In this document: positions 1 through 64,000 of the stretch, piece after piece | How the letters are laid out: the number at the start of each line of letters is the position of its first letter | Position numbering within the stretch: the first letter of the stretch is position 1 | Assembly: GCF_030388665.1 (NCBI RefSeq) | Contig: NZ_CP128846.1 | Location: 1,426,001 to 1,490,000, forward strand | Direction: 5' to 3' | Length of the DNA stretch: 64,000 nt | Source: Streptomyces flavofungini | Lineage (GTDB): Bacteria; Actinomycetota; Actinomycetes; Streptomycetales; Streptomycetaceae | The notes under the pieces: model-generated | Database searches by the model: none | Told to the model about the DNA's origin: nothing | What the model saw: the letters and a program-made list of their open reading frames with translations, nothing else | Position numbers and translations under genes: made by a program

Positions 1-278
1 TCGTGGTCGACCTCGTCGCCGAACGGCTGGTCCTGCGGGGGTGGCGTCACGACGAACGTCGGGTCGAGCCCACGCAGGCGTATCTCGACCGAACCGGGGG
101 CCAGGTCGCGGGTGATCTCGTCCGCGGCGGCCGACAGCGCGTCAAGAAGCGTCAGACGGACAGCGGAAGCCAGCGGCGTGACGAGGCGTTCGGCGAGTTC
201 TCGCGTCTCCTCGTCGCCCGCCTCCACTGCGACCGAGAGCTCCTGGCGCAGGTTGTCGACGTACCGCGTGAGTTCCAT
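1..278 (-). CDS. HicB-like antitoxin-family protein, N-terminal part (runs off the window)
   Basis: Ninety-two residues are visible, from ATG at 278 to the window edge. The protein opens MELTRYVDNL, followed by an amphipathic helical region and then the stretch RDLAPGSVEIRLRG and FVVTPPP. I recall this family in Streptomyces annotated as HicB-type antitoxin, usually next to a DUF4097 gene that would lie beyond the window edge. No clear Shine-Dalgarno sequence precedes the ATG, and a perfect palindrome covers the start codon (277-286), so translation may be leaderless or repressor-controlled. The function is assigned by family resemblance only. Confidence 0.6.
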   Translation of the reverse strand, partial: MELTRYVDNLRQELSVAVEAGDEETRELAERLVTPLASAVRLTLLDALSAAADEITRDLAPGSVEIRLRGLDPTFVVTPPPQDQPFGDEVDH

Positions 279-308
279 GGCGCCATCGTCGCACCACTAT
301 GGCGCCAC
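277..308 (-). promoter_or_regulatory. Paired palindromes over the HicB-like start codon
   Basis: ATGGCGCCAT (277-286) is a perfect palindrome that includes the start codon. ATGGCGCCAC (299-308) repeats it 22 bp away, about two helical turns. Further TGGCGCC cores lie at 343-349 and 355-361. Spaced palindromes at an antitoxin start fit an autoregulatory operator. That role is inferred. Confidence 0.45.
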
Positions 309-526
309 GCGCAAGCTTTCGAGGCATCACTCTCGCGACCTTTGGCGCCGCGTGCTGGCGCCGGGCCCGGACGGCTGTTTCCGGTCAGGCACCCGCCGCC
401 CCGGCCCGCCGCGCCCCGGCGCCAACCCGTGGCGGGAATGAGGCGTGTGACTTACGCTCGCCGCCCCAGGCGCACCACACTGGTTCCGCATACCCAAGGG
501 CCTGAGCGCGACGAGGAGTTGGTGAG

Positions 527-952
527 ATGTCCACGCAGTCCCCCGCGGCATCCGACCGGGCGACCAGGGAAGTGATCGACGCCTATCTGGCCCGGCTCGC
601 GGAGCGGGACCTGGACGGCGCGGTGCGGCTGTTCTCCGAGTCGGCGGAGTGGGTCGCGCCGGGCTCGCCGGACGTGCCCTGGTCGGGGAACCGGACCGGG
701 CGGGCGGGGGTGAAGGAGTTCTTCACCACCCTGCACGCGTATCTGCAGCCCGAGGAGTTCACCGTCACGCACATCGTCGTCGAGGGCGAGCAGGGCGTGA
801 TCCTCGGCCACCTGCGCGACACCGTCAAGGCCACCGGCGCCCCGCTGACCACGCCCTTCGCCGCCCATCTCACGGTGGTCGGCGGCGAGGTCACGCGCTA
901 CCACCTGTTCGAGGACACCTACGCACTGCACCGTGCCGCGACCGGCGGCTGA
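527..952 (+). CDS. NTF2-fold (SnoaL-like) protein
   Basis: A 141-residue NTF2/SnoaL-type protein. The pattern is the usual one for the fold: an N-terminal helix (TREVIDAYLARLAERDLDGA), a strand with EWVAPGSP, the helical GRAGVKEFFTTL segment, then long strands ending in HLFEDTYALHR. Members of this fold include ketosteroid isomerase, polyketide cyclases and many small binding proteins, and no specific catalytic pair is obvious here. A strong GAGGAG ribosome site (513-518) sets the ATG at 527. It lies 25 bp before a second NTF2-fold gene and upstream of the SARP regulator, so the three may be co-transcribed. Confidence 0.7.
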   Translation: MSTQSPAASDRATREVIDAYLARLAERDLDGAVRLFSESAEWVAPGSPDVPWSGNRTGRAGVKEFFTTLHAYLQPEEFTVTHIVVEGEQGVILGHLRDTVKATGAPLTTPFAAHLTVVGGEVTRYHLFEDTYALHRAATGG

Positions 953-977
953 CCGACCCGCGAGAGAGGCACGCCAG

Positions 978-1301
978 ATGACCACCCCCGACCGCATGCC
1001 CTCCCATCCGGTGGTGAGCGCCTTCGTCGACGCGGTCAACGCCCAGGACCCCGCGGCGCTGTGGACCGTGCTCGCGCAGGACGCCACCGTGATCGACGTG
1101 GGAACCGAACGCGACCTCGGCGCGTGGGTGGAACGTGAGCTGTTCTCGTCCCACGCCCGGATGGACGTCGTGCAGGAGTCGCCCGACGGCCTGTCGGTCA
1201 CGGCCCGCTTCCACAACGACATCTGGGGCGACATCGACACCGCCTGGGAGTTCACGGTGTCCGACGGCGTCATCCGGCGGTTCGTCGCAGGACCCGCCTG
1301 A
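978..1301 (+). CDS. NTF2-fold (SnoaL-like) protein
   Basis: A 107-residue NTF2-like protein. The start at 978 is chosen over an upstream in-frame ATG because GAGAGAGG (962-969) sits at the right distance. Visible family features are SAFVDAVNAQDPAALWTVLAQDATVIDVG at the N-terminus and FRRFVAG-type terminal strand residues (RRFVAGPA). It is shorter than most SnoaL proteins. The first NTF2 gene ends 25 bp upstream. Function unknown; tandem NTF2 genes next to a SARP regulator hint at a role in specialised metabolism, but the fold is too widespread to insist on this. Confidence 0.65.
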   Translation: MTTPDRMPSHPVVSAFVDAVNAQDPAALWTVLAQDATVIDVGTERDLGAWVERELFSSHARMDVVQESPDGLSVTARFHNDIWGDIDTAWEFTVSDGVIRRFVAGPA

Positions 1302-1398
1302 GCAACCGGCCCGGCGGGAGACCGACCGGGCCGTCGAACCGAGCACGACCGGGCCGCCCCACGGATCCGTCACCGGTCGCCCGAACGGGCCGCGGGGC

Positions 1399-1450
1399 AG
1401 CGGGAAGCCGACCGAGCGCAGGGAAAGCGGGAAGCCGACCGAGCGCAGGG
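1399..1450 (+). repeat. Exact 25-bp tandem direct repeat in front of the SARP gene
   Basis: Two identical 25-bp copies occupy 1399-1423 and 1426-1450, a 27-bp period. Each begins AGCGGGAAGCC and ends GAGCGCAGGG. The second copy ends 25 bp before the GTG at 1476. SARP proteins typically bind direct repeats, so this could be an autoregulatory site. It could also be a chance duplication. Confidence 0.7.
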
Positions 1451-1475
1451 TAGCCGAGGGAAGAGGGGCCAAGGC

Positions 1476-4400
1476 GTGAGCCGCACCCCCGGGCCCGAGG
1501 TGGAGCAGGCACCGAAGGAGTCGGTGCGGATCCGCCTCCTTGGCCCGGTGAGCGTGGAGGTCCGGGGTCGTCATGTCGGCCTCGGGCCGCAGCAGCGCGC
1601 GCTCCTCGCGGTCCTCGCCCTCGCCCGCGGCCACCCCGTCAGCACCTCCCGGCTCGCCGAACTCCTGTGGGAGGGCGAGGTACCGGACGGCGCGGTGAGC
1701 GCCCTGCGCACCCACGTCCTGCATCTGCGCCGCATCCTGGAGCCGGGCCGGCGGGCCACCTCCGGGTTCGAGGTCCTGGTGAGCGCGGGGGCCCGCAGCA
1801 ACACCAGCTACACCCTCCAGGTGTCGGACGAGCAGGTCGACGCCCTGCGCTTCGTCCACCTCACCGACCGGGCCCGCAAGGCCGCCGCGGACGGCGACGC
1901 CGACGCCGTGGTCACACTGCTCGACGAGGCCCTCGCCCTGTGGACGGGGCCCGCCCTGGAGGGCGTGAGCGACCGCAGCTTCGCGCTCGCCGAGGCCGAA
2001 CGCCTCCAGGAGCTGCGGCTCGTGGCCCGCGAGGACCGGATCGACGCCCTGATCGAGCTGGGTCACTACGAGGCGTCGGTGGCCGAACTGACCACGCTCG
2101 TCAATGAGTTCCCGCTGCGCGAGCGGCTGCGCTGTCAGCTGATGCTGGCGCTGCACCGCTCCGGCCGGCAGGCGGACGCCCTCGCCTCGTACCGCGACTT
2201 CTACCACCTCCTCGACGCGGAAGTGGGCATCGAGCCGGGCCGCCCGCTGAAGGAACTCCACCAGCGCGTCCTCGCCGGCGACCCCGCCCTCGCCCCCGGC
2301 CCCGCCCCGCTCGCCCCCGCACCGCCCCCGGCCCGCCCTGTGCCGCGTCAACTCCCGCCCGACGTCGCCAGTTTCACCGGCCGCTCGGACTATCTGCGCC
2401 AGCTCGACGCGCTTCTCACCCAGCACGAGGCGGGCCCCGGGCAGACGCTGGTGATCTCCTCCGTGTCCGGCATGGCGGGAGTCGGCAAGACCACGCTCGC
2501 GCTGCACTGGATGCACCAGGTGGCCGACCGCTTCCCCGACGGACAGCTGTACGCGAATCTGCGCGGCCACTCCCAGGAGGGACCGACGTCGGCCGACGAG
2601 GCGCTGGGGCAGTTGCTGCGCGCGCTGGGCGTCGGCACGGGGCACCTGCCGGAGAGCACCGACGAGAAGGCGGCGCTGTACCGCTCGCTGCTCGCGGGGC
2701 GGCGCATGCTGATCCTGCTCGACGACGCGGCCGGGCTCGCACAGGTGCGTCCGCTGCTGCCCGGATCGCCGACCTGCTTCGTCGTCGTCACCAGCCGCAA
2801 CGACCTGCGGGGCCTGACCGCGTTCCACGACGCCCACCGGGTGAGCCTGAGCGTCTTCGGCGAGGAGGAGGCCCTGGCCCTGCTCGCCCGCGTCATCGGG
2901 GCGGACCGGGTGCGGCACGAGCCGGAGGCCGCCGCCGAGGCCGTCCGGCTGTGCGGGCTGCTTCCGCTGGCCGTGCGGATCGTCGCGGCCCACCTGATCG
3001 GCGACCGGCATCCGCCGATCGAGGAGGTCGTGCGGCGGCTGCGCAGCGGCGACCGGCTGCGGGAGCTGACCCTCGACCAGGAGGAACACACCGGCGTACG
3101 CGCGGTCCTCGACCTGTCGTACCGGTCGCTGCCCGCCGCCGAGCAGGAGCTGCTGCGGCTGCTCGCCCTCGCCCCTGGCCCCGGCATCACCGCCCCGGCC
3201 GCCGCCGCCCTCGCCGGGACCAGCCTGCCCGCCACCGCCCGGCTCCTGGACCATCTGGTCGCCCGCAGCCTCCTGGAGAGCCACCAGCCGGGCCGCTTCC
3301 AACTCCACGCCCTGGTCGCCCTGTTCGCCCGGGAGCGGGCCGAGGAGCAGGACAGCCCCGCCGCCCGCGAGCGCGCCGTCGGCCGCCTGCTCACCTGGTA
3401 CCTGGCCACCACCGAGCAGGCCGCCCACCTGCTGTACGGCACCTTCTACTCCTGGTACGCGGCCGACCCGCCGGAGCCCGACGGCTCCCCCACGGCGCCG
3501 CTGGCCTTCGCGGGCGCCAGCGAGGCGCTCGCCTGGCTCGACGACGAGCGGACCGCGCTGCTCGCCTGCACCCGGCACGCCGTCCGGTACGGGCCGCGGT
3601 CCTTCGCCTGGAAGTCGGCGCTCGCCCTGCACGGGCACCTGATGGAGCACGGGCGCCGCGCGGACTGGCTGCGGGCCGCGCACGCCGGACTGCGGGCTGC
3701 CGAGGCCGCGCACGACGACCACGCGCGGGCGGTGATGCACTGGAGCATGTGCTACGTGCTGTGGGAGCTGGCCCGGCACGACGAGGCGCTGTGGCACAGC
3801 GCCCACGCCGAGGCCCTGTTCGCGCGGTCCGGGCAGCCCGTGGAGACCGCGGGGGCGGTGCTCGGGCTCGCCGCCTCGCACCGCGAACGCGGCGCGCTCG
3901 ACCAGGCGGCCCGCGACGCCGAGCGGGCCCTCGCCCTGTACGCCGACAGCGGGCAGCCCGCCGGGGAGGCGTGGGCGCTGTGCCTGCTCGGCTTCGTCCG
4001 CCTCGACCAGGGCCGGCTCACCGTCGCCCACCGGCACTTCAGCGCTGCCCGCACGCGCGCCGAGGCCTCGCAGGACCAGCACACGGTGATGCTGGCCCTT
4101 TGGGGGCTCGGCACCGTCGCGCACGCGCTCGGTTCGACGGAGGAGGCACAGCGCCTGCTCACCCGGGCTCTCGCCGCGGACGGCAGACTGCTGTTCACCT
4201 ACGCGGCGGAGGGCGCGCTGAACGCCCTCGCGGTGGCGTGCCGGGACGCCGGGGATCCGCGGCTCGCCCTCAAGTACGCCGTCGACGCGCTCGGCGTCAC
4301 GCACCGCACGCACCGGCGCCTGGTGGAGCCGGAGGCCCTCAGCACGATCGGCACGGTGCTGCTGCGCCTGGACGACGCGCCGGGCGCCCTCGACCACCAC

Positions 4401-4754
4401 GGCCGTGCCCTGGAGGCGGCGCGCGCGGCGGGCTGCCGCCGGGCCGAGGCCGGTGCCCTCGTGGGCCTCGCGGCTGTGTACCGGCACCTGGGTGAGAACG
4501 GCGAGGCGCTGGCCTGCACCCGGCGGGCTCTCGCCGCGGCCCGCAAGGCGGGGCTGCGGCTCGCCGAGGCCGAGGCGCGGACCGAGCTGGCCCTGGTGCA
4601 TCTGGCGCTCGGCCGGCACGCCCAGGCGGAACGCGCCGTCGAGCGGTCCCTGCGCAGCTACCGGGCCGCTGGGCACCGGCCGGGTGTCGCCCGCGCCCTG
4701 GAGGTGGCGGCCGTGGTGCGGCGCGCGGACCCGGGCCCTGAAGCCCACGTGTGA
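1476..4754 (+). CDS. AfsR/SARP-family transcriptional regulator (BTAD, NB-ARC, TPR)
   Basis: A 1092-residue AfsR-type regulator. In order: an OmpR-like winged helix DNA-binding domain (about 17-97, RIRLLGPVSVEV to LRRILEPG); a bacterial transcriptional activator domain (about 107-265); a Pro/Ala linker (270-290); an NB-ARC STAND ATPase with P-loop GMAGVGKTT (332-340) and a Walker B-like ILLDDAA near residue 410; and TPR-type helical repeats from about 690 to the end. AfsR-size SARPs control antibiotic clusters in Streptomyces. GTG start with GAGGGG upstream. The gene converges on the azlD-to-bacA-like operon, which is the nearest plausible target together with its own upstream NTF2 genes. Confidence 0.9.
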   Translation: MSRTPGPEVEQAPKESVRIRLLGPVSVEVRGRHVGLGPQQRALLAVLALARGHPVSTSRLAELLWEGEVPDGAVSALRTHVLHLRRILEPGRRATSGFEVLVSAGARSNTSYTLQVSDEQVDALRFVHLTDRARKAAADGDADAVVTLLDEALALWTGPALEGVSDRSFALAEAERLQELRLVAREDRIDALIELGHYEASVAELTTLVNEFPLRERLRCQLMLALHRSGRQADALASYRDFYHLLDAEVGIEPGRPLKELHQRVLAGDPALAPGPAPLAPAPPPARPVPRQLPPDVASFTGRSDYLRQLDALLTQHEAGPGQTLVISSVSGMAGVGKTTLALHWMHQVADRFPDGQLYANLRGHSQEGPTSADEALGQLLRALGVGTGHLPESTDEKAALYRSLLAGRRMLILLDDAAGLAQVRPLLPGSPTCFVVVTSRNDLRGLTAFHDAHRVSLSVFGEEEALALLARVIGADRVRHEPEAAAEAVRLCGLLPLAVRIVAAHLIGDRHPPIEEVVRRLRSGDRLRELTLDQEEHTGVRAVLDLSYRSLPAAEQELLRLLALAPGPGITAPAAAALAGTSLPATARLLDHLVARSLLESHQPGRFQLHALVALFARERAEEQDSPAARERAVGRLLTWYLATTEQAAHLLYGTFYSWYAADPPEPDGSPTAPLAFAGASEALAWLDDERTALLACTRHAVRYGPRSFAWKSALALHGHLMEHGRRADWLRAAHAGLRAAEAAHDDHARAVMHWSMCYVLWELARHDEALWHSAHAEALFARSGQPVETAGAVLGLAASHRERGALDQAARDAERALALYADSGQPAGEAWALCLLGFVRLDQGRLTVAHRHFSAARTRAEASQDQHTVMLALWGLGTVAHALGSTEEAQRLLTRALAADGRLLFTYAAEGALNALAVACRDAGDPRLALKYAVDALGVTHRTHRRLVEPEALSTIGTVLLRLDDAPGALDHHGRALEAARAAGCRRAEAGALVGLAAVYRHLGENGEALACTRRALAAARKAGLRLAEAEARTELALVHLALGRHAQAERAVERSLRSYRAAGHRPGVARALEVAAVVRRADPGPEAHV

Positions 4755-4839
4755 ACCGGGTCGTTCGCGTGGAGCGCGGGCGCGGGGGCGCACGGCGTGC
4801 CGACCGTCGCTGTGTGGGCGAGGGTCCGGCGACAGGCGC

Positions 4840-5157
4840 TCAACTCAGCGCCCGTACCCCCGCCGTGACCGCGGCCGCCACCAGGATCACCAGCGGTACG
4901 GGGGCCTTGAGCCGCCAGGCCACCAGTGCCCCGGCGAAACCGGCGAGCCTGGCGTCGAAGGTCATGCCGTGCGCGCCCGCCGCGCCCACGAGCTGGGTGA
5001 CGACGAGGACGGCGAGGAGCGCGGGCGTCAGGTACTCGACGAATCGCGGGAACCATCCGGGCAGTTCGCGGTCGCCCATCACCAGGGAGCCCGCGCCCTT
5101 GATGAGGAAGGTGGTCGCCACCAGGGCGCCCACGACGATCCACGGGTCGCTGCTCAT
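4840..5157 (-). CDS. azlD: AzlD-family branched-chain amino acid exporter subunit
   Basis: A 105-residue AzlD-type membrane protein with about three to four hydrophobic segments, opening WIVVGALVATTFLIKGAG. AzlC and AzlD together export branched-chain or related amino acids and analogues. The start overlaps the end of azlC by 4 bp (5154-5157), indicating translational coupling. It is the last gene of the operon. In this setting the exported substrate could be the product of the operon rather than leucine or valine; that is inference. Confidence 0.88.
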   Translation of the reverse strand: MSSDPWIVVGALVATTFLIKGAGSLVMGDRELPGWFPRFVEYLTPALLAVLVVTQLVGAAGAHGMTFDARLAGFAGALVAWRLKAPVPLVILVAAAVTAGVRALS

Positions 5158-5858
5158 CGGGACCTCCACGTCCACACGACGGCGATGACGCAGGCCACGG
5201 CGATGGCGGTGTCGGGCACGGCGACGGCGGTGAGGACCGCGGCACAGAGAGCGGCGGTGGCGGCCGCCGTCCGTTTGGACGCGGTGCCCAGGTGCGGGGC
5301 GAGCAGCAGGAAGAACAGGACGGGCGAGACGGCGTCCAGGCCGTAGGTGAGGATGTCCACGGCCTTGAACGGGCCGATCGCGCCCACCAGGGTGCCGAGG
5401 ACCCAGCCGAGCCACAGGACCACCCCGGAGGACAGCAGCCGCACCCGGTCGAAGCGCCCGTCGGCGTCGCTGGCGATGGCCCAGGACTCCTCGATGACGA
5501 GCTGCGACTCGACCGCGCGGCGGGCCCTGCCACCGCGCAGAGCGGGCAGGATGGCGAAGCCCATCACCAGGTAGCGCAGGTTCAGCAGGGTCCCGGCGAC
5601 GGCCGCCGCGGCCCAGCCGCCGCCGTTGACGATCACCGAGACGGCGGCGAACTGCGAGGAGCCGACGAAGACCAGGCCGGACATGGAGGTCGCGGCGAGC
5701 GCGCTGAAGCCCGCGCCCCTGGCGAGGACGCCGAAGGAGATCCCGAAGGCGAAGATCGCGACGGTGAACGGCACGGCGGCCCTGGCCCCCGTGGCCCAGG
5801 CCCCGCGCCGCCCGTCCGCCGGGACCTGCCGGGCGGGCCCGGCCCCGCCGTCGGTCAT
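5154..5858 (-). CDS. azlC: AzlC-family amino acid exporter, large subunit
   Basis: A 234-residue polytopic membrane protein of the AzlC family. Recognisable segments are PFTVAIFAFGISFGVLARGAG, the SSQFAAV motif, and LNLRYLVMGFAILP, typical of AzlC/YgaZ. It forms a two-component exporter with AzlD. The ATG at 5858 overlaps the aminotransferase stop by 4 bp, and its own stop overlaps azlD by 4 bp, so all three are coupled. The direct coupling to a branched-chain-type aminotransferase ties the exporter to amino acid production. Confidence 0.9.
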   Translation of the reverse strand: MTDGGAGPARQVPADGRRGAWATGARAAVPFTVAIFAFGISFGVLARGAGFSALAATSMSGLVFVGSSQFAAVSVIVNGGGWAAAAVAGTLLNLRYLVMGFAILPALRGGRARRAVESQLVIEESWAIASDADGRFDRVRLLSSGVVLWLGWVLGTLVGAIGPFKAVDILTYGLDAVSPVLFFLLLAPHLGTASKRTAAATAALCAAVLTAVAVPDTAIAVACVIAVVWTWRSR

Positions 5859-6796
5859 CCGCGCTCGCTCACCGCGGGGGCGGTCCTCGCGGGCGCCAGG
5901 ACCGCCTCCTGCCCGCGCACGATCCGTCCGTACGCCGCCGCGAGCGCGGCCCCGACCGCGCCGAGGGGGAACCGCAGGGCGTCGACGGCGGTGACGGGCT
6001 GTACCTCGTAGGCCGTGCCGGTGAGGAACACCTCGCTGGCGCGGGTCAGTTCGGACGGGTGCAGGTGGCGTTCGACGACGGAAAGGCCCCGGTCGCGGGC
6101 GATGTCGATGACGGTACGGCGGGTGATGCCGTCCAGGACGCACTCCGGGGGCGGGGTGTGCAGCTCCCCCGCGATCACCAGGAACAGGTTGGCGCCGGTG
6201 GCCTCGGCGAGGCGGCCGCGGTGGTCCAGGAGCAGCGCGTCGTCGTGGCCCGCCGCCTCGGCCTCCTGTCCGGCGAGCGCGCCGAGGGCGTAGAGGGCGG
6301 CGGTCTTGGCGCTGACGGGCGCGGTGTCGGGGGCGGGGCGGCGCCAGCGCGAGGTGCGCAGGCGGATGCCGCGGGGCCCTTCGGTGAAGATCCGCGGCCA
6401 GGGCCAGGCGGCGATGGCGACGTGCACGCGGCTGTCCGGCGCGACCAGGCGCAGGGTGTCGCTGCCGCGCCAGGCGACCGGGCGTACGTAGCCGTCGGTG
6501 AGGCCCGCGACGGCGACGGTCTCGGCCGTGGCGGCGGCGAGGTCCGGGACGGACCAGGGCAGTTCGAAGCCCATCGTGCGGGCCGACGCGGCGAGCCGGG
6601 CGGTGTGCTCGTGGAGCTTGAAGACGCGCCCGTCGTAGGCCCGTTCGCCCTCGAAGACGCTGCCGCCGTAGTGCAGCCCGTGGCTGAGCACGTGCAGCCT
6701 GGCCTCGCGCCAGGGCACGAAGTCCCCGTCGTACCAGATGACGCCGTCCCGTTCGTCGAGGGGCGGCGCGGCGGGTGCGGGGGCGGCCCGGGTCAT
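5855..6796 (-). CDS. Class-IV aminotransferase (branched-chain aminotransferase type)
   Basis: A 313-residue PLP fold-type IV enzyme. Family hallmarks visible are IWYDGDFVPWREARLHVLSHGLHYGGSVFEG near the N-terminus, the PLP-lysine region SAKTAALYALGA, EATGANLF, and LDGITRRTVIDIARDRG. It transfers an amino group between glutamate or a similar donor and a 2-oxo acid. Housekeeping IlvE is usually elsewhere in Streptomyces, so this looks like a pathway-specific copy. It is coupled by 4-bp overlaps to the NTF2-like gene (6793-6796) and azlC (5855-5858). D-amino-acid transaminase and aminodeoxychorismate lyase share the fold, so substrate is uncertain. Confidence 0.85.
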   Translation of the reverse strand: MTRAAPAPAAPPLDERDGVIWYDGDFVPWREARLHVLSHGLHYGGSVFEGERAYDGRVFKLHEHTARLAASARTMGFELPWSVPDLAAATAETVAVAGLTDGYVRPVAWRGSDTLRLVAPDSRVHVAIAAWPWPRIFTEGPRGIRLRTSRWRRPAPDTAPVSAKTAALYALGALAGQEAEAAGHDDALLLDHRGRLAEATGANLFLVIAGELHTPPPECVLDGITRRTVIDIARDRGLSVVERHLHPSELTRASEVFLTGTAYEVQPVTAVDALRFPLGAVGAALAAAYGRIVRGQEAVLAPARTAPAVSERG

Positions 6797-7242
6797 GTGG
6801 CGAAGCCCCGCTCGGCGTAGGGGAAGCCTTCGAGTTCGTTGACGGGGACGGTGTCGTCGCGGCGCGACGCGTAGTAGATGCGGACCTCGTCGATGAGTCC
6901 GGCGTCGTCGAAGCGGTAGACCTCGGCGCCGCGCAGGACCTTGCCCAGGCGGGGCTTGAAGGCGGTCCACTCGCAGACGGCGGTGCGGGTCTGCTCGTCG
7001 GCGTACACGGCGTCGACGGCCCAGTGGGAGTCGTTGGCCCGCACGTCGGCGCCCCAGCGCTCCACGATGGGGTCGATGCCGGGGACGGGTCCGGACATGC
7101 CGTGGGCGAGGTAGTGCACGACCCGCTCGGACACGCACTGGGCGAACAGGTCCCGGTCGACCTTGTTGCACGCCTCGAAGTACTGTCGTACAGCGGCTTC
7201 CATCGCGGCCCGGTCCAACGTGGCACGCTCAGGGCTTCCCAT
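6793..7242 (-). CDS. NTF2-fold (SnoaL-like) protein in the BacA-like operon
   Basis: A 149-residue SnoaL-like protein (AAVRQYFEACNKVDRDLFAQCVSERVVHYL at the N-terminus; VCEWTAFKP; AEVYRFDDAGLIDEVRIYYA near the C-terminus). NTF2-fold proteins include isomerases and cyclases acting on carbanion-prone ketones, so an isomerisation step on a dienone or enone product is possible, but no catalytic dyad can be assigned. It overlaps the aminotransferase by 4 bp and follows the DUF6421-like gene after an 82-bp gap, the only gap of any size inside the operon. Confidence 0.7.
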   Translation of the reverse strand: MGSPERATLDRAAMEAAVRQYFEACNKVDRDLFAQCVSERVVHYLAHGMSGPVPGIDPIVERWGADVRANDSHWAVDAVYADEQTRTAVCEWTAFKPRLGKVLRGAEVYRFDDAGLIDEVRIYYASRRDDTVPVNELEGFPYAERGFAT

Positions 7243-7324
7243 GGCTGCTCGCCCTCTCGTCAGTGGTCATCGGTGTTCCCGCGGGTGCGTGCGGGTGCAT
7301 GAGGGCACACCCGCCGCGCCCCGC

Positions 7325-8599
7325 TCACAGCTCCGCCGGCGCGAACCGCAGCGGCGGCAAGGACGTGAGGTGCTCCCGTGCCCGCAGCAGCGCCCGCTGG
7401 TCGCCGGTGAAGGCGTAGCGGTCGCCGTCCGCGCCGGTGGGCAGCAGGGTGCGTACGAGTTCCTTGGCCGCCGCGCGGTACTCCGCCGGTGTGCCGACGG
7501 ACGCTTCCATACCCTCGACCGCGTCGATCAACTCCCGCAGCCCCATGAGGGCCCGGTCGAGGTCCAGGCGCAGCCGCCCGTCGCGGTCGGCGGTCAGGGC
7601 GCGGCGGGCGCGCAGCCAGGAGTAGAGGAACACACCGGTGCCCGCGTCGAAGTTGCGGACGGCGTGCGCGTCGAGCGGGTACCGGAACACGCGCTCGAGC
7701 AGGACCATGGCGACCTGCTCGTCGGCGTAGGGGACGGCGGGGTCCGTGTGGCAGGCGAGGACGGTCTTCGCGTCGACCTTCAGCTCTTCGAGGAGGCCGA
7801 TGAACCAGTTCGTCTTGAGTTTCACGTGCCGGTCGAGGGGCCACCGGCCCTGGTGGTGGAAGTAGTCGTGGAGATATCCCCACACGGAGCGGGCCTGGTA
7901 ACACACGTCGGGGTCGAGTCCGGCCGAGTCCTGGGGCACGGATTCGGCGGTGAGCACGGACTGTGCGGACGGCAGGGCGAACGTCTCGTGAATCCGGCGG
8001 AATTTGTTGAAGAAGAAGATCGCGTAATTCTGTTCGGTGACGCGGTCGTGGGCGGCGACATTCTCGGGGAAGAAGACGATGCAGTTGCCCTGGGAGAACC
8101 CCGCGCTGCCCGCGAGCAGGACGGTGGCCTGGCAGTTGTTCTTGGGGTGCGGATAGTGGACGGCGAGTTCGGCCAGCGCGTCCGGTTCCTTGCGGCGGAC
8201 GAGGAAGAACTCCAGGCGCCGGCCCACCGGCGGCGCGCTGTTGGTGGTCTGGACGGGGGCGAGGAACGCCGCCCAGTCGCCGTCGGCGGGGGCGGTGAGG
8301 GCGTCACGGCTGCGGGCGAAGTGCGGCGGCGTGTCCAGGCCCGCGGCCAGCCAGTCGTCGACGTCGGCGGCGAGCGCGTCGGCCTGGGCCGTGCGGCCGT
8401 GCCCGGCGAACCAGGCGGTGGCCTCGTCCTTGACGGCGAGCAGGCGGCGGCGGTCGTCGTCGTCCGGGGCGGGGACGGTGCCGTCGTCGCGCTGGCGGGT
8501 GCGGAAGTCGTCGATGCGGGGCAGCAGGCCGTGGCCGAGGCGGGTGGCCTCGTCGAGCAGGTCGTCCTGGAGGCGGTGGGCGGCCCGCGCGGCGCTCAT
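7325..8599 (-). CDS. DUF6421-like protein, possible metal-dependent enzyme
   Basis: A 424-residue cytoplasmic protein with no signal peptide. From memory it matches the pattern of DUF6421 proteins of Streptomyces: CIVFFPENVA (172-181), then a HDYFHHQG motif (244-251), PLDRHVK, the LLEELKVD segment (269-276), and VFRYPLDAHAVRNFD. The H-D-x-x-H pair followed about 25 residues later by paired glutamates resembles a metal site, but the spacing is not that of a classical HEXXH protease. No function is established for the family as far as I know. Its start overlaps the BacA-like stop by 4 bp (8596-8599), which suggests the two act in the same pathway. Confidence 0.65.
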   Translation of the reverse strand: MSAARAAHRLQDDLLDEATRLGHGLLPRIDDFRTRQRDDGTVPAPDDDDRRRLLAVKDEATAWFAGHGRTAQADALAADVDDWLAAGLDTPPHFARSRDALTAPADGDWAAFLAPVQTTNSAPPVGRRLEFFLVRRKEPDALAELAVHYPHPKNNCQATVLLAGSAGFSQGNCIVFFPENVAAHDRVTEQNYAIFFFNKFRRIHETFALPSAQSVLTAESVPQDSAGLDPDVCYQARSVWGYLHDYFHHQGRWPLDRHVKLKTNWFIGLLEELKVDAKTVLACHTDPAVPYADEQVAMVLLERVFRYPLDAHAVRNFDAGTGVFLYSWLRARRALTADRDGRLRLDLDRALMGLRELIDAVEGMEASVGTPAEYRAAAKELVRTLLPTGADGDRYAFTGDQRALLRAREHLTSLPPLRFAPAEL

Positions 8600-9249
8600 C
8601 GGCCGGACTCCCGCACGGGGTGGGCCGGTTCCCGCACGGCGTGGGCCGGTCCCCCCGCGTGCGGTTCGGGTTCCCGCACGTGGTGGACGGTGAAGACCAT
8701 CGGCACCTCACCGAAGCTGCGCACGACCCGCAGGCCGTGGGCCCGCGCGGCGACGACGGTGGTGACGCACGCGTCGGCGCGGCCCGCGGCGCAGTCGATG
8801 GCGGCCTGGGCGTTGCTGGTCACCAGGCGGCGTGCGCGGCGGTCGGGGACGAGCCCGGCCGGGGCGGGGTGGGTGGCCACGGTGCGGGGCTCGGCGCGGG
8901 CTCCGGGCGGGGCGGCGAGCACCATCTCGTGGGTGGGCCACAGGAAGCAGTCGACCATGCGGCAGGTGCGCAGGTTGCCGAAGACGAGGGTGTGCAGTTC
9001 GGGGTAGACGGCGCAGGCGAGCAGCGCGTGTTCGCCGTTCCTCGGCACGCTCTCCATGGCCTCTTCGAGGCAGGTGTGCAGGACGACCTGTCCGTCGTCG
9101 GCGCGCCCGTGGCGCCGGAGCCACAGGTGGGCGGCGGACTCCAGGTTGGTTCCCGTGGGGCCGAGGGTGTGCAGGTACCGGATCTCGTCGATCGCCGACG
9201 ACGGCGCCCACGGCGGAGAAGCAACGCTCAATTGTTCCCCCGTCATCAT
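8596..9249 (-). CDS. BacA-like prephenate decarboxylase homologue
   Basis: A 217-residue protein resembling the periplasmic-binding-like prephenate dehydratase fold. It opens YLHTLGPTGTNLESAA (25-40), aligning with the NTLGPEGTSSEYAA start of Bacillus BacA. Later matches are THPAPAGL against SHPSPINL, an S/T-rich NAQAAIDCAAGRAD segment, and VRSFGEVPM against VKTFKSIPM. The Thr-Arg-Phe motif of true prephenate dehydratases is absent, as in BacA, which decarboxylates prephenate without aromatising it (bacilysin/anticapsin pathway). No aromatic-amino-acid ACT domain is present. The ATG at 9249 has GGGAG upstream. It heads the operon. Confidence 0.72.
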   Translation of the reverse strand: MMTGEQLSVASPPWAPSSAIDEIRYLHTLGPTGTNLESAAHLWLRRHGRADDGQVVLHTCLEEAMESVPRNGEHALLACAVYPELHTLVFGNLRTCRMVDCFLWPTHEMVLAAPPGARAEPRTVATHPAPAGLVPDRRARRLVTSNAQAAIDCAAGRADACVTTVVAARAHGLRVVRSFGEVPMVFTVHHVREPEPHAGGPAHAVREPAHPVRESGR

Positions 9250-9566
9250 TTCCACTCCCTCTGGAATTTCTCCCGAAATTCTCCGGTCGTGCTGGGGCGA
9301 CACTTCTCGGGGCGTACTGGGACAACGCCCGGAACGTACGCCACCGGTTCAGGTGCGCGTCGGCGATCCTAGGCGTCCGCACCCCGCTCCGGCCAGGGCG
9401 TCCAGGGCCCGCGGAGCCGTTTTCCGTACTCTGGCCAATTCGGCCCGCCCGGCGTTCCTGAATTCCACCGACAAATCACATCGGGCCGGGCGAAAGAGCG
9501 TCGTTTTCATCGCCCCGCCCGTGATGTGGCCAGCCGTATTACGTCACGGCGACCGCAATGCGCCGC
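9250..9566. other. Intergenic region upstream of the BacA-like operon
   Basis: This 317-bp gap separates the M1 peptidase stop from the BacA-like start, all on the minus strand. It is less GC-rich than its surroundings in parts and carries an inverted repeat at 9264-9281. It probably holds the operon promoter. I could not assign convincing -35/-10 elements. Confidence 0.6.
9264..9281 (-). promoter_or_regulatory. 7-bp inverted repeat in the leader of the BacA-like operon
   Basis: GAATTTC (9264-9270) and GAAATTC (9275-9281) are perfect complements with a 4-nt spacer, 14 bp upstream of the start codon and just before its ribosome site. It is strikingly AT-rich for this genome. It may be an operator or a small leader hairpin. 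Confidence 0.5.
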
Positions 9567-10898
9567 TCAGGCGGCAGCAGTGGGCAGCGACGGCAGCCGG
9601 GTGTCGTACAGCCAGGCCTGGAACAGCTCGTCCACCGGGCCGTCCGCGTACCGCTCGACGTGGGCGGTGAACGTCTGCGTGGTGACCACGCCGTGCCGGT
9701 GGACCCTGGTCCACTCGCGCAGCATCCGGAAGAACGCGTCGTCGCCGAGCGCGCAGCGCACCGCGTGCACGGCGAGGCCGCCGCGTTCGTAGAGCCGGTC
9801 GTCGAACATCAGCTTGCGGCCGGGGTCGGCCAGCTTGAGGTCCTGCGGCTGCGCGGCGAGCAACCGGTGGGCGACGGCGGCGAGTTCCGGGGCGGTGCGG
9901 GCGCCCGAGCGCTCCGACCAGAGCCATTCCGCGTACTTGGCGAGGCCCTCGTTGAGCCAGATGTGCCGCCAGTCGGCGATGGTGACGCTGTTGCCGAACC
10001 ACTGGTGGGCGAGCTCGTGCGCCACCAGGCGCTCCGCGCTGCGGGCACCGTCCACGTGGTTGACGCCGAACAGCGACAGGCCCTGGGCCTCGACGGGCAC
10101 GTCCAGTTCCTCGTCGGCCACGACGACGCCGTACTCGGCGAAGGGGTAGGGCCCGAAGAGCTCCTCGAACAGCGCCATCATCTGCGGCTGGCGCGCGAAG
10201 TCCCGGGAGAACTCGGCGAGGAGGTGCGCGGGGAAGTGCCCGGTCTGCGGCACCCCGCTGAGCCCGGGGTCGCCGAGGATCGCCGTCTGGTACTTGCCGA
10301 CGGACAGGCCGACCAGATAGCTGGGCGTGGGCGCGGGCTGTTCGTAGAGCCAGGTGGTGGTGGAGGCCTTGGTGGTGCGGGTGAGGAGGCGGCCGCCGAT
10401 CACCACCTGGTACGCCGAGGGCGTCGTGATCGAGATCTGGTACGCGGCCTTGTCGGCGGGCCGGTCGTTGCACGGGTACCAGGACGGCGCCCCGACGGGC
10501 TGGCTCGCGACCAGCGCGCCGTCGGTCAGCTCCTCCCAGCCGAGCCCGCCCCAGGGGCTGTTGACCGGCTTGGGGTTGCCCGAGTAGTGCACGTCGACGG
10601 TGAAGGCGGACCCGGCGGGCAGGGCCTTCGCGGGGCGCACCCGCAGCTTGCCGCCCCGGTGCGAGTAGTGCGCGGCCCGGCCGTCGACACGGACGCGGCC
10701 GATGCGGAAGTCGGCGAGGTTCAGCTGGAACTCGGTCAGCGGTGCCCGGCCCGTTATGGCGCTGAGCCGGGCCGCGCCCGCGAGCCGGTTCGGCGCGGGC
10801 CGGTAGTCGAGTTCCAGCTCGTAGCGGTGCACCCGGTAGCGGGAGTCACCGTTGTCCGGGAAGTAGGGGTCCGGTGCTGTCTTCGGCTGCCCGCTCAA
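9567..10898 (-). CDS. M1-family zinc metallopeptidase
   Basis: A 443-residue aminopeptidase-N-type enzyme lacking the long C-terminal domain of PepN. The zinc site HELAH (294-298) is followed by WFGNSVT and WLNEGLA with the third ligand at Glu317. The substrate-anchoring VEAQG (269-273) replaces the usual GAMEN. No signal peptide, so probably cytoplasmic. It lies 71 bp downstream of the Pls-type NRPS gene on the same strand. Enzymes degrading poly-epsilon-lysine are zinc peptidases, so a role in trimming or detoxifying the polymer is plausible but inferred. Confidence 0.88.
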   Translation of the reverse strand: MSGQPKTAPDPYFPDNGDSRYRVHRYELELDYRPAPNRLAGAARLSAITGRAPLTEFQLNLADFRIGRVRVDGRAAHYSHRGGKLRVRPAKALPAGSAFTVDVHYSGNPKPVNSPWGGLGWEELTDGALVASQPVGAPSWYPCNDRPADKAAYQISITTPSAYQVVIGGRLLTRTTKASTTTWLYEQPAPTPSYLVGLSVGKYQTAILGDPGLSGVPQTGHFPAHLLAEFSRDFARQPQMMALFEELFGPYPFAEYGVVVADEELDVPVEAQGLSLFGVNHVDGARSAERLVAHELAHQWFGNSVTIADWRHIWLNEGLAKYAEWLWSERSGARTAPELAAVAHRLLAAQPQDLKLADPGRKLMFDDRLYERGGLAVHAVRCALGDDAFFRMLREWTRVHRHGVVTTQTFTAHVERYADGPVDELFQAWLYDTRLPSLPTAAA

Positions 10899-10969
10899 CG
10901 CTGGTCCGCTCCCTGCCCTGTGCTCGTACGACGTGACGCGCGTGCTGTCCTGCCACGCGGCCCGCCGCC

Positions 10970-13900
10970 TCAGGGACGCCAGGCCTCGATCGGGTTGCCC
11001 AGCCAGCGGGTGTCGGCCGGGACCGACTCGCCGGCCATCACGAGGGACGCGGGGCCGAGGGTCGACCGGGCTCCGATCTCGCTGCCGGGCAGCACGATCC
11101 CGCCCGGACCCAGGGTGGCGCCCGCACGGAGGACCACAGTATCCGTCCGCAGGATCCGATCATGGAAGAGGTGCGTCTGCAGGACACAGCCCCGGTTCAC
11201 GCTGGTCGCGGTCTCCAGGGTGACCAGATCGGTCTCCGGCAGCCAGTAGCTCTCGCACCACACGCCCCGGCCGACGCGCGCGCCGAGCCCGCGCAGCCAC
11301 AGGTTCAGGACCGGGGTGCCGGGGACGGCTCCGGCGAGCCAGGGCACCGCGACCATCTCGACGAAGGTGTCCGCGAGTTCGTTGCGCCATACGAAGCCGC
11401 ACCACAGCGGGTGCTCGCCGGTGCGGTGGCGGCCCACGAGCAGCCACTTGGCCACGATCGAGGTGAGGCAGCCGAGTGCCCCGGCGGCGAGCAGGACCGC
11501 CCCGGAAAGCAGCGCGGCGAGCCAGAGCCCGTGCCGGGCGGCCAGGGCGAGCAGCCCGACCACGAAGATCACCAGGGCGGCCGAGCAGAACACGGGGACG
11601 ATCCGGCACGCCTCGACGAGCGCACGGGCCAGCTTGAGCCGGACGGGTGGCGCGTAGGTGCGGCTGTCGTCGGACCCGGCTGCCGCGCGGGGCAGCTTGA
11701 CCGGCGGCAGGCCCAGGTAGGAGCTGCCCTTCTTGGCCTTCTTCGGGGTGGCCGACAGGACGCCGACCAGGCCGTCGTCGGGCACGGAGCGGCCGGGCGC
11801 GGTCATGCCGGAGTTGCCGAGGAAGGCGCGGCGGCCGATCTCGGCACGGCCGATGCGCACCCAGCCGCCGCCGAGCTCGTAGGGCGCAGTCAGGGTGTCG
11901 TCGGCGAGGAACGCGCCGTCGCCGACCGTGGTGAGGCTCGGCAGGGCGAGCACGGTGGACACTTCGGCGCCGCGTCCGACGCGCATGCCGAGCAGCCGCA
12001 TCCACAGGGGGGTGACGAGTCCGGCGTACAGCGGGAAGAGGGTCTGCCGGGACAGGTCCATGAGCTGGGTGACAGTCCACGCCTGCCAGCCGATGCGGCT
12101 GTGGGTGGGGCGGGTGCCCGTGCGCAGGCCGAGGCTGAGCAGCCGGACGCCGATCAGGATCAGCAGGGCGTACGCGAGGCCGAAGGCCAGGGTCGCGGGG
12201 GCGAGGGCGAGCAGCGCGCCGCGTACGGCCTCGCCGAGGGCGGCGTCGGCGGGCACGAAGGCGCGGGCGACGAAGAGCGCGGGCAGGGCGGCGGCGAGCG
12301 GCAGGAGGCTGAGGGCGATGCCCGTCACGCCGTACATGGCGCGCCAGTGCACGGCGCGCGGCGGGCGCTGCTCGGGCCAGTCGCGCTTGGCCTTGCCGAG
12401 CTTGCCCGCGGGCGATCCGGCCCAGCGCTGGCCGGTCGGGATCGGGCCGCGCACGGCGGAGCCGGGGGCGACCTCGGCGCGCTTGCCGACGCGGGCGCCC
12501 GGGAACAGGATGCTGCGGGTGCCGACCACGGCGCCCGCGCCGACCTTGATCGCGCCGATTTCGAGGCGGTCGCCGTCGAGCCAGTGCCCGGACAGGTCCA
12601 CCTCGGTCTCGACGGCGCAGCCGCGGCCGAGCTTGAGCAGCCCGGTGACCGGCGGCAGCGAGTGCAGGTCGACCTCGGCGCCGACCTTGACGCCGAGCGC
12701 GCGGGCGTAGCGCTCCAGCCAGGAGCCGGTCAGGGAGGTCGCGCCGCTGTACTCGGCGAGGCGTTCGGCGGTCCACAGGCGCAGGTGCACCGAGCCGCCG
12801 CGTGGATAGCTGCCGGGCTGGACGCCGCGCAGCAGCAGCCGGGCGCCGCCCGCCGCGACGGCGAGACGTCCGGGCGGGCTGTACAGGACGAGGACGCCGA
12901 CGGCGATGAGCCACCAGGGCGCGGACAGGGCCCACGGGTAGGCGCCGAAGTGGTGCAGGACGTTGCCGAGCGCGGCGAGCGCGACCGTCCAGCGCAGTCC
13001 GACGAGGGTGAACAGCGGGAGCAGCAGGGCCGCCTGGGCGGCCTGGGCGCGCACGGGCACGGGGGCGATCTCGCGGGCGGCGCCGTCGTCCTGCGCGGAC
13101 TTCTCCAGGCGGCGGGCGAGCTTGCGCAGGACGGGGCGTTCGTAGATGTCGATGACGGCGGCGCTCGGGTAGCGCGTGCGCAGCCGGGTGGTGAGCTGGG
13201 CGGCGGCGATGCTGCCGCCGCCGATCGCGAAGAAGTCGTCACAGGCGCTGGTCACGGGGATGCCGAGGGTCTCGCTCCACTGCTCGGCGAGCCAGGCCTC
13301 GGTGCCGTACAGCTGCTCGGCCTTGCCGCCGGTGTCGAGGTCGGGCAGGGGCCAGGGCAGGGCGTTGCGGTCGACCTTGCCGGAGGTGCGGGTGGGCAGG
13401 TCGGCGACGGGGGCGAGCAACGGCACGAGGGCGGCGGGCAGTTCGGCGCGCAGCTTCTCGACGGCGGCCGCGTGGTCGAAGCCGTCCTGGGGGACCAGAT
13501 AGCCGACGAGGAGCTGGTTGCCGCCGCGTGCGGTGCGGACGGCGGCGGCCGCGCCCGCGACGCCGGGCAGGGCCTGGAGGGCGGCGTCCACTTCGCCGAG
13601 TTCGATGCGGCGGCCGCCGAGCTTGATCTGTTCGTCGGTGCGGCCGAGGAAGATCAGACCCTCGGGGTCGGCCTTGACGAGGTCGCCGCTGCGGTAGGCG
13701 CGCCGCCAGCCCATGGACTCCAGGGGCGCGTACTTCTCAGCGTCCTTCTCCGGGTCGAGGTAGCGGGCGAGCCCCGCGCCGCCGATGACGAGCTGACCGC
13801 TCTCCCCCATCGGCACGGGCCGGTCCGCCTCGTCGACGACGACGAGCTCCCAGCCGGCCAGCGGCAGCCCGATCCGGATCGGCTCGTCGCCGGTCATGAG

Positions 13901-14857
13901 TGCGGCGCAGGCGACGACCGTGGCCTCCGTCGGGCCGTAGGTGTTCCACACCTCGCGGCCCTCGGTGACCAGGCGCTGGGTCAGCTCGGGCGGGCAGGCC
14001 TCGCCGCCGAAGATCAGCAGCCGGACGTCGCCCAGGGCCTCGGGCTCCCACAGCGCGGCGAGCGTCGGCACGGTGGAGACCACGGTGATCTCCTGCTCGA
14101 CCAGCCAGGGCCCGAGGTCGGCGCCGCTGCGCACCTGCGAGCGCGGCACGGGCACGAGGCAGGCGCCGTAGCGCCAGGCCAGCCACATCTCCTCGCAGGA
14201 CGCGTCGAACGCCACGGAGAGGCCGGCCATGACGCGGTCGCCCGGCCCGATGGGCTCCTCCTGGAGGAACAGGGCGGCCTCGGCGTCCACGAACGCGGCG
14301 GCGCTGCGGTTGCTCACCGCGACGCCCTTGGGCTTGCCGGTGGAGCCCGACGTGAAGATGATCCACGCGTCGTCGTCGGGCTCGGGCCGACCCGCGGGGA
14401 CGTCGGCGGGCTTGTCGACGGTGAAGGCGTGTCCGGCGCCGATGACGGTGCGCACGCCCGCCTCGCCGAAGACGAGGTCGGCGCGCTCGTCGGGGTCCTC
14501 GGCGTCGACCGGGACGTAGGCGGCGCCCGCGGCGATGACGGCGAGGATCGCGACGTACAGCTCGTTGGTGCCGCTCGGCACGCGGACGCCGACGCGGTCG
14601 CCCCTGCCGACTCCGGCGGCGTCGAGCCGGCGCCGTAGCTGTTCCACCTCGGCGGCCAGGGCGCGGTACGTCAGCTGGCGGGTGCCGTCGTCGAGGGCGG
14701 GTTCGTCGGGGTGTGCCCGCACGGTCGCGTCGATGATGTCGACCAGGGTGCGCGGTGCGGCGGCGCTCCCGGTGCTGAAGAAGGCCGGCTCCTCGAACTG
14801 TTCGCTCATCTCCGCTTCGAGCAGGCTGAGCTCAGCGTTCGCGCGCGTGGCTTCCAT
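10970..14857 (-). CDS. Pls/PosA-family single-module NRPS (amino acid homopolymer synthetase)
   Basis: A 1295-residue membrane NRPS matching the layout of poly-epsilon-lysine synthetase (about 1319 aa). Order: adenylation domain (about 35-500; TSGSTGKPKG at 169-178, catalytic Lys494), carrier domain (FFAIGGGSIAAAQL, phosphopantetheine Ser549), then hydrophobic segments alternating with three tandem acyltransferase-like domains carrying hexapeptide-repeat features, ending VNRGCVLQTHLFHDRI and WLGNPIEAW. There is no classical condensation or thioesterase domain. Hand alignment to PheA gives specificity residues D218, A219, E222, S261, I282, G284, T306, V314, V315, K494 (DAESIGTVVK), near the published lysine code DAESIGSVCK. 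ATG at 14857 has AGGA upstream. Product likely a cationic homopolymer; lysine, ornithine or diaminobutyrate cannot be separated by eye. Confidence 0.9.
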   Translation of the reverse strand: MEATRANAELSLLEAEMSEQFEEPAFFSTGSAAAPRTLVDIIDATVRAHPDEPALDDGTRQLTYRALAAEVEQLRRRLDAAGVGRGDRVGVRVPSGTNELYVAILAVIAAGAAYVPVDAEDPDERADLVFGEAGVRTVIGAGHAFTVDKPADVPAGRPEPDDDAWIIFTSGSTGKPKGVAVSNRSAAAFVDAEAALFLQEEPIGPGDRVMAGLSVAFDASCEEMWLAWRYGACLVPVPRSQVRSGADLGPWLVEQEITVVSTVPTLAALWEPEALGDVRLLIFGGEACPPELTQRLVTEGREVWNTYGPTEATVVACAALMTGDEPIRIGLPLAGWELVVVDEADRPVPMGESGQLVIGGAGLARYLDPEKDAEKYAPLESMGWRRAYRSGDLVKADPEGLIFLGRTDEQIKLGGRRIELGEVDAALQALPGVAGAAAAVRTARGGNQLLVGYLVPQDGFDHAAAVEKLRAELPAALVPLLAPVADLPTRTSGKVDRNALPWPLPDLDTGGKAEQLYGTEAWLAEQWSETLGIPVTSACDDFFAIGGGSIAAAQLTTRLRTRYPSAAVIDIYERPVLRKLARRLEKSAQDDGAAREIAPVPVRAQAAQAALLLPLFTLVGLRWTVALAALGNVLHHFGAYPWALSAPWWLIAVGVLVLYSPPGRLAVAAGGARLLLRGVQPGSYPRGGSVHLRLWTAERLAEYSGATSLTGSWLERYARALGVKVGAEVDLHSLPPVTGLLKLGRGCAVETEVDLSGHWLDGDRLEIGAIKVGAGAVVGTRSILFPGARVGKRAEVAPGSAVRGPIPTGQRWAGSPAGKLGKAKRDWPEQRPPRAVHWRAMYGVTGIALSLLPLAAALPALFVARAFVPADAALGEAVRGALLALAPATLAFGLAYALLILIGVRLLSLGLRTGTRPTHSRIGWQAWTVTQLMDLSRQTLFPLYAGLVTPLWMRLLGMRVGRGAEVSTVLALPSLTTVGDGAFLADDTLTAPYELGGGWVRIGRAEIGRRAFLGNSGMTAPGRSVPDDGLVGVLSATPKKAKKGSSYLGLPPVKLPRAAAGSDDSRTYAPPVRLKLARALVEACRIVPVFCSAALVIFVVGLLALAARHGLWLAALLSGAVLLAAGALGCLTSIVAKWLLVGRHRTGEHPLWCGFVWRNELADTFVEMVAVPWLAGAVPGTPVLNLWLRGLGARVGRGVWCESYWLPETDLVTLETATSVNRGCVLQTHLFHDRILRTDTVVLRAGATLGPGGIVLPGSEIGARSTLGPASLVMAGESVPADTRWLGNPIEAWRP

Positions 14858-15017
14858 CGGGTCCTATCGTCGAAGGCCGCGGATCCCCGGGAGCTCGCCG
14901 TGCCACTCCCGGTTTGCCTGGGGTTGTCCGGTCCTGGACCAAACAACCGGCATAGCCTAATCGCTTGTCGTGAACGCGGCGCGGCGGAGTGAGCAAGGCC
15001 ACCGCCCCGGAGACACG

Positions 15018-15053
15018 GAAAAGGCCGCCCCCGCCTTTCGGCGAGAACGGCCT
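15018..15053 (-). terminator. Intrinsic terminator of the tRNA-Pro gene
   Basis: On the minus strand AGGCCG...CGGCCT (outer stem) encloses CGCC-GAAA-GGCG and is followed by TTTTCC. It starts about 18 bases past the tRNA CCA end and fits a standard rho-independent terminator. Confidence 0.8.
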
Positions 15054-15070
15054 CCGACCTGTGAGACACA

Positions 15071-15147
<77 letters not shown>

Positions 15148-15235
15148 TTGCCCGCTGACCTGGGGTTTCCCCTGGCCGAACGCGCACCGAAACAATACCG
15201 CACTCCGGACCGTGATCGCTCACGCCTTTCACCTC

Positions 15236-15266
15236 TTGACCTCAAGTGGACTTCAGGTTGCACGCT
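15236..15266 (+). promoter_or_regulatory. MerR/SoxR-type promoter with dyad in a 19-bp spacer
   Basis: TTGACC (15236-15241) is followed 19 bp later by CACGCT (15261-15266), a weak -10. The spacer contains ACCTCAAGT-GG-ACTTCAGGT (15239-15258), an inverted repeat with one mismatch, typical of MerR-family operators. The predicted transcription start falls at or next to the ATG at 15274, and no ribosome site is visible, so the transketolase mRNA is probably leaderless. Confidence 0.6.
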
Positions 15267-15273
15267 CGTCCGC

Positions 15274-15975
15274 ATGACGACGACAACGGAGCACACCTTC
15301 ACGTACGGGGACCTCCCCCGCCTCATGGGCCTCATGACGGGCGACGAGAAGCACGGCCCCGCGGCCACGTCCACGCTGGACGCGCTGTGGGTGCTCTACG
15401 ACCGCGTGCTCAGGGTCACACCCGACCGCGCCGACGACCCGGCCCGCGACCGGTTCCTCCTCTCCAAGGGACACGGCCCCATGGCCTACTACGCCGTGCT
15501 CGCGGCCAAGGGCTTCCTGCCCGTCGACTGGCTGGAGGGCTTCGGCTCGTACGACTCGCCCCTCGGACACCACCCGGACCGTGTCCTGGTCCCGGGCGCC
15601 GAGATCGGCAGCGGCTCGCTCGGCCACGGCCTGCCGCTGGCTGTCGGCACCACTCTCGGCCTGCGGGCCCGCGGCCTCACCGACCCGCGCGTGTGGGTGC
15701 TCGTCGGGGACGCCGAGCTGGACGAGGGCAGCAACCACGAGGCCATCGCCTACGCCGGACCGGCCGGCCTCGAACAGCTGCACACCCTGGTGATCGACAA
15801 CGCCTCGGCGTCCTACGCCCGGCCCGGCGGCATCGCCGCCCGGTTCGAGGCGGCCGGCTGGTCCGCGCTCACCGTCGACGGACGCGATCACGAGGCGCTG
15901 TACGCGGCGTACACGGCGCCGCACGCGGGGCGGCCGCACGCGGTCATCGCGCGGGTGGAACCCAAGTCGGTGTGA
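15274..15975 (+). CDS. Transketolase, N-terminal (thiamine diphosphate-binding) subunit
   Basis: A 233-residue protein equivalent to the N-terminal half of transketolase. [32 protein letters not shown] and the ThDP motif region [14 protein letters not shown] are clear. It would bind the diphosphate-magnesium end of the cofactor and pair with the following C-terminal subunit. In the pentose phosphate pathway transketolase moves two-carbon ketol units; split enzymes of this type often serve specialised or alternative sugar routes. Start at 15274 is chosen because the protein opens [14 protein letters not shown] and the MerR-type promoter predicts transcription starting there. Confidence 0.88.
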
Positions 15976-16083
15976 GGCGCGCGAGGAGCCCGGGTCGGCG
16001 TGACGCCGACGCCCGGCCCCGCCCCTGACCCGTCTGACCCGTCTCCTCCCCTGGTTCATCTCTTCTGGAAGGACTCCCTCCTC

Positions 16084-16983
16084 ATGGACACCATGCGTGA
16101 CCGTTTCGCCCCCGTCATGACGCGGCTGCTCGACGAGGACCCTCGCCTGGCCGTCGTGCTCGCCGAGATCGGCTTGGACGGTTTCAAGGACGCGATGCGG
16201 GCTCATCCGGACCGGGTCATCAATGTCGGCATCCGGGAGCAACTGCTCGTCGGCGCCGGTGCCGGACTCGCCCTCGCGGGGCTGCGCCCCGTCGTGCACA
16301 CCTTCGCCAGCTTCCTGGTGGAGCGGCCCTTCGAGCAGATCAAGCTGGACTTCGGCCACCAGGACGTGGGCGGCGTCCTGGTCAGCGCGGCCGCGTCGTT
16401 CGACTGGCCGGAGGGCGGGTTCACGCACATGTCGCCCGGCGACGTCGCGCTCCTCGACACCCTGGACGGCTGGACCGTGCACGTGCCGGGCCACCCCGAC
16501 GAGGCCGAGACGCTGCTGCGGCACGCGGTCGCCGCGGGCGACGACAAGGTGTACGTGCGGCTGTCCGTGCAGGCCAACGCCACGCCGATGCCGGTGGACG
16601 GGGCCGGGTTCCACACCGTGCGGGAGGGGCGGCGCGGGGTCGTCGTGGCCGTCGGGCCGATGCTCGACCAGGTGCTCGCCGCCACGGAGGGGCTCGACGT
16701 GACGGTCCTGTACGCGACGACGGTGCGGCCGTTCGACGCGGCGGGGCTGCGCCGGGCCGTGGGGGGCGCGGTGGCCGCCGATGTCGTGCTGGTCGAGCCG
16801 TACCTCGCCGGGACGTCCACGGCTGCCGCGAACGACGCCCTCGTGGAGGTGCCGCATCGGGTGCTCGGGCTCGGGGTGGCTCGGCGGGAGCTGCGGCGGT
16901 ACGGGCGGGTGGAGGAGCATGTGCGGGCGCATGGGCTGGATGCGGGGTCGCTGCGCGAGCGGATCGGGGGGTTCCTGGGCTGA
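16084..16983 (+). CDS. Transketolase, C-terminal subunit
   Basis: A 299-residue protein covering the pyrimidine-binding and C-terminal domains of transketolase. VINVGIREQLLVGAGAGLALAG carries the conserved glutamate that activates the thiamine ring; HTFASFLVERPFEQIKLD and VLYATTVRPFD follow. GGAAGGA (16067-16073) supports ATG 16084 over 16093. It starts 108 bp after the N-terminal subunit on the same strand, so the pair forms a bicistronic split enzyme. Confidence 0.88.
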   Translation: MDTMRDRFAPVMTRLLDEDPRLAVVLAEIGLDGFKDAMRAHPDRVINVGIREQLLVGAGAGLALAGLRPVVHTFASFLVERPFEQIKLDFGHQDVGGVLVSAAASFDWPEGGFTHMSPGDVALLDTLDGWTVHVPGHPDEAETLLRHAVAAGDDKVYVRLSVQANATPMPVDGAGFHTVREGRRGVVVAVGPMLDQVLAATEGLDVTVLYATTVRPFDAAGLRRAVGGAVAADVVLVEPYLAGTSTAAANDALVEVPHRVLGLGVARRELRRYGRVEEHVRAHGLDAGSLRERIGGFLG

Positions 16984-17338
16984 GGTTCGGGGCCCTGCGG
17001 TGCTTTCCCCGACCCCACCTCTTCCCGAACCCGGGGGCTGCGCCCCCTGGACCCCCGCTATTCGGCGCTCCGCGCCTCGCCCTCGAACGCCGGACGGGCT
17101 GAAAGTGTGCCGGTGCGGCAACGTCTCAGCCGCTCCGGCGTTTGAGGTGCGGGGTCTGCGGCGGAGCGCCGGTTTCGGTGAGCCCCGATGCTCGCTGAGG
17201 GCTGCCCCGTAGAAGATCTGCGGTGTGGTCGACTGCCGTGGGACCGAGTCGACCGTCCAACCGTTCGCGGCACGCCTGGGGCTCCGCCGGAGCGCACACG
17301 GTCGTGTGAGCATGAAGCCCCGGGAGCGCGCGCTCACC
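16984..17338. repeat. Non-coding tail with interspersed GC repeat and a large inverted repeat
   Basis: This 355-bp stretch lies between convergent genes and holds no gene I can support. 17033-17100 is a copy of an intergenic repeat also seen at 32567-32629 and, degenerate, at 47887-47930. CCTCGAACGCCGGA (17081-17094) pairs with TCCGGCGTTTGAGG (17134-17147), 13 of 14 bases, forming a long stem that could terminate transcription from both sides. Confidence 0.7.
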
Positions 17339-17842
17339 TCACGGCAACTCGCGTGTGAGCCAGACCACTTCACCGTTGTCTTCCATGGAGACGTGATCCC
17401 GCTCGAACCCGAGCTTCTCAAGCACACGGAGCGATGGCGCGTTCCATGCTCCGACGGTTGACCAGAGGCGTTTCCGCCCGGTCGCGATAGCGGCATCGAG
17501 TACCGCGCCGGCCGCCTCGGTGGCGTAGCCGCTCCCATGTACGCGCTGGAACAGCTCGTACGCGATTTCAGGCTCCTCCAGGGTGGAGCGGCCGATGATC
17601 AGCCCGCAGTAGCCGATGAAATCGCCCTCCTCGCGGCGCTGGATGGGCAACAGGGCGATCCCCGTAGTCGCCGTCGCGCTGAGCAGCTCAGCGATGGACT
17701 TCCGGATGTGCTCAACCGTGGGGGTCCCCTTGCCGCGTTCGGAGAGCAGGGCGCAGAACTCGGCGGCGTCCGACTCGGCCCACGGCCGCAGTATCAGCCG
17801 CTCGGTCTCAAGGTGAAACGGCATCGTCTCGTACGGAGTCAT
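17339..17842 (-). CDS. GNAT-family N-acetyltransferase (RimJ-like)
   Basis: A 167-residue GNAT protein. TERLILRPWAESDAAEFCAL opens the fold, GDFIGYCGLIIGR is the central strand, ELFQRVHGSGYATEAAGAVLD matches the acetyl-CoA binding A motif, and WNAPSLRVLEKLGFERD is the usual C-terminal signature of RimJ/RimL-type enzymes. Start at 17842 follows a GGGGG run; a GTG 18 bp upstream is less likely. The substrate cannot be told. It converges with the transketolase genes and borders a decayed insertion sequence. Confidence 0.85.
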   Translation of the reverse strand: MTPYETMPFHLETERLILRPWAESDAAEFCALLSERGKGTPTVEHIRKSIAELLSATATTGIALLPIQRREEGDFIGYCGLIIGRSTLEEPEIAYELFQRVHGSGYATEAAGAVLDAAIATGRKRLWSTVGAWNAPSLRVLEKLGFERDHVSMEDNGEVVWLTRELP

Positions 17843-17866
17843 GCCCCCACTCTGCCCCACAGATCA

Positions 17867-18065
17867 TCACGATCTGCAGGTGGAGCACTTTCCGGCGAGC
17901 TCGCAGCTGTGCGGGCGGGCGATGCCACGCATGGCGCGGTGGACACGGTCGCCCTTGAGGCGGCAGTCCCGCCCGGCGTAGCGCGGTCACCAACTTGCTG
18001 ACGCCGCGCGGAAATAGCCAGGTGGCCGGGACCATCCGGAGCGGCACCGGGATGACACCAGCCAT
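17867..18065 (-). pseudogene. IS5-like transposase remnant, internally deleted
   Basis: On the minus strand the ATG at 18065 begins MAGVIPVPLRM...FPRGVSKLVTAL, matching the N-terminus of the transposase remnant at 18845-19280. The reading then jumps to RDCRLKGDRVHRAMRGIAR, the C-terminal end of the same family, and stops at 17867. Only about 199 bp remain of a gene normally near 800 bp, and the length is not a multiple of three, so it cannot work. Confidence 0.72.
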
Positions 18066-18072
18066 TGCAAGT

Positions 18073-18729
18073 TCAATCCACTGTGGCCGGCCCCGCAGGC
18101 CGCTGAGGGTGGACCCCGGACGCGAAGGCGAGGATGTCGCGGGCGGCTTCACGCAGGCTCTCGAAGTGGCGGTGGGCCCCGTCCACCGCCACGGGGGTGT
18201 TGACGCCCCATACCGTCATCCCGGCACGCAGGCCGGCTTGGATTCCGGAGGGGGCGTCCTCGATGACCAGGCAGTCCTCCGGCTCGGCGCCAAGCCGTGC
18301 GGCGGCCTGCAGATACGGCACCGGCGACGGTTTGCCTTCCTCCACGGCACCCGCATCCACGATGACCTCGGGCACCGGCAGACCTGTCCGCGCGAAACGC
18401 CCCCGTACCCGGTGCTCGTAGTTCGAGGTCACCAGCGCCCAGGACCCGGGCGGCAGGGCCCTCAACAGCTGCCGGGCGCCGTCGAAAGCCGTATACGTGC
18501 CGGAGCGAACGTCCTCATCCTCCAGTTCATGCAGCGCGGCCAGGCACTCTCCGGGGTCCTGGTCCGGGGCGACCTGCGCAAAGGTCTCCACCGGCCTCGT
18601 CCGCAGTGCCACTCCATAGACCTCATCAGGGTCCAGTCCATAGCGCTCTGCCCACGTTCGCCAGATCAGGCGCTGATTGTCCACGGCATCGATCAATGTG
18701 CCATCGACGTCGAACAGGACATACCTCAT
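18073..18729 (-). CDS. HAD-family hydrolase (beta-phosphoglucomutase/phosphatase type)
   Basis: A 218-residue HAD phosphatase. Motif I DVDGTLIDAVDNQ is at the N-terminus, motif II is ALVTSNY, motif III is KPSPVPYLQAA and motif IV VIEDAPSGIQAGLRAGM. The likely role is hydrolysis of a sugar or small-molecule phosphate. Start at 18729 (MRYVLFDVDGT) is preferred to an upstream GTG. The final eight or so residues are encoded by sequence that matches the upstream flank of the neighbouring IS remnant, so the natural C-terminus was replaced by IS-derived sequence; the gene is also flanked by opposed IS remnants on both sides. Confidence 0.82.
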   Translation of the reverse strand: MRYVLFDVDGTLIDAVDNQRLIWRTWAERYGLDPDEVYGVALRTRPVETFAQVAPDQDPGECLAALHELEDEDVRSGTYTAFDGARQLLRALPPGSWALVTSNYEHRVRGRFARTGLPVPEVIVDAGAVEEGKPSPVPYLQAAARLGAEPEDCLVIEDAPSGIQAGLRAGMTVWGVNTPVAVDGAHRHFESLREAARDILAFASGVHPQRPAGPATVD

Positions 18730-18844
18730 CGCACCAGCACTGCCGGGATCACTGATCACGCCCCGATCATGCCACCAGCCCCTGAGCAGGCCGTGCGTTC
18801 GGCGAAGATGTTTCACCGGGCGAGAAGATCCCCCTGGCTCGACC

Positions 18845-19280
18845 TCCGGTCGGAGGGATCAACCACAGTGGAACGATCTTGCTGTGGCTGGTGTGATCAC
18901 GGCGTCGGAGCCGTCCTGGACAGCCCCGTTCACCGGCCTGAGCCCGCGCGGCTTCGGCAAGTTGCTGACCATGGCGCGCCGCGAGAGCGCGGACGAATCG
19001 CGGCGCGGCAGGCCATATCGTGGTGCGGCAGGCCATGGGGCCTGCCGCTGGAGGACCGGATACCGCTGATCACGGCGTACTGGCGCAGGGACTTGACGCT
19101 GCGTCAGCTCGCCCCGCTCTGCGGGTCTCCAAGTCGGCGGCCGGCCGGATCATCGACCTCCTCGGCCCCCAGCTCGCCTTCCAGCCGCGCAAGCGGTTCG
19201 CGAAGGGCACCGTGCGCATCGTGGACGGCACCCTGGTGCCCACCCGCGACCACGCGGTGGCCGAGCAGTCGAAGAACAGA
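18845..19280 (+). pseudogene. IS5-like transposase remnant with two frameshifts and no 3' half
   Basis: Homology runs across three frames: PQWNDLAVAGVITASEPSW and FTGLSPRGFGKLLTMARR in one, GRPWGLPLEDRIPLITAYW and LRQLAPLCG in the next, then SKSAAGRIIDLLGPQLAF and VDGTLVPTRDHAVAEQSKN in the third. Homology stops at AEQSKN, so the catalytic C-terminal half is missing. It is oriented opposite to the remnant at 17867-18065, with the HAD gene between them. Confidence 0.8.
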
Positions 19281-19333
19281 AGGCCCGAGCAGCCACAGGG
19301 GCCCGTTCGGGCTGTCTCAACGCTACGGCTCCG

Positions 19334-19573
19334 CTACGCGGCGCCCAGTTCCCGCATGGGCTCGGCGGGGGCGGGCGCGGCCGGGTCGACCGCTTCCCGC
19401 AGAGCGGCGCCCCCGCCGAAGGTGATGCCGAGGGCTGTCGCCGCCGCGTCATCCGCCTCGCGCTGCCGCGCCGGACTCGTCGTCTCGTCGGTGCGGACGG
19501 ACAGCCGGATGCAGCGCACTCCGCGCAGCGTCTCGATACCGTCGGCACCCTGTCCTACCGGTGTGGTTTCCAT
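19334..19573 (-). pseudogene. Truncated serine recombinase, N-terminal fragment
   Basis: Seventy-nine residues opening METTPVGQGADGIETL and carrying RCIRLSVRTDETTSPARQREADD, which matches the start of large Streptomyces serine recombinases. The serine in RLS would be the catalytic nucleophile. The protein stops at ELGAA, where the family continues for hundreds of residues. It abuts the IS remnant, so the break is probably tied to the mobile-element decay here. Confidence 0.68.
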
Positions 19574-19663
19574 GGAACCGGTGCGGACGGACGCATTCCC
19601 CGAGCTAGCGGCATACGGTGCGACCTGCTCGGATGCCACCACGACCCGACCACTCCAGAAGTG

Positions 19664-21130
19664 TCACTCCGGAGCACCGGGAAGAGGCGGGACTGGGGAG
19701 CCCCCGGCAAGGCCCCCACCCCCCACCCGCACCAACCCCCGCACCGCAGGCACAACCAACAACGTCCCGCACACCACAAGCACCATCACCCCACCCATCA
19801 ACAGCACCCGCTCAGCCCCGAATGCGGCGGCCGCGGGCCCCGCCAACGCCTGACCGACAGGCAGCATCGCCAACGACCCCGCCACGTCGTAGGCGTGGAT
19901 GCGGTTGAGAACGTCCGGCGGCACCTGAGTCTGGACACTGGTCGCCCACATCACCGCCCAGAACGAGGTCCCCGCCCCGGCGACCACGGCCCCCGCCACC
20001 ATCAGCCCCACCCCGGCCTGCGCCCCGACGGACGCCGGGAACGCGGCGTAGCCGATGAGGGCGAACGCCCCGGCGCGCAGCATCCGCCGGGGCCGGAGCC
20101 GCAGCGCGATCACACCGCCGATGACGGTACCCGCGCCGAGAGCGGAGTTCACCAGGCCGTACGCACCCGAGCCGTGCTGTTCGACGACGGTGACGGCGAC
20201 CAGGGGCGTGACCGGTCCGGTGACGGTGATCATCAGGACGCACCAGATGGCGATGACGCCCCACAGCCAGGTGCGGGCCCGGAACTCCCGCCAGCCCACT
20301 GCCAGGTCCTTCTTGAAGCCGAGGCTCCCCGCGCGGCTGCGGGGCACGGCGGGCGGCAGCCTGAGGAGCAGCAGGCACACGGCGCTCAGCGCGTACGTAC
20401 CGGCGTGGGCGGCGAAGACGGCCGCGGGCGACGCGAGGCCGACGAGGACGCCCGCGACGGCGGGGCCCGCGAGCTGCGCGCCGGACTCGGCGACCCGGAT
20501 CACGCCGTTGGCCTTCTGCACGTCGGCGGCGAGCCGGGGCACGGTGCTGGCGACGCCGGGCTGGAAGACCGCGGCCGCGGCGCCGTTGACCGCGCCGATC
20601 AGACAGATCTCCCACAGCACCACGTGGCCGGTGAGGAAGAAGACGGCGGCGAGCGACTGGGTGACAAGGCGCACCGCGTCGGCGCCGATCATCAGGAGCC
20701 GGGTGCTGAACCGGTCGGCGAAGACGCCGCCGAAGATGACGAGCGAGGCGAAGCAGGCAGCGGTCGCGGCCATCGCGAGGCCGACGGCTCCCGCTCCGTA
20801 CCCGTGGAGCAGCAGGCCTGCGGCGAGGGCGACGGGCAGCATCGTGTCGCCGAGCTTGGCGACGGCCCGCGCCACGAAGAAGAGCCCGAAGTCCCGCGAC
20901 CACAGCCCGTCCTCGGCGGGCCCGGGACTCCCGGGTCCGGGATTGTCAGGTCCGGGGTTCCCGGGTCCGAGCCGAACCCCCGGCCCGCCCGGCGCCCGCG
21001 ACTCATCCCACGCGCGCGGTTCCCGCGGCGCCCCCGCGCTCGCCCCCTTCGCCCCCTTCGCCCCCTTCGACGCCCCGGAACCCCCTGGGTCCGCGAAATC
21101 CCCCGAGCCCCCGGACGCCACCCCTGACAT
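19664..21130 (-). CDS. MFS transporter (EntS-like exporter family) with repetitive N-terminal tail
   Basis: A 488-residue major facilitator with about 12 membrane segments. FVARAVAKLGDTMLPVALAAGL starts the fold and GGVFADRFSTRLLMIGADAVR is the conserved loop 2-3 motif; the overall pattern resembles the MFS_3/EntS exporters of siderophores and drugs. Residues 1-75 are an unusual Gly/Pro/Ala extension (AKGAKGA; GNPGPDNPGPGSPGP), encoded by short CCGGG-type DNA repeats around 20920-21100. The true start may lie inside that tail. The gene begins just after the mobile-element zone. Confidence 0.88.
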   Translation of the reverse strand: MSGVASGGSGDFADPGGSGASKGAKGAKGASAGAPREPRAWDESRAPGGPGVRLGPGNPGPDNPGPGSPGPAEDGLWSRDFGLFFVARAVAKLGDTMLPVALAAGLLLHGYGAGAVGLAMAATAACFASLVIFGGVFADRFSTRLLMIGADAVRLVTQSLAAVFFLTGHVVLWEICLIGAVNGAAAAVFQPGVASTVPRLAADVQKANGVIRVAESGAQLAGPAVAGVLVGLASPAAVFAAHAGTYALSAVCLLLLRLPPAVPRSRAGSLGFKKDLAVGWREFRARTWLWGVIAIWCVLMITVTGPVTPLVAVTVVEQHGSGAYGLVNSALGAGTVIGGVIALRLRPRRMLRAGAFALIGYAAFPASVGAQAGVGLMVAGAVVAGAGTSFWAVMWATSVQTQVPPDVLNRIHAYDVAGSLAMLPVGQALAGPAAAAFGAERVLLMGGVMVLVVCGTLLVVPAVRGLVRVGGGGLAGGSPVPPLPGAPE

Positions 21131-21295
21131 ACCCGACCCGCCCCTCCGCTGAGCGCTGCTGACCGCTGACCGCCGACGGCACGACGCCGGATCATGCCAC
21201 GCGATCCGGCCACGCTCAGCCGGATTTACGCCCGCCCGGCCGCTGCCAGGGACACCTCCCAGGTCAGCGCCCCGTCCGCTCGCCCCGCCGCCCCG

Positions 21296-21652
21296 CTACT
21301 CCCCGGCCGGAACCCCCAACTCCGGGTAGGTCTCCAGGAGTCGGGGCGTGGCCGCCTGTCGCCACGAGTCGGCGAGGATGTCGGACAGCTCGTCCTGGTC
21401 GATGGCCTTCAGGCGCACCCGGACCCAGGCGAAGCTCGCCTCGTGGTCCGCGATCCAGAACTTCTCGGGCTCGGCGAGGACCAGTTCGTCGCGCTCCAGC
21501 TTCGGGCAGCGCACGGCGATGGACGTCTCCTCCTCGGGGAGCGTGACGAACATCTTCCCCGCGACGCGGAACGTCGGCATGGACCAGGCGAGCTTCTCCG
21601 TCGTGTCCGGCAGGGCGAGTGCGGTGCGGCGTACATCATCGGCGTTGACCAT
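21296..21652 (-). CDS. MmcQ/YjbR-family protein
   Basis: A 118-residue protein of the MmcQ/YjbR family (double-wing DNA-binding-like fold). ALALPDTTEKLAWSMPTFRVAGKMF, TSIAVRC and KFWIADHEASFAWVRV are typical. These proteins are widespread and functionally uncharacterised; DNA binding is suggested by the fold only. The ATG at 21652 is chosen because MVNADDVRRTALALP is the standard start. It follows the alpha/beta hydrolase gene by 59 bp on the same strand. Confidence 0.85.
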   Translation of the reverse strand: MVNADDVRRTALALPDTTEKLAWSMPTFRVAGKMFVTLPEEETSIAVRCPKLERDELVLAEPEKFWIADHEASFAWVRVRLKAIDQDELSDILADSWRQAATPRLLETYPELGVPAGE

Positions 21653-21711
21653 GGCCAGAACCGTAGCCAAGCCGACTGACAATCGCCCGCCGGGCCGGGC
21701 GGGCGCGGGCT

Positions 21712-22689
21712 CTACGGGATCCGCGCGTCCAGCCACGCCGTGAGGTCCCGCTGCACCTCGTCCCGGTTCGTCTCGTTGAGGATCTCGTGCCGCGCGCCCT
21801 CGTACCCCTTCCAGGTCAGGTCGCGCACGCCGACGTAGCGGAAGTCCTCAAGGAGTTCGTACACGAGCGTCATGCCCTGGTTGCAGGGGTCCTGGGCGCC
21901 GACGGCGATGTGGATGGGCAGGTCGGCGGGGACGCGGGCCAGGTTCCGGGGGTCGTTGATCTTGCGGACGGCGCGCACCCAGTCCAGGGTGAGGCCCGCC
22001 GAGAAGGCGAATCCGCAGGCCTCGTCCGCGGCGTAGGCGTCCACCTCGGCCTCGTCGCGGGACAGCCACTCGAAGCCGGTGCGGCGGGGGTAGGGGTCGT
22101 TGAAGGAGGCGAAGAGTTCGGCGAGGAAGGACGACCGGGCCGCCCGGCCGCCCTTGGCGATCTCCTCGCCGAGCCGCGCGGCGGCGGCCTCGGTCTCGGC
22201 TCCGGGCAGCGAGCGGAAGGTGCCGGAGAGGATCAGGCCGGCGAGGGTGTCCGGGTACTCCTGGGCGTAGTCCCGGGCGAGCAGGGAGCCCAGGCTGTGG
22301 CCGAGCAGGACCACGGGGACGCCCGGGTGCAGGGCGCGCACCTGGTCGCCGATGGCCTTGAGGTCGTCGACGATCGCCCGCCAGGCGTCGGCGCCGCTGT
22401 CGGGTTCCGCCGTGTCGGTGACGCCGTAGCCGCCGGTGGCCTGCGCGGTGGCGCCGTGGCCGCGGTGGTCGGAGGCGACCGCTCCGTACCCGTGCGCGAC
22501 CAGGTGGCGGGCGAACCGCTCGTAGCGCAGGCCGTGTTCGGCGGCGCCGTGCGCGATCTGCACGACGGCCCGGGGCCTGCTCCCGGCGGGCAGCCAGGTG
22601 TACGTGGCGACGGGCACGCCGTCCGACGCGGTCAGCAGCCCCGCGGTGTACGTGACCGGCGCCCCGTCGGCATGGTCCTTCTCCGGCAT
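21712..22689 (-). CDS. Alpha/beta hydrolase, monoacylglycerol lipase type
   Basis: A 325-residue serine hydrolase. AHGAAEHGLRYERFARHLVAHGYGAVASDHRGHG matches lysophospholipase/monoacylglycerol lipases, GHSLGSLLA carries the nucleophile serine, VGAQDPCNQG the acid and ARHEILNE the histidine. It probably hydrolyses a lipid or ester in the cytoplasm. A GAGGAG site precedes ATG 22689. It is divergent from the ThuA/PQQ dehydrogenase gene. Confidence 0.88.
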   Translation of the reverse strand: MPEKDHADGAPVTYTAGLLTASDGVPVATYTWLPAGSRPRAVVQIAHGAAEHGLRYERFARHLVAHGYGAVASDHRGHGATAQATGGYGVTDTAEPDSGADAWRAIVDDLKAIGDQVRALHPGVPVVLLGHSLGSLLARDYAQEYPDTLAGLILSGTFRSLPGAETEAAAARLGEEIAKGGRAARSSFLAELFASFNDPYPRRTGFEWLSRDEAEVDAYAADEACGFAFSAGLTLDWVRAVRKINDPRNLARVPADLPIHIAVGAQDPCNQGMTLVYELLEDFRYVGVRDLTWKGYEGARHEILNETNRDEVQRDLTAWLDARIP

Positions 22690-22791
22690 CGGAGCACTCC
22701 TCTGCTGTGCGGTGGGACTCGTCTCTCCCGGCACACCCTCCCCCACGAGGCAGCCGTCAACCCCCGTGCCGCTCGGGGCCCCGCCGACCCA

Positions 22792-22849
22792 TTGACCCTC
22801 CCGGGATGCGGAACCTACGCTGAACAACCTTGCGGAGTAAGCGCTTTCC
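22792..22849 (+). promoter_or_regulatory. Sigma-70-type promoter with downstream LacI-type operator
   Basis: TTGACC (22792-22797), 18-bp spacer, TACGCT (22816-22821). GTAAGCGCTTTCC (22837-22849) lies just past the predicted start site and has the AAGCGCTT core of LacI/GalR-family operators. This would allow repression in the absence of an inducing sugar. The same layout occurs at 31512-31572. Confidence 0.68.
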
Positions 22850-22934
22850 ACGGCGACCGACCCACCGCTCCGCCCCGTCACCGCGACTCACCGCACACCC
22901 GGCTACCGGCAGCCGTCCAAGCCCAGGGAGCGCC

Positions 22935-25900
22935 ATGAGTTCCACGCGAAGAGCCCGCATGTCCAGACCGTTCACCGTCCTCGCCGCCCTGTTCGCCCTG
23001 CTCGTCGGCCTCGGCCTGTCGTCGCCGCCGCCCGCCGAGGCCGCGGCGGCCTTCCGGGTCCTGGTCTTCTCCAAGGTCACCAACTATCCGCACGAGTCCA
23101 TTCCCGCGGGCATCGAGGCGATCGAGAAGCTGGGGAGCGAGCACGGCTTCGAGGTGGAGGCCACCGACGACGCGGCGGCCTTCACGGACGCCAACCTCGG
23201 CCGGTTCCAGGCGATCGTGTTCAACAACACCAACTCGACGCCGGAGAAGGGCGACCTCCTCGACGCGGCGCAGCGCGCGGCGCTGCAGAAGTTCGTGCGC
23301 GGGGGCGGCGGCTGGGTGGGGCTGCACGCGGCGTCGGCGAGCGAGCGGGACTGGGGCTGGTACGAGGGGCTCGTCGGCGCGATCTTCGACAAGCATCCGC
23401 AGGTGCAGACGGGCCGGGTCAAGGTCCTCGACCAGGCGCACCCGTCCACGAAGGGGCTTCCGCAGCTGTGGGAGCGCGAGGAGGAGTGGTACAACTGGCG
23501 CGCCAACCCGACCGGGAAGGTGCACACGCTCGCGCAGATCAAGGTGCGTGACGGGGTCGAGGGCCTCGACGAGGGCGTGGACCACCCGTGGTCGTGGTGC
23601 CAGAACTACGACGGCGGCCGCTCCTGGTACACGGCGGGCGGGCACGCGTCCGCGGCGTTCTCGGAGCAGGCGTTCCTGCGGCACCTGCTCGGCGGCATCG
23701 AGTGGGCGGCCGGTGCGAAGCCGGGTGACTGCACGGCCACGAAGACGGGCGCGTTCCAGCGGACGCCGCTGGTCACGGAGGACCTCGCCGACCCGTTCGA
23801 GCTGGCGGTCGCACCGGACCGGCGGGTGTTCTTCATCCAGCGCACCGGCAAGCTGAAGGTGATCGACCAGGAGTCGCTGAAGGTCACGACGGCACTCGAC
23901 TTCGCGTACACGCCGGAGATGACGAGCCAGTCCGACGGTCTGCTCGGGCTCGCCCTGGACCCGGACTTCGCCAGCAACCACTGGCTGTACCTGCTGCACT
24001 CGGACAAGACCGAGAAGCGCATCAACCTGTCGCGGTTCACGGAGGCGGGCGGCAAGGTCGACCCCGCTTCCGAGAAGCGGCTCCTGACGATTCCGACGCT
24101 GCGCGGCGAGGGCAGGGCCAACTCGCACATGGCGGGCTCGATCGCCTTCGACAAGAAGGGTGACCTGTACGTCGCGACGGGCGACAACACCGACCCGTTC
24201 GCGTCGGACGGCTTCACTCCGATCGACGAGCGCGAGGGGCGTCGCGCCTGGGACGCGCAGGGCACCTCGGGCAACACGAACGACCTGCGCGGCAAGGTGC
24301 TGCGGATCACCCCGAAGGCCGACGGGACGTACGCGGTCCCGGAGGGCAACCTCTTCGCGCCGGGCACGGACAGGACGCGCCCCGAGGTCTACGCGATGGG
24401 TCTGCGCAACCCGTTCCGGATCACGACGGACCCGGTGAGCGGGGCGCTGCTCGTCGCCGACTACGGCCCGGACGCGCGCCAGGCCGTGCCCGACCGCGGT
24501 CCCGAGGGGACGGTGGAGTTCAACCGGATCACCAAGGCCGGGAACTACGGCTGGCCGTACTGCGTCGGCGACAACACCCCCTTCAACGACTACGACTTCG
24601 CGGCCCAGAAGCCCGGCGCGAAGTTCGACTGCGGAAAGCTCGTCAACGACTCTCCGAACAACACGGGCCTGCGGGACCTGCCGCCCGCGAAGGCCGCCGA
24701 CGTCTGGTACGCCTACTCCGCCTCCCAGCGCTTCCCCGAGCTGGGCACCGGGGGCGGCGGCCCGATGAGCGGTCCGGTCTACGACTACGACGCCGACAAC
24801 CCGTACCGGACGAAGTTCCCGGAGTACTTCGAGGGCAAGTGGTTCACGTACGAGCTGACCCGGCAGTGGTTCAAGGCGTTCTCGGTCCAGGAGAAGGACC
24901 AGGAGTTCACCGATCCGCGGTTCCCGCCCGCCAGGGCGGGTGAGCTGCACTCGATCAACGGGATCTTCCCCGACATGAAGTGGAACCAGCCCTTCGACGC
25001 CGACTTCGGTCCGGACGGCGCGATGTACGTGATCGACTTCGGGCTCGGCAGCGGCACGGGCCGCGGCGGCAGCAACGAGGGCGCGGGCATCTATCGCATC
25101 GACTACGTGGCGGACGAGCGGCTGCCCGACGCCCGCGTGAGCGCCACGCCCGACAACGGCAAGGCGCCGCTGAAGGTGGCGTTCTCCAGCGCCGGTTCGG
25201 GTCTGCCCGACGGCAAGCCGGTCACGTACGCGTGGGACTTCGACGGCGACGGGAGCACCGACTCCACGGCGGCGAACCCGACCCACACGTACACGAAGAA
25301 GGGCCGGTTCACCGCGCGTCTGAAGGTCACGGGGCCGGGTGATCTCTCCGGGCTCGCCGTGCGGGAGGTCACCGTCGGCAACACCCGGCCGACAGTGACG
25401 ATCGGGCAGCCGCCGGACGGCGGCATGTTCAGCTTCGGCGACACCATTCCGTTCACGGTGAAGGTCACCGACCCCGAGGACGGGAAGGTCGACTGCTCCA
25501 AGGTCGTCGTCCAGTCCCAGCTCGGCCACGACTCGCATCTGCACCCGCTGGACAACTACACCGGCTGCAAGGGCGAGATCGTCACGGACGCCGGCGACAG
25601 CCACGGCCCGGGCCAGAACCTGTACTACGGCATCACCGCCCAGTACACGGACAAGGGCACCCCGGGCGTGCCCGCGCTCACCGGCTCGGACGCCCTGACG
25701 CTGCGGACCTCGCTGCGGGAGGCGGAGCACCGCACGGCCACCGGGGGCGCGCACGGCGGCGCGGAGACGGGCAGCCGTCCCGACGCTTCCGGCGGCAAGC
25801 GGCTCATCGAGATCGAGCACGGCGACTGGGTCGCCTTCGACCCGGTGCACCTGAAGGGCGTGGACTCGGTGACGGTCGGCGCGGCCTCCGGCGGGCTCGG

Positions 25901-26420
25901 CGGCGACGTCGAGTTCCGGGCGGGCTCGCCGACGGGCAGGCTCCTGGGCAAGGTGACGGTGCCGAACACCGGCAGCTACAGCAACTTCGTCTCCCCCACC
26001 ACGAAGCTCGCGCGCCACGACGGCACGACGAAGCTGTACGCCGTGTTCACCAACCCGCAGTGGGCCGAGGACAAGCCGGACCTGTTCACCGTGGACTGGC
26101 TGCACTTCAACGGTCCCGGCGTGGAGAAGAGCCCGCACGCCCGGGTCACGGTGACAGCCGCCCCCGGCAGCGGCACACCGCCGCTCACCGTCCGCCTCAC
26201 CGGCAAGCCGCGGCTGCCCGCCGGGCGCGAGGTCGCCTCGTACCACTGGGACTTCGGCGACAACTCCAAGCTCTCCGCTCCGCAGGGGCCGACCGCGGAA
26301 CACGCCTACCCGCGCGCGGGCACGTACACGGCGCGGCTGACGGTGACGGACGACAAGGGCGACACGACGACCGGCTCGGTCGGGATCACCGTGCGGCCCG
26401 CGCGGGGAGGACGGTCATGA
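22935..26420 (+). CDS. Secreted ThuA/PQQ-type sugar dehydrogenase/PKD multidomain protein
   Basis: A 1161-residue exported protein with a signal peptide (residues 1-37, ending AEAAAA). Domains: ThuA-like (about 40-255; RVLVFSKVTNYPHESIPAG, GGGGWVGLHAAS), a glucose/sorbosone-dehydrogenase beta-propeller (about 275-735; DGLLGLALDPDF, VYAMGLRNPFRITTDP, NYGWPYC), a PKD domain (about 735-825; YAWDFDGDGSTD), a linker Ig-like segment, a CBM6-like beta-sandwich (about 940-1050; LIEIEHGDWVAFDP), and a second PKD (about 1065-1155; YHWDFGDNSK). It probably binds and oxidises extracellular sugars. An AGGGAG site precedes ATG 22935. It overlaps the next gene by 4 bp. Confidence 0.88.
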   Translation: MSSTRRARMSRPFTVLAALFALLVGLGLSSPPPAEAAAAFRVLVFSKVTNYPHESIPAGIEAIEKLGSEHGFEVEATDDAAAFTDANLGRFQAIVFNNTNSTPEKGDLLDAAQRAALQKFVRGGGGWVGLHAASASERDWGWYEGLVGAIFDKHPQVQTGRVKVLDQAHPSTKGLPQLWEREEEWYNWRANPTGKVHTLAQIKVRDGVEGLDEGVDHPWSWCQNYDGGRSWYTAGGHASAAFSEQAFLRHLLGGIEWAAGAKPGDCTATKTGAFQRTPLVTEDLADPFELAVAPDRRVFFIQRTGKLKVIDQESLKVTTALDFAYTPEMTSQSDGLLGLALDPDFASNHWLYLLHSDKTEKRINLSRFTEAGGKVDPASEKRLLTIPTLRGEGRANSHMAGSIAFDKKGDLYVATGDNTDPFASDGFTPIDEREGRRAWDAQGTSGNTNDLRGKVLRITPKADGTYAVPEGNLFAPGTDRTRPEVYAMGLRNPFRITTDPVSGALLVADYGPDARQAVPDRGPEGTVEFNRITKAGNYGWPYCVGDNTPFNDYDFAAQKPGAKFDCGKLVNDSPNNTGLRDLPPAKAADVWYAYSASQRFPELGTGGGGPMSGPVYDYDADNPYRTKFPEYFEGKWFTYELTRQWFKAFSVQEKDQEFTDPRFPPARAGELHSINGIFPDMKWNQPFDADFGPDGAMYVIDFGLGSGTGRGGSNEGAGIYRIDYVADERLPDARVSATPDNGKAPLKVAFSSAGSGLPDGKPVTYAWDFDGDGSTDSTAANPTHTYTKKGRFTARLKVTGPGDLSGLAVREVTVGNTRPTVTIGQPPDGGMFSFGDTIPFTVKVTDPEDGKVDCSKVVVQSQLGHDSHLHPLDNYTGCKGEIVTDAGDSHGPGQNLYYGITAQYTDKGTPGVPALTGSDALTLRTSLREAEHRTATGGAHGGAETGSRPDASGGKRLIEIEHGDWVAFDPVHLKGVDSVTVGAASGGLGGDVEFRAGSPTGRLLGKVTVPNTGSYSNFVSPTTKLARHDGTTKLYAVFTNPQWAEDKPDLFTVDWLHFNGPGVEKSPHARVTVTAAPGSGTPPLTVRLTGKPRLPAGREVASYHWDFGDNSKLSAPQGPTAEHAYPRAGTYTARLTVTDDKGDTTTGSVGITVRPARGGRS

Positions 26421-27277
26421 GCGCGACCAGACGGGCCTTTCTCGGTACGTCGCTGGGGCTCACCGCGGGTCTCGTGACGGGCGCCCCGGCGTGGCCGGCG
26501 AGCAGTACGGGACACCCGTGCCGTCGCATCCCGCGCGGCGGCATCGGCATGCACCTCTACACGATGCGCACCGCCCTCGCGCAGGACTTCCCGGGGACGC
26601 TGGAGCGGCTCGCCACCATCGGCTACGCGACGGTCGGTGTCAGCGGCCGGCACGGCCACTCGGCGGCCGCCATCCGCCGCGTGCTCGACGACGTCCGGCT
26701 CAAGGCCGTCCTCGAACACGTCTCCTACGACGTCCTGCGCGGGCCCGGTCTCGGCCAGGCCCTCGCGGACCTGCACACGCTGGGCGCGACCTGGCCCGTC
26801 GTGCCGAGCCTGCCCGGCGCCCTGCACTCGCCCGCCGGATTCCGGGAGGCGGCAAGGGAGTTCAACCGCATCGGGCGGGCGTCCCGCGAGGCGGGCCTCG
26901 GCCCCGTCCTCTTCCACAACCACGGCTCGGACCACACCGTGGTCGACGGCGTGAGCCTGTACGACATCCTCGTCACGGAGACCGACCCGCACCTGGTCGG
27001 CTTCGAACTGGACGTGTACTGGGCCGTCAAGGGCGGCGCCGACCCGGGGAGCTGCTTCACCAGGCACCCCGGCCGCTTCCCCGCCCTGCACGTCAAGGAC
27101 ATGGCCGCGAACGGGGACTTCGCCGACGTGGGCTCGGGGACCCTGGACTTCGCGGCGATGTTCGACCACGCGCGCAGGGGCGGGGTGCGGCAGTGGCTGG
27201 TCGAACACGACAGCCCGACGGACCCGTTCGCCACGGCGCGCGACAGTTACCGGTATCTGGCGGCGTTGCGGTACTGA
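26417..27277 (+). CDS. Tat-exported sugar phosphate isomerase/epimerase-like TIM barrel
   Basis: A 286-residue xylose-isomerase-like TIM-barrel protein. A twin-arginine signal (MSATRRAFLGTSLGLTAGL) predicts folded export. GGIGMHLYTMRTAL, LFHNHGSDH, VGFELDVYWAVKGGADP and ALHVKDM contain the His, Glu and Asp residues expected to bind the catalytic metal. Its start overlaps the ThuA/PQQ fusion gene by 4 bp, so the two are made together and presumably act on the same sugar outside the cell. Confidence 0.88.
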   Translation: MSATRRAFLGTSLGLTAGLVTGAPAWPASSTGHPCRRIPRGGIGMHLYTMRTALAQDFPGTLERLATIGYATVGVSGRHGHSAAAIRRVLDDVRLKAVLEHVSYDVLRGPGLGQALADLHTLGATWPVVPSLPGALHSPAGFREAAREFNRIGRASREAGLGPVLFHNHGSDHTVVDGVSLYDILVTETDPHLVGFELDVYWAVKGGADPGSCFTRHPGRFPALHVKDMAANGDFADVGSGTLDFAAMFDHARRGGVRQWLVEHDSPTDPFATARDSYRYLAALRY

Positions 27278-27281
27278 GCGC

Positions 27282-27872
27282 CTACGGCCGGCGCGCCCGG
27301 TCCGCCCGGCCGACCTGGTCCAGGGCCCCGTCCGGGCCCTGGACCAGGCTCTTGTAGAAGAAGGTGCTGGCGCGCGGCACTCCGGCCGGGTCCGCCGCGT
27401 GGTCCGGTACGACGCCGACGCGGGTCCAGCCCGCCGAGACGTACAGGGTCTCGGCGGGGCTGTCCGTCTCGGTGTCCAGGAGCAGCAGCGTCCTGCCCGC
27501 CCGCACGGCCTCCCGTTCGGCGAGCGCGAGCAGGGCCCGGCCGAGGCCCCGGCCGCGCGCCTCGCGGTGGACGAGGAGCTTCACGAGTTCGGCGCGGTGG
27601 CGGGCGTTGGGCTTGTCGGCGAAGGCGAGGCTCACGGTGGCGGTGACGCGGTCGGCCTCACGGACGGCCCAGGTCGCGCGGCGGCCGGCGGCCACGTCCG
27701 GTGCCCGGTCGCGCCACCAGCGCGCGGCGCTGTCGCTGTCGAGTCCGGTGAGGAACCCGATGGACGCCCCGTCGTCCACCGCGTCGATCAGGAGGTCCCC
27801 CAGTTCACCGGCCAGTGACGTGAGTCGCTCGGCCGTCAGTCGCTCGGCGCGCGGCTCCGGGGTCGTGGTCAC
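27282..27872 (-). CDS. GNAT-family N-acetyltransferase
   Basis: A 196-residue GNAT protein. ELVKLLVHREARGRGLGRALLALAEREAVRAGRTLLLLDTETDSPAETLYVSAGW is summarised by its acetyl-CoA motif RGRGLG and the LYVSAGW end of the fold. The GTG start at 27872 overlaps the XRE-cupin stop by 4 bp, so the two are coupled, a common arrangement in which the regulator controls the acetyltransferase. The substrate is unknown, perhaps a small amine. Confidence 0.86.
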   Translation of the reverse strand: MTTTPEPRAERLTAERLTSLAGELGDLLIDAVDDGASIGFLTGLDSDSAARWWRDRAPDVAAGRRATWAVREADRVTATVSLAFADKPNARHRAELVKLLVHREARGRGLGRALLALAEREAVRAGRTLLLLDTETDSPAETLYVSAGWTRVGVVPDHAADPAGVPRASTFFYKSLVQGPDGALDQVGRADRARRP

Positions 27873-28483
27873 GGCGCCACCACCAGCAGCGCGTAGCGCA
27901 CGGGCCGTTCGCCTCCGCACCGGAAGCGGGTGGCCCCCCACACCCGGAACCGCAGGCAGTCGCCCGTGGCCAGCCGGTGCGGTTCGGCGCCCACCGTCAC
28001 GTCGAGGTCGCCGTCGAGCACCCAGACGTGCTGTTCGAGTCCGGGTACGGGCGGCCGGTCGTAGGCCAGGTCCGCGCCGGGCGTGAGGGTGCCCTCGACC
28101 ACTTCGCCGCGCAGGCCCGCGTGCGGCGGCGAGACGGACCGCCGTGCGAAGCCGGACGCCTCGTCCGTCCACACGGCCTGCTCGGCGGCGCGCACGAGCC
28201 GCGCGGGTTCGGCCTCGACCTCGCTGAGCAGCTGCGACATGGTGCGGCCGTAGGCGCCGCAGAGGCGGTTCAGGATCGCTGCCGTCGGGCTGATCTCGCC
28301 GCGCTCGGCCCGCGAGAGCGTCGACCGGCTGACCCCGCTGCGCTCGGCCAACTCCCCGAGGGACCAGCCGTGTTCGGCCCGCAGCCCGGACAGGCGGGTG
28401 GCGAGCCGGGCGTCCACGTCTGTGTCGGCGGCCGGGTTCCTGTGCGCGGGTGAGGAGACCAGCCCGCCATCATCATGTCCCAT
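27869..28483 (-). CDS. XRE-family regulator with C-terminal cupin domain
   Basis: A 204-residue regulator. The N-terminal helix-turn-helix is LRAEHGWSLGELAERSGVS with STLSRAERGEISPT; the C-terminal cupin includes EQHVWVLDGDLDVTV and HRLATGDCLRFRVW. Cupin regulators bind a small effector with the sensor domain. Start at 28483 is chosen; an in-frame ATG at 28504 would add seven residues. No ribosome site is visible for either, and the start region lies inside a pair of palindromes, consistent with autoregulation. Confidence 0.85.
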   Translation of the reverse strand: MGHDDGGLVSSPAHRNPAADTDVDARLATRLSGLRAEHGWSLGELAERSGVSRSTLSRAERGEISPTAAILNRLCGAYGRTMSQLLSEVEAEPARLVRAAEQAVWTDEASGFARRSVSPPHAGLRGEVVEGTLTPGADLAYDRPPVPGLEQHVWVLDGDLDVTVGAEPHRLATGDCLRFRVWGATRFRCGGERPVRYALLVVAP

Positions 28484-28512
28484 ATTCGGGATGCTATCCC
28501 ACATGCGGGATA
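28478..28512 (-). promoter_or_regulatory. Tandem palindromic operator at the XRE-cupin start
   Basis: TATCCCACATGCGGGATA (28495-28512) and TCCCATATTCGGGA (28478-28491) are palindromes with centres 19 bp apart. The second covers the start codon. Spacing of about two helical turns suggests cooperative binding of the encoded repressor. The role is inferred. Confidence 0.6.
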
Positions 28513-28542
28513 GTGCGCCTCCCCCGGCCCCGGGGAGATCCC

Positions 28543-29376
28543 TCAGTCGTGCGCCCCCGCCGCCCCGAGCAGTTCCCTGATCCGCCCGGTCGCCTCGCGG
28601 AACCCGGCCGACGCCAGCGTGGCCGCGTAGGCCCGTTCCCGTGGCAGTGCGACGTCGACGACCTCGGTCACCGTGCCCGGGCGCGGGCTCATCACCACGA
28701 CACGGTCGGCCAGGTAGACGGCCTCGGGGATGGAGTGGGTGACCAGGAGGACCGTCGTGCCGGTCTCGCGCCAGATGCGGTGCAGTTCGACGTTCATCTG
28801 CTCGCGGGTGAGCGCGTCGAGGGCGCCGAACGGCTCGTCCATGAGCAGCACGGGCGGCTCGTGCAGCAACGCGCGGCACAGCGCGACCCGCTGCTGCATG
28901 CCGCCCGACAGCTCGTGCGGGTAGGCGTCCTCGAAGCCGTCGAGGCCGGTCATGCGGATCAGTTCGTCGGCCCGGGCGCGGGCCGCGGGCGCGGGCAGAC
29001 CGCGCATCTCCGCCTGGAGCAGGATGTTGCGGCGGGCCGAGCGCCAGTCGAGGAGGGCGGCGCGCTGGAAGACGTAGCCGATGTCGCGGCGCGGTCCGCG
29101 CACCGGCTCGCCGCCGAGCACCGCCTCGCCCGCCGACGGCGCGAGCAGCCCGGCGACCAGCTTCAGGAGCGTGGACTTGCCGCATCCCGAAGGGCCGACG
29201 ATGGCGACGAACTCGCCGCGCGGCACGTCGAGGGTGACGTCGGTGAGCGCGGTGACGTCCTTGCGCTTCGTGCGGAAGCGCACGCAGACGCCGTCGAGGC
29301 GGACGGCGGGCACGGTGGCGGTCCGGCCGGGCGCCGCGTCGGACTTGTTCAGTGCCGTGTCGTTCACGGTCGTCAT
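28543..29376 (-). CDS. ABC transporter ATP-binding protein (SsuB/TauB/ThiZ type)
   Basis: A 277-residue ABC ATPase. Walker A GPSGCGKST, signature LSGGMQQR, Walker B VLLMDEPFGALD and the switch histidine in THSIPEAVYLADRV are all present. It powers uptake with the permease and lipoprotein encoded immediately upstream. The family moves nitrate, sulfonates, taurine or thiamine-precursor pyrimidines. There is no N-terminal fusion or truncation. Confidence 0.92.
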   Translation of the reverse strand: MTTVNDTALNKSDAAPGRTATVPAVRLDGVCVRFRTKRKDVTALTDVTLDVPRGEFVAIVGPSGCGKSTLLKLVAGLLAPSAGEAVLGGEPVRGPRRDIGYVFQRAALLDWRSARRNILLQAEMRGLPAPAARARADELIRMTGLDGFEDAYPHELSGGMQQRVALCRALLHEPPVLLMDEPFGALDALTREQMNVELHRIWRETGTTVLLVTHSIPEAVYLADRVVVMSPRPGTVTEVVDVALPRERAYAATLASAGFREATGRIRELLGAAGAHD

Positions 29377-29468
29377 CTCCTGCCTCCGGCATCGGCGTTC
29401 GTCGTCGTCGGCCTCGCTTCAGCGTTCGCCATCGCCCGCCCCACTGCCCCCGGGCGCCGCCGGGCGCT

Positions 29469-30503
29469 TCATCCCTCGACCCCGTTGGCCGCGTCCCAGT
29501 ACTCGGCGACCGGCTTCGGGCTCTTGACCATGCCCGCCTCCGCGAACACGTCGATGGTCTGCTTCCAGTCGGCCTCGGTGTTGGCGCCGGGCGCCTTGCC
29601 CCGGGTCGCGTCCGTGTGGAGCAGCGTCAGGGTGGTCCTGAACTGCTCGGCGAGGACCTCGCGCGGCGGCAGTTGCTCGGACGCGCCCTCCATCGCGGCG
29701 ACCGCGGGCCCCGGGGACTTCTCGGCGGCCGCCCAGGACTCGCTGACGGCCGCGGTCATGCGCTTGGCCAGGTCGCCGCCGCGCCGCAGGGTCTTGGTCC
29801 CCGCGATCAGGCCATTGGAGTAGAAGTTCAGGCCGTGCTCGGAGAAGCGCAGGTAGGAGACGTCCTTCTTGGCCTTGTTCCGCATGATCGGGCCCTGGTC
29901 GCTGGCGTAGCCGAGGAGGGCGTCCGTCCGGCCCGAGATCACCGCGGCGATCTTGCCCGCCGGGTCGGTGTTCTGGACCTGCACGTCGTCCAGCTCCATG
30001 CCGTTCTTCTGCAGGAAGATGGGGAAGGTCTGGGTGAGGGCGTCGCCCGCGGTGCCCGCGACGGTCTTGCCCTTGAGGTCGGCGGGCCCGTCGATGCCCT
30101 TTGCGTCGAAGGACTGCACGGACGCGGGCGTGGTCTGGAGGTAGACGCCGAGGCTCTTGACCTTGACGCCCCGGTCGACGCCCGCGAGCACGGCCGGGGT
30201 GTCGGCCCAGCCGAAGTCGGTGCGTCCCGTGCCCGTCGCCTGCACGGTCTTCTGGGAGCCCTGACCTGCCCGTATGTCCAGGTCGATGCCGTGCTTCTCG
30301 AAGATCTCGCGCTGCTTGCCGTAGTAGAACGGCGCGTGCTCGCCGTACGGATACCAGTTGAGGGTGAGCGTCACCTTGTCCAGCTTCTCGCCGGAGTCGC
30401 TGACGGTGGTCTTGTCGTCCCCGCCGCAGGCCGTCGCGGTGACGGTGACCAGGAGCAGCGGGACGAGGCCGGTGAGGAGTCGGTTTCTGCGCGTCGCTTG
30501 CAT
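29469..30503 (-). CDS. ABC transporter substrate-binding lipoprotein (NMT1/THI5-like)
   Basis: A 344-residue lipoprotein. The signal peptide ends VTVTATAC, giving a lipid-anchored cysteine. LTLNWYPYGEHAPFYYGKQ then IFEKHGIDLDIR matches the NMT1/THI5-like binding fold (ThiY and related). The ligand may be a pyrimidine, riboflavin-like or other small organic compound; sequence alone does not settle it. It is separated from the permease by only 19 bp and sits in a permease-binding protein-ATPase operon. Confidence 0.9.
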   Translation of the reverse strand: MQATRRNRLLTGLVPLLLVTVTATACGGDDKTTVSDSGEKLDKVTLTLNWYPYGEHAPFYYGKQREIFEKHGIDLDIRAGQGSQKTVQATGTGRTDFGWADTPAVLAGVDRGVKVKSLGVYLQTTPASVQSFDAKGIDGPADLKGKTVAGTAGDALTQTFPIFLQKNGMELDDVQVQNTDPAGKIAAVISGRTDALLGYASDQGPIMRNKAKKDVSYLRFSEHGLNFYSNGLIAGTKTLRRGGDLAKRMTAAVSESWAAAEKSPGPAVAAMEGASEQLPPREVLAEQFRTTLTLLHTDATRGKAPGANTEADWKQTIDVFAEAGMVKSPKPVAEYWDAANGVEG

Positions 30504-30522
30504 GGGGTCGGCCCTTCTCGCG

Positions 30523-31389
30523 TCAGAGCGTGATGGTGGCGGCGGTGTCGCGGCGGGACGCGTGCCAGGGCAGGAGCAGCTTCTCGGCGATCTCCACGAG
30601 GACGAAGAGGACGACGCCGATGAGCGACATCACGAGCAGCCCGGCGAACAGCATCGGGGTGTCGAGGTTGCCGTTGGCCTGCAGGATGACGTAGCCGAGG
30701 CCTTCGTTCGCGCCGACGAACTCGCCCACGACGGCGCCGGTCACCGCCAGCGTGACGGCGACCTTCAGACCGGAGAACAGGTGCGGCAGCGAGGCCGGGA
30801 AGCGGATCTTCAGGAAGGTCTGCCAGGGCCGGGCGCCCATGGTGGCGGAGAGCTGGAGCATCTCCGGGTCCACGGCCTTCAGCCCGGTCACCATCGAGAT
30901 CACCACGGGGAAGAACGCGATCAGGACGGCGATCAGGACCTTCGGCCCGATGCCGAAGCCGAGCCAGACGACGAACAGCGGCGCGATGGCGATCTTCGGC
31001 ACAACCTGGGCGAAGAGCAGGATCGGATAGAGGGTCTTCTCGACGGTCGTGGAGTACACCATCACGACGGCGCTGAGGATGCCCACGCCGACGGCGATGA
31101 CGAAGCCGAGCAGGGTCTCGTACGTGGTGACCCAGCCGTGCTCCCACAGATAGCCGGGCTTGTCCACGATCACGTCGAGGGTGGCGCCGGGAGTGGGCAG
31201 CAGATACGACTCGACCCAGCCGGCGGCGGCGATCACCCACCAGGCGCCGAAGCACACGAGCAGCAGGGCGAGCGGCCGCCAGGTCCTCTCGGCCGCGTCG
31301 AGGGCGCGGCGGCGCGGGCCCGGCCGGGTGCGCTCGGCGACACCCGCCGCTTGTTTCGGGGCAGTACGGGACAGGACGCGCTGACTCAC
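30523..31389 (-). CDS. ABC transporter permease (SsuC/TauC/ThiX type)
   Basis: A 288-residue BPD-type permease with about six membrane segments. LLLVCFGAWWVIAAAGWVESYLLPTP opens the membrane region and ATMGARPWQTFLKIRFPASLPHLFSGLKVA is the cytoplasmic EAA loop; AVVGEFVGANEGLGYVI is family-typical. GTG start at 31389 follows GGGGAG. It is the first gene of the uptake operon, behind a promoter carrying a perfect LacI-type palindrome. Confidence 0.92.
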   Translation of the reverse strand: MSQRVLSRTAPKQAAGVAERTRPGPRRRALDAAERTWRPLALLLVCFGAWWVIAAAGWVESYLLPTPGATLDVIVDKPGYLWEHGWVTTYETLLGFVIAVGVGILSAVVMVYSTTVEKTLYPILLFAQVVPKIAIAPLFVVWLGFGIGPKVLIAVLIAFFPVVISMVTGLKAVDPEMLQLSATMGARPWQTFLKIRFPASLPHLFSGLKVAVTLAVTGAVVGEFVGANEGLGYVILQANGNLDTPMLFAGLLVMSLIGVVLFVLVEIAEKLLLPWHASRRDTAATITL

Positions 31390-31511
31390 GGTGGACTCCC
31401 CGGAACGTCGGCGAAAGTCGTCAGGGCTACCTCGAGTTGCTGCCGGAACCGCCTCGCGAAAGCGCCTCACGCTCCTCGCGCGCGGCACGCACACCAGGCG
31501 CTCCGCACGTT

Positions 31512-31572
31512 TCAGAAAGCGCTTTCTGACACGGTGTCCGCCACGCTAATGACTCGCCGACCACAGGGTCAA
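31512..31572 (-). promoter_or_regulatory. Promoter with perfect 18-bp LacI-type operator before the ABC operon
   Basis: On the minus strand TTGACC (31567-31572), an 18-bp spacer and TAGCGT (31543-31548) form a promoter. Immediately downstream TCAGAAAGCGCTTTCTGA (31512-31529) is a perfect palindrome with the AAGCGCTT core. No TPP riboswitch signature is seen in the leader. Confidence 0.75.
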
Positions 31573-31636
31573 TACGTCGTTGCGAAGTTCCGAACGCGGA
31601 ATTCCGGGGGCGCGGCGGGGCGGGGGCCGCCGGGGC

Positions 31637-32536
31637 CTACTGCGCCGCGTCGCCGAGGGCGCCGAGGACCGGGGCGATCAGCGGATGCGTCTCCGCGCCG
31701 CGCCGCACGGCCGCGAACACCCGCCGTGTGGGCGTGATCCCGTCCACCGGCCGGACCACGGCCCCCGCCATGTCCATCCCGCGCAGCGCGGACCGCGGTA
31801 CTAGGGCGACGCCCGCTCCCGCCGATGCCAGCGCGACGACGGCGCGGAAGTCGTCCGACGTGTGCTCGAGGACCGGCTGGAACCCGGCCTGTTCGCAGGC
31901 GAGGACCACCACGTCGTGGCAGGGGTTGCCCGGGAACGGGCCGATCCACGGGTCCTTCGCCAGCTCGGCGAGCGGCACCCGCTCGCTGTCGGCGGCCCGG
32001 TGGCCGACGGGCAGGACCGCGTCGAACGGCTCGGCGTACAGCGGCACCCGCGTGAGTCGTGAGTCGTCCGCACCGGGCGCGCCCCGGTACTCCACGGCCA
32101 CCGCGACGTCCACCTGCCGGTCGAGGACCATCGGCAGGCTCGCGTCGCCCTCGGCGTCCTGCACCCGGACGCGGATGCCGGGGGCGCTGTCCGCGAGACG
32201 GGCCAGGGCGGGGGCGACGACGAGTCCGATGCCGGTCGCGAACGACGCCAGCGTCACCGTGCCCGCGCTGCCCGCGTCGTACGCGGCCAGCTCGGCCTCG
32301 GCGCGTTCCAGCTGGGCCAGCACGGCGTTCGTGTGGGCCAGCAGGATCTCGCCCGCGGGCGTCAGCCGGACGCCCCGCGCGGAGCGCTCGACCAGGCGGT
32401 GGCCCGTCTCCTGCTCCAGGGCTGTGAGCTGCTGCGATACGGCGGACGGGGTGAGGTAGAGGGCGGCGGCCGCTGCGGTGACGGTGCGGTGGTCGGCCAC
32501 CGCGCGGAGGATGTGCAGCCGACGCGCTTCGATCAT
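31637..32536 (-). CDS. LysR-family transcriptional regulator
   Basis: A 299-residue LysR protein. The winged helix is RRLHILRAVADHRTVTAAAAALYLTPSAVSQQLTALEQETG and the effector domain follows (VTLASFATGIGLVVAPALARLADSAPGIRV). The substrate is unknown. It lies downstream of kbl on the same strand, separated by a copy of the interspersed repeat, and upstream of the ABC operon promoter's far side. LysR proteins usually control a neighbour, so tdh-kbl are candidates. Confidence 0.9.
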   Translation of the reverse strand: MIEARRLHILRAVADHRTVTAAAAALYLTPSAVSQQLTALEQETGHRLVERSARGVRLTPAGEILLAHTNAVLAQLERAEAELAAYDAGSAGTVTLASFATGIGLVVAPALARLADSAPGIRVRVQDAEGDASLPMVLDRQVDVAVAVEYRGAPGADDSRLTRVPLYAEPFDAVLPVGHRAADSERVPLAELAKDPWIGPFPGNPCHDVVVLACEQAGFQPVLEHTSDDFRAVVALASAGAGVALVPRSALRGMDMAGAVVRPVDGITPTRRVFAAVRRGAETHPLIAPVLGALGDAAQ

Positions 32537-32566
32537 GCGCACATTGTCCCACCACGGCCCGCACAC

Positions 32567-32629
32567 GGGGCTGCGCCCCTGGCCCCCCATCGGCGCTCCG
32601 CGCCTCGTCCTCACACGCCGGACGGGCTT
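32567..32629. repeat. Interspersed intergenic GC repeat, copy 2
   Basis: The segment GGGGCTGCGCCCCTGG then CGGCGCTCCGCGCCTCG and ACGCCGGACGGGCT matches 17033-17100 closely. It lies between the LysR and kbl genes. These are typical Streptomyces intergenic elements of unknown function, possibly terminators. Confidence 0.72.
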
Positions 32630-32721
32630 TCCTCCACCCACCCGCCCGGACTCGCACCACGCGGCGGAGCCGCGCATGGACACAGCCGGAGAAGGGGCGG
32701 GACCGGGGCGCCCCGCGAGGG

Positions 32722-33924
32722 CTAGGACCCCGCCAGCTCCGCCCGCGCCGCGACGAACGCCTCCACCGCCCGGTTCACGTCCTCCGTGGAGTGCGCGGCG
32801 GACAGCTGCACCCGGATGCGGGCCTGCCCCTGCGGCACGACGGGGTAGGAGAAGCCGATGACGTACACGCCGCGCTCCAGGAGGAGCTCGGCCATGCGTC
32901 CGGCCACGGCGGCGTCGCCGATCATGACGGGCGCGATGGCGTGGTCGCCGGGCAGGATGTCGAAGCCGGCCTCGGTCATCCGGGACCGGAACAGCGCGGT
33001 GTTGGCCGCGAGCCGCTCCCGCAGGTCCCCCGCGGACTCCAGCAGGTCGAGCACCTTGAGGGAGGCGGCCGCGATCACCGGGGCGAGGGTGTTGGAGAAC
33101 AGGTAGGGGCGCGAGCGCTGGCGCAGCAGGGCGACGATCTCGGCGCGCGCGGCCACGTACCCGCCGGAGGCACCGCCGAGCGCCTTGCCGAGCGTGCCGG
33201 TGATGATGTCGACGCGGTCCATGACGCCGTGCAGCTCGGGCGTGCCCCGGCCGCCGGGGCCGACGAAGCCGACGGCGTGCGAGTCGTCGACCATGACCAT
33301 GGCGTCGTACCGCTCGGCGAGGTCGCAGATGTCCGCGAGCGGGGCGACGTAGCCGTCCATGGAGAACACGCCGTCGGTGACGATCAGCTTGCGCCGGGCG
33401 CCGCCCTCGGTGGCCTCCTTCAGCTGCTTCTCCAGGTCGGCCATGTCGCGGTTGGCGTACCGGAAACGGCGGGCCTTGGACAGGCGGATGCCGTCGATGA
33501 TGGAGGCGTGGTTGAGGGCGTCGGAGATGACCGCGTCCTCGGCGCCGAGGAGGGTCTCGAAGACGCCGCCGTTGGCGTCGAAGCAGGAGGAGTAGAGGAT
33601 CGTGTCCTCCTGGCCGAGGAAGGACGAGAGCCGGGCCTCCAGCTCCTTGTGCACCTCCTGGGTGCCGCAGATGAAGCGCACGGACGCCATGCCGTAGCCC
33701 CAGCGGTCGAGCGCCGCGTGGGCGGCGGCGACGACCTCGGGGTGGTCGGCGAGGCCGAGGTAGTTGTTGGCGCAGAAGTTCAGCACGTCGCCGGGTCGGC
33801 CCCCCGCGGTGACGGAGACCGTCGCGGACTGCGGGGTGCCGATGACGCGCTCGGGCTTGTGCAGACCGGCGGCGCGGATCTCTTCGAGGTCGGCGGCGAG
33901 GGCGTCGCGTACGGAGTCGAACAT
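32722..33924 (-). CDS. kbl: Glycine C-acetyltransferase (2-amino-3-ketobutyrate CoA ligase)
   Basis: A 400-residue PLP enzyme that converts 2-amino-3-ketobutyrate and CoA to glycine and acetyl-CoA in threonine breakdown. [37 protein letters not shown] and the PLP-lysine region [14 protein letters not shown] are diagnostic. ATG 33924 is preferred to the TTG just before it. It follows tdh, the enzyme producing its substrate, by 122 bp. Confidence 0.95.
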
Positions 33925-34046
33925 CAAGGTGTCCTTCGGGAGTGCGGAGGGTGGGTGGAGCCAGGGACCGGGCCGACCGGTCCGGGGCCCAGGTCATCCG
34001 GGCCGGGGCTCAGGCGGTCCGGTGCGCGGACGGTCCGGACCGGGGC

Positions 34047-35075
34047 TCAGACGGTCCAGTCGAGGATGACCTTGCCGCCGCGGCCGCTCGCCGCGTCGTC
34101 GAAGGCCTCTTGGAAGTCGCGGTACCCGTAGCGTCCCGTGATCACGGGTGCGAGGTCGAGACCGCCTTCGAGCAGCACCGACATGGCGTACCAGGTCTCG
34201 AACATCTCGCGGCCGTAGATGCCCTTGATGGTGATCATCGACGTGACGACGCGGGACCAGTCGACGGCGAACTCCTCGGCGGGCAGGCCGAGCATGGCGA
34301 TCTTGCCGCCGTGGGTCATGTTGGCGACCATGTCGCGCATCGCGCGCGGGTTGCCGGACATCTCCAGGCCGACGTCGAAGCCCTCGCGCAGGCCCAGTTC
34401 GCGCTGGCCGTCGGCGATCGTCGACTCGGCGACGTTGAGGGCGAGGCTGACGCCGGCCTTGCGGGCGAGCTGCAGACGCTCCTCGCTGACGTCGGTGATG
34501 ACGACGTGACGGGCGCCCGCGTGCCGGGCGACGGCGGCGGCCATCAGGCCGATCGGACCCGCGCCGGTGATCAGTACGTCCTCGCCGACCAGCGGGAAGG
34601 AGAGCGCCGTGTGCACGGCGTTGCCGAACGGGTCGAAGATCGCCGCGACGTCGAGGTCGACCTGCACCCGGTGCACCCACACGTTCGAGGCGGGCAGCGC
34701 GACGTACTCCGCGAACGCCCCGTCGCGGCCGACGCCGAGGCCGACCGTCGCGCGGCACAGGTGGCGGCGCCCGGCCAGGCAGTTGCGGCACTTGCCGCAC
34801 ACCAGGTGGCCCTCGCCGCTGACCAGGTCCCCGGCCTTGATGTCGGCGACGTCCCTGCCGGTGGCGACGACCTCGCCGACGAACTCGTGGCCGACGACCA
34901 GCGGCGTCTTGATGGTCTGCTGGGCCCAGCCGTCCCAGGCCCGGATGTGCAGATCGGTGCCGCAGATCCCGGTGCGCAACACCTTGATCAGGACGTCGCC
35001 GGGGCCCACCTCGGGCTCGGGGACGTCCATCAGCCGGAGACCCGGCTCTGCCTTCTCCTTGACCAGCGCTTTCAC
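34047..35075 (-). CDS. tdh: L-threonine 3-dehydrogenase
   Basis: A 342-residue zinc alcohol dehydrogenase that oxidises threonine to 2-amino-3-ketobutyrate. [25 protein letters not shown], the structural-zinc cysteines [15 protein letters not shown], and the NAD fold [13 protein letters not shown] are typical of Tdh. GTG start at 35075 with AGGAG upstream. Operon with kbl. Confidence 0.95.
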
Positions 35076-35116
35076 GCGTCGGCTCCTGTCGTGCGTCTGG
35101 GGGGTGCCGGCGGCCC

Positions 35117-35132
35117 GTACAGCTCCTGTACA
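35117..35132 (-). promoter_or_regulatory. Inverted repeat in the tdh leader
   Basis: GTACAG-CTC-CTGTAC (35117-35132) is a perfect 6-bp dyad, extending to CGTACAG/CTGTACA with one mismatch. It sits about 42 bp upstream of the tdh GTG. It may be an operator or a leader hairpin. Confidence 0.35.
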
Positions 35133-35279
35133 TCCCGTACCGGTGACCCGCACCGGTCGCGCACCGACGCACAGCAATCTTCCGTACCTCGCCGCGCGGG
35201 TCCATCGAGGATTTCTTAATCGCGGCCGCAGCTTTCCTTCAGACCGCAGGCAGGTCGCGCCTTCCCGCCTCCGGACGGA

Positions 35280-36464
35280 CTAGCGCGACTGCCCCCGATC
35301 GAAGTAGGCGACCAGCTCCGGGTCGAGCTCCGGCACCGGGCGCGGCGCGCCGCCGTCCCGCAGCGACTCGGTGGCCCGCGCGCCCGCCGCGACGGCCATC
35401 CGCGCGGCCACCGGCGAGGTGTCGGTGGCACCGCCGTCCCGCGCGAACCGCACGAACTCGTCGACGAGCAGCGGATCCGCGCCGCCGTGCCCCGCTTCGT
35501 CCTCGGCGTCCGGCACCGGATACTCGGCGTCGCCCCGCTCCCGGTGCGCCGACCTCCCGCTGTTCCACACCTTCACCACGCCGCCGGGTCCGTCGCCGAA
35601 GTTCTCCAGCCGGCCCGCGTCACCGATGACCGTGTAGTTGCGCCAGTAGTCGGGGGTGAAGTGGCACTGTTGGTAGGCGGCGAGAACGCCGTTGTCCAGG
35701 CGCATGTTGACCAGCGACACGTCCTCGACGTCGATCACGGGGTTGAGGGCGCGCTGGGTGTGCGGCGGCCAGTGGCCGTCCTCGGTGTACCAGTCGTCGG
35801 CCTTGGGCTCGCCCGGGGCGCGGCGGTGCGGGTTGTCGCCGTAGACCATGAGGTCGCCGAGCGCCTGCACCCGTTGGGCGTAGCCGCCCGCCAGCCAGTG
35901 CAGCACGTCGATGTCGTGGGCGGCCTTCTGGAGCAACAGGCCGGTGGTGTACCGCCGTTCGGCGTGCCAGTCCTTGAAGTACCAGTCGCCGCCGTAGCCC
36001 ACGAAGTGGCGCACCCACACCGTCTTGACCGTGCCGATCTCGCCGCGCCCGATGATGTCGCGCATCAGCCGGACCACGGGCATGTGACGCATGTTGTGCC
36101 CGACGTAGAGGCGGGTGCCGCTCTCGTACGCGGCCCGCAGGATCGCGTCGCACCCCTCGACGTCGATGGCGAGGGGCTTCTCCACGAACACGGGCTTGCC
36201 CGCGCGCAGCGCCTCACAGGTCAGTTCGGCGTGTGTGTGGTCGGGGGTGAGGATCATCAGGGCGTCGACGTCGCGGTCCTCGGTGACCTTGCGGTGACCG
36301 GCGGAGATCCGCGCGCCGGGGAAGGCGAGGGCGGCGGCGGTGCGGGCGGCCGGGTCGTGGTCGGCGAGCGCGGTGACGCGGGAGCCCGCGCCGGGCCGGT
36401 GGGCGGTGCGGGCGAGGGAGCCGCGCAGGCCGTAGCCGAGCACGCCGAGACGGAGGTCGGTCAT
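35280..36464 (-). CDS. Gfo/Idh/MocA-family oxidoreductase
   Basis: A 394-residue NAD(P)-dependent sugar or inositol dehydrogenase. The Rossmann motif LGVLGYGLRGSLAR is near the N-terminus and the catalytic EKPLAIDVEGCDAI and GHNMRHMPVVRLMRD regions follow; HWLAGGYAQRVQALGD is in the C-terminal barrel-edge domain. It probably oxidises a sugar derivative. It is divergent from the DUF2264 gene with a 224-bp shared control region, which suggests a common sugar pathway. Confidence 0.9.
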   Translation of the reverse strand: MTDLRLGVLGYGLRGSLARTAHRPGAGSRVTALADHDPAARTAAALAFPGARISAGHRKVTEDRDVDALMILTPDHTHAELTCEALRAGKPVFVEKPLAIDVEGCDAILRAAYESGTRLYVGHNMRHMPVVRLMRDIIGRGEIGTVKTVWVRHFVGYGGDWYFKDWHAERRYTTGLLLQKAAHDIDVLHWLAGGYAQRVQALGDLMVYGDNPHRRAPGEPKADDWYTEDGHWPPHTQRALNPVIDVEDVSLVNMRLDNGVLAAYQQCHFTPDYWRNYTVIGDAGRLENFGDGPGGVVKVWNSGRSAHRERGDAEYPVPDAEDEAGHGGADPLLVDEFVRFARDGGATDTSPVAARMAVAAGARATESLRDGGAPRPVPELDPELVAYFDRGQSR

Positions 36465-36541
36465 GAGGTGCCTTTCGGGTGCGTGGATGCCGTACAGGGC
36501 CGTACAGGGCTGTCGGAGCCGTCGGAGCCGTCGAACAGAAA

Positions 36542-36639
36542 ACGCTTGCTACCCGATTCATGCGCTGCTCACAGTCACCCCCCTGCACTTCTTCCCTCAC
36601 AGCCTCTGGCGTACAGCCTCGCCGCAGTACACGCTTGCT
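36542..36639. promoter_or_regulatory. Direct ACGCTTGCT sites between the Gfo and DUF2264 genes
   Basis: ACGCTTGCT occurs at 36542-36550 and 36631-36639. The flank GAAAACGCTTGCTA resembles a degenerate LacI-family site. Two copies in a divergent intergenic region suggest shared regulation. Weak evidence. Confidence 0.35.
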
Positions 36640-36688
36640 GTCCACGGCGTATCGCACTCCCCGCCCCTCCGATCCGAGGATCCCCGCC

Positions 36689-38617
36689 ATGACTCCGCAC
36701 CGCCCCGCTCCGCCCCACCTCGCGCTCCCGCCCGCCGACCGGGTCCGCTCGCCGCTCACCGGCTGGACCCGCGCGCACTGGGAGGCGCTCGCCGACCGGC
36801 AGCTCCAGGCTCTGATGCCGTACGCGACGCCGCGGTTCGCGCAGTACCGGCTGCCGGGGCGCGGGAGTTGGTCGGGAGTGGTGTCGGACGGGCTCGAGGG
36901 CTTCGCGCGGTCGTTCCTGCTGGCCTCGTTCCGGATCGCGGGAGCGGGCGGCGACGTGGACCCCGCGCTCGTGGAGCGCTACGCGCTGGGTCTGGAGGCG
37001 GGCACGGACCGGGACGGCGGGACGGGCGGCGGCGAGGCCTGGCCCGAACTCACCGACTGCTCCCAGCAGATGGTGGAGGCCGCGTCCATCGCGATCGGGC
37101 TGCACGAGACCCGGCCGTGGCTCTGGGACCGCCTGGACACCAGGGTGCGCGAGCACGTCGTCGACTGGCTCTCGGGCTTCGTCGGCGCCCGCACCTGGGA
37201 CAACAACTGGCGGCTCTTCCAGGTCGTGGCCGAGCAGTTCCTCGCCTCGGTGGGCGCGCCGTACCGGCAGGCCGACATCGACGGCGGCCTGGACCGTGTC
37301 GACGACTGGTACCGCGGCGACGGCTGGTACAGCGACGGCGACGGCCGCAACTACGACTACTACGTCGGCTGGGCCCTGCACCTGTACCCCCTGCTGTGGG
37401 CGCGGATGGCGGGCCCCGAGCACGACGGCGGGCGCGGCGCGGTGTACCGCGAGCGCCTCGGCCGGTTCCTCGCCGCGTACCCGCACTTCTTCGGCGCCGA
37501 CGGCGCGCCCGTGCACCAGGGCCGCTCCCTCACCTACCGCTTCGCCGCGACCGCGCCCGTGTGGATGGGCGCCCTCGCGGGCTGCTCGCCGCTCGCGCCC
37601 GGACTGACCCGTCGCCTCGCCTCCGGCACGGCACGGCACTTCGTGGAGCGCGGTGTCCCGGACGAGCGGGGGCTGCTGCCGCTCGGCTGGTACGGCACCC
37701 ATCTGCCGTCCACGCAGGCCTACTCGGGGCCGGCGTCACCGTACTGGGCGAGCAAGGGCTTCCTCGGTCTGCTCCTGCCCGCCGACCACCCGGTGTGGAC
37801 CGACCGTGAACTCCCCCTGCCCGTCGAGGAGTCCGACCAGTTCACGGCGCTGCCCCGTCCCGGCTGGCTGTTGCACGGCACCCGCCACGACGGCATCGTC
37901 CGCCTGGTCAACCACGGCAGCGACCACCACCCCGCGACGGACGCCGAGGGCCCCGCGACGGACGACCCGCACTACGCCAAGTTCGCCTACTCCTCCGCGA
38001 CGGCCCCCGAGACCGCCCCGCGCGCGTGGGAGCGCGCCGTGGACGGCCACCTGGCGCTCCTCGCCCCGGACGGCACCGCCTCGCGCCGCCGCCGCATCCA
38101 CCCCCTGGCCTGCGCGGGCCGCGTCGCCTCCTCCCGCCACGACGCCTGCTTCCCCGGCACCGACGACACGTACCCGATCCTCACCACCAGCGCCCTGTAC
38201 GGACCGTGGGAGATCCGCGCCCACCGGGTGCGGGCGCCCGCGGGCGCGGCGGTCCGCGAGGGCGGGTTCGCGGTGGCGGACGGGGAGCCGCCGCACGTCG
38301 AGCAGGGGCCTGGGTGGGCGCTCGCGCGTACGGAGGCGGGGCTGACGAGTGCCGTGGTGGGGCTGCACGGGTGGGGCGCCGGGCCGAAGGCGGCGGGCAC
38401 GGTCCAGGAGGTCGAGGCCAACGCCTACGGGCCCCGCTCGGCCACGCCGTACCTGTTGGCCCGCGATCACCCGGGCGGAGCGAGCGTCCACGTCACCCTG
38501 GTCGTCCTCAGCCGTGACGAGGTGCGGCCGTGGGCCTTGAAGGAGGCGATCGGCTGCGTCGTGCGCGACGACACGGTGCGGGTCACGTTCCCCGACGGCG
38601 AAGAACTGGTGCTCTGA
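36689..38617 (+). CDS. DUF2264-domain protein (predicted alpha/alpha-barrel glycan-processing enzyme)
   Basis: A 642-residue protein. LTGWTRAHWEALADRQLQAL and GSWSGVVSDGLEGFARSFLLASFRIAG begin the domain; TWDNNWRLFQVVAEQFLASVG and WYSDGDGRNYDYYVGWALHLYPLL are its hallmarks. The fold resembles unsaturated glucuronyl/rhamnogalacturonyl hydrolases, so polysaccharide breakdown is likely. No signal peptide is visible. CGAGGA precedes ATG 36689. Divergent from the Gfo/Idh oxidoreductase. Confidence 0.85.
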   Translation: MTPHRPAPPHLALPPADRVRSPLTGWTRAHWEALADRQLQALMPYATPRFAQYRLPGRGSWSGVVSDGLEGFARSFLLASFRIAGAGGDVDPALVERYALGLEAGTDRDGGTGGGEAWPELTDCSQQMVEAASIAIGLHETRPWLWDRLDTRVREHVVDWLSGFVGARTWDNNWRLFQVVAEQFLASVGAPYRQADIDGGLDRVDDWYRGDGWYSDGDGRNYDYYVGWALHLYPLLWARMAGPEHDGGRGAVYRERLGRFLAAYPHFFGADGAPVHQGRSLTYRFAATAPVWMGALAGCSPLAPGLTRRLASGTARHFVERGVPDERGLLPLGWYGTHLPSTQAYSGPASPYWASKGFLGLLLPADHPVWTDRELPLPVEESDQFTALPRPGWLLHGTRHDGIVRLVNHGSDHHPATDAEGPATDDPHYAKFAYSSATAPETAPRAWERAVDGHLALLAPDGTASRRRRIHPLACAGRVASSRHDACFPGTDDTYPILTTSALYGPWEIRAHRVRAPAGAAVREGGFAVADGEPPHVEQGPGWALARTEAGLTSAVVGLHGWGAGPKAAGTVQEVEANAYGPRSATPYLLARDHPGGASVHVTLVVLSRDEVRPWALKEAIGCVVRDDTVRVTFPDGEELVL

Positions 38618-38628
38618 CGGAGACGAGC

Positions 38629-38683
38629 GCTGAGGGGCACGTGCGCAGAGGGGCATGTGCGCTGAACGGCACGTGTGCTGAGG
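38629..38683. repeat. 16-bp tandem repeat between convergent genes
   Basis: Three copies of GCTGAGGGGCACGTGC with small changes (38629-38644, 38645-38660, 38661-38676) and a partial fourth. It fills most of the gap between the DUF2264 and GAF genes. Confidence 0.75.
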
Positions 38684-38741
38684 TCCCGGACTCCGCTGGG
38701 CTCGTGCGGTGCGATACGGCGCGGTCGCGGGCGCCGGGCGG

Positions 38742-39365
38742 TCACAGGGGGGCGTTCCCGTCCCCGTCGTCCTCGCGTCGCTGGATGCGTTCGGCGAGCT
38801 CCGTCGCCATCGCCTTGATCGTGTCGAGTCCGGCGCGCCCCCACGGCCGCGGTCGCACGTCCGCGACGCACACGGTGCCGAGCACCAGGCCCGTCCGGTC
38901 GGCGAGCGGCGCGCCCAGGTAGGACCGGATGCCGATCTCGTCGACGACGGGATTGCCCGCGAACCGCGGGTAGTCCCCCACGTCCTCGAGGGCCAGGGCC
39001 CGGCCGCGCACCACGACGTGCGGGCAGTAGCCGCGCTCGCGGCCCACGCGGCGGCCGACGACGCCGACCGGGGCCTCGGTCGCGTCGGAGTGCGGCTCGG
39101 TCGCGTCGGGGTACGGGTCGGCCGCGTCGGGGTACGGGTCGGCCGCGTCGGGCAGGTGCAGCCCGGCGAAGAACTGCTGATCCTCGTGGATGAAGTTGAC
39201 CATCGCGTAGGGCGCGTCCATGACCCGCGCGAGCCGGTCGGCGAACGCGTCGAGTCCGGGCTCGGGCCGCTCCCCCAGGCCCAGTTCGCGCAGCCGTCGC
39301 ACACGCGTCGGCGCCTGCTTGTCGACCGGGGTCAGCAGCAGCCGACCGGTCGCTTCGTACGTCAT
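38742..39365 (-). CDS. GAF-domain sensor protein at the end of the conservon
   Basis: A 207-residue GAF protein: FADRLARVMDAPYAMVNFIHEDQQFFAGL then RGYCPHVV, YLGAPLADRTGLVLGTVCVAD and a C-terminal helix. An insert of about 25 residues (DAADPYP twice, then DATEPHS and DATEA) comes from a 21-bp DNA repeat at 39076-39155. The gene is 16 bp downstream of cvnD. Some conservons carry a cytochrome P450 here; this one has a GAF protein instead, possibly an added ligand or redox sensor for the same system. Confidence 0.85.
   Translation of the reverse strand: MTYEATGRLLLTPVDKQAPTRVRRLRELGLGERPEPGLDAFADRLARVMDAPYAMVNFIHEDQQFFAGLHLPDAADPYPDAADPYPDATEPHSDATEAPVGVVGRRVGRERGYCPHVVVRGRALALEDVGDYPRFAGNPVVDEIGIRSYLGAPLADRTGLVLGTVCVADVRPRPWGRAGLDTIKAMATELAERIQRREDDGDGNAPL
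39076..39155 (-). repeat. 21-bp in-frame minisatellite within the GAF gene
   Basis: Nearly four copies of a 21-bp unit encode the heptad DAADPYP and its variants. Because the unit is a multiple of three, copy number can change without a frameshift. It falls in a loop of the GAF domain. Confidence 0.75.
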
Positions 39366-39381
39366 CGGCGTGCTCCAGGGG

Positions 39382-39981
39382 TCATGTCGTGCGGGCTCCG
39401 AAGGTGGGCGCGGCGGGTGCGTGGGCGAGCAGGTGGCGTACGAGGGTGAGGAGCGTCTGGATGCCGGAGCTGGAGATGCGGGCGTCGCAGCGGACGACCG
39501 GAACCTGCGGGTCGAGGTCGATGGCGGCGCGCACCTCCTCGGGCTCGTAGCGGTGGGCGCCGTCGAACTCGTTGATGGCGACGATGAACCCCATGCCGCG
39601 CTGCTCGAAGAAGTCGACGGCGGCGAAGCAGTCCTCCAGGCGGCGGGTGTCGGCGAGGACGACCGCGCCGAGCGCCCCCTCGGACAGCTCGTCCCACATG
39701 AACCAGAACCGCTCCTGGCCGGGTGTGCCGAACAGGTAGAGCACGTGCGCCGGGTCGAGGGTGATCCGGCCGAAGTCCATGGCGACGGTCGTCGTGGTCT
39801 TGTGCTCCACGCCCGCCAGGTCGTCGGTGCCCTCGCTGACCGTGGTGAGCAACTCCTCGGTGCTCAAGGGCGCGATCTCGCTGACCGCGCCCACGAAGGT
39901 GGTCTTGCCGACCCCGAACCCGCCCGCCACGAGGATCTTCAGCGCGGTGGGGAAGGCGTCAGAGCTGTCGTCGTAGTCCAT
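39382..39981 (-). CDS. cvnD: Conservon small GTP-binding protein (CvnD type)
   Basis: A 199-residue Ras-like GTPase. G1 is AGGFGVGKTTF (19-29), the switch region has TTTTVAMDFGRI, G3 is LFGTPGQERF and G4 is AINEFD. CvnD proteins act with the CvnA kinase and CvnB/C at the membrane in a eukaryote-like signalling complex. ATG 39981 overlaps the CvnC gene by 23 bp, showing tight coupling. Confidence 0.93.
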   Translation of the reverse strand: MDYDDSSDAFPTALKILVAGGFGVGKTTFVGAVSEIAPLSTEELLTTVSEGTDDLAGVEHKTTTTVAMDFGRITLDPAHVLYLFGTPGQERFWFMWDELSEGALGAVVLADTRRLEDCFAAVDFFEQRGMGFIVAINEFDGAHRYEPEEVRAAIDLDPQVPVVRCDARISSSGIQTLLTLVRHLLAHAPAAPTFGARTT

Positions 39982-40330
39982 CGAGCACTGCCTCCAACAG
40001 GGACCGGTCGGTCGGGTTGTGGTAGAAGTCCGGGGCTCTCGTGGTGATGGCCCCGCAGTCGACGAGGTCGGACAGGATCACCTTGGTCACCACCGCCGGC
40101 AGCTTCAGCTGGGCGGCGATCTCCGCGACCGACAAGGGCGCCTCGCACAGGCCGAGCGCGAGGGCGTGCTCGGGGCCCAGATCGCCGGACGGGACGGTGC
40201 CGGTCGTCCGCACCTGGGACAGCAGGTCGAGCTGCGCCGTCGGTCTGGTGCGCCCGCCGCTGACCGTGTAGGGGCGGATGAGCCGCCCCGCGGCGTCGTC
40301 GAGCCACGGCCCGTCGTGCGGGGGCCCCAC
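39959..40330 (-). CDS. cvnC: Conservon DUF742 protein (CvnC type)
   Basis: A 123-residue DUF742 protein. RLIRPYTVSGGRTRPTAQLDLLSQVR is the conserved start and LCEAPLSVAEIAAQLKLPAVVTKVILSDLVDCG is a winged-helix-like segment. GTG start at 40330 lies 2 bp past the CvnB stop. CvnC couples the kinase/roadblock pair to the GTPase in conservons. Confidence 0.92.
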   Translation of the reverse strand: MGPPHDGPWLDDAAGRLIRPYTVSGGRTRPTAQLDLLSQVRTTGTVPSGDLGPEHALALGLCEAPLSVAEIAAQLKLPAVVTKVILSDLVDCGAITTRAPDFYHNPTDRSLLEAVLDGLRRQL

Positions 40331-40332
40331 GC

Positions 40333-40767
40333 TCAGTGCCTCATCGACGCGGGCTCGACAGCGGGCTGCCGGGGCGCTGTGACCAGGTAGGGGCGCACGC
40401 TCTTCACGAGCATCGCCATCTCGTACCCGAGCACCGCCGCGTCCGCGTCCCGCCCGGCGAGCACGGCAAGACAGGTGCCCGAGCCCGCCGTGGACACGAA
40501 GAGCAGCGTGGAGTCCAGCTCCACGACCACCTGCCGCACGTCCCCGCCGTCCCCGAACCGGACACCCGCGCTGCGCCCCAGCGAGTAGAGCCCCGAGGCG
40601 AGGGCCGCCATGTGGTCGGCGCTGTCCGGGTCGAGGCCGTGCACCGACTTCACGAGGCCGTCGCAGGAGAGCAGGACGGCACTGTGGGTGTGCGGGACAC
40701 GCTGCACGAGGCCGCTCATCAGCCAGTCGAGATCGGATACCTGGCCGGTCGGCGCATCGCTCGCCAT
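40333..40767 (-). CDS. cvnB: Conservon roadblock/LC7 protein (CvnB type)
   Basis: A 144-residue roadblock/LC7 protein. LDWLMSGLVQRVPHTHSAVLLSCDGLVKS, ADHMAALASGLYSLGRSAG and VVVELDSTLLFVSTAGSGTCLAVLAG are standard. It is the regulatory partner of the GTPase and kinase in the Cvn complex. It begins 182 bp after the CvnA stop; the intervening DNA is a low-complexity GC tract with no gene visible. Confidence 0.93.
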   Translation of the reverse strand: MASDAPTGQVSDLDWLMSGLVQRVPHTHSAVLLSCDGLVKSVHGLDPDSADHMAALASGLYSLGRSAGVRFGDGGDVRQVVVELDSTLLFVSTAGSGTCLAVLAGRDADAAVLGYEMAMLVKSVRPYLVTAPRQPAVEPASMRH

Positions 40768-40949
40768 GGTGGATCGACTCCTTGAGGTACGGGGGTTCTC
40801 GAAGTTCTCGAGGTCTGCTGGGGCAGACGGGGCGGGGGTGGTGCGGTCGGTCGCCCTGATCGGCGCGGCGGGGGCGTACGGAGCGGCCGGGGCGGCGCGC
40901 GCCCGCGGCGCGCCCGGCGCCCTCGGCGCGGTCCGCGCGGGCGCCGCGG

Positions 40950-43151
40950 TCAGCCGCCCTGGTCAACGCGGCCTGCTCGGTCGGCGGTCGCGGTGGGGCC
41001 GGGCCCGGGGTTCGTCCCGGCAGCGCCGTCCCGGGGCACGTCGCGGACCTCGGCGGCCTGGGCGAGGCCGATGCCGCGCTGGAAGGCGGCCATCAAGCCG
41101 GGGTCGTGGCCGACGTGTTCGTCGTCCGCGCGCGGGGCCCGGGCGTCGCGCAGCTGGGGTGCCAGGTGTTCCTGGGCGCGGCGCTTGGGCAACTGCGGTC
41201 TGCCGACCCGGCCGCGGACCGCGCCGTTGCGGGGCAGCGGCGGGGTGGCGGTGTGCTCGATGGCGCTCTGCCGGTCCTCGGGCCGGATTCCCGGAACGGC
41301 CTCGGCGGGGGTGGGCCGGTCGCCGCGGGGGCCCCGGACGGGCAGGGGGCCGGGCTGGGTGGTGGCGCCGGGGCCGGTGGGGTTCGTGGCGCCCGGGGTG
41401 CCGTTGGCGCCGGCGTGCCCGTACCGCGGGGCGGGGGGCGTGTGTGGTGTGTGGGACGTGTGGGGTGCAGCTGCGCCGGGTTCCTGGGGCGTGCCGGTCT
41501 CTTGGAGGCCGAGGGGGTCGTGGGACTGGTAGGGGTGGTCAGACTGAAGAGGCTGGTGGGGGGCGAGGGATTCCTGGGGAGTGTGGGTTTCCTGGTACGA
41601 GGGTGAGTGCTGCTGGGCGGGGGGCTGCGGCTGGGCGGAGGTCTGCGGGGTGTGGCGCCGGGCGGAGTGGCGGGGCTGCGCGGAGTGCCGGGGCCGGGAG
41701 GTGGTCGACGCCGGGTTCCCGGCGGGGTCCGGGGCGGACGCGGAGGGGTTGGCGGTGGCCGGGGGCGGGGTGGGGGTGGAGGCGGGGCCCGCGTAGCCCG
41801 AGGCGGCCTGCCGGGGCCCCGGCACGAGGCCGCTCACCCCACCGCTCGCGCCCGCGCCACCCGTACCACCCACACCGCTGGCGCCACCCGCACCGCTGAC
41901 ACCGCCCGCTCCACCGCGAGCGGCCGAAGGCACGTCCTCCTGCTCGGCGCCGAGGAGGCCCTGCGGCAGGATCAGGACGGCCTGCACACCGCCGTAGATG
42001 TTGGTCTGGAGGCGTACCGCGATGCCGTGCCTGCGGGCGAGCGCGGCGACCACGAAGAGGCCGATGCGCCCGTCCTGGAGCAGGCTGGCGACGTTGACCT
42101 GGTCGGGGTCGGCGAGCAGTTGGTTCATCCGGGCCTGTTCGGCGAGCGGCATGCCGAGGCCGCGGTCCTCCACCTCGACGGCGAGCCCGGCGGTCACGAG
42201 GTTGGCGCGCAGCAGGACTTGGGTGTGCGGGGCGGAGAACACGGTGGCGTTCTCGACGAGTTCGGCGAGCAGGTGGATGACGTCGGCGACGGCGTGCCCG
42301 CGCAGGGTGCCGTCGATCGGCGGCACCAGCTTGACCCGGGAGTACTGCTCGACCTCGGCGATCGAGGACCGCAGCACCTCCGTCATGGTCACCGGCCTGC
42401 TCCACTGGCGCCGGGACATGGCGCCGCCGAGCACGGCCAGGTTCTCCGCGTGCCGCCGGATGCGGGTGGCCAGGTGGTCGATGTGGAAGAGGCCCTTGAG
42501 GAGTTCGGGGTCCTCGACGGTGTTCTCCAGGTCGTCGAGGAGCGAGATCTCGCGGTGCACGAGGGACTGGAGCCGCCGGGCGAGGTTCACGAAGACCTCG
42601 ACCTTCTGCTCGCTGCCCGCCTGGCTGGAGAGCTGCGCCGCCTGCACGACGGCGGTGACGGCGCCGTCGTGCGCGCGGGAAAGCTCCTCGGCGAGGGAGC
42701 CGAACTCGTCCCCCTCGGCCACGGGCCGCGCGGGCGGCTGCCCGGGCGCGGGCGGGGCTTCGCCCCGGCGCAGTTGTTCGACGAGTTCGCGCAGGTCGGC
42801 CTGGCCGCGTACGGAGGCGCGGCGGAGCGCGCCGACGCGGTCCCGCACGGACCGCGCGGCCCGCTCGGCGGCCACCGCGGCGATCACGACGCTGGCGAGG
42901 CCCAGCAGCGCGGCGGCGCCGAGCACGGCGAGCAGGGGCAGCCGGGGCCGGGCCTCGGTGTCCCGGATCAGGAAGAGCACGGCCGCGCTGCCGCACAGGC
43001 CGACGGCGACGGCGGGCAGCACGGCGATGCGCAGGAGCTGGGGCCGTATGCGCGCCTCGGGCAGCGGTGGCGCGGCGCTCCTGGCGGGCCTGCCGTGCCG
43101 GCCGCTCTCCCGGCGGTCTGCGCGTGCTGCCGGTGCGCGAAGGTGAGACAT
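40950..43151 (-). CDS. cvnA: Conservon sensor histidine kinase (CvnA type) with long disordered tail
   Basis: A 733-residue membrane ATPase/kinase. Two membrane helices (about 40-62 and 71-94) are nearly adjacent, so the extracellular sensor is almost absent. A coiled linker follows, then the HATPase domain with LVENATVFSAPH (N301) and EDRGLGM (D329) and GRIGLFVVAALARRHGI. Residues after about 411 form a roughly 320-residue Pro/Gly/Gln/His-rich disordered tail. GAGGA precedes ATG 43151. First gene of the conservon. Confidence 0.9.
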   Translation of the reverse strand: MSHLRAPAARADRRESGRHGRPARSAAPPLPEARIRPQLLRIAVLPAVAVGLCGSAAVLFLIRDTEARPRLPLLAVLGAAALLGLASVVIAAVAAERAARSVRDRVGALRRASVRGQADLRELVEQLRRGEAPPAPGQPPARPVAEGDEFGSLAEELSRAHDGAVTAVVQAAQLSSQAGSEQKVEVFVNLARRLQSLVHREISLLDDLENTVEDPELLKGLFHIDHLATRIRRHAENLAVLGGAMSRRQWSRPVTMTEVLRSSIAEVEQYSRVKLVPPIDGTLRGHAVADVIHLLAELVENATVFSAPHTQVLLRANLVTAGLAVEVEDRGLGMPLAEQARMNQLLADPDQVNVASLLQDGRIGLFVVAALARRHGIAVRLQTNIYGGVQAVLILPQGLLGAEQEDVPSAARGGAGGVSGAGGASGVGGTGGAGASGGVSGLVPGPRQAASGYAGPASTPTPPPATANPSASAPDPAGNPASTTSRPRHSAQPRHSARRHTPQTSAQPQPPAQQHSPSYQETHTPQESLAPHQPLQSDHPYQSHDPLGLQETGTPQEPGAAAPHTSHTPHTPPAPRYGHAGANGTPGATNPTGPGATTQPGPLPVRGPRGDRPTPAEAVPGIRPEDRQSAIEHTATPPLPRNGAVRGRVGRPQLPKRRAQEHLAPQLRDARAPRADDEHVGHDPGLMAAFQRGIGLAQAAEVRDVPRDGAAGTNPGPGPTATADRAGRVDQGG

Positions 43152-43703
43152 CTGCGTCCTCGGTACGTGCGGGCGAGACGTCGCGGCGGTCCGCCGCGGC
43201 ACCTCGTCGATGGCATCGCGATGCCGGCCGGCAGGCCGTGATGTGATCCCTGCGTCGCCCGACGGCCACACACGGTAGTCGTCACCGCATCAAGTGCGGT
43301 GGGCAGTTGACAAACTCCGGCAGCAGGGGTCCCGCTCTGGTATGACGCGTCGCACGGCTGCGCGAAAACGCTCGTACGGGTGCGCGAGAAACGGCACGGA
43401 TGTCCACTCCTGGGCGGGCAGGAGGCGCAGGGCGGGCAGGAAGCCGGAGGCCTTGGGGCGGGCACGAAACCGCAGGGACGCAGGGACGCAGGGCGGGCAA
43501 ACCCGGGGCGGCGTCCCAGGTGACCGGCTCTGCGGGCCCTGCGGTCCTATGGCCCTATGGCCCGATGGTCCTGTGCCCCTGTGGCCCTGTGCCCCTGTGG
43601 CCCTGTGCCCCTGTGGCCCTGTGGCCCTGTGGCCCTGTGGCCCCACGGCCCTGTGGTCAGCCGACGTCCGGCGCGGTCCGCTCGCTGGCACCGGCCTCCG
43701 CGG
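43152..43703. repeat. Gene-free region with 9-bp minisatellite upstream of the conservon
   Basis: This 552-bp stretch holds the cvnA upstream region and the 3' flank of the metallo-hydrolase gene. 43541-43657 is a tandem array of GGCCCTGTG/GCCCCTGTG and variants with 9- and 18-bp periods. I see no gene, and no clear promoter elements. Confidence 0.75.
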
Positions 43704-44900
43704 TCAGCCGACCTCCGCGACCTCGTGCCCCGGCGCGTTCGGCGTCGTCGGCTTCTTCCGGCCGCACGTCCTCGCGGCGCCGGCCGTGGCCTCCTGCGGC
43801 GCCCGGGCGACCGCGCGCCACCAGGGGGCCTCGGGCCTGGCGTCGGACGAGGGCTCGAAGGGCTCGCCGGGGATCGGCAGGGCGACGGCGGTGTCCGCGG
43901 CGCGGGCGGCGGCGAGGGTGCCCTCGCCGGGCTCCGACCAGGGGTGCGGCGCGAGGTTGAACGTGCCCCAGTGGATGGGCAGCAGGACGCCGTGCGGGGT
44001 GCCGCCCTGGAGGTCCAGGTGGGCGCGAACGCCTTCCTCGGGACGCATGTGGATGTCGGGCCAGAAGTCCGCGTAGGCGCCGATCTGGATCATCGTGGCG
44101 TCGAACGGGCCGTGCTGGGCGCCGATGTCCGCGAAGCCGGGGAAGTAGCCGGTGTCGCCGCTGTGGAAGACCCGGTGCTCGGGGCCGCGCACGGCCCAGG
44201 ACGCCCACAGCGTGTGCTGCTGGTTGCGCAGGCCGCGCCCGCAGAAGTGCCGCGCGGGTGTCGCCGTCAGGGTCAGGCCGCCGACGTCCGTGGACTCGTG
44301 CCAGTCGAGCTCGCGCAGCCGGTCCGCGGGCACGCCCCAGCGCTCCAGGTGGGCGCCGACGCCGAGCGGCACCGCGAACACCGTGTCCGTACCGGCGAGC
44401 GCCTTGATGCTGGGCAGGTCCAGATGGTCGTAGTGGTCGTGGGAGATCACGACGGCGTCGACGGGACCGAGCGCCGCGAGCGGCACCGGCACCGGGTGCA
44501 GCCGCTTCGGCCCGGCGAAGGCGAACGGCGAGCACCGGTCGCCCCACACGGGGTCGAAGAGCACCCGGCGTCCGTCGATCTCGGCGAGGACGCTGGAGTG
44601 CCCCATCCAGGTGAGCCGCAGGCCGCTCGCCGGGGTCTTCGCGAGGTCGGCGAGCGTCGTCGCGTGCACCGGGATCGGCTCGGAGGGGGTGCGGCGGACC
44701 CGCTCCTCCTTGCGGAAGTAGATCTTGGCGAACTCGATGGCGGACCCGGACGGCCTGGTCCGGGCGCCCAGCGGGTTCTGGAACGAGCCGTTCGCGAAGT
44801 GGGGCGATCTCTGGATGCGCGCCAGCCGCTCCCCCGCGGGGTCCGCGCCGAAGGCGGCGGGCCGCAGGGAGCGGAGCCGGGAGCTCGAGAACCAGGACAC
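43704..44900 (-). CDS. Metallo-beta-lactamase-fold hydrolase (NAPE-PLD/UlaG-like)
   Basis: A 398-residue MBL-fold enzyme. LTWMGHSSVLAEIDGRRVLFDPVWG, the metal motif HDHYDHLD, TPARHFCGRGL, VFHSGDTGYF and PIHWGTFNLAPHPW match the family that includes N-acylphosphatidylethanolamine phospholipase D and UlaG. Two metal ions should be bound. It acts in or near the cytoplasm; no signal peptide is clear. The GTG start at 44900 follows GGAGG. Divergent from the AhpD-like gene. Confidence 0.87.
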   Translation of the reverse strand: MSWFSSSRLRSLRPAAFGADPAGERLARIQRSPHFANGSFQNPLGARTRPSGSAIEFAKIYFRKEERVRRTPSEPIPVHATTLADLAKTPASGLRLTWMGHSSVLAEIDGRRVLFDPVWGDRCSPFAFAGPKRLHPVPVPLAALGPVDAVVISHDHYDHLDLPSIKALAGTDTVFAVPLGVGAHLERWGVPADRLRELDWHESTDVGGLTLTATPARHFCGRGLRNQQHTLWASWAVRGPEHRVFHSGDTGYFPGFADIGAQHGPFDATMIQIGAYADFWPDIHMRPEEGVRAHLDLQGGTPHGVLLPIHWGTFNLAPHPWSEPGEGTLAAARAADTAVALPIPGEPFEPSSDARPEAPWWRAVARAPQEATAGAARTCGRKKPTTPNAPGHEVAEVG

Positions 44901-45128
44901 GGCACCTCCAGAAACAGGATTGCTCAGGCTTCCCCCATTATGTGCACCACCTCCGGCAACGGCCGCCGGGGCCGGACCGGGCGCCACGGCCTCCGCCCGG
45001 CCGCCCCCGGCGGCCGTTCGCACCCGCCCTCGGGCCGCTCCGGGCCCCGATGTCACATCCGGCCGCCCTCGATCCGTCTCATCCACGAGACGGCGAGACC
45101 ACGCCGCGCACGCACCGGAGGTGGCCCC

Positions 45129-45707
45129 ATGGCCCGCATTTCACTCACCCCACCCCGCACTCTCTTCTTCCGCGCCATGGAGTGGTACTCGAAGCGCACC
45201 TACGGCAAGGTCCTCGACCCGGGCAAGGCGATGGCCCACAACCGCCGCGTCCTCTGGTCCTACCTGCGCTTCGAGCAGTCCGTCGCCAAGTACGGCAAGC
45301 TCGACGCCGACCTGAAGGCGCTGGCCGAGATGGCGTCGGCGGCGGCGATCGGCTGCTCCTGGTGCATGGACTTCGGCCACTGGGAGAGCCGACGGCGCGG
45401 CATGGATCCGCGCAAGCTGCGTGACGTACCGCTGTGGCGCGAGAGCGACGCCTACACGGCGCTGGAGCGGGACGTGATGGCGTACGCGGAGGCGATGACC
45501 GCGAATCCGCCGGAGGTCGACGACGAACTCGCCGCCCGGCTCCTCGGCCGCCTCGGCGAGGCCGCGTACGTGGAGCTGACCATGATGGTGGCCGTCGAGA
45601 ACCTGCGCTCGCGGTTCAACTCCGCGATGGGGCTGACCAGTCAGGGCTTCAAGGAGTCCTGCGACCTGCGCGACGCACCCGCGGGGAAGTCCCGGCCCAC
45701 GGTGTGA
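45129..45707 (+). CDS. Carboxymuconolactone decarboxylase/AhpD-like protein
   Basis: A 192-residue helical protein of the carboxymuconolactone decarboxylase superfamily. The redox-type motif GCSWCMDFGHWESRRRG has CxxC and the downstream histidine of AhpD-like peroxidase partners, which suggests an antioxidant role. LDADLKALAEMASAAAIG precedes it. ATG 45129 is preceded by GGAGGTGG. Divergent from the MBL-fold gene with 228 bp between them. Confidence 0.87.
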   Translation: MARISLTPPRTLFFRAMEWYSKRTYGKVLDPGKAMAHNRRVLWSYLRFEQSVAKYGKLDADLKALAEMASAAAIGCSWCMDFGHWESRRRGMDPRKLRDVPLWRESDAYTALERDVMAYAEAMTANPPEVDDELAARLLGRLGEAAYVELTMMVAVENLRSRFNSAMGLTSQGFKESCDLRDAPAGKSRPTV

Positions 45708-45794
45708 GCCGCCGGACCAGAAGGCCAGAAGGCCAGAGGGCCACGGGCCACGGGCCACGGGTCAAGGGGCCATGGTGTACTACTGACCACCGAC

Positions 45795-45814
45795 TACTGA
45801 TCGCCCAGTCAGTA
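45795..45814 (+). promoter_or_regulatory. TetR-type operator upstream of the amino acid dehydrogenase
   Basis: TACTGA (45795-45800) and TCAGTA (45809-45814) are inverted with 8 bp between. A further TACTGA lies at 45781-45786. The downstream TetR gene is the likely ligand-controlled repressor. Inferred. Confidence 0.55.
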
Positions 45815-45899
45815 GCAAGAAGTACGCCAGGCAGCGCACCGGCCGGTGGTGCCCCCGCAGGTGGGGGGCCGCCGTCGGCAGACCCGCAGGAGCCGCCCC

Positions 45900-47144
45900 A
45901 TGTCCGCGTCCGCGACGCCGCAGTCCCCCGACTCCCCGCCCCTGCTGTCCCTCACCTGGACCGACCACGTCACCGGGCGTCGCGGCTTCCTGGTGGTCGA
46001 CCGGCTGGTGCGCGGGGTGTGCAGCGGAGGCCTGCGGATGCGGCCGGGCTGCACCCTGGAGGAGGTCGCCGGGCTCGCGCGCGGGATGACGATGAAGGAG
46101 GCCCTGCACTACGACCCGCGGGCCCGCTACGTCCCGCTCGGCGGCGCCAAGGGCGGCATCGACTGCGATCCGCGGGACCCGGCGGCGTACGACGTGCTCG
46201 TGCGCTATCTGCGGGCGATGCGCCCCCACATCGCGGAGTTCTGGACCATGGGCGAGGATCTGGGGCTGACCCAGGACGTCGTCGACCGGGCCGCCGCCGA
46301 GGCCGGTCTGACCTCCTGCGTGCAGGCCGTCTACCCGCTCCTCGACGACGAGGCGGCCGCCCGGCGGCGCCTCGCGGACGCGTTCGCCGTCGAGGTCGAC
46401 GGGGTCGGCCTCGACGCGCTGGTCGGGGGCTGCGGGGTCGCGGAGTCCGTGCTCACCGCGCTCGACGCGGCGGGCACGGACCCCGCCCGCGCGCGCGTGG
46501 CCGTGCAGGGGCTCGGCACCATGGGCGGTGCCACCGCCCGCTTCCTCTCCCGGGCCGGGCTCACGGTCGTGGCGGTGGCCGACATCAAGGGCACCGTCGC
46601 CAACCCCGACGGCCTGGACGTGGAGGCGCTCCTCGCCGCCCGCGACGCGTACGGCACCGTCGACCGCGCGGCGCTGCGCCCCGGCGACCGCGAGCTCCCC
46701 GACGACGCCTGGCTCTCGGCCGACGCGGAGGTGCTCGTACCGGCCGCCGTGTCGTACGCGATCGACACCGCCAACCAGGACCGGATCAGGGCCCGCTGGA
46801 TCGCGGAGGCGGCCAACATGCCGGTGCGTGCGGACGCGGAGCGGCTGCTCACCGCGCGCGGCGTCGAGGTCCTGCCGGACGTGGTGGTCAACTCGGCGAC
46901 GAACGCGTGGTGGTGGTGGACGCTGTTCGGCGACATCGGCACAGGCGCCGCGGCGGGAGCCGCCGGAACGGCCCTGGCCGACGAGGCCTTCGCGCACACC
47001 CGCCGCGCCATGCGGGCGCTGGTCGGGCAGGTGCTCGCGCGGGCGCGCAGGGACGGTACGACACCACGGGCCGCGGCACACGCCCTGGCCGCGGACCGCC
47101 TCCCGGAGATCACGGACCGCTTCGGCTGGTACGCGCCACGGTGA
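45900..47144 (+). CDS. Glu/Leu/Phe/Val dehydrogenase family protein
   Basis: A 414-residue amino acid dehydrogenase. GGLRMRPGCTLEEVAGLARGMTMKEALHYDPRARYVPLGGAKGGIDCDP contains the catalytic lysines, and VAVQGLGTMGGATARFLSRAG is the NAD-binding fold; ANMPVRADAERLL and VVVNSATNAWWWW are also conserved. It would reversibly deaminate a branched or aromatic amino acid. The operator at 45795-45814 and the adjacent TetR gene suggest induced catabolism. Confidence 0.86.
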   Translation: MSASATPQSPDSPPLLSLTWTDHVTGRRGFLVVDRLVRGVCSGGLRMRPGCTLEEVAGLARGMTMKEALHYDPRARYVPLGGAKGGIDCDPRDPAAYDVLVRYLRAMRPHIAEFWTMGEDLGLTQDVVDRAAAEAGLTSCVQAVYPLLDDEAAARRRLADAFAVEVDGVGLDALVGGCGVAESVLTALDAAGTDPARARVAVQGLGTMGGATARFLSRAGLTVVAVADIKGTVANPDGLDVEALLAARDAYGTVDRAALRPGDRELPDDAWLSADAEVLVPAAVSYAIDTANQDRIRARWIAEAANMPVRADAERLLTARGVEVLPDVVVNSATNAWWWWTLFGDIGTGAAAGAAGTALADEAFAHTRRAMRALVGQVLARARRDGTTPRAAAHALAADRLPEITDRFGWYAPR

Positions 47145-47217
47145 CGCCCGCCGCGCGGCGGGCACCGCGCCCGCCGCGCATACGCCCTGCGAGACGCGCG
47201 TAGGTAGGGTGCACGGC

Positions 47218-47829
47218 GTGACAAGAGTGCGGTTGAGCGTGGCGGAGCGGCGGGCGGAGCTGCTGACCGCCACCGTCGAACAGATCGAGGCACGCGGGGT
47301 GGCCGCCGTGCGCATCGCGGACGTCGCGGCCGCGCTCGGAGTGAGCAACGCGCTCGTCCTGTACCACTTCTCGACCAAGGACGAGCTGGTCGCCGCCGCC
47401 TTCGCGCATGCCGCCGAGGGTGACCTCGCGCATCTGCACAAGCTTCTGGGCCGCCGTACGTCGGCGGTGCGCAGGTTGCGGGCGGCGGTGCGCTGGTACG
47501 CGCCGACGGGCCCGGCCAAGGGGTGGCGGCTGTGGATCGAGGGGTGGGCCTCGGCGCTGCGCGAGCCCGCGCTGCGGTCGGTCACCCGGGACCTGGACCG
47601 CCGCTGGAAGGCGGCCCTCGCCGACGTCATCGCCGAGGGTGTGGCCGCGGGTGAGTTCCGCTGCCCCGACCCGCGGGCCGCGGCTCTGCGCCTGACGGCC
47701 TTCCTCGACGGACTCGCCGTCCAGGTGACGGCCTACCCCGGCTCCGTGTCCCGGGCACGGGCGCGGGCCTGGGCGGACGAGGCGCTGGCCCACGAACTCG
47801 GCGTGGCCCCGGAGGCCTTGAAACCCTGA
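47218..47829 (+). CDS. TetR-family transcriptional regulator
   Basis: A 203-residue TetR regulator. ELLTATVEQIEARGVAAVRIADVAAALGVSNALVLYHFSTKDELVAAAF is the typical HTH and helix-3/4 region, followed by the ligand-binding helices. AGGTAGGG precedes the GTG at 47218. It lies 73 bp after the dehydrogenase and probably represses it at the TACTGA site. Confidence 0.9.
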   Translation: MTRVRLSVAERRAELLTATVEQIEARGVAAVRIADVAAALGVSNALVLYHFSTKDELVAAAFAHAAEGDLAHLHKLLGRRTSAVRRLRAAVRWYAPTGPAKGWRLWIEGWASALREPALRSVTRDLDRRWKAALADVIAEGVAAGEFRCPDPRAAALRLTAFLDGLAVQVTAYPGSVSRARARAWADEALAHELGVAPEALKP

Positions 47830-47886
47830 GCCCCCCCGGGGCCCGGACCTCGCGGTGCGCCCCAGTCCCGCCCCTCTCCCGAAACC

Positions 47887-47930
47887 GCGGCTCCGCCCCG
47901 GACCCCGCTCCTCGAACGCCGGAGGGGCTG
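47887..47930. repeat. Interspersed intergenic GC repeat, copy 3
   Basis: CGGCTCCGCCCCGGACCCC followed by CTCGAACGCCGGAGGGGCT resembles the repeats at 17033 and 32567. It sits between the TetR gene and the 3' break of the SIMPL gene. Confidence 0.65.
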
Positions 47931-47939
47931 TCCATTGGA

Positions 47940-48631
47940 CCGGGCGTCCGCGTGCGCCGCCTCCCGAGCCTCGGCCCGCAGGGGCCGCGCGTCCGCCAGG
48001 TCGAAGGTCACCCCGTTGATCCGCACGGCATCCCCCGCAGCGGCCACCGCCGCCTTGACCACCCGCCCGGTGCGACGCGGCTCACGCACCTTCACGCTGA
48101 AGCGCTGCGCGGCCCGGTACCCGGTGAGCTTTGAGGCCCCGCCACCGTCGTCGTGGACGGCGGAGAGTTCCAGGCTGTCCGTACGGACGTCGCGCTCGGC
48201 GACCTGCTGACCGCGCAGGGCGTCGAGCAGGGAGTTCGCGGCGGCGTGCTGCGCGGCGAGGGCCTTCTCCGCGGTCGGCGCGGTGACTTCCACGGCCATG
48301 CCGACGACGGCCAGGTCGGATGCGGCGCTCGCGGAGCCCGTGCCGGTGACGGTCACGGTGGACGGGGAGGGCGTGGGGTCGGCCTGCGTGAAGGGGACAG
48401 GGGCGGGCGCAGGCGCGGCGAGGGCGTGACCCGGCGCCGCGGAGGCCAGGGCGGGCCGAGTGCGGCGAGCACGACGACAGCCGCCGTGAGGGCGCGCACC
48501 GAGCCGCGCGGACGCGGGGCACGGGCGGGCCCGGCGCCGGTGGGAGCCGGGTCCCCGTCGCGGGCGGGCGGGCGCGGAGCTCGGGCAGGCAGGCGCCGAG
48601 CTGGGGCGGGCGGGCGCGGGGCCGCGGACAT
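47940..48631 (-). pseudogene. SIMPL (DUF541) domain gene, frameshifted and 3'-truncated
   Basis: An export-type N-terminus (MSAAPRPPAPARR... VRALTAAVVVLAALG) is in one frame from ATG 48631. The SIMPL domain (TVTVTGTGSASAASDLAVV; LSAVHDDGGGASKLTGYRA; RINGVTFDLADA) is in another, so a frameshift near 48440-48460 separates them. The domain stops matching the family at ADARSNGQ, where the interspersed repeat begins, losing roughly the last 50-60 residues. A base-call error at the frameshift is possible; the 3' loss looks real. Confidence 0.7.
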
Positions 48632-48769
48632 GGCGGGAGTCCTTCCGGTGTGCCGGTCACCGCCCCGAGGGGACGGCCGGCCGTCATCCCAGCACCCGAG
48701 CGCCGACGCCCGGCTCCGCCACTCCCGCCCTGTCACTTCACCGGTCGATGCCGCCGCCGGGGCCCAGCC

Positions 48770-49573
48770 CTACAGCGGCATCAAGTCCGGCCGCTTCGCG
48801 GCCACATGGTCGCCGGAGGACTCCCCGCGCAGCCGTCGCCCGATCCACGGCACCAGGTGCTCGCGCGCCCAGTGGATGTCGTCGCGCCGCTCCTCCAGGG
48901 GGCCGCGCGGCGGCAGCGGGGGCCAGGGCTGCTCCGGGTCGGCGGGGACCTCGATGCCGAGGACCTGGGCGGCCCGCAGCGCGACGCGGGTGTGCCCTTC
49001 GGCCGACAGGTGGAGGCGGTCGTCGTCCCAGGCCCGCCGGTCCTGCACGGACTTCAGGGACCACAGGTCGAGGACCGGGCAGCCGTACCGGTCGGCGACC
49101 GCGCGGACATGGCCGTTGTACGTGGCGATCTTGCCGCGCAGATGCTTGAGGAGGGCCACGCCCCGGGTGTCGAAGCCGGTGGTGACGACGACGGTGCCGA
49201 CGGCGGACGCGAGGTCGGCGACGGCGCGCTCGAACCGCTCGGCGACCTCGTCGGGGTCGGTGCCGGGCCGGATGATGTCGTTGCCGCCCGCGGCGAACGT
49301 GACCAGGTCGGGCGCCAGCTCCTTGGCGCGCGGCACCTGGTCCGCGACGATCTGGTCGAGCAGCTTGCCGCGCACGGCGAGGTTGGCGTACCGGAACGAG
49401 TGCTCGGGCACGCGGTCGTCGAGGAGGACGGCGAGCCGGTCGGCCCAGCCGACGAAGGTGCCGTCGGGTCCGGGATCCCCCACCCCTTCGGTGAAGCTGT
49501 CGCCGACCGCTGCGTAGGAGGTGAAGGTGTTCGTAGGTGCGTTCTTGATGAAGTGTGTCGACTCTGCTGTCAC
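48770..49573 (-). CDS. SGNH/GDSL-family hydrolase
   Basis: A 267-residue SGNH hydrolase. The block I motif is SYAAVGDSFTEG (nucleophile Ser26), block III TFAAGGNDII and block V DDDRLHLSAEGH. It probably deacylates or hydrolyses an ester. It has no obvious signal peptide. The GTG start at 49573 fits the family start MTAESTHF; the gene is downstream of the GH36 alpha-galactosidase by 78 bp. Confidence 0.88.
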   Translation of the reverse strand: MTAESTHFIKNAPTNTFTSYAAVGDSFTEGVGDPGPDGTFVGWADRLAVLLDDRVPEHSFRYANLAVRGKLLDQIVADQVPRAKELAPDLVTFAAGGNDIIRPGTDPDEVAERFERAVADLASAVGTVVVTTGFDTRGVALLKHLRGKIATYNGHVRAVADRYGCPVLDLWSLKSVQDRRAWDDDRLHLSAEGHTRVALRAAQVLGIEVPADPEQPWPPLPPRGPLEERRDDIHWAREHLVPWIGRRLRGESSGDHVAAKRPDLMPL

Positions 49574-49651
49574 GTCGTCACATCTTTCCTGGCGACAAGT
49601 GACCTACGCCATCGTAATAAGGGGTTGACGAGGGGTGAGATAGGCCATTGG

Positions 49652-51781
49652 TCAAGATTGCGCCAACCCGGAATACGCGCCCGTGACCTCTCGGTTCCGC
49701 CGGAACCGGAACACGGCCGCGGCCAGGTCCCCCCGCAGCCCGGTCCGCAGGCCGTGGTGCAGCAGCACCGCGCCACGATGGACCGCCCCCGTCTCCCGGC
49801 ACGTGTAGGACGCCGCCGGATCCAGCCCCCGCAGCCGCACCGGGGGTGTCTCCTGCCCGTACGCCTGCGCCGGAAGCCAGGTCAGGACGACGACGTCGTC
49901 CCCGAGGACGTACTGGACCGCGCACAGGCCGCCGTCGGGGTCCCGCAGCCGGTACAGGTCGCCGCGCTGCACGACGGGCCTGATCTCCTTGTACAGCTCG
50001 ACCCAGCCGCGCGCCTCGGCGAGCTCCGCCGTGCTCCACCGCGTCAGGTCGCCGCCGACGCCGAGCACACCCGCCATCGCGCTGACGAAGCGGAACCCGA
50101 GCGAGCTGACGCGCCCGTTGAGCTGGGTGTTCGGGCTGTCGGTGACCCACGCGGCCATGACCCGCGCGGGGTGGATCTGACTGAATCCGTGCTGGATGGC
50201 GAGCCGGTCGAGGGGGTCGGTGTTGTCGGACGTCCAGACCTGGTCGGTGCGCGCGAGGACGCCGAGGTCGACGCGCCCGCCGCCGCCCGAACAGGACTCG
50301 AAGGCGACCTGGGGGTGCGCCGCCCGCAGGCGGTCGAGGAGGCCGTAGAAGCCGTGCACATGGGCGTCCCAGAGCCGCTGTGGGTAGGGCTCGCCGGGCC
50401 AGCCCGCGTCGCTGAAGCAGCGGTTGAAGTCCCACTTCACGTAGTCGACGGGCGCGCTGGTCAGGAGCGCGTCGAGCTGTTCCCAGAGGTGGTTCCGCAC
50501 ATCATCGCGCGCGAGGTTGAGGACGAGCTGGTTGCGGAACTCGGTGCGGGTCCGGCCGGGGTGGTGCTGCACCCAGTCGGGGTGCGCGCGGTACAGGTCG
50601 CTGTCCGCGTTGACCATCTCCGGCTCGACCCAGATCCCGAACCGCATGCCGAGGGCGTGCACGTGGTCGGCGAGCGGCCCCAGCCCGCCGGGGAAGCGGT
50701 CGGGGTTGGGCGTCCAGTCGCCGAGCCCGGCCCGGTCGGACACGCGCGCGCCGAACCACGCGTCGTCGACGACGAACAGCTCGACGCCGAGCTCCGCGGC
50801 CCGCTCCGCGAGGGCCCGCTGCTGCTCCTCGGAGATGTCGAACCCGGTGGCCTCCCAGGAGTTGTAGAGCACGGGCCGCACCTCGTCCGCGTCCGGGATC
50901 ACGTGCGCGCGCTGGTACGCGTGCCAGGCCCGGCTCGCCGCGCCGAAGCCGCCGTCGCTCCACAGCCCCGCGAAGACGGGTGTGGTGAGCGAGGTGCCGG
51001 GCGGGAGCAGCGTCTGTCCGGAGTCGTCGTGCCCGCTGCCGCCGGTGATCTGTACGGCGCCGTCCGGGAGTTGGTGCACGCAGATCCGCCACGACCCGGA
51101 CCACGCGAGCGCGCAGCTGTAGACCTCGCCGCGCTCCTCGGTGGCACCGTCCGCGTCGAGCGCCACCCAGGGCAGGTGCTGGTGCCCGGTGTGCCCGCGG
51201 CGGCTGCCGATGACCTTCTCCCCGTACGTGAGGGCGGACCGTACGAGACGGGACTCCGCCGCCCAGCGCCCATGCAGCTGCGAGAGCCGCCAGCGTTCGC
51301 GCAGGGGCAGGGTCCAGGTCGCGGCGTCGGCCCGCAGCACCTCCAGCTCCGTCGCCCCGGTCGGTTCGTTGCGCAAGGTGGCGTACCGCTCGACGACGTC
51401 ACCGCGCATCCGGTACGACAGCGTGACCTGGAGGCCGTGCACGGCGTCGGTGAAGTGCAGCTGGAGGTCGCCGTCGGCGCCCTCGGCCCACCGCAGGAAC
51501 CGCCACTCCGTCCCGCGCACCCCGCCGCCGCGCACCGAGAGCGCGGGCCGCACGAACCGCGGGCCGCCCTCGACCGGGTACTCCTCGCGGCCGTCCAGCC
51601 GGGACTCGAAGGGCCGCTCCGGGGGCGTCGGCGCCGCCGCGAGCGCTTCGGCGTCGGCCAGTGCGATCCGCGGGCCCCAATGCAGGTGCAGCAGCTCGTC
51701 CCGGTCCGTGAGACGCAGCGCGTAGCTGCTGGTGGGCCCCGAGAGGAGCCAGGTCCGGCCGTCTGCGCCGATCTCGATCAT
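49652..51781 (-). CDS. GH36 alpha-galactosidase
   Basis: A 709-residue glycoside hydrolase of family 36. YVKWDFNRCFSD holds the nucleophile (D451) and SDNTDPLDRLAIQHG the acid/base (D519); LYNSWEATGFDISEEQQ and VVDDAWFGAR are also diagnostic. It hydrolyses terminal alpha-galactosides such as melibiose or raffinose-type sugars, probably in the cytoplasm as no signal peptide is seen. ATG 51781 is used; an upstream in-frame ATG would add 11 residues. Divergent from the PTP gene. Confidence 0.94.
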   Translation of the reverse strand: MIEIGADGRTWLLSGPTSSYALRLTDRDELLHLHWGPRIALADAEALAAAPTPPERPFESRLDGREEYPVEGGPRFVRPALSVRGGGVRGTEWRFLRWAEGADGDLQLHFTDAVHGLQVTLSYRMRGDVVERYATLRNEPTGATELEVLRADAATWTLPLRERWRLSQLHGRWAAESRLVRSALTYGEKVIGSRRGHTGHQHLPWVALDADGATEERGEVYSCALAWSGSWRICVHQLPDGAVQITGGSGHDDSGQTLLPPGTSLTTPVFAGLWSDGGFGAASRAWHAYQRAHVIPDADEVRPVLYNSWEATGFDISEEQQRALAERAAELGVELFVVDDAWFGARVSDRAGLGDWTPNPDRFPGGLGPLADHVHALGMRFGIWVEPEMVNADSDLYRAHPDWVQHHPGRTRTEFRNQLVLNLARDDVRNHLWEQLDALLTSAPVDYVKWDFNRCFSDAGWPGEPYPQRLWDAHVHGFYGLLDRLRAAHPQVAFESCSGGGGRVDLGVLARTDQVWTSDNTDPLDRLAIQHGFSQIHPARVMAAWVTDSPNTQLNGRVSSLGFRFVSAMAGVLGVGGDLTRWSTAELAEARGWVELYKEIRPVVQRGDLYRLRDPDGGLCAVQYVLGDDVVVLTWLPAQAYGQETPPVRLRGLDPAASYTCRETGAVHRGAVLLHHGLRTGLRGDLAAAVFRFRRNREVTGAYSGLAQS

Positions 51782-52048
51782 CGAACCCCCAGAGCTCCAC
51801 AGAAGCGGAAACAAATCTCAACAGGCACGCGCGTGTACGCACATCTTCGAGCCCATACGACCACCGGGGCAACGCCCGCGCACCTCCCGCGTACGCCACC
51901 CTGGCGCGCCCCCGTGCGCACCTCCGGGCACCCCCGCACCAGGGCTGATTGCCTCAGGAACCCGTGTCGTATCGTCGAAGGCGCAACCAGCGGCGGGCCG
52001 TGTGCCCGCGAGGTCGCGCGAAGCCGCCCCCGAACCTGAGGAGACCCC

Positions 52049-52846
52049 GTGACGCAGCAGGTCCCGTCGACCGAGCCCGAGCTGGCCGGCGTGCGCAACT
52101 TCCGTGACGTGGGCGGCCTTCCGACGCTCGACGGCCGCCGGCTGCGCCACGGCGTCCTCTTCCGCAGCGGTCACCTCGCGCACGCCACGGAGGCCGACGC
52201 CGCGTTCCTCGGCTCGCTGGGCCTGCACACGATCTTCGACTTCCGCAACGCCGCCGACCAGCGCCTGGAGGGCCCGGACGTGGCGCTGCCGGGCGTGCGC
52301 AACGTGAATCTGCCGCTGACGGACCCCGCCGACGGCGCCGAGTTCTGGAAGATGGTCCGCGACGGCGACCTGGACCAGCTGCGCTCGGCCCTGTCCGACG
52401 GCAGGGCGGCGGGCCGGATGTTCGCGTCGTACCGGACGATCATCAAGGAGCGCACGGCCGAGCACAGCCGGGTCCTGCACGCGCTGGCCGAGGACAGCGT
52501 GCCGGCCCTCATGCACTGCGCGGCGGGCAAGGACCGGGCCGGCCTGTCCATAGCAGTGACGCTGCTCGCGGTCGGCGTGGAGCGCGACGCGATCATGGCG
52601 GACTACCTGGAGTCGAACGCCAAGCACCGCCGCTACAAGGTGCACCGCAGCAGCACCGCGGCGGACGCGATGTCCCCCGAGGTGATGGAGCTCCTGAGCC
52701 CGCTGTTCGACGCCCGCGCCGAGTATCTGGACGCGGCCTTCGAGACCATCGCGCTGACGTGGGGCGACACGGACACGTATCTGGAGCGGGGCCTCGGCGT
52801 CAGCGCGCAGACGCGTGAGCGGCTGCGCGAGCGCCTGCTCGACTGA
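52049..52846 (+). CDS. Tyrosine-protein phosphatase (PTP-like)
   Basis: A 265-residue tyrosine phosphatase of the bacterial MptpB/SIW14 type. GVRNFRDVGGLPT and the P-loop HCAAGKDRAG (156-165; Cys157, Arg163) are clear. It would hydrolyse phosphotyrosine or phosphoinositides. The GTG start at 52049 follows TGAGGAG. Divergent from GH36 with 267 bp of promoter region. Confidence 0.92.
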   Translation: MTQQVPSTEPELAGVRNFRDVGGLPTLDGRRLRHGVLFRSGHLAHATEADAAFLGSLGLHTIFDFRNAADQRLEGPDVALPGVRNVNLPLTDPADGAEFWKMVRDGDLDQLRSALSDGRAAGRMFASYRTIIKERTAEHSRVLHALAEDSVPALMHCAAGKDRAGLSIAVTLLAVGVERDAIMADYLESNAKHRRYKVHRSSTAADAMSPEVMELLSPLFDARAEYLDAAFETIALTWGDTDTYLERGLGVSAQTRERLRERLLD

Positions 52847-52874
52847 CCCGCGCGGCCCCTCGCCCCGCCGCCCC

Positions 52875-53057
52875 CTACTGGTTCTTGCCCCCGAGCACGA
52901 ACAGCAGATAGACGAAGAACGCGAACACGTGGCCCACGGCCACATAGATGATCAGCCGGACCCACAGGGCGCGCGGGAACTTCTCCTGCATGACCATGCG
53001 GCGCTCGGGCCGCGCCGCCTCCTCGGGGCGGGCCTGCGGCTGCTCAGATTCCGTCAT
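52875..53057 (-). CDS. Small DUF6126-like membrane protein
   Basis: A 60-residue protein with one clear membrane segment (LWVRLIIYVAVGHVFAFFVYLLFVLG). From memory this matches DUF6126 of Streptomyces. Its start overlaps the XRE-cupin stop by 14 bp, so it is co-translated with that regulator. Function unknown; it could be the membrane partner or target of the regulator. Confidence 0.75.
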   Translation of the reverse strand: MTESEQPQARPEEAARPERRMVMQEKFPRALWVRLIIYVAVGHVFAFFVYLLFVLGGKNQ

Positions 53058-53715
53058 GTCGGTCTCCCTGGGTGGGGCCGCCGAGGCACAGCGCGGTGGC
53101 CGGGCTCTGCAGCAGGGTGTGGACGAAGAGAAGGTCGGCGCCGCCGTGGTCGGCTGCGGCGATCCGGTGCGGGGTCAGCGAGTCGAAGTGCGCGCTGTCG
53201 CCGGGGGCGAGGGTGTACGCGGTGTCGCCGAGCCGGAGCCGGAGCCGTCCGGTGAGGACGTACAGCCACTCCTCGCCCGGGTGGACCCGCACGATGTCGC
53301 CCTGCGCGCCGTGCGGGACGTGCACCCGCAGCGCCTGCATGCCCCGGCCGGGCGCGCCCGCCTGCCAGTACGTCCAGCCACCGGCCGCCGTGGGCTCCAT
53401 GTCGGGGGCGCGGACGACCGCGTGCCGGTCGGCAGGCGTCTCGCCGAGGAGCTCGGAGACCGTCGTACCGTAGGTACGGGCGAGCGCGAGCAGCATCGGC
53501 AGGGACGGCTGGCGCTGTCCGGTCTCCAGGCGGGACAGGTGCGCGGGCGAGAGACCGGCCGCGCGGGCGGCGGCCTCCAGGGTCAGCGCGGCGCGTCGGC
53601 GCAGGTCCCTCAGCTGGGGCGCGACGACGGGCAGGGCATCCGCGACGGCGTCGGCCCGGGGGGCGGCGGCGTCGCCGGGCTCCGGGGCGGGCCCCGCGGG
53701 CTCGGCAGGGTTCAT
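53044..53715 (-). CDS. XRE-family regulator with C-terminal cupin domain
   Basis: A 223-residue HTH-cupin regulator. LRDLRRRAALTLEAAARAAGLSPAHLSRLETGQRQPSLPMLLALARTYG is the HTH; GDIVRVHPGEEWLYVLTGRLRLRLGDTAYTLAPGDSAHFDSLTPH is the cupin. The binding sites at 53736-53770 lie just upstream, consistent with autoregulation. It is coupled to the small membrane protein gene. Confidence 0.9.
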   Translation of the reverse strand: MNPAEPAGPAPEPGDAAAPRADAVADALPVVAPQLRDLRRRAALTLEAAARAAGLSPAHLSRLETGQRQPSLPMLLALARTYGTTVSELLGETPADRHAVVRAPDMEPTAAGGWTYWQAGAPGRGMQALRVHVPHGAQGDIVRVHPGEEWLYVLTGRLRLRLGDTAYTLAPGDSAHFDSLTPHRIAAADHGGADLLFVHTLLQSPATALCLGGPTQGDRHDGI

Positions 53716-53735
53716 GCTTCGATTCAGCCAGAGCC

Positions 53736-53770
53736 TTGCCCCTGGGGCAACTTTCTTGCCCCAGGGGCAA
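53736..53770 (-). promoter_or_regulatory. Tandem palindromic operator of the XRE-cupin gene
   Basis: TTGCCCCTGGGGCAA (53736-53750) and TTGCCCCAGGGGCAA (53756-53770) are near-identical palindromes 20 bp apart, upstream of the ATG at 53715. About two helical turns apart, they suit cooperative dimer binding by the encoded regulator. Confidence 0.7.
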
Positions 53771-53826
53771 AAGCCTCGGCGGCTCTCCTGGTGACCCGCC
53801 CGGCCTCCCCGCGGACCGCGCGGCGG

Positions 53827-55221
53827 CTACCTGTTCGCCACCGCCTGCTTCACCAGCGTCCTGCCGAAGTCCCACATCAGCCCGCCCCCGCCGTGGGCGT
53901 CGTCCATGACGGCGGTGAAGGCGTCCACGAACCGGTCGACGTCCTTCTCCCCCACCGTGAGCGGCGGGATCAGCTTGATGACCTCCAGGTGGTCGCCGGA
54001 GACCTGGGTGAGGATGCGGTGCTTCTGGAGCAGCGGCACCACCACCATCTGTGCGAACAGGCCCTTGCGCGCGGCCTGGAGCATCGTCCAGCGGCTGCGC
54101 AGCTTCAGGGACGTGGGCCTGCCGAACTCGATGCCGATCATGAGGCCGCGCCCGCGCACCTCGCGGAGGAGTTCGTAGCGGTCGACGAGCGCGCCGAGCC
54201 GCGACTTCAGGAGTTCGCCGGTCACCCGCGCGTTCTCCACCACCTTCTCGTCCCGCATGACGGCGAGGACGGCGAGCCCGGCCGCCATGGCCTGCGCGTT
54301 GGACCCGAAGCTCGCCGAGTGCACCAGGACCCGGTCCATCGACGAGTAGACCTTCTTGAAGATCCAGTCCTTGCCGAGGGTGGCGCCGACGGGCACATAG
54401 CCGCCGGACAGCGCCTTGGCCACGCACACCAGGTCCGGCTCCACGCCCTCGTCGTGCTGGTAGGCGTAGAACTCGCCGGTCCTGCCGAGGCCGGTCTGCA
54501 CCTCGTCGGCGATCAGGAGCGCCTTGTGCCGGTGCAGGAGGTCCTGGGCGGCGCGCAGATAGCCCGGGGGCGCCTCGTGCACGCCCTTGCCCTGGATGGG
54601 CTCGACGATCAGCGCGGCGACGTCGCCCTTGCGCAGTTCCGCGCGCAGGGCGTCCAGATCGCCGAGCGGGACCGCCGTGTCCGGCAGGAGCGGCGCGAAG
54701 CCGTCCCTGAACCCGTCCTCGCCGTTGACGGAGAGCGACCCGGTGGTCAGGCCGTGGAAGGCGTGCGCGCAGTAGAGCACGCGCGGCTTCCCGGTCGCGT
54801 ACCGGGCGAACTTCAGGGCCGTCTCCACCGCCTCGGTGCCGCTGTTGCCGAAGAACACCCGGTCCAGGTGCGGGCTGTGGGTGAGCAGTTGCTCGGCGAG
54901 CAGGCCGGGAAGGGGCTGGCAGTCGAAGCGGGTGAGGTCGGCGAGGGAGGCGTCGAGGACGTCGTGCAGCGCCTTGCGCACGACCGGGTGGTGGCGGCCG
55001 AGGCCCATGACGCCGAACCCGGCGAGCATGTCCAGGTAGTCGTTGCCGTCCGCGTCCCAGAAGTGGGCGCCCTCCGCGCGTTCGTAGACCTTGTCGAAGC
55101 CGATGGTGTGCAGCATGCGCGGCAGTTGGTGGTTCAGGTGCCGCGCGTGCAGTTCGTACCGTTCACCGCCGCGCTCGGCGAGCAGCCGGCCGAGGTCGAA
55201 CTCCTTGCTCATGCTGGTCAT
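53827..55221 (-). CDS. hpnO: HpnO-type aminotransferase, aminobacteriohopanetriol synthesis
   Basis: A 464-residue class-III aminotransferase. [59 protein letters not shown] and [19 protein letters not shown] (PLP lysine) are clear. In hopanoid clusters HpnO converts ribosylhopane to 35-aminobacteriohopanetriol. Its ATG at 55221 overlaps the dxs stop by 4 bp, confirming operon coupling and supporting the hopanoid assignment. Confidence 0.9.
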
Positions 55222-57188
55222 GCTGGGTTCTCCTCGCCGGCCGCACCGGCTCTCTCGGCGCCGGTGGGACCGGCCTGTTCCGGCGCGCCCGCGCGGGTGG
55301 CGTGCTGGCGCGCGATGGTCGCGCTGATGCTCCCGGCGATCTCGACGGGGGTGAGCCCGAGGTCGGCGAGCACCTCGCTCCGCTTGGCGTGCGCGAGGAA
55401 CTGGTCGGGGATGCCGAACCGCCGTACGGGCACGTCCACTTCGGCTTCGCCGAGGGCCAGCGCGACCGCCGCGCCGACCCCGGCGGCCTTGCTGTTGTCC
55501 TCGACGACCGCGACGAGCCGGTGCGACGCCGCGAGCGCGGGCAGCGCCGGGTCGACGGGCTTGACCCAGCGCGGGTCGACCACAGTGGCGCTGATCCCCC
55601 GCTCCCGCAGCAGGTCGGCGGCGCCCAGGCACACCGGTGCCATCACCCCGACGGCGACGAGCAGCACGTCGGCGGCCGTGCCCGCGCCCTCTTCGGGGCC
55701 GCGGCTCAGCACGTCCATGGCGCCGACGCGGTCGACCGCCGGGATCGCGGGGCCCACCGACTCCTTGGGGAACCGCAGCAGCGTCGGCGCGTCGTCGACG
55801 GTGACGGCCTCGCGCAGCTGGGTGCGCAACTGGTCGGCGTCGCGCGGCGCGGCGATCCTGAGGCCGGGGACGACCTGGAGGACGGACAGGTCCCACATGC
55901 CGTTGTGCGAGGCACCGTCGGGCCCGGTGACCCCGGCGCGGTCGAGGACGAACGTCACCCCGCAGCGGTGCAGCGCGACGTCCATCAGGAGCTGGTCGAA
56001 GGCGCGGTTGAGGAAGGTGGCGTAGACGGCGACGACGGGGTGCAGGCCGCCGGTGGCGAGCCCGGCGGCCGCGACGGCGGCGTGCTGCTCGGCGATGCCG
56101 ACGTCCCACACCCGGTCCGGGTAGGCCTCGGCGAACTTGGTGAGGCCCACCGGGTGCAGCATGGCGGCCGTGATCGCCACGACGTCCTCGCGCTCGGCGC
56201 CGATGCGGACGATCTCGTCGCCGAACACCGAGGTCCAGGAGGGGCCGTTGGACGGGGCGAGGGGTTCGCAGGTGAGCGGGTCCATGACGCCGACGGTGTG
56301 GAAGCGGTCCGCCTCGTCGGCGAGCGCGGGTTCGTAGCCGCGGCCCTTCTCGGTGAGGCAGTGCACGAGCACGGGCCCGTGGAAGCGTTTCGCGCGGCGC
56401 AGCGCCGACTCGACGGCCTTGGTGTCGTGCCCGTCGATCGGCCCGACGTACTTCAGGCCCAGGTCCTCGAACATGCCCTGCGGCGCGAAGGCGTCCTTGA
56501 AGCCCTTCTTCGCGCCGTGCAGCGACTCGTACAGGGTGCGGCCGACGACGGGGGTGCGCTGGAGGACGTCCTTGCCCCAGGCGAGGATCTGTTCGTAGCT
56601 GTCGGTGGTGCGCAGGGTGGCCAGGTGGTTGGCGAGGCCGCCGATGGTAGGGGCGTACGAGCGTTCGTTGTCGTTCACGACGATGATCAGCGGCTGGTCC
56701 TTGGCGGCCGCGATGTTGTTCAGGGCCTCCCACGCCATGCCGCCGGTGAGGGCCCCGTCCCCGATGACGGCGACGACGTGCCCGCGTTCGCCGAGCACGT
56801 CACGGGCCTTGGCCAGGCCGTCCGCCCAGCCGAGGGCGGTGGAGGCGTGGCTGTTCTCGACGATGTCGTGCGCGGACTCCTCCCGCGAGGGATAGCCGGA
56901 AAGGCCTCCTTTGCCGCGCAGCTTCGAGAAGTCCTGACGGCCGGTCAGGAGCTTGTGCACGTAGCTCTGGTGACCGGTGTCCCACACGATGCGGTCGACG
57001 GGTGACTCGAAGACCCGGTGCAGGGCGATGGTCAGCTCCACCACGCCCAGGTTGGGCCCGAGGTGACCGCCGGTCCTCGCGACCGCGTGCACCAGGAACT
57101 CCCGTATCTCCTCCGCCAGTTCGGCGAGATCGCCCTCGGTCAGCGCCTTCAGGTCGCGCGGCCCCCGGATCGTCTCCAGAATGGTCAT
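55218..57188 (-). CDS. dxs: 1-Deoxy-D-xylulose-5-phosphate synthase
   Basis: A 656-residue thiamine diphosphate enzyme that condenses pyruvate with glyceraldehyde 3-phosphate, the first MEP step. [34 protein letters not shown] (cofactor motif, near residue 150) and [25 protein letters not shown] are typical. Placement inside the hopanoid operon supplies isoprenoid precursors for hopanoid synthesis. The C-terminus ends in an Ala/Gly/Glu-rich tail of about 25 residues. Confidence 0.95.
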
Positions 57189-57214
57189 GCTCGGGCCCCC
57201 TTACTGGTTCGTTC

Positions 57215-58381
57215 TCAGCTCACAGTGACGTCGGGCACCCCGGACGGGACGCCTGCGGCCTCCATCTGTTCGGCGATCTTCATCGCCTCTTCGATCAGGG
57301 TCTCCACGATCTTCGACTCGGGGACGGTCTTGATGACCTCACCCTTGACGAAGATCTGGCCCTTGCCGTTACCGGACGCGACACCCAGATCGGCCTCACG
57401 CGCCTCACCCGGCCCGTTCACCACACACCCCATGACGGCGACGCGCAGCGGCACCTCCATGCCGTCCAGACCCGCCGTCACCTCGTCCGCCAGCTTGTAG
57501 ACGTCGACCTGCGCACGCCCGCACGAGGGGCAGGAGACGATCTCCAGGCGGCGCTGGCGCAGGTTCAAGGACTCCAGGATCTGGATGCCGACCTTGACCT
57601 CCTCCGCCGGCGGGGCAGAGAGGGAGACGCGGATCGTGTCGCCGATGCCCTCGGAGAGCAGCGCGCCGAAGGCGACGGCCGACTTGATCGTGCCCTGGAA
57701 CGCGGGACCCGCCTCCGTCACACCCAGGTGCAGGGGGTAGTCACACTGCGCGGCCAACTGCCGATAGGCGTTGACCATGACCACCGGGTCGTTGTGCTTC
57801 ACCGAGATCTTGATGTCCCGGAAGCCGTGCTCCTCGAACAGCGACGCCTCCCACAGCGCCGACTCCACCAACGCCTCCGGCGTCGCCTTGCCGTACTTCT
57901 TCAGGAGACGGGCGTCCAGGGAGCCCGCGTTGACCCCGATCCGGATCGGCGTCCCCGCGTCGTTCGCCGCCCGCGCGATCTCCTTGACCTTGTCGTCGAA
58001 CTGCTTGATGTTGCCCGGGTTCACCCGCACCGCCGCACACCCGGCATCGATCGCCGCGAACACGTACTTCGGCTGGAAGTGAATGTCCGCGATCACCGGA
58101 ATCTGCGACTTCCGCGCGATCGTCGCCAGCGCGTCCGCGTCGTCCTGCGTCGGACACGCCACCCGCACGATCTGACACCCCGACGCCGTCAGCTCCGCGA
58201 TCTGCTGCAACGTCGCCCCGATGTCCGACGTACGCGTCGTCGTCATCGACTGCACCGACACCGGCGCGTCCCCGCCGACGGCCACCGTACCGACCTCGAT
58301 GCGCCGCGAGAGACGGCGCTCGGCGAGGGGTCGGACCGGCAGCTCCGGAAGGCCCAACGCGACGGGCGCTCCAGAAGTCAT
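57215..58381 (-). CDS. ispG: (E)-4-hydroxy-3-methylbut-2-enyl-diphosphate synthase
   Basis: A 388-residue iron-sulfur enzyme of the MEP pathway, converting MEcPP to [42 protein letters not shown] and the C-terminal cysteines in [16 protein letters not shown] and [13 protein letters not shown] bind the [4Fe-4S] cluster. It sits between hpnH and dxs in the operon; Streptomyces usually also has another ispG for primary metabolism. Confidence 0.95.
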
Positions 58382-58385
58382 GACA

Positions 58386-59408
58386 TCACCCGCGATTTCC
58401 GTTGACGGTCTCACGCATGGCCCGCAGGGACTCCTTGAGGGAGCCCATGGTGGCGAGGACGGCCGTCGGCTCGTACCCGCAGTGCGCCATGCAGTTGGCG
58501 CACCGCTCGTCCTTGCCGCGGCCGTACTTGGACCAGTCGGTCTTCTCGATCAGCTCCCGGTACGTGGGGACGTACCCGTCGCTCATCAGATAGCAAGGGC
58601 GCTGCCAGCCGAAGAGCGAGTAGTTGGGGATCGCCCACGCCGTGCACTGGAAGTCGACCTTGCCCTCCAGGAAATCCAGGAACAGCGGCGAGTGGTTCAG
58701 CCGCCAGCGGCGCCGGTTGCCGCCCGCGAAGGCCTTCTTGAACAGCTCGCGGGTCTGCTCGACGCCGAGGAAGTGCTCCTGGTCGGGCGCCTTCTCGTAG
58801 GCGTAGGCGGGCGACAGCATCATCTCGTCGACCTGCAGTTCGTCATTGAGGAAGTTGAGCACCTCGATGATCGTCTGCGGGGTGTCCGTGTTGAAGAAGG
58901 TCGAGTTGGTGGTCACCCGGAAGCCGCGCCGCTTGGCCTCCTTCATGGCCTCGACCGCCTCGTCGAACACCCCCTCCTTCGCCACCGACTCGTCGTGGCG
59001 CTCCCGCATTCCGTCGATGTGCACGGCGAACGCGAAGTACGGCGAGGGCTTGAACTTGTCCATCTTCTTGCGCAGCAGCATGGCATTGGTGCAAAGAAAG
59101 ACATACTTCTTCTTGGCCACCAACTGCCGCACGATCTCATCGATCTGAGGGTGCATCAGTGGCTCACCGCCGGCGATGGACACCATCGGCGCGCCGGACT
59201 CGAGCACGGCGCCCACGGCCTGGGCCACCGGCATGCGCTGCTTGAGCACCCCGGCCGGATGCTGGATCTTGCCGCAGCCCTCGCACTTCAAGTTGCACGC
59301 GAACAGCGGCTCCAACTCGACAATCAGCGGGAACTTGTCCCGCTTGCGAAGCTTCTGTTCCATCAGGTACGTCGCGACCTTGATCGACTGACGCAGCGGC
59401 ATGACCAT
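58386..59408 (-). CDS. hpnH: Adenosyl-hopene transferase (radical SAM)
   Basis: A 340-residue radical SAM enzyme that adds the adenosyl ribose of SAM to diploptene. The cluster cysteines are C38, C42, C45 (ACNLKCEGC), then [26 protein letters not shown] is a standard HpnH start; GGAGGTGA supports ATG 59408. It stops 5 bp before ispG in the operon order. Confidence 0.95.
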
Positions 59409-59413
59409 CTGGC

Positions 59414-60064
59414 TCACCTCCGGGGGAGCAGCGAAGAACGGTGCCATTCGAAGAAAGCGGGAAGCACGGCACGGAGAACGCGGAAGGCCGATATTCCACC
59501 GCGCACCGTGCCGATTCGTACGAGTTCGTGCTGTGGGGCGTCCACGACCACCCGGACGGCGGCAACGGGGCGGGGCCCGGCCGTCACGGCGGTGCGCAGG
59601 GTCACGGCGGACTCCATGTCCACCGCGATGGCGCCGGTGGCGAGCAGATCGCCGCGTTCGTGGCCGCGGACGACGTGGTCGGAGCCCGTGAGCGGCCCGG
59701 TGTGCACGGTGCGCCGGGGCAGCGCCCGCACCAGCCCCTCGACCAGGAGCTCGGTGCCCGAGCACGGCGTGGCGCCGCCGTCGTGGCGGGTTTCCTCGGC
59801 GACGACCAGGTCGCCGGGGTGCATACCGGGGGCGAGCCCGGCGCAGAAGCCGGTGGCCACGACGGCCGCGCCGCGCAGGGAGGGGGTGTCGAGCGCCTTG
59901 GCCACGGCGCGCTCGGCGGCCCGCGGGCCCATACCCGTCCTGAGGACGGTCATGGGTCCGCTCGCGCCGCCCCGGTCGCCGGTGCGCAGGGCGAGGTGCT
60001 CGATGCCGAGCGCACAGGCGACGAGGAGCGGTGCGGGGCCCGGCCGCGCCGGGGACACGGCCAT
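59414..60064 (-). CDS. hpnG: HpnG-like hopanoid phosphorylase
   Basis: A 216-residue nucleoside-phosphorylase-like protein (LLVACALGIEHLALRTGDR; VVATGFCAGLAPGMHPGDLVVAEE; AVDMESAVTLRTAV). HpnG removes adenine from adenosylhopane. Start overlaps the shc stop by one base (TGATG), showing tight coupling. Assigned by fold and by position between shc and hpnH. Confidence 0.88.
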   Translation of the reverse strand: MAVSPARPGPAPLLVACALGIEHLALRTGDRGGASGPMTVLRTGMGPRAAERAVAKALDTPSLRGAAVVATGFCAGLAPGMHPGDLVVAEETRHDGGATPCSGTELLVEGLVRALPRRTVHTGPLTGSDHVVRGHERGDLLATGAIAVDMESAVTLRTAVTAGPRPVAAVRVVVDAPQHELVRIGTVRGGISAFRVLRAVLPAFFEWHRSSLLPRR

Positions 60065-62058
60065 CAGCCCCCCTTGCCGGAGCCGCCGATGGCGGGCTCT
60101 CCGTTGACGTACCGGCCGAGCGCGGTCAGCGGGAAGACCTGCCGGTAGAGGTGGTAGTTGATCGAGAAGTCCCAGGGGAAGCCGGTGCCGGTGAAGTACG
60201 GCTCGTCCCAGGAGCCGTCCTCGGACTGCGCCTGCACCAGCCAGTCGACGCCGCGCTCCACGGACTTGGTGTCCCGCTCCCCCGCCGCGAGCAGCGCGAG
60301 CAGCGCCCAGGCGGTCTGGGACGCCGTGGAGGCGCCGCGCCCGACCCACTGTTCGTCGCGGTAGGAGCGCAGGTCCTCGCCCCAGCCGCCGTCGTCGTTC
60401 TGCACCGACTCCAGCCAGGCGACCGCGCGTCGGATCGCCGGGTGCGAGGCGGGCAGTCCGGCGGCAATGAGCGCGGGCAGCACCGACCCGGTGCCGTAGA
60501 CGTAGTTGACGCCCCAGCGCCCGAACCAGGCGCCGTTCGCCTCCTGTTCGGCGAGCAGCCACTCCACCCCCCGCCGGGTGCGCGGGTCGTGGGACCTGCC
60601 CTCGTAGGCGAGCATCTCCACGACGTGCGCGGTGACGTCGGCGGAGGGCGGGTCGATGACCTCGCCGAAGTCGCAGAACGGCAGCCGGTTGGGGAAGGAA
60701 CTGGTGTTGTCGACGTCGAAGGCGGCCCAGGCGCCGTTCTTCGACTGCATGCCGAGGTTCCAGCGCACGCCGCGCTCGATGGCGTTCTCCAGGCGCGGCT
60801 TGTCCGGGTGCGCGATCCGGCGCAGGGCGAGGACGACCTCGGCGGTGTCGTCGATGTCGGGGTAGTTGTCGTTGTGGAATTCGAAGGCCCAGCCACCGGG
60901 GGTCAGGCCCGGCCTGCGCACCGACCAGTCGCCGGGCCGTACGATCTGCTCGCCCAGCATCCAGTCCGCGGCCTTGACCAGCTGCGGGTGGTCGGCGGGC
61001 AGGCCGGCGTCGGCGAGGGCGATGGCCGCGAGGCAGGTGTCCCAGACGGGCGACTGGCAGGCCTCGATCATCCGCGCGCCGTCCTCGCGCCACACGGCGA
61101 ACCGGTCCAGGGAGGCGAGGCCCGCCTTGAGGACCGGGTGGTCGAGGTCGTAGCCCATCAGGTGCAGCGCGATCACGGAGTACACGGCGGGCGGCTGGAT
61201 GCCGCCCCAGCAGCCGTCGTTCTCCTGCCGTTCGATGATCCAGCGCGCCGCGCTGTTCATCGCGGCCTTGCGCACACCGCGCGGAGCGACCTTGTGGTAA
61301 AGGTGCAGCGCCTTGTCCATGCGCTGGAAGACGCCGTCCCAACTCGCCATCGGGGCAAGGGGTTTGGCGGGGTTCGGAATGCTCGCGTCGCTGTGCAGTT
61401 CATCCAGCGGGAAGGGCGCGGGACGCACCGGACGCTTGGCCGAGACAATGGTGAGCGGCACGATGGTCTGCCGTGCCCAGCAGCCGAAATCGTAAATGTT
61501 GAGCGGGAACCACTTGGGAAAATAAATGAGTTCGGGCGGCAGCTCGGGCAGGTCGTCCCACTTCCACCAGCCGAAGAGGGCGAGCCAGATGCGGGTGAAG
61601 ACCCGGGCCGAGGCGATGCCGCCCCGCTCCCTGATCCAGGCGGACGCCTTGGCCATGTGCGGTGCGTCCGGGGCGTCCCCCGCCAGGCGCAGCGCCACAT
61701 ACGCCTCGATGGTGGTGGAGAGTTCGCCGGGGCCGCCGTAGAAGGTGGCCCAGGTGCCGTCGTCGCGCTGCTCGCCGCGGATGAAAAGGGCGGCGGCTCT
61801 GGTCGTCGACTCGTCCTGGACACCCAGGAACTGACGGAGCAACAGGTCCTCGGCGTCCATGGTCACATTGGTTTCCAGGTCGCCCTTCCACCATCCCTGG
61901 GCGTCCTGGCGGGACAACAGGAATTGTGTGGACCGTTCTATGGCGCGGGCCGCGGCACCCAGTGCGCCGGGCGCCGCGGCAGTGGTGTCGGTCGTTCCGG
62001 TGGCCGAGGCCGCTCGGGGCGTCGCCGCTCCGGTGCTTCCGTCGGTCGTCGCTGTCAT
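60064..62058 (-). CDS. shc: Squalene-hopene cyclase
   Basis: A 664-residue triterpene cyclase. The catalytic acid motif DIDD is at 401-404 (NYPDIDDTAEVV), and QW-type repeats (QDAQGWWKGD; QENDGCWGG; QSKNGAWAAFD; QNDDGGWGED; QSEDGSWDE) line the barrel. It cyclises squalene to hopene at the membrane. ATG 62058 with GAAGGGGAAG is preferred over an upstream ATG 9 codons earlier. Confidence 0.96.
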   Translation of the reverse strand: MTATTDGSTGAATPRAASATGTTDTTAAAPGALGAAARAIERSTQFLLSRQDAQGWWKGDLETNVTMDAEDLLLRQFLGVQDESTTRAAALFIRGEQRDDGTWATFYGGPGELSTTIEAYVALRLAGDAPDAPHMAKASAWIRERGGIASARVFTRIWLALFGWWKWDDLPELPPELIYFPKWFPLNIYDFGCWARQTIVPLTIVSAKRPVRPAPFPLDELHSDASIPNPAKPLAPMASWDGVFQRMDKALHLYHKVAPRGVRKAAMNSAARWIIERQENDGCWGGIQPPAVYSVIALHLMGYDLDHPVLKAGLASLDRFAVWREDGARMIEACQSPVWDTCLAAIALADAGLPADHPQLVKAADWMLGEQIVRPGDWSVRRPGLTPGGWAFEFHNDNYPDIDDTAEVVLALRRIAHPDKPRLENAIERGVRWNLGMQSKNGAWAAFDVDNTSSFPNRLPFCDFGEVIDPPSADVTAHVVEMLAYEGRSHDPRTRRGVEWLLAEQEANGAWFGRWGVNYVYGTGSVLPALIAAGLPASHPAIRRAVAWLESVQNDDGGWGEDLRSYRDEQWVGRGASTASQTAWALLALLAAGERDTKSVERGVDWLVQAQSEDGSWDEPYFTGTGFPWDFSINYHLYRQVFPLTALGRYVNGEPAIGGSGKGG

Positions 62059-62163
62059 GGCTTCCCCTTCTACGCAGTGCTTCATCTCTGCTGGGTCCGC
62101 CGTCGGCCGGGGCCCTGGAGGGACACAGGCCGGCGACTGCGATTCAGTTGGGGCCGATAGTGA

Positions 62164-63225
62164 TCATCTCTTTCGTACGACGACGAAGTCGGCGAGCGCG
62201 GTGAGCTGCGCCCGCACCTGGTCCGGCATCTGGACCGCGTCCAGAGCCTCGATGGCGACGGCGTGCTGCCGTCGCGCCTCCTCGGCGGTCCACTCGCGGC
62301 CGCCCGCCTGCTCGATCAGGGCGGCGCGCGCGGCGAACTCCTCCTCGGAGAAGCTGTCGAAGTCGCTGCTCTTGGCGTCGGCGGCGAGCAGCTCGCCGAG
62401 CCGTTCGGAGGCCGGGCCGCCCGCGGCGAGCGCGGCGACCACGGGCAGGGACTTCTTGCGCTGGCGCAGATCGCTCCAGGTCTGCTTGCCGGTGGCCTCG
62501 GGGTCGCCCCAGATGCCGAGCAGGTCGTCGACGGCCTGGAAGGCGAGGCCCAGGTGGTAGCCGTACTTCTCCAGGATGTCGGCGGTGGCGTCGTCGGCGC
62601 CGCCGAGGACCGCGCCGATGGAGACCGCGCAGGCGAGCAGCGCGCCCGTCTTGTTGCCCTCCATCTCCAGGCACTCCTCGACGGTGACCCGCTCGCGGTG
62701 CTCGTAGGAGATGTCCTGCGCCTGGCCGTCGATGAGGGCGCGGGTCGCGGTGGTCAGGCGGCGCGTGGCGCGGCCGGCCTCGACGGTGCCGAGTTCGAGC
62801 AGGACCTCGTTGGCGAGGGCGAACAGCGCGTCGCCGACGAGGATCGCCTGCGCGGGGCCGTGCACCTTCCAGACCGTGTCGCGGTGGCGGCGCTGCTCGT
62901 CGCCGTCCATCAGGTCGTCGTGCAGGAGCGAGAAGTTGTGGACCAGCTCGACGGCGACGGCGCCGGGCACGCCGGTCTCCGGGCTCGCGCCGGCGGCCTC
63001 CGCGGAGAGCAGGGCGAGCGCCGGGCGCACGGCCTTGCCGCCGTCGCCGACGGACGGGTTGCCCGCCGCGTCGATCCAGCCGAAGTGGTAGGCGGCGACG
63101 GTGTCCATGGGCGGCGCGAGGCGGTCCACGGCGGACCGCAGGACCGGGGTGGCCAGCGTCCGGCCGCGTTCCAGCAGCGCGGTCACGTCCACAGCGGCCG
63201 GTTCGGCCGAGGGCACAGTCGGCAC
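62164..63225 (-). CDS. Polyprenyl diphosphate synthase of the hopanoid cluster
   Basis: A 353-residue trans-prenyltransferase. The first Asp-rich motif is LLHDDLMDGD and the second FQAVDDLLGIWGDPEATGK. In Streptomyces hopanoid loci this position supplies farnesyl diphosphate for squalene synthesis. GTG 63225 with GAGGAG is chosen. It is 59 bp downstream of hpnE. Confidence 0.93.
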   Translation of the reverse strand: MPTVPSAEPAAVDVTALLERGRTLATPVLRSAVDRLAPPMDTVAAYHFGWIDAAGNPSVGDGGKAVRPALALLSAEAAGASPETGVPGAVAVELVHNFSLLHDDLMDGDEQRRHRDTVWKVHGPAQAILVGDALFALANEVLLELGTVEAGRATRRLTTATRALIDGQAQDISYEHRERVTVEECLEMEGNKTGALLACAVSIGAVLGGADDATADILEKYGYHLGLAFQAVDDLLGIWGDPEATGKQTWSDLRQRKKSLPVVAALAAGGPASERLGELLAADAKSSDFDSFSEEEFAARAALIEQAGGREWTAEEARRQHAVAIEALDAVQMPDQVRAQLTALADFVVVRKR

Positions 63226-63284
63226 ATTCTCTCCTCTGGTTCCGGTGCGGGGTTCGTGGGGCCCTGGCCCCACCAGGTCGAGCT

Positions 63285-64000
63285 TCACGCCGCCTCCTCG
63301 AAGAGATGGCCATGAGGGCGGTCGAGTGCGGTCAGGGCCGCCCGGGCTGCGGTGATTCCGCTGCGTACGGCACTTTCCATCGTCGCGGGCCAGCCGGTGG
63401 CGGTCCACGCGCCGGCCAGGTAGAGCCCGGACGCGTTGGTGTGCGCGCCCGGACGCAGGCGGCCGACGCCCGGTGTGGGCGCGAAGGTGGCCGTGCGCTC
63501 CCGGGTCACGAAGAAGTCGAGGACCCGTGCGCCGTGCGCGGCGGGCAGGAGGCGCTCGAGCTCCGGCAGATAGCGCTCCTTGAGCGCCGCCACGGGAGCG
63601 TCGATCTCGTCCTGGGCCGCGGACTGCGACACCGCCAGGTACTGGCCCTCGGCCAGGCCCGAGGCGTCGGTCCGGTCGAAGACCCACTGCACGGGGGTGC
63701 CGAGCGCGGCGAAGAAGGGCCGCTTGAGGACCTTCCGGTCGTACACGACGTGGATGTTCAGGATCGGCGCGGTCTCGATGCCGAGCAGCCGGTCGGGCTC
63801 GTCGAGGGCACCGTCCGGGAGCAGGTCGTGGGTCTCGGCCTGGGGCACGGCGAGCACCACCGTGTCCGCCGGGATGGTCTCGCCGGGAACCTCGACGCGC
63901 CAACCGCCGTTCTCACTACGGGAGATGGAGGTGACACGTGCCCTCAGTTCGGTACGCACGCCCGCCGAGTCGAGCGCCTTGCGGGCCAGACCGTCATGGA
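63285..64000 (-). CDS. hpnE: Hydroxysqualene dehydroxylase, C-terminal part (runs off the window)
   Basis: About 238 C-terminal residues of an amine-oxidase-fold flavoprotein; the N-terminal FAD domain lies beyond the window. VVLAVPQAETHDLLP and the C-terminal LYLAGAWTATGWPATMESAVRSGITAARAAL (FAD-contacting end) match HpnE. HpnE removes the hydroxyl of hydroxysqualene to give squalene. The frame is open to the window edge. Confidence 0.9.
   Translation of the reverse strand, partial: HDGLARKALDSAGVRTELRARVTSISRSENGGWRVEVPGETIPADTVVLAVPQAETHDLLPDGALDEPDRLLGIETAPILNIHVVYDRKVLKRPFFAALGTPVQWVFDRTDASGLAEGQYLAVSQSAAQDEIDAPVAALKERYLPELERLLPAAHGARVLDFFVTRERTATFAPTPGVGRLRPGAHTNASGLYLAGAWTATGWPATMESAVRSGITAARAALTALDRPHGHLFEEAA

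Follow-up and report, generated by a model that had tools for sequence, protein, structure and literature searches.

The DUF6421 protein PolE of the polyoxin system has been described as an Fe2+-, O2- and tetrahydrobiopterin-dependent amino acid oxidase acting on Ile (PMC12614342, October 2025), and the DUF6421 family has only recently been shown to hold Fe/pterin oxidases. That paper gives HE/DxxHx(21-23)E as the motif of these oxidases and describes the homology of PolE to DPP III. Janthinobacterium forms tropodithietic acid without needing TdaC, a protein to which no firm function has been assigned, and a review proposes that TdaC may turn prephenate into phenylpyruvate. In the literature consulted, BacF of the bacilysin system is described as a fold-type I aminotransferase and the crystallised dipeptide ligase BL00235 is listed as producing Met-Gly and Met-Met, with no mention found of its native gene neighbours. 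Further sources consulted were PMC7497051, PMC9147277, PMC6920838, PMC13163973, PMC13421778 and PMC8283759.

The window analysed here, a whole stretch of 64,000 nucleotides from Streptomyces flavofungini, carries at 4840-9249 six minus-strand genes in the order in which an earlier note had placed them, as verified from the open reading frame list and by direct translation (Table 1). The 4-bp overlaps claimed in that note at 8596-8599, 6793-6796, 5855-5858 and 5154-5157 were all exact, each reading ATGA, and 82 nt (7243-7324) separate the DUF6421 gene from the NTF2 gene. The SARP regulator said to converge on the operon was found as an AfsR/SARP-like gene. Gene 1, the DUF6421, NTF2, AzlC and AzlD genes and the convergent regulator, the latter in the same position, occur in 15 of 15 window-type loci (L003-L017), and the aminotransferase gene in 14 of them, being missing from L016. 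The block upstream of gene 1 is kept in 12 of 14 aligned upstream regions and is probably the promoter; a scan with consensus promoters and terminators returned no match. A Pls/PosA-type NRPS and an M1-type aminopeptidase encoded upstream were excluded from the pathway because close homologues of both occur in 3 of 15 window-type loci only (L003, L004 and L006). No description of the operon was found in a search of the open-access literature.

Table 1. Positions of the operon genes and associated features in the window.
Feature	Position	Strand	Basis
Gene 1, PDT-like protein, 217 aa	8596-9249	-	ORF list and direct translation; ATG start
Gene 2, DUF6421, PolE-like, 424 aa	7325-8599	-	ATG start; Pfam DUF6421, fold, motif
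Gene 3, NTF2/SnoaL-like, ketosteroid-isomerase-like fold	6793-7242	-	ATG start; Pfam SnoaL_2
Gene 4, class-IV aminotransferase, IlvE-like	5855-6796	-	ATG start; Pfam Aminotran_4
Gene 5, AzlC, amino acid exporter subunit	5154-5858	-	ATG start; Pfam AzlC
Gene 6, AzlD, amino acid exporter subunit	4840-5157	-	ATG start; Pfam AzlD
AfsR/SARP-like regulator, convergent on operon	1476-4754	+	ORF list, profile match
HDYFH...EE metal/pterin motif, codons 244-272 of gene 2	7784-7870	-	Alignment; motif as defined in PMC12614342
Block with -10-like TAGGAT, ~110 nt before gene 1	9356-9372	-	Alignment of upstream regions

The second gene product gave 83.3 bits against Pfam DUF6421 (cut-off 25), and its AlphaFold model (pLDDT 95.7) returned the crystal structures of SmPolE and SnPolE as top Foldseek matches (E 2.9e-15, TM 0.67/0.75, 20-22% identity), followed by DPP III. 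The HDxxHx(22)E motif is complete, HDYFH being followed by E at both x22 and x23, and H244, D245, H248, E271 and E272 are invariant in 69 of 69 aligned rows. The same genome encodes a pterin-4a-carbinolamine dehydratase. The assignment of gene 2 as a PolE-type Fe/pterin-dependent amino acid oxidase is well supported as an enzyme class by model and motif, its substrate and outcome being predictions. The earlier note had suggested that this protein may stand in for a reductase, which is unlikely and was rejected as an assignment, since PolE fold and motif indicate an oxidase and so the opposite redox direction. Two tyrosines that are changed in deposited variants of SnPolE, Y157 and Y280, correspond to Phe195 and Phe317 of gene 2 in an alignment read by eye, which suggests that the pocket differs from that of PolE.

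The linkage of gene 1 to DUF6421, which the earlier note had proposed to survey, turned out to be very strong. Among the matches listed from 295 genomes of the window's genus, each of the 19 DUF6421 genes of the clade has a gene-1 homologue at a distance of 20-1212 nt, in the same orientation and on the same contig; when these matches were sorted, the clade members scored 420-647 bits and the next match 138 bits. Since only some first-look candidates (11 and 6) were scored per genome, misses are possible in this census; G457 was the single gene-1 genome among those resembling a miss, and G457, G560 and G651:C108 had no DUF6421 in the 12-20 kb inspected. Both genes occur within 6 kb in 66 of 80 named loci, a biased sample made of the best 80 among 116 loci that had been retrieved for their resemblance to the window's family, so that the genus census is the less biased test. 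The two-gene core was found in Actinomycetota, Bacillota, Pseudomonadota and Cyanobacteriota, and on plasmids; the Serpentinimonas plasmid pSMB1 carries gene 1, DUF6421, NTF2 and LysE in the same order as the window, and DUF6421 is fused to an aminotransferase in P0214 and in Catenuloplanes (L036).

The first gene product contains a single PDT-like domain of about 200 aa, as do the prephenate decarboxylases BacA, AerD and SalX. Its sole Pfam match at E up to 1 was PDT, below the cut-off (E 0.13, 12.5 bits, cut-off 25.2), with no further domain. The sequence EVPMVFTVH occupies the position of NxTRF, and in the alignment the TRF motif was present in 4 of 4 PheA rows, 0 of 9 BacA-type rows and 0 of 32 rows of the window clade, whose members typically show HTLGPxGTN[LC]E and [VI]xMxF[ST]xH. 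In a phylogenetic tree that carries a long-branch warning, gene 1 grouped with the BacA-type rows and apart from PheA (support 100/99); with the same warning, the 32 window-type rows formed one side of a branch (99/95) and the 9 BacA-type rows fell outside it on a branch of their own (88/71). Judged from these sequences, gene 1 belongs to a clade of its own that falls with BacA/AerD/SalX and away from the prephenate dehydratases, and is predicted to be a prephenate-using decarboxylase. The description of gene 1 as BacA-like in the earlier note therefore holds for the side of the tree and the missing TRF, and fails in that gene 1, at about 24% identity to BacA, lies outside the BacA/AerD/SalX clade; a true BacA was rejected on account of this separate position. 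That note had also named a grouping with prephenate dehydratases or solute-binding proteins, or a lack of conserved linkage, as outcomes that would speak against it: gene 1 stood apart from the former, lacking TRF and a Pfam PDT score above the cut-off, so that a dehydratase was rejected, it matched no solute-binding family, and its linkage to DUF6421 is conserved.

Similarity to BacA, together with neighbouring genes (a BacB homologue; a DAHP synthase), is the basis for the labels AerD-like and SalX-like, and one locus considered as AerD (L094) was rejected; the genes adjoining BacA are those we take to be BacB and BacC. Sequence searches of the PDB with gene 1 and its profile gave chance-level matches only. 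The gene-1 clade also contains TdaC, several gene-1 homologues carry PF00800, and some clade members exceed the Pfam PDT cut-off, as does the B. haynesii homologue with 28.9 bits. "Prephenate dehydratase" is the name given to members of this clade by several sources.

The remaining genes were assigned to families by their Pfam scores, namely SnoaL_2 for gene 3 (38.5 bits, cut-off 27), Aminotran_4 for gene 4 (181, cut-off 28.5), AzlC for gene 5 (106.4, cut-off 32.1) and AzlD for gene 6 (45.5, cut-off 23.7), and no reductase was detected by Pfam among the six genes. Gene 4 also exceeded the cut-offs of the IlvE-type models TIGR01122 and NF005146. Both subunits of the AzlC/AzlD amino acid exporter are present above their Pfam cut-offs, AzlC being far under the TIGR00346 equivalog cut-off (52.4 vs 332.35). 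The earlier suggestion that the NTF2-like protein replaces an isomerase is reasonable, given its ketosteroid-isomerase-like fold and the BacB-related cupins beside gene 1 in relatives without DUF6421, and gene 3 is a possible isomerase.

Related loci carry variant cassettes. A cupin and an RraA-like protein accompany gene 1 in 8 of 14 named loci without DUF6421, a few of them with chorismate mutase/DAHP synthase, and when five cupins from such loci were compared, all matched BacB in its C-terminal cupin (E 7e-10 to 2e-5). A class-II DAHP synthase and a chorismate mutase-like ORF adjoin gene 1 in L075, L076 and L144, a DAHP synthase does so in L143 and L082, and L142 holds a gene 1-aminotransferase-MFS unit without DUF6421. 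Three shikimate queries gave no match in the window, nor did they match in the 6 kb around gene 1 at any of the 66 named loci that bear DUF6421; what ties DUF6421 cassettes to prephenate is a Pseudoalteromonas plasmid (L086), where DAHP synthase/chorismate mutase occur together with DUF6421, plus a DAHP synthase match in L058 (31%, about 8 kb away). Apart from a cupin match of 31 residues at 53191-53283, the window gave no hit to queries with cupin, RraA, DAHP synthase and chorismate mutase. Other related cassettes have EamA and an L-amino acid ligase instead of AzlCD, the ligase occurring in 26 of 66 DUF6421-bearing named loci by a best-hit map; an alternative count of 42 is inflated by cross-matches among ATP-grasp families. 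In B. haynesii, an orthologue of BL00235 (919.7 bits over 425/425 residues) lies directly before gene 1 and DUF6421. The gene neighbouring a Vibrio cassette (L054), which we take to be glmS-like, was considered as a hint of an anticapsin-type target and left unused because no other locus searched had a full-length copy and this spot is also the usual Tn7 target.

The operon is conserved and, as the earlier note claimed, has the appearance of a route to a small non-protein amino acid. With about even confidence, we propose that its product is a small amino acid, oxidised and probably non-aromatic, which is formed from prephenate and secreted. Gene 1 would release CO2 from prephenate with no aromatisation, yielding a cyclohexadienyl keto acid; the NTF2-like protein might shift a ring double bond; the IlvE-like aminotransferase would convert the keto acid into an amino acid, which the PolE-type enzyme may desaturate, hydroxylate or epoxidise; and AzlCD, as judged from its family, would export the free amino acid. 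The product would most likely be an antimetabolite, perhaps a weapon against competitors, and in sister cassettes the L-amino acid ligase and the EamA exporter may serve to release an amino acid of this kind in dipeptide form. We prefer this reading because of the linkage of gene 1 to DUF6421, the PolE fold and motif, the position of gene 1 in the tree together with the missing TRF, the DAHP synthase/chorismate mutase neighbours, the BacB-like cupins and the L142 unit. Counted against it were the clade members above the Pfam PDT cut-off and their naming as prephenate dehydratases, TdaC, the low identity to BacA and the negative shikimate queries in the window and around gene 1 in the DUF6421-bearing loci; model and fold matches are no proof of activity.

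Several of these observations lean towards an aliphatic product and so against a prephenate origin: the aminotransferase exceeds two IlvE-type cut-offs, AzlCD belongs to a branched-chain-type exporter family, PolE acts on Ile according to PMC12614342, and BL00235 is listed for Met dipeptides. DUF6421 would then desaturate or hydroxylate a Leu/Ile/Met-like amino acid, with aminotransferase and exporter handling branched-chain-type compounds and gene 1 acting on an acid other than prephenate. TdaC, in the same clade, is without a proven prephenate role, and shikimate genes are absent beside the 66 DUF6421-bearing loci (three queries, 6 kb). However, chorismate mutase-like and DAHP synthase genes adjoin gene 1 in several relatives, BacB-related cupins are recurrent partners, gene 1 falls on the BacA-type side of the tree, and the two Tyr-to-Phe replacements read by eye make the pocket unlike that of PolE. 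We regard this as a serious rival, although a rather unlikely one.

If gene 1 were instead aromatising, boosting phenylpyruvate or Phe, DUF6421 would hydroxylate or desaturate Phe (giving for example meta-tyrosine or beta-hydroxy-Phe) in the manner of the aromatic amino acid hydroxylases, in line with the review proposal for TdaC, with the Pfam PDT scores of some clade members and with the shikimate genes alongside some relatives. The lack of Thr-Arg-Phe in the whole clade as opposed to the PheA controls and the cupin partners in sister loci argue against this idea, and an extra dehydratase would poorly explain the strict pairing with DUF6421 because the cell makes Phe anyway; we consider it quite improbable. 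The version of the earlier note, in which a true BacA begins an anticapsin-type amino acid and the NTF2-like and DUF6421 proteins take the BacB isomerase and BacG reductase steps, agrees with the distant BacA homology and the fold of the NTF2-like protein, but the separate clade of gene 1, the oxidase fold and motif of DUF6421 and the want of a reductase in the Pfam results for the six genes make it highly improbable.

Returning to a prephenate-derived product, we tentatively extend the proposal to a possible horizontally spread family of amino acid antibiotics, in which a third prephenate-processing PDT-like branch would lead to a non-aromatic C9 amino acid followed by PolE-type ring oxidation (e.g. 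epoxidation, cf. anticapsin). The compound would be released free by Streptomyces and as a BL00235-type Trojan-horse dipeptide by Bacillus, a Staphylococcus plasmid, Pantoea, Marinobacter and other actinomycetes. If this were true, the BL00235-type ligase would gain a native pathway and a bacilysin-like antibiotic class might be revealed. Three loose ends, DUF6421, TdaC and BL00235, are joined here in one testable pathway, and TdaC is placed in a family with recurring partners. As the two-gene core occurs in four phyla and on plasmids, one assay could assign chemistry to many unassigned clusters.

Among known systems, bacilysin/anticapsin (BacA-BacG, Bacillus) resembles the window operon in combining a PDT-like enzyme without TRF, an aminotransferase and an exporter in a single operon; in sister cassettes an L-amino acid ligase joins them, as BacD does, and relatives without DUF6421 have a BacB-related cupin. 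It differs in that gene 1 belongs to another clade than BacA, the window operon has a PolE-type oxidase and no BacB-type cupin partner, reductase or ligase, and its aminotransferase is class-IV, whereas BacF is fold-type I. TdaC of the tropodithietic acid clusters shares the clade of gene 1, a Phaeobacter porticola protein, which we take to be TdaC from its neighbours, showing 45.5% identity; in the one region viewed, neither DUF6421 nor an aminotransferase is annotated. PolE of the polyoximic acid pathway (PMC12614342; PDB 9j2e, 9j3g and relatives) has the same DUF6421 fold and motif as gene 2, but its partner is PolF and that of the window protein is gene 1, in addition to the low identity and the two altered pocket tyrosines. 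Finally, the L-amino acid ligase BL00235 of Bacillus licheniformis (PDB 3VOT) is linked to this family by its B. haynesii orthologue adjoining gene 1 and DUF6421, whereas the window operon has AzlCD in its place.

ORF calling and translation confirmed six minus-strand genes in the order proposed in the earlier note, with four 4-bp ATGA overlaps: a prephenate dehydratase (PDT)-like protein (gene 1), DUF6421, an NTF2/SnoaL-like protein, a class-IV aminotransferase and the amino acid exporter subunits AzlC and AzlD. The DUF6421/NTF2 junction, which that note had not covered, is an 82-nt gap. DUF6421, SnoaL_2, Aminotran_4, AzlC and AzlD were matched above the Pfam cut-offs, and the aminotransferase passed two IlvE-type NCBIfam cut-offs (NF005146, TIGR01122). 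The SARP regulator reported to converge on the operon was recovered as a 1092-aa AfsR/SARP-like protein. All 15 window-type loci (L003-L017) contain gene 1, DUF6421, NTF2, AzlC and AzlD together with this convergent regulator, and 14 of them, all but L016, the aminotransferase. The upstream regions of the window and 13 of these loci (L007 and L016 left out) were aligned, and the TAGGAT block was missing from L015 and L017; a single transcript would start at this block. Close homologues of the upstream aminopeptidase and NRPS stand beside the operon in only 3 of the 15 loci.

Features of the operon and of related loci (window positions unless a locus is named)
Feature	Position	Strand	Remark
AzlD	4840-5157	-	
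AzlC	5154-5858	-	
Class-IV aminotransferase	5855-6796	-	
NTF2-like protein	6793-7242	-	
Gap	7243-7324		DUF6421/NTF2 junction
DUF6421	7325-8599	-	
Gene 1	8596-9249	-	
Block with -10-like TAGGAT	9372-9356	-	kept in 12 of 14 aligned upstream regions
M1-type aminopeptidase-like gene and Pls/PosA-family NRPS	9567-14857		upstream of operon
BL00235 orthologue, L079	8689-9966		Bacillus
BL00235 close homologue, L068	8690-9940		Bacillus
Vibrio cassette, L054	7169-11774		
Pantoea endophytica DUF6421, L073	10540-11746		two reading frames

The co-occurrence survey bore out the linkage of gene 1 and DUF6421. A census of 295 genomes from the genus of the window yielded 22 matches to window-clade gene 1 (>200 bits) in 21 genomes, with 13 weaker matches (48-82 bits) in 13 others. 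A DUF6421 match of some kind was present in 291, and the gene-1-linked DUF6421 clade (420-647 bits) comprised 19 copies in 19 genomes, every one of which shares contig and strand with gene 1 at a distance of 20-1212 nt. Three gene-1 matches had no adjoining DUF6421 (G457, G560, G651:C108), the unit in G457 being gene 1-aminotransferase-MFS. Within 6 kb of gene 1 in the named loci (best 80 of 116) we found DUF6421 in 66, class-IV aminotransferases in 52, EamA in 25, AzlC in 17, NTF2 in 15, class-I aminotransferases in 9, cupin and RraA-like genes in 8 each and DAHP synthase in 3.

Gene 1 matched the Pfam PDT family below threshold (12.5 bits; cut-off 25.2), aligned to BacA with an E value of 1e-10 and gave no significant match to two Bacillus PheA proteins; among its close relatives many are named "bacilysin biosynthesis protein BacA" by their sources and others "prephenate dehydratase". 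True BacA rows were taken from Bacillus genomes, where the adjoining ORFs are presumably cupin- and short-chain dehydrogenase-like, AerD-like proteins from three cyanobacteria with an adjoining BacB homologue, and a SalX-like protein from Micromonosporaceae with an adjoining DAHP synthase match. In the alignment TLGPxGTSS is the usual form among BacA/AerD/SalX-like rows, HTLGPxGTN[LC]E together with a [VI]xMxF[ST]xH end is typical of the window family, and PheA rows carry NxTRF. In a 45-row tree, for which the tool gave a long-branch warning, 4 PheA rows split off (100/99), 32 window-type rows formed one side of a branch (99/95) and 9 BacA-type rows lay on another (88/71). Gene 1 thus stands as a third branch, on the side of BacA; counting against this, several clade members exceed the Pfam PDT cut-off, such as that of B. 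haynesii (28.9 bits). The former label "BacA-like" thus holds for the side of the tree, away from PheA, and fails for a protein on its own branch with about 24% identity to BacA. The clade includes a Phaeobacter protein taken as TdaC (L084, 45.5% identity), whose role is called obscure, with prephenate conversion suggested, in a 2020 review; according to a 2026 paper, tropodithietic acid is formed without tdaC. In the same tree, gene 1 from Bacillus, Priestia, Pantoea and Marinobacter forms one group (100/99), a sign of horizontal transfer. Among 41 Bacillus-genus genomes bacA was found in 24, a gene-1-type protein in 8 (context checked in 5) and both in none, a pattern that kinship of the genomes may explain.

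Neither cupin matches nor, with the queries used, shikimate genes were found within 6 kb of gene 1 in the 66 DUF6421-bearing named loci. Cupin and RraA-like genes occur together in 8 of the 14 DUF6421-less ones (L033, L034, L035, L069, L072, L075, L076, L082); among the other six (with L046), L049 and L081 group with TdaC, L066 and L071 (Paracoccus onubensis) are not among the rows of the tree, and the L045 contig ends 260 nt past the match. Comparison of five of these cupins with BacB gave matches to the C-terminal cupin of that protein, with E values from 7e-10 to 2e-5. L075, L076 and L144 continue with a class-II DAHP synthase and a chorismate mutase-like ORF, the latter scoring against CM_2 at 30.7 bits in L075 and at 26.9 bits in L144 (slightly below the cut-off, 27) and found by similarity in L076; DAHP synthase is present in L143 and L082, and Pseudoalteromonas L086 carries a DAHPS/chorismate mutase inside a DUF6421-type cluster. 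Gene-1 homologues with cupin and RraA-like genes (L034, L072, L075, L076, L082, L143, L144), some with the chorismate mutase-like ORF and DAHP synthase, would represent a second module, of which we found no description.

DUF6421 had been proposed to fill a reductase step. Its AlphaFold model (pLDDT 95.7) best matched crystal structures of PolE (E 2.9e-15, TM 0.67/0.75), the Fe/pterin-dependent amino acid oxidase of the polyoxin pathway, followed by dipeptidyl peptidase III. The window protein carries HDYFH, with E at x22 and at x23 after it; H244, D245, H248, E271 and E272 are unchanged in all 69 aligned rows, and the family profile aligns to SnPolE through this metal motif (102 bits). This makes a reductase unlikely; the window's genome also encodes a pterin-4a-carbinolamine dehydratase. 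According to PMC12614342 (October 2025), PolE acts on Ile, depends on Fe2+, O2 and tetrahydrobiopterin, carries the motif HE/DxxHx(21-23)E and is homologous to dipeptidyl peptidase III. By eye, F140 of SnPolE aligns with Phe177, and Y157 and Y280, the positions changed in deposited variants, with Phe195 and Phe317, which suggests a different substrate for the window enzyme. A second DUF6421 copy in the genome (L001; 747 bits to Pfam) shares 30% identity with it over 314 aa.

The NTF2-like model (pLDDT 90.4) best matched PDB entry 3G16, a protein without assigned function (40% identity), and next ketosteroid isomerases (TM about 0.6-0.65); on these model matches the isomerase role proposed earlier is plausible. 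The NTF2-like protein of the Serpentinimonas plasmid pSMB1 (42% identity) holds the same operon position.

Cassette architectures vary: NTF2, aminotransferase and AzlCD in the window type, NTF2 with LysE in pSMB1, and DUF6421 then LysE in Salinarimonas L067, in which NTF2 was not found. A dipeptide type with an L-amino acid ligase (best-hit assignment) accounts for 26 of the 66 DUF6421-bearing named loci, 24 with EamA, in Streptomyces, Glycomyces, Amycolatopsis, Catenuloplanes, Bacillus, Priestia, Staphylococcus, Pantoea and Marinobacter, and also in Vibrio (ligase match 28%). The B. haynesii ligase is the orthologue of crystallised BL00235 (3VOT; 919.7 bits, 425/425 residues); the orthologue and a close homologue directly precede gene 1 and DUF6421, which points to the cassette as the native pathway of BL00235. 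According to a review, BL00235 forms Met-Gly and Met-Met. The mobilizable 25.6-kb Staphylococcus xylosus plasmid p14BME10-2 (L083, L146) carries DMT exporter-ligase-gene 1-DUF6421 followed by three GNAT acetyltransferase genes, possibly for self-protection. The distance from a presumed glmS-like gene to the Vibrio cassette downstream of it is about 1 kb; the site may serve for insertion of mobile elements or point to glucosamine synthase as the target. In Pantoea endophytica the DUF6421 gene is split, either genuinely or through a sequencing error; Pantoea sp. SS70 has it in a single frame. A conserved radical-SAM cluster, seen in L040 and 14 other named loci (15 among the best 80 of 116) from Streptomyces, Micromonospora and Couchioplanes, unites DUF6421 and gene 1 with a class-IV aminotransferase and ATP-grasp; L040 has in addition an MFS, another class-IV aminotransferase and a GNAT-like protein. 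In P0214, a homologue protein, and in Catenuloplanes L036 the aminotransferase is fused to DUF6421.

From the operon, linkage, predicted folds, motifs and clade, all established by computation, a route may be drawn in which prephenate would be decarboxylated without aromatisation, a double bond moved, the keto acid transaminated, and the amino acid oxidised by Fe/pterin chemistry and exported by AzlCD. The prephenate step is suggested by homology to BacA and by the cupin and shikimate genes in relatives. An aliphatic product is also in play, favoured by the IlvE-like aminotransferase, the AzlCD exporter, the Ile substrate of PolE (PMC12614342) and the Met in the listed products of BL00235. Neither the combination, nor the third gene 1 clade, nor the native setting of BL00235 was found in searches of an open-access library, and the parts are of known kinds.
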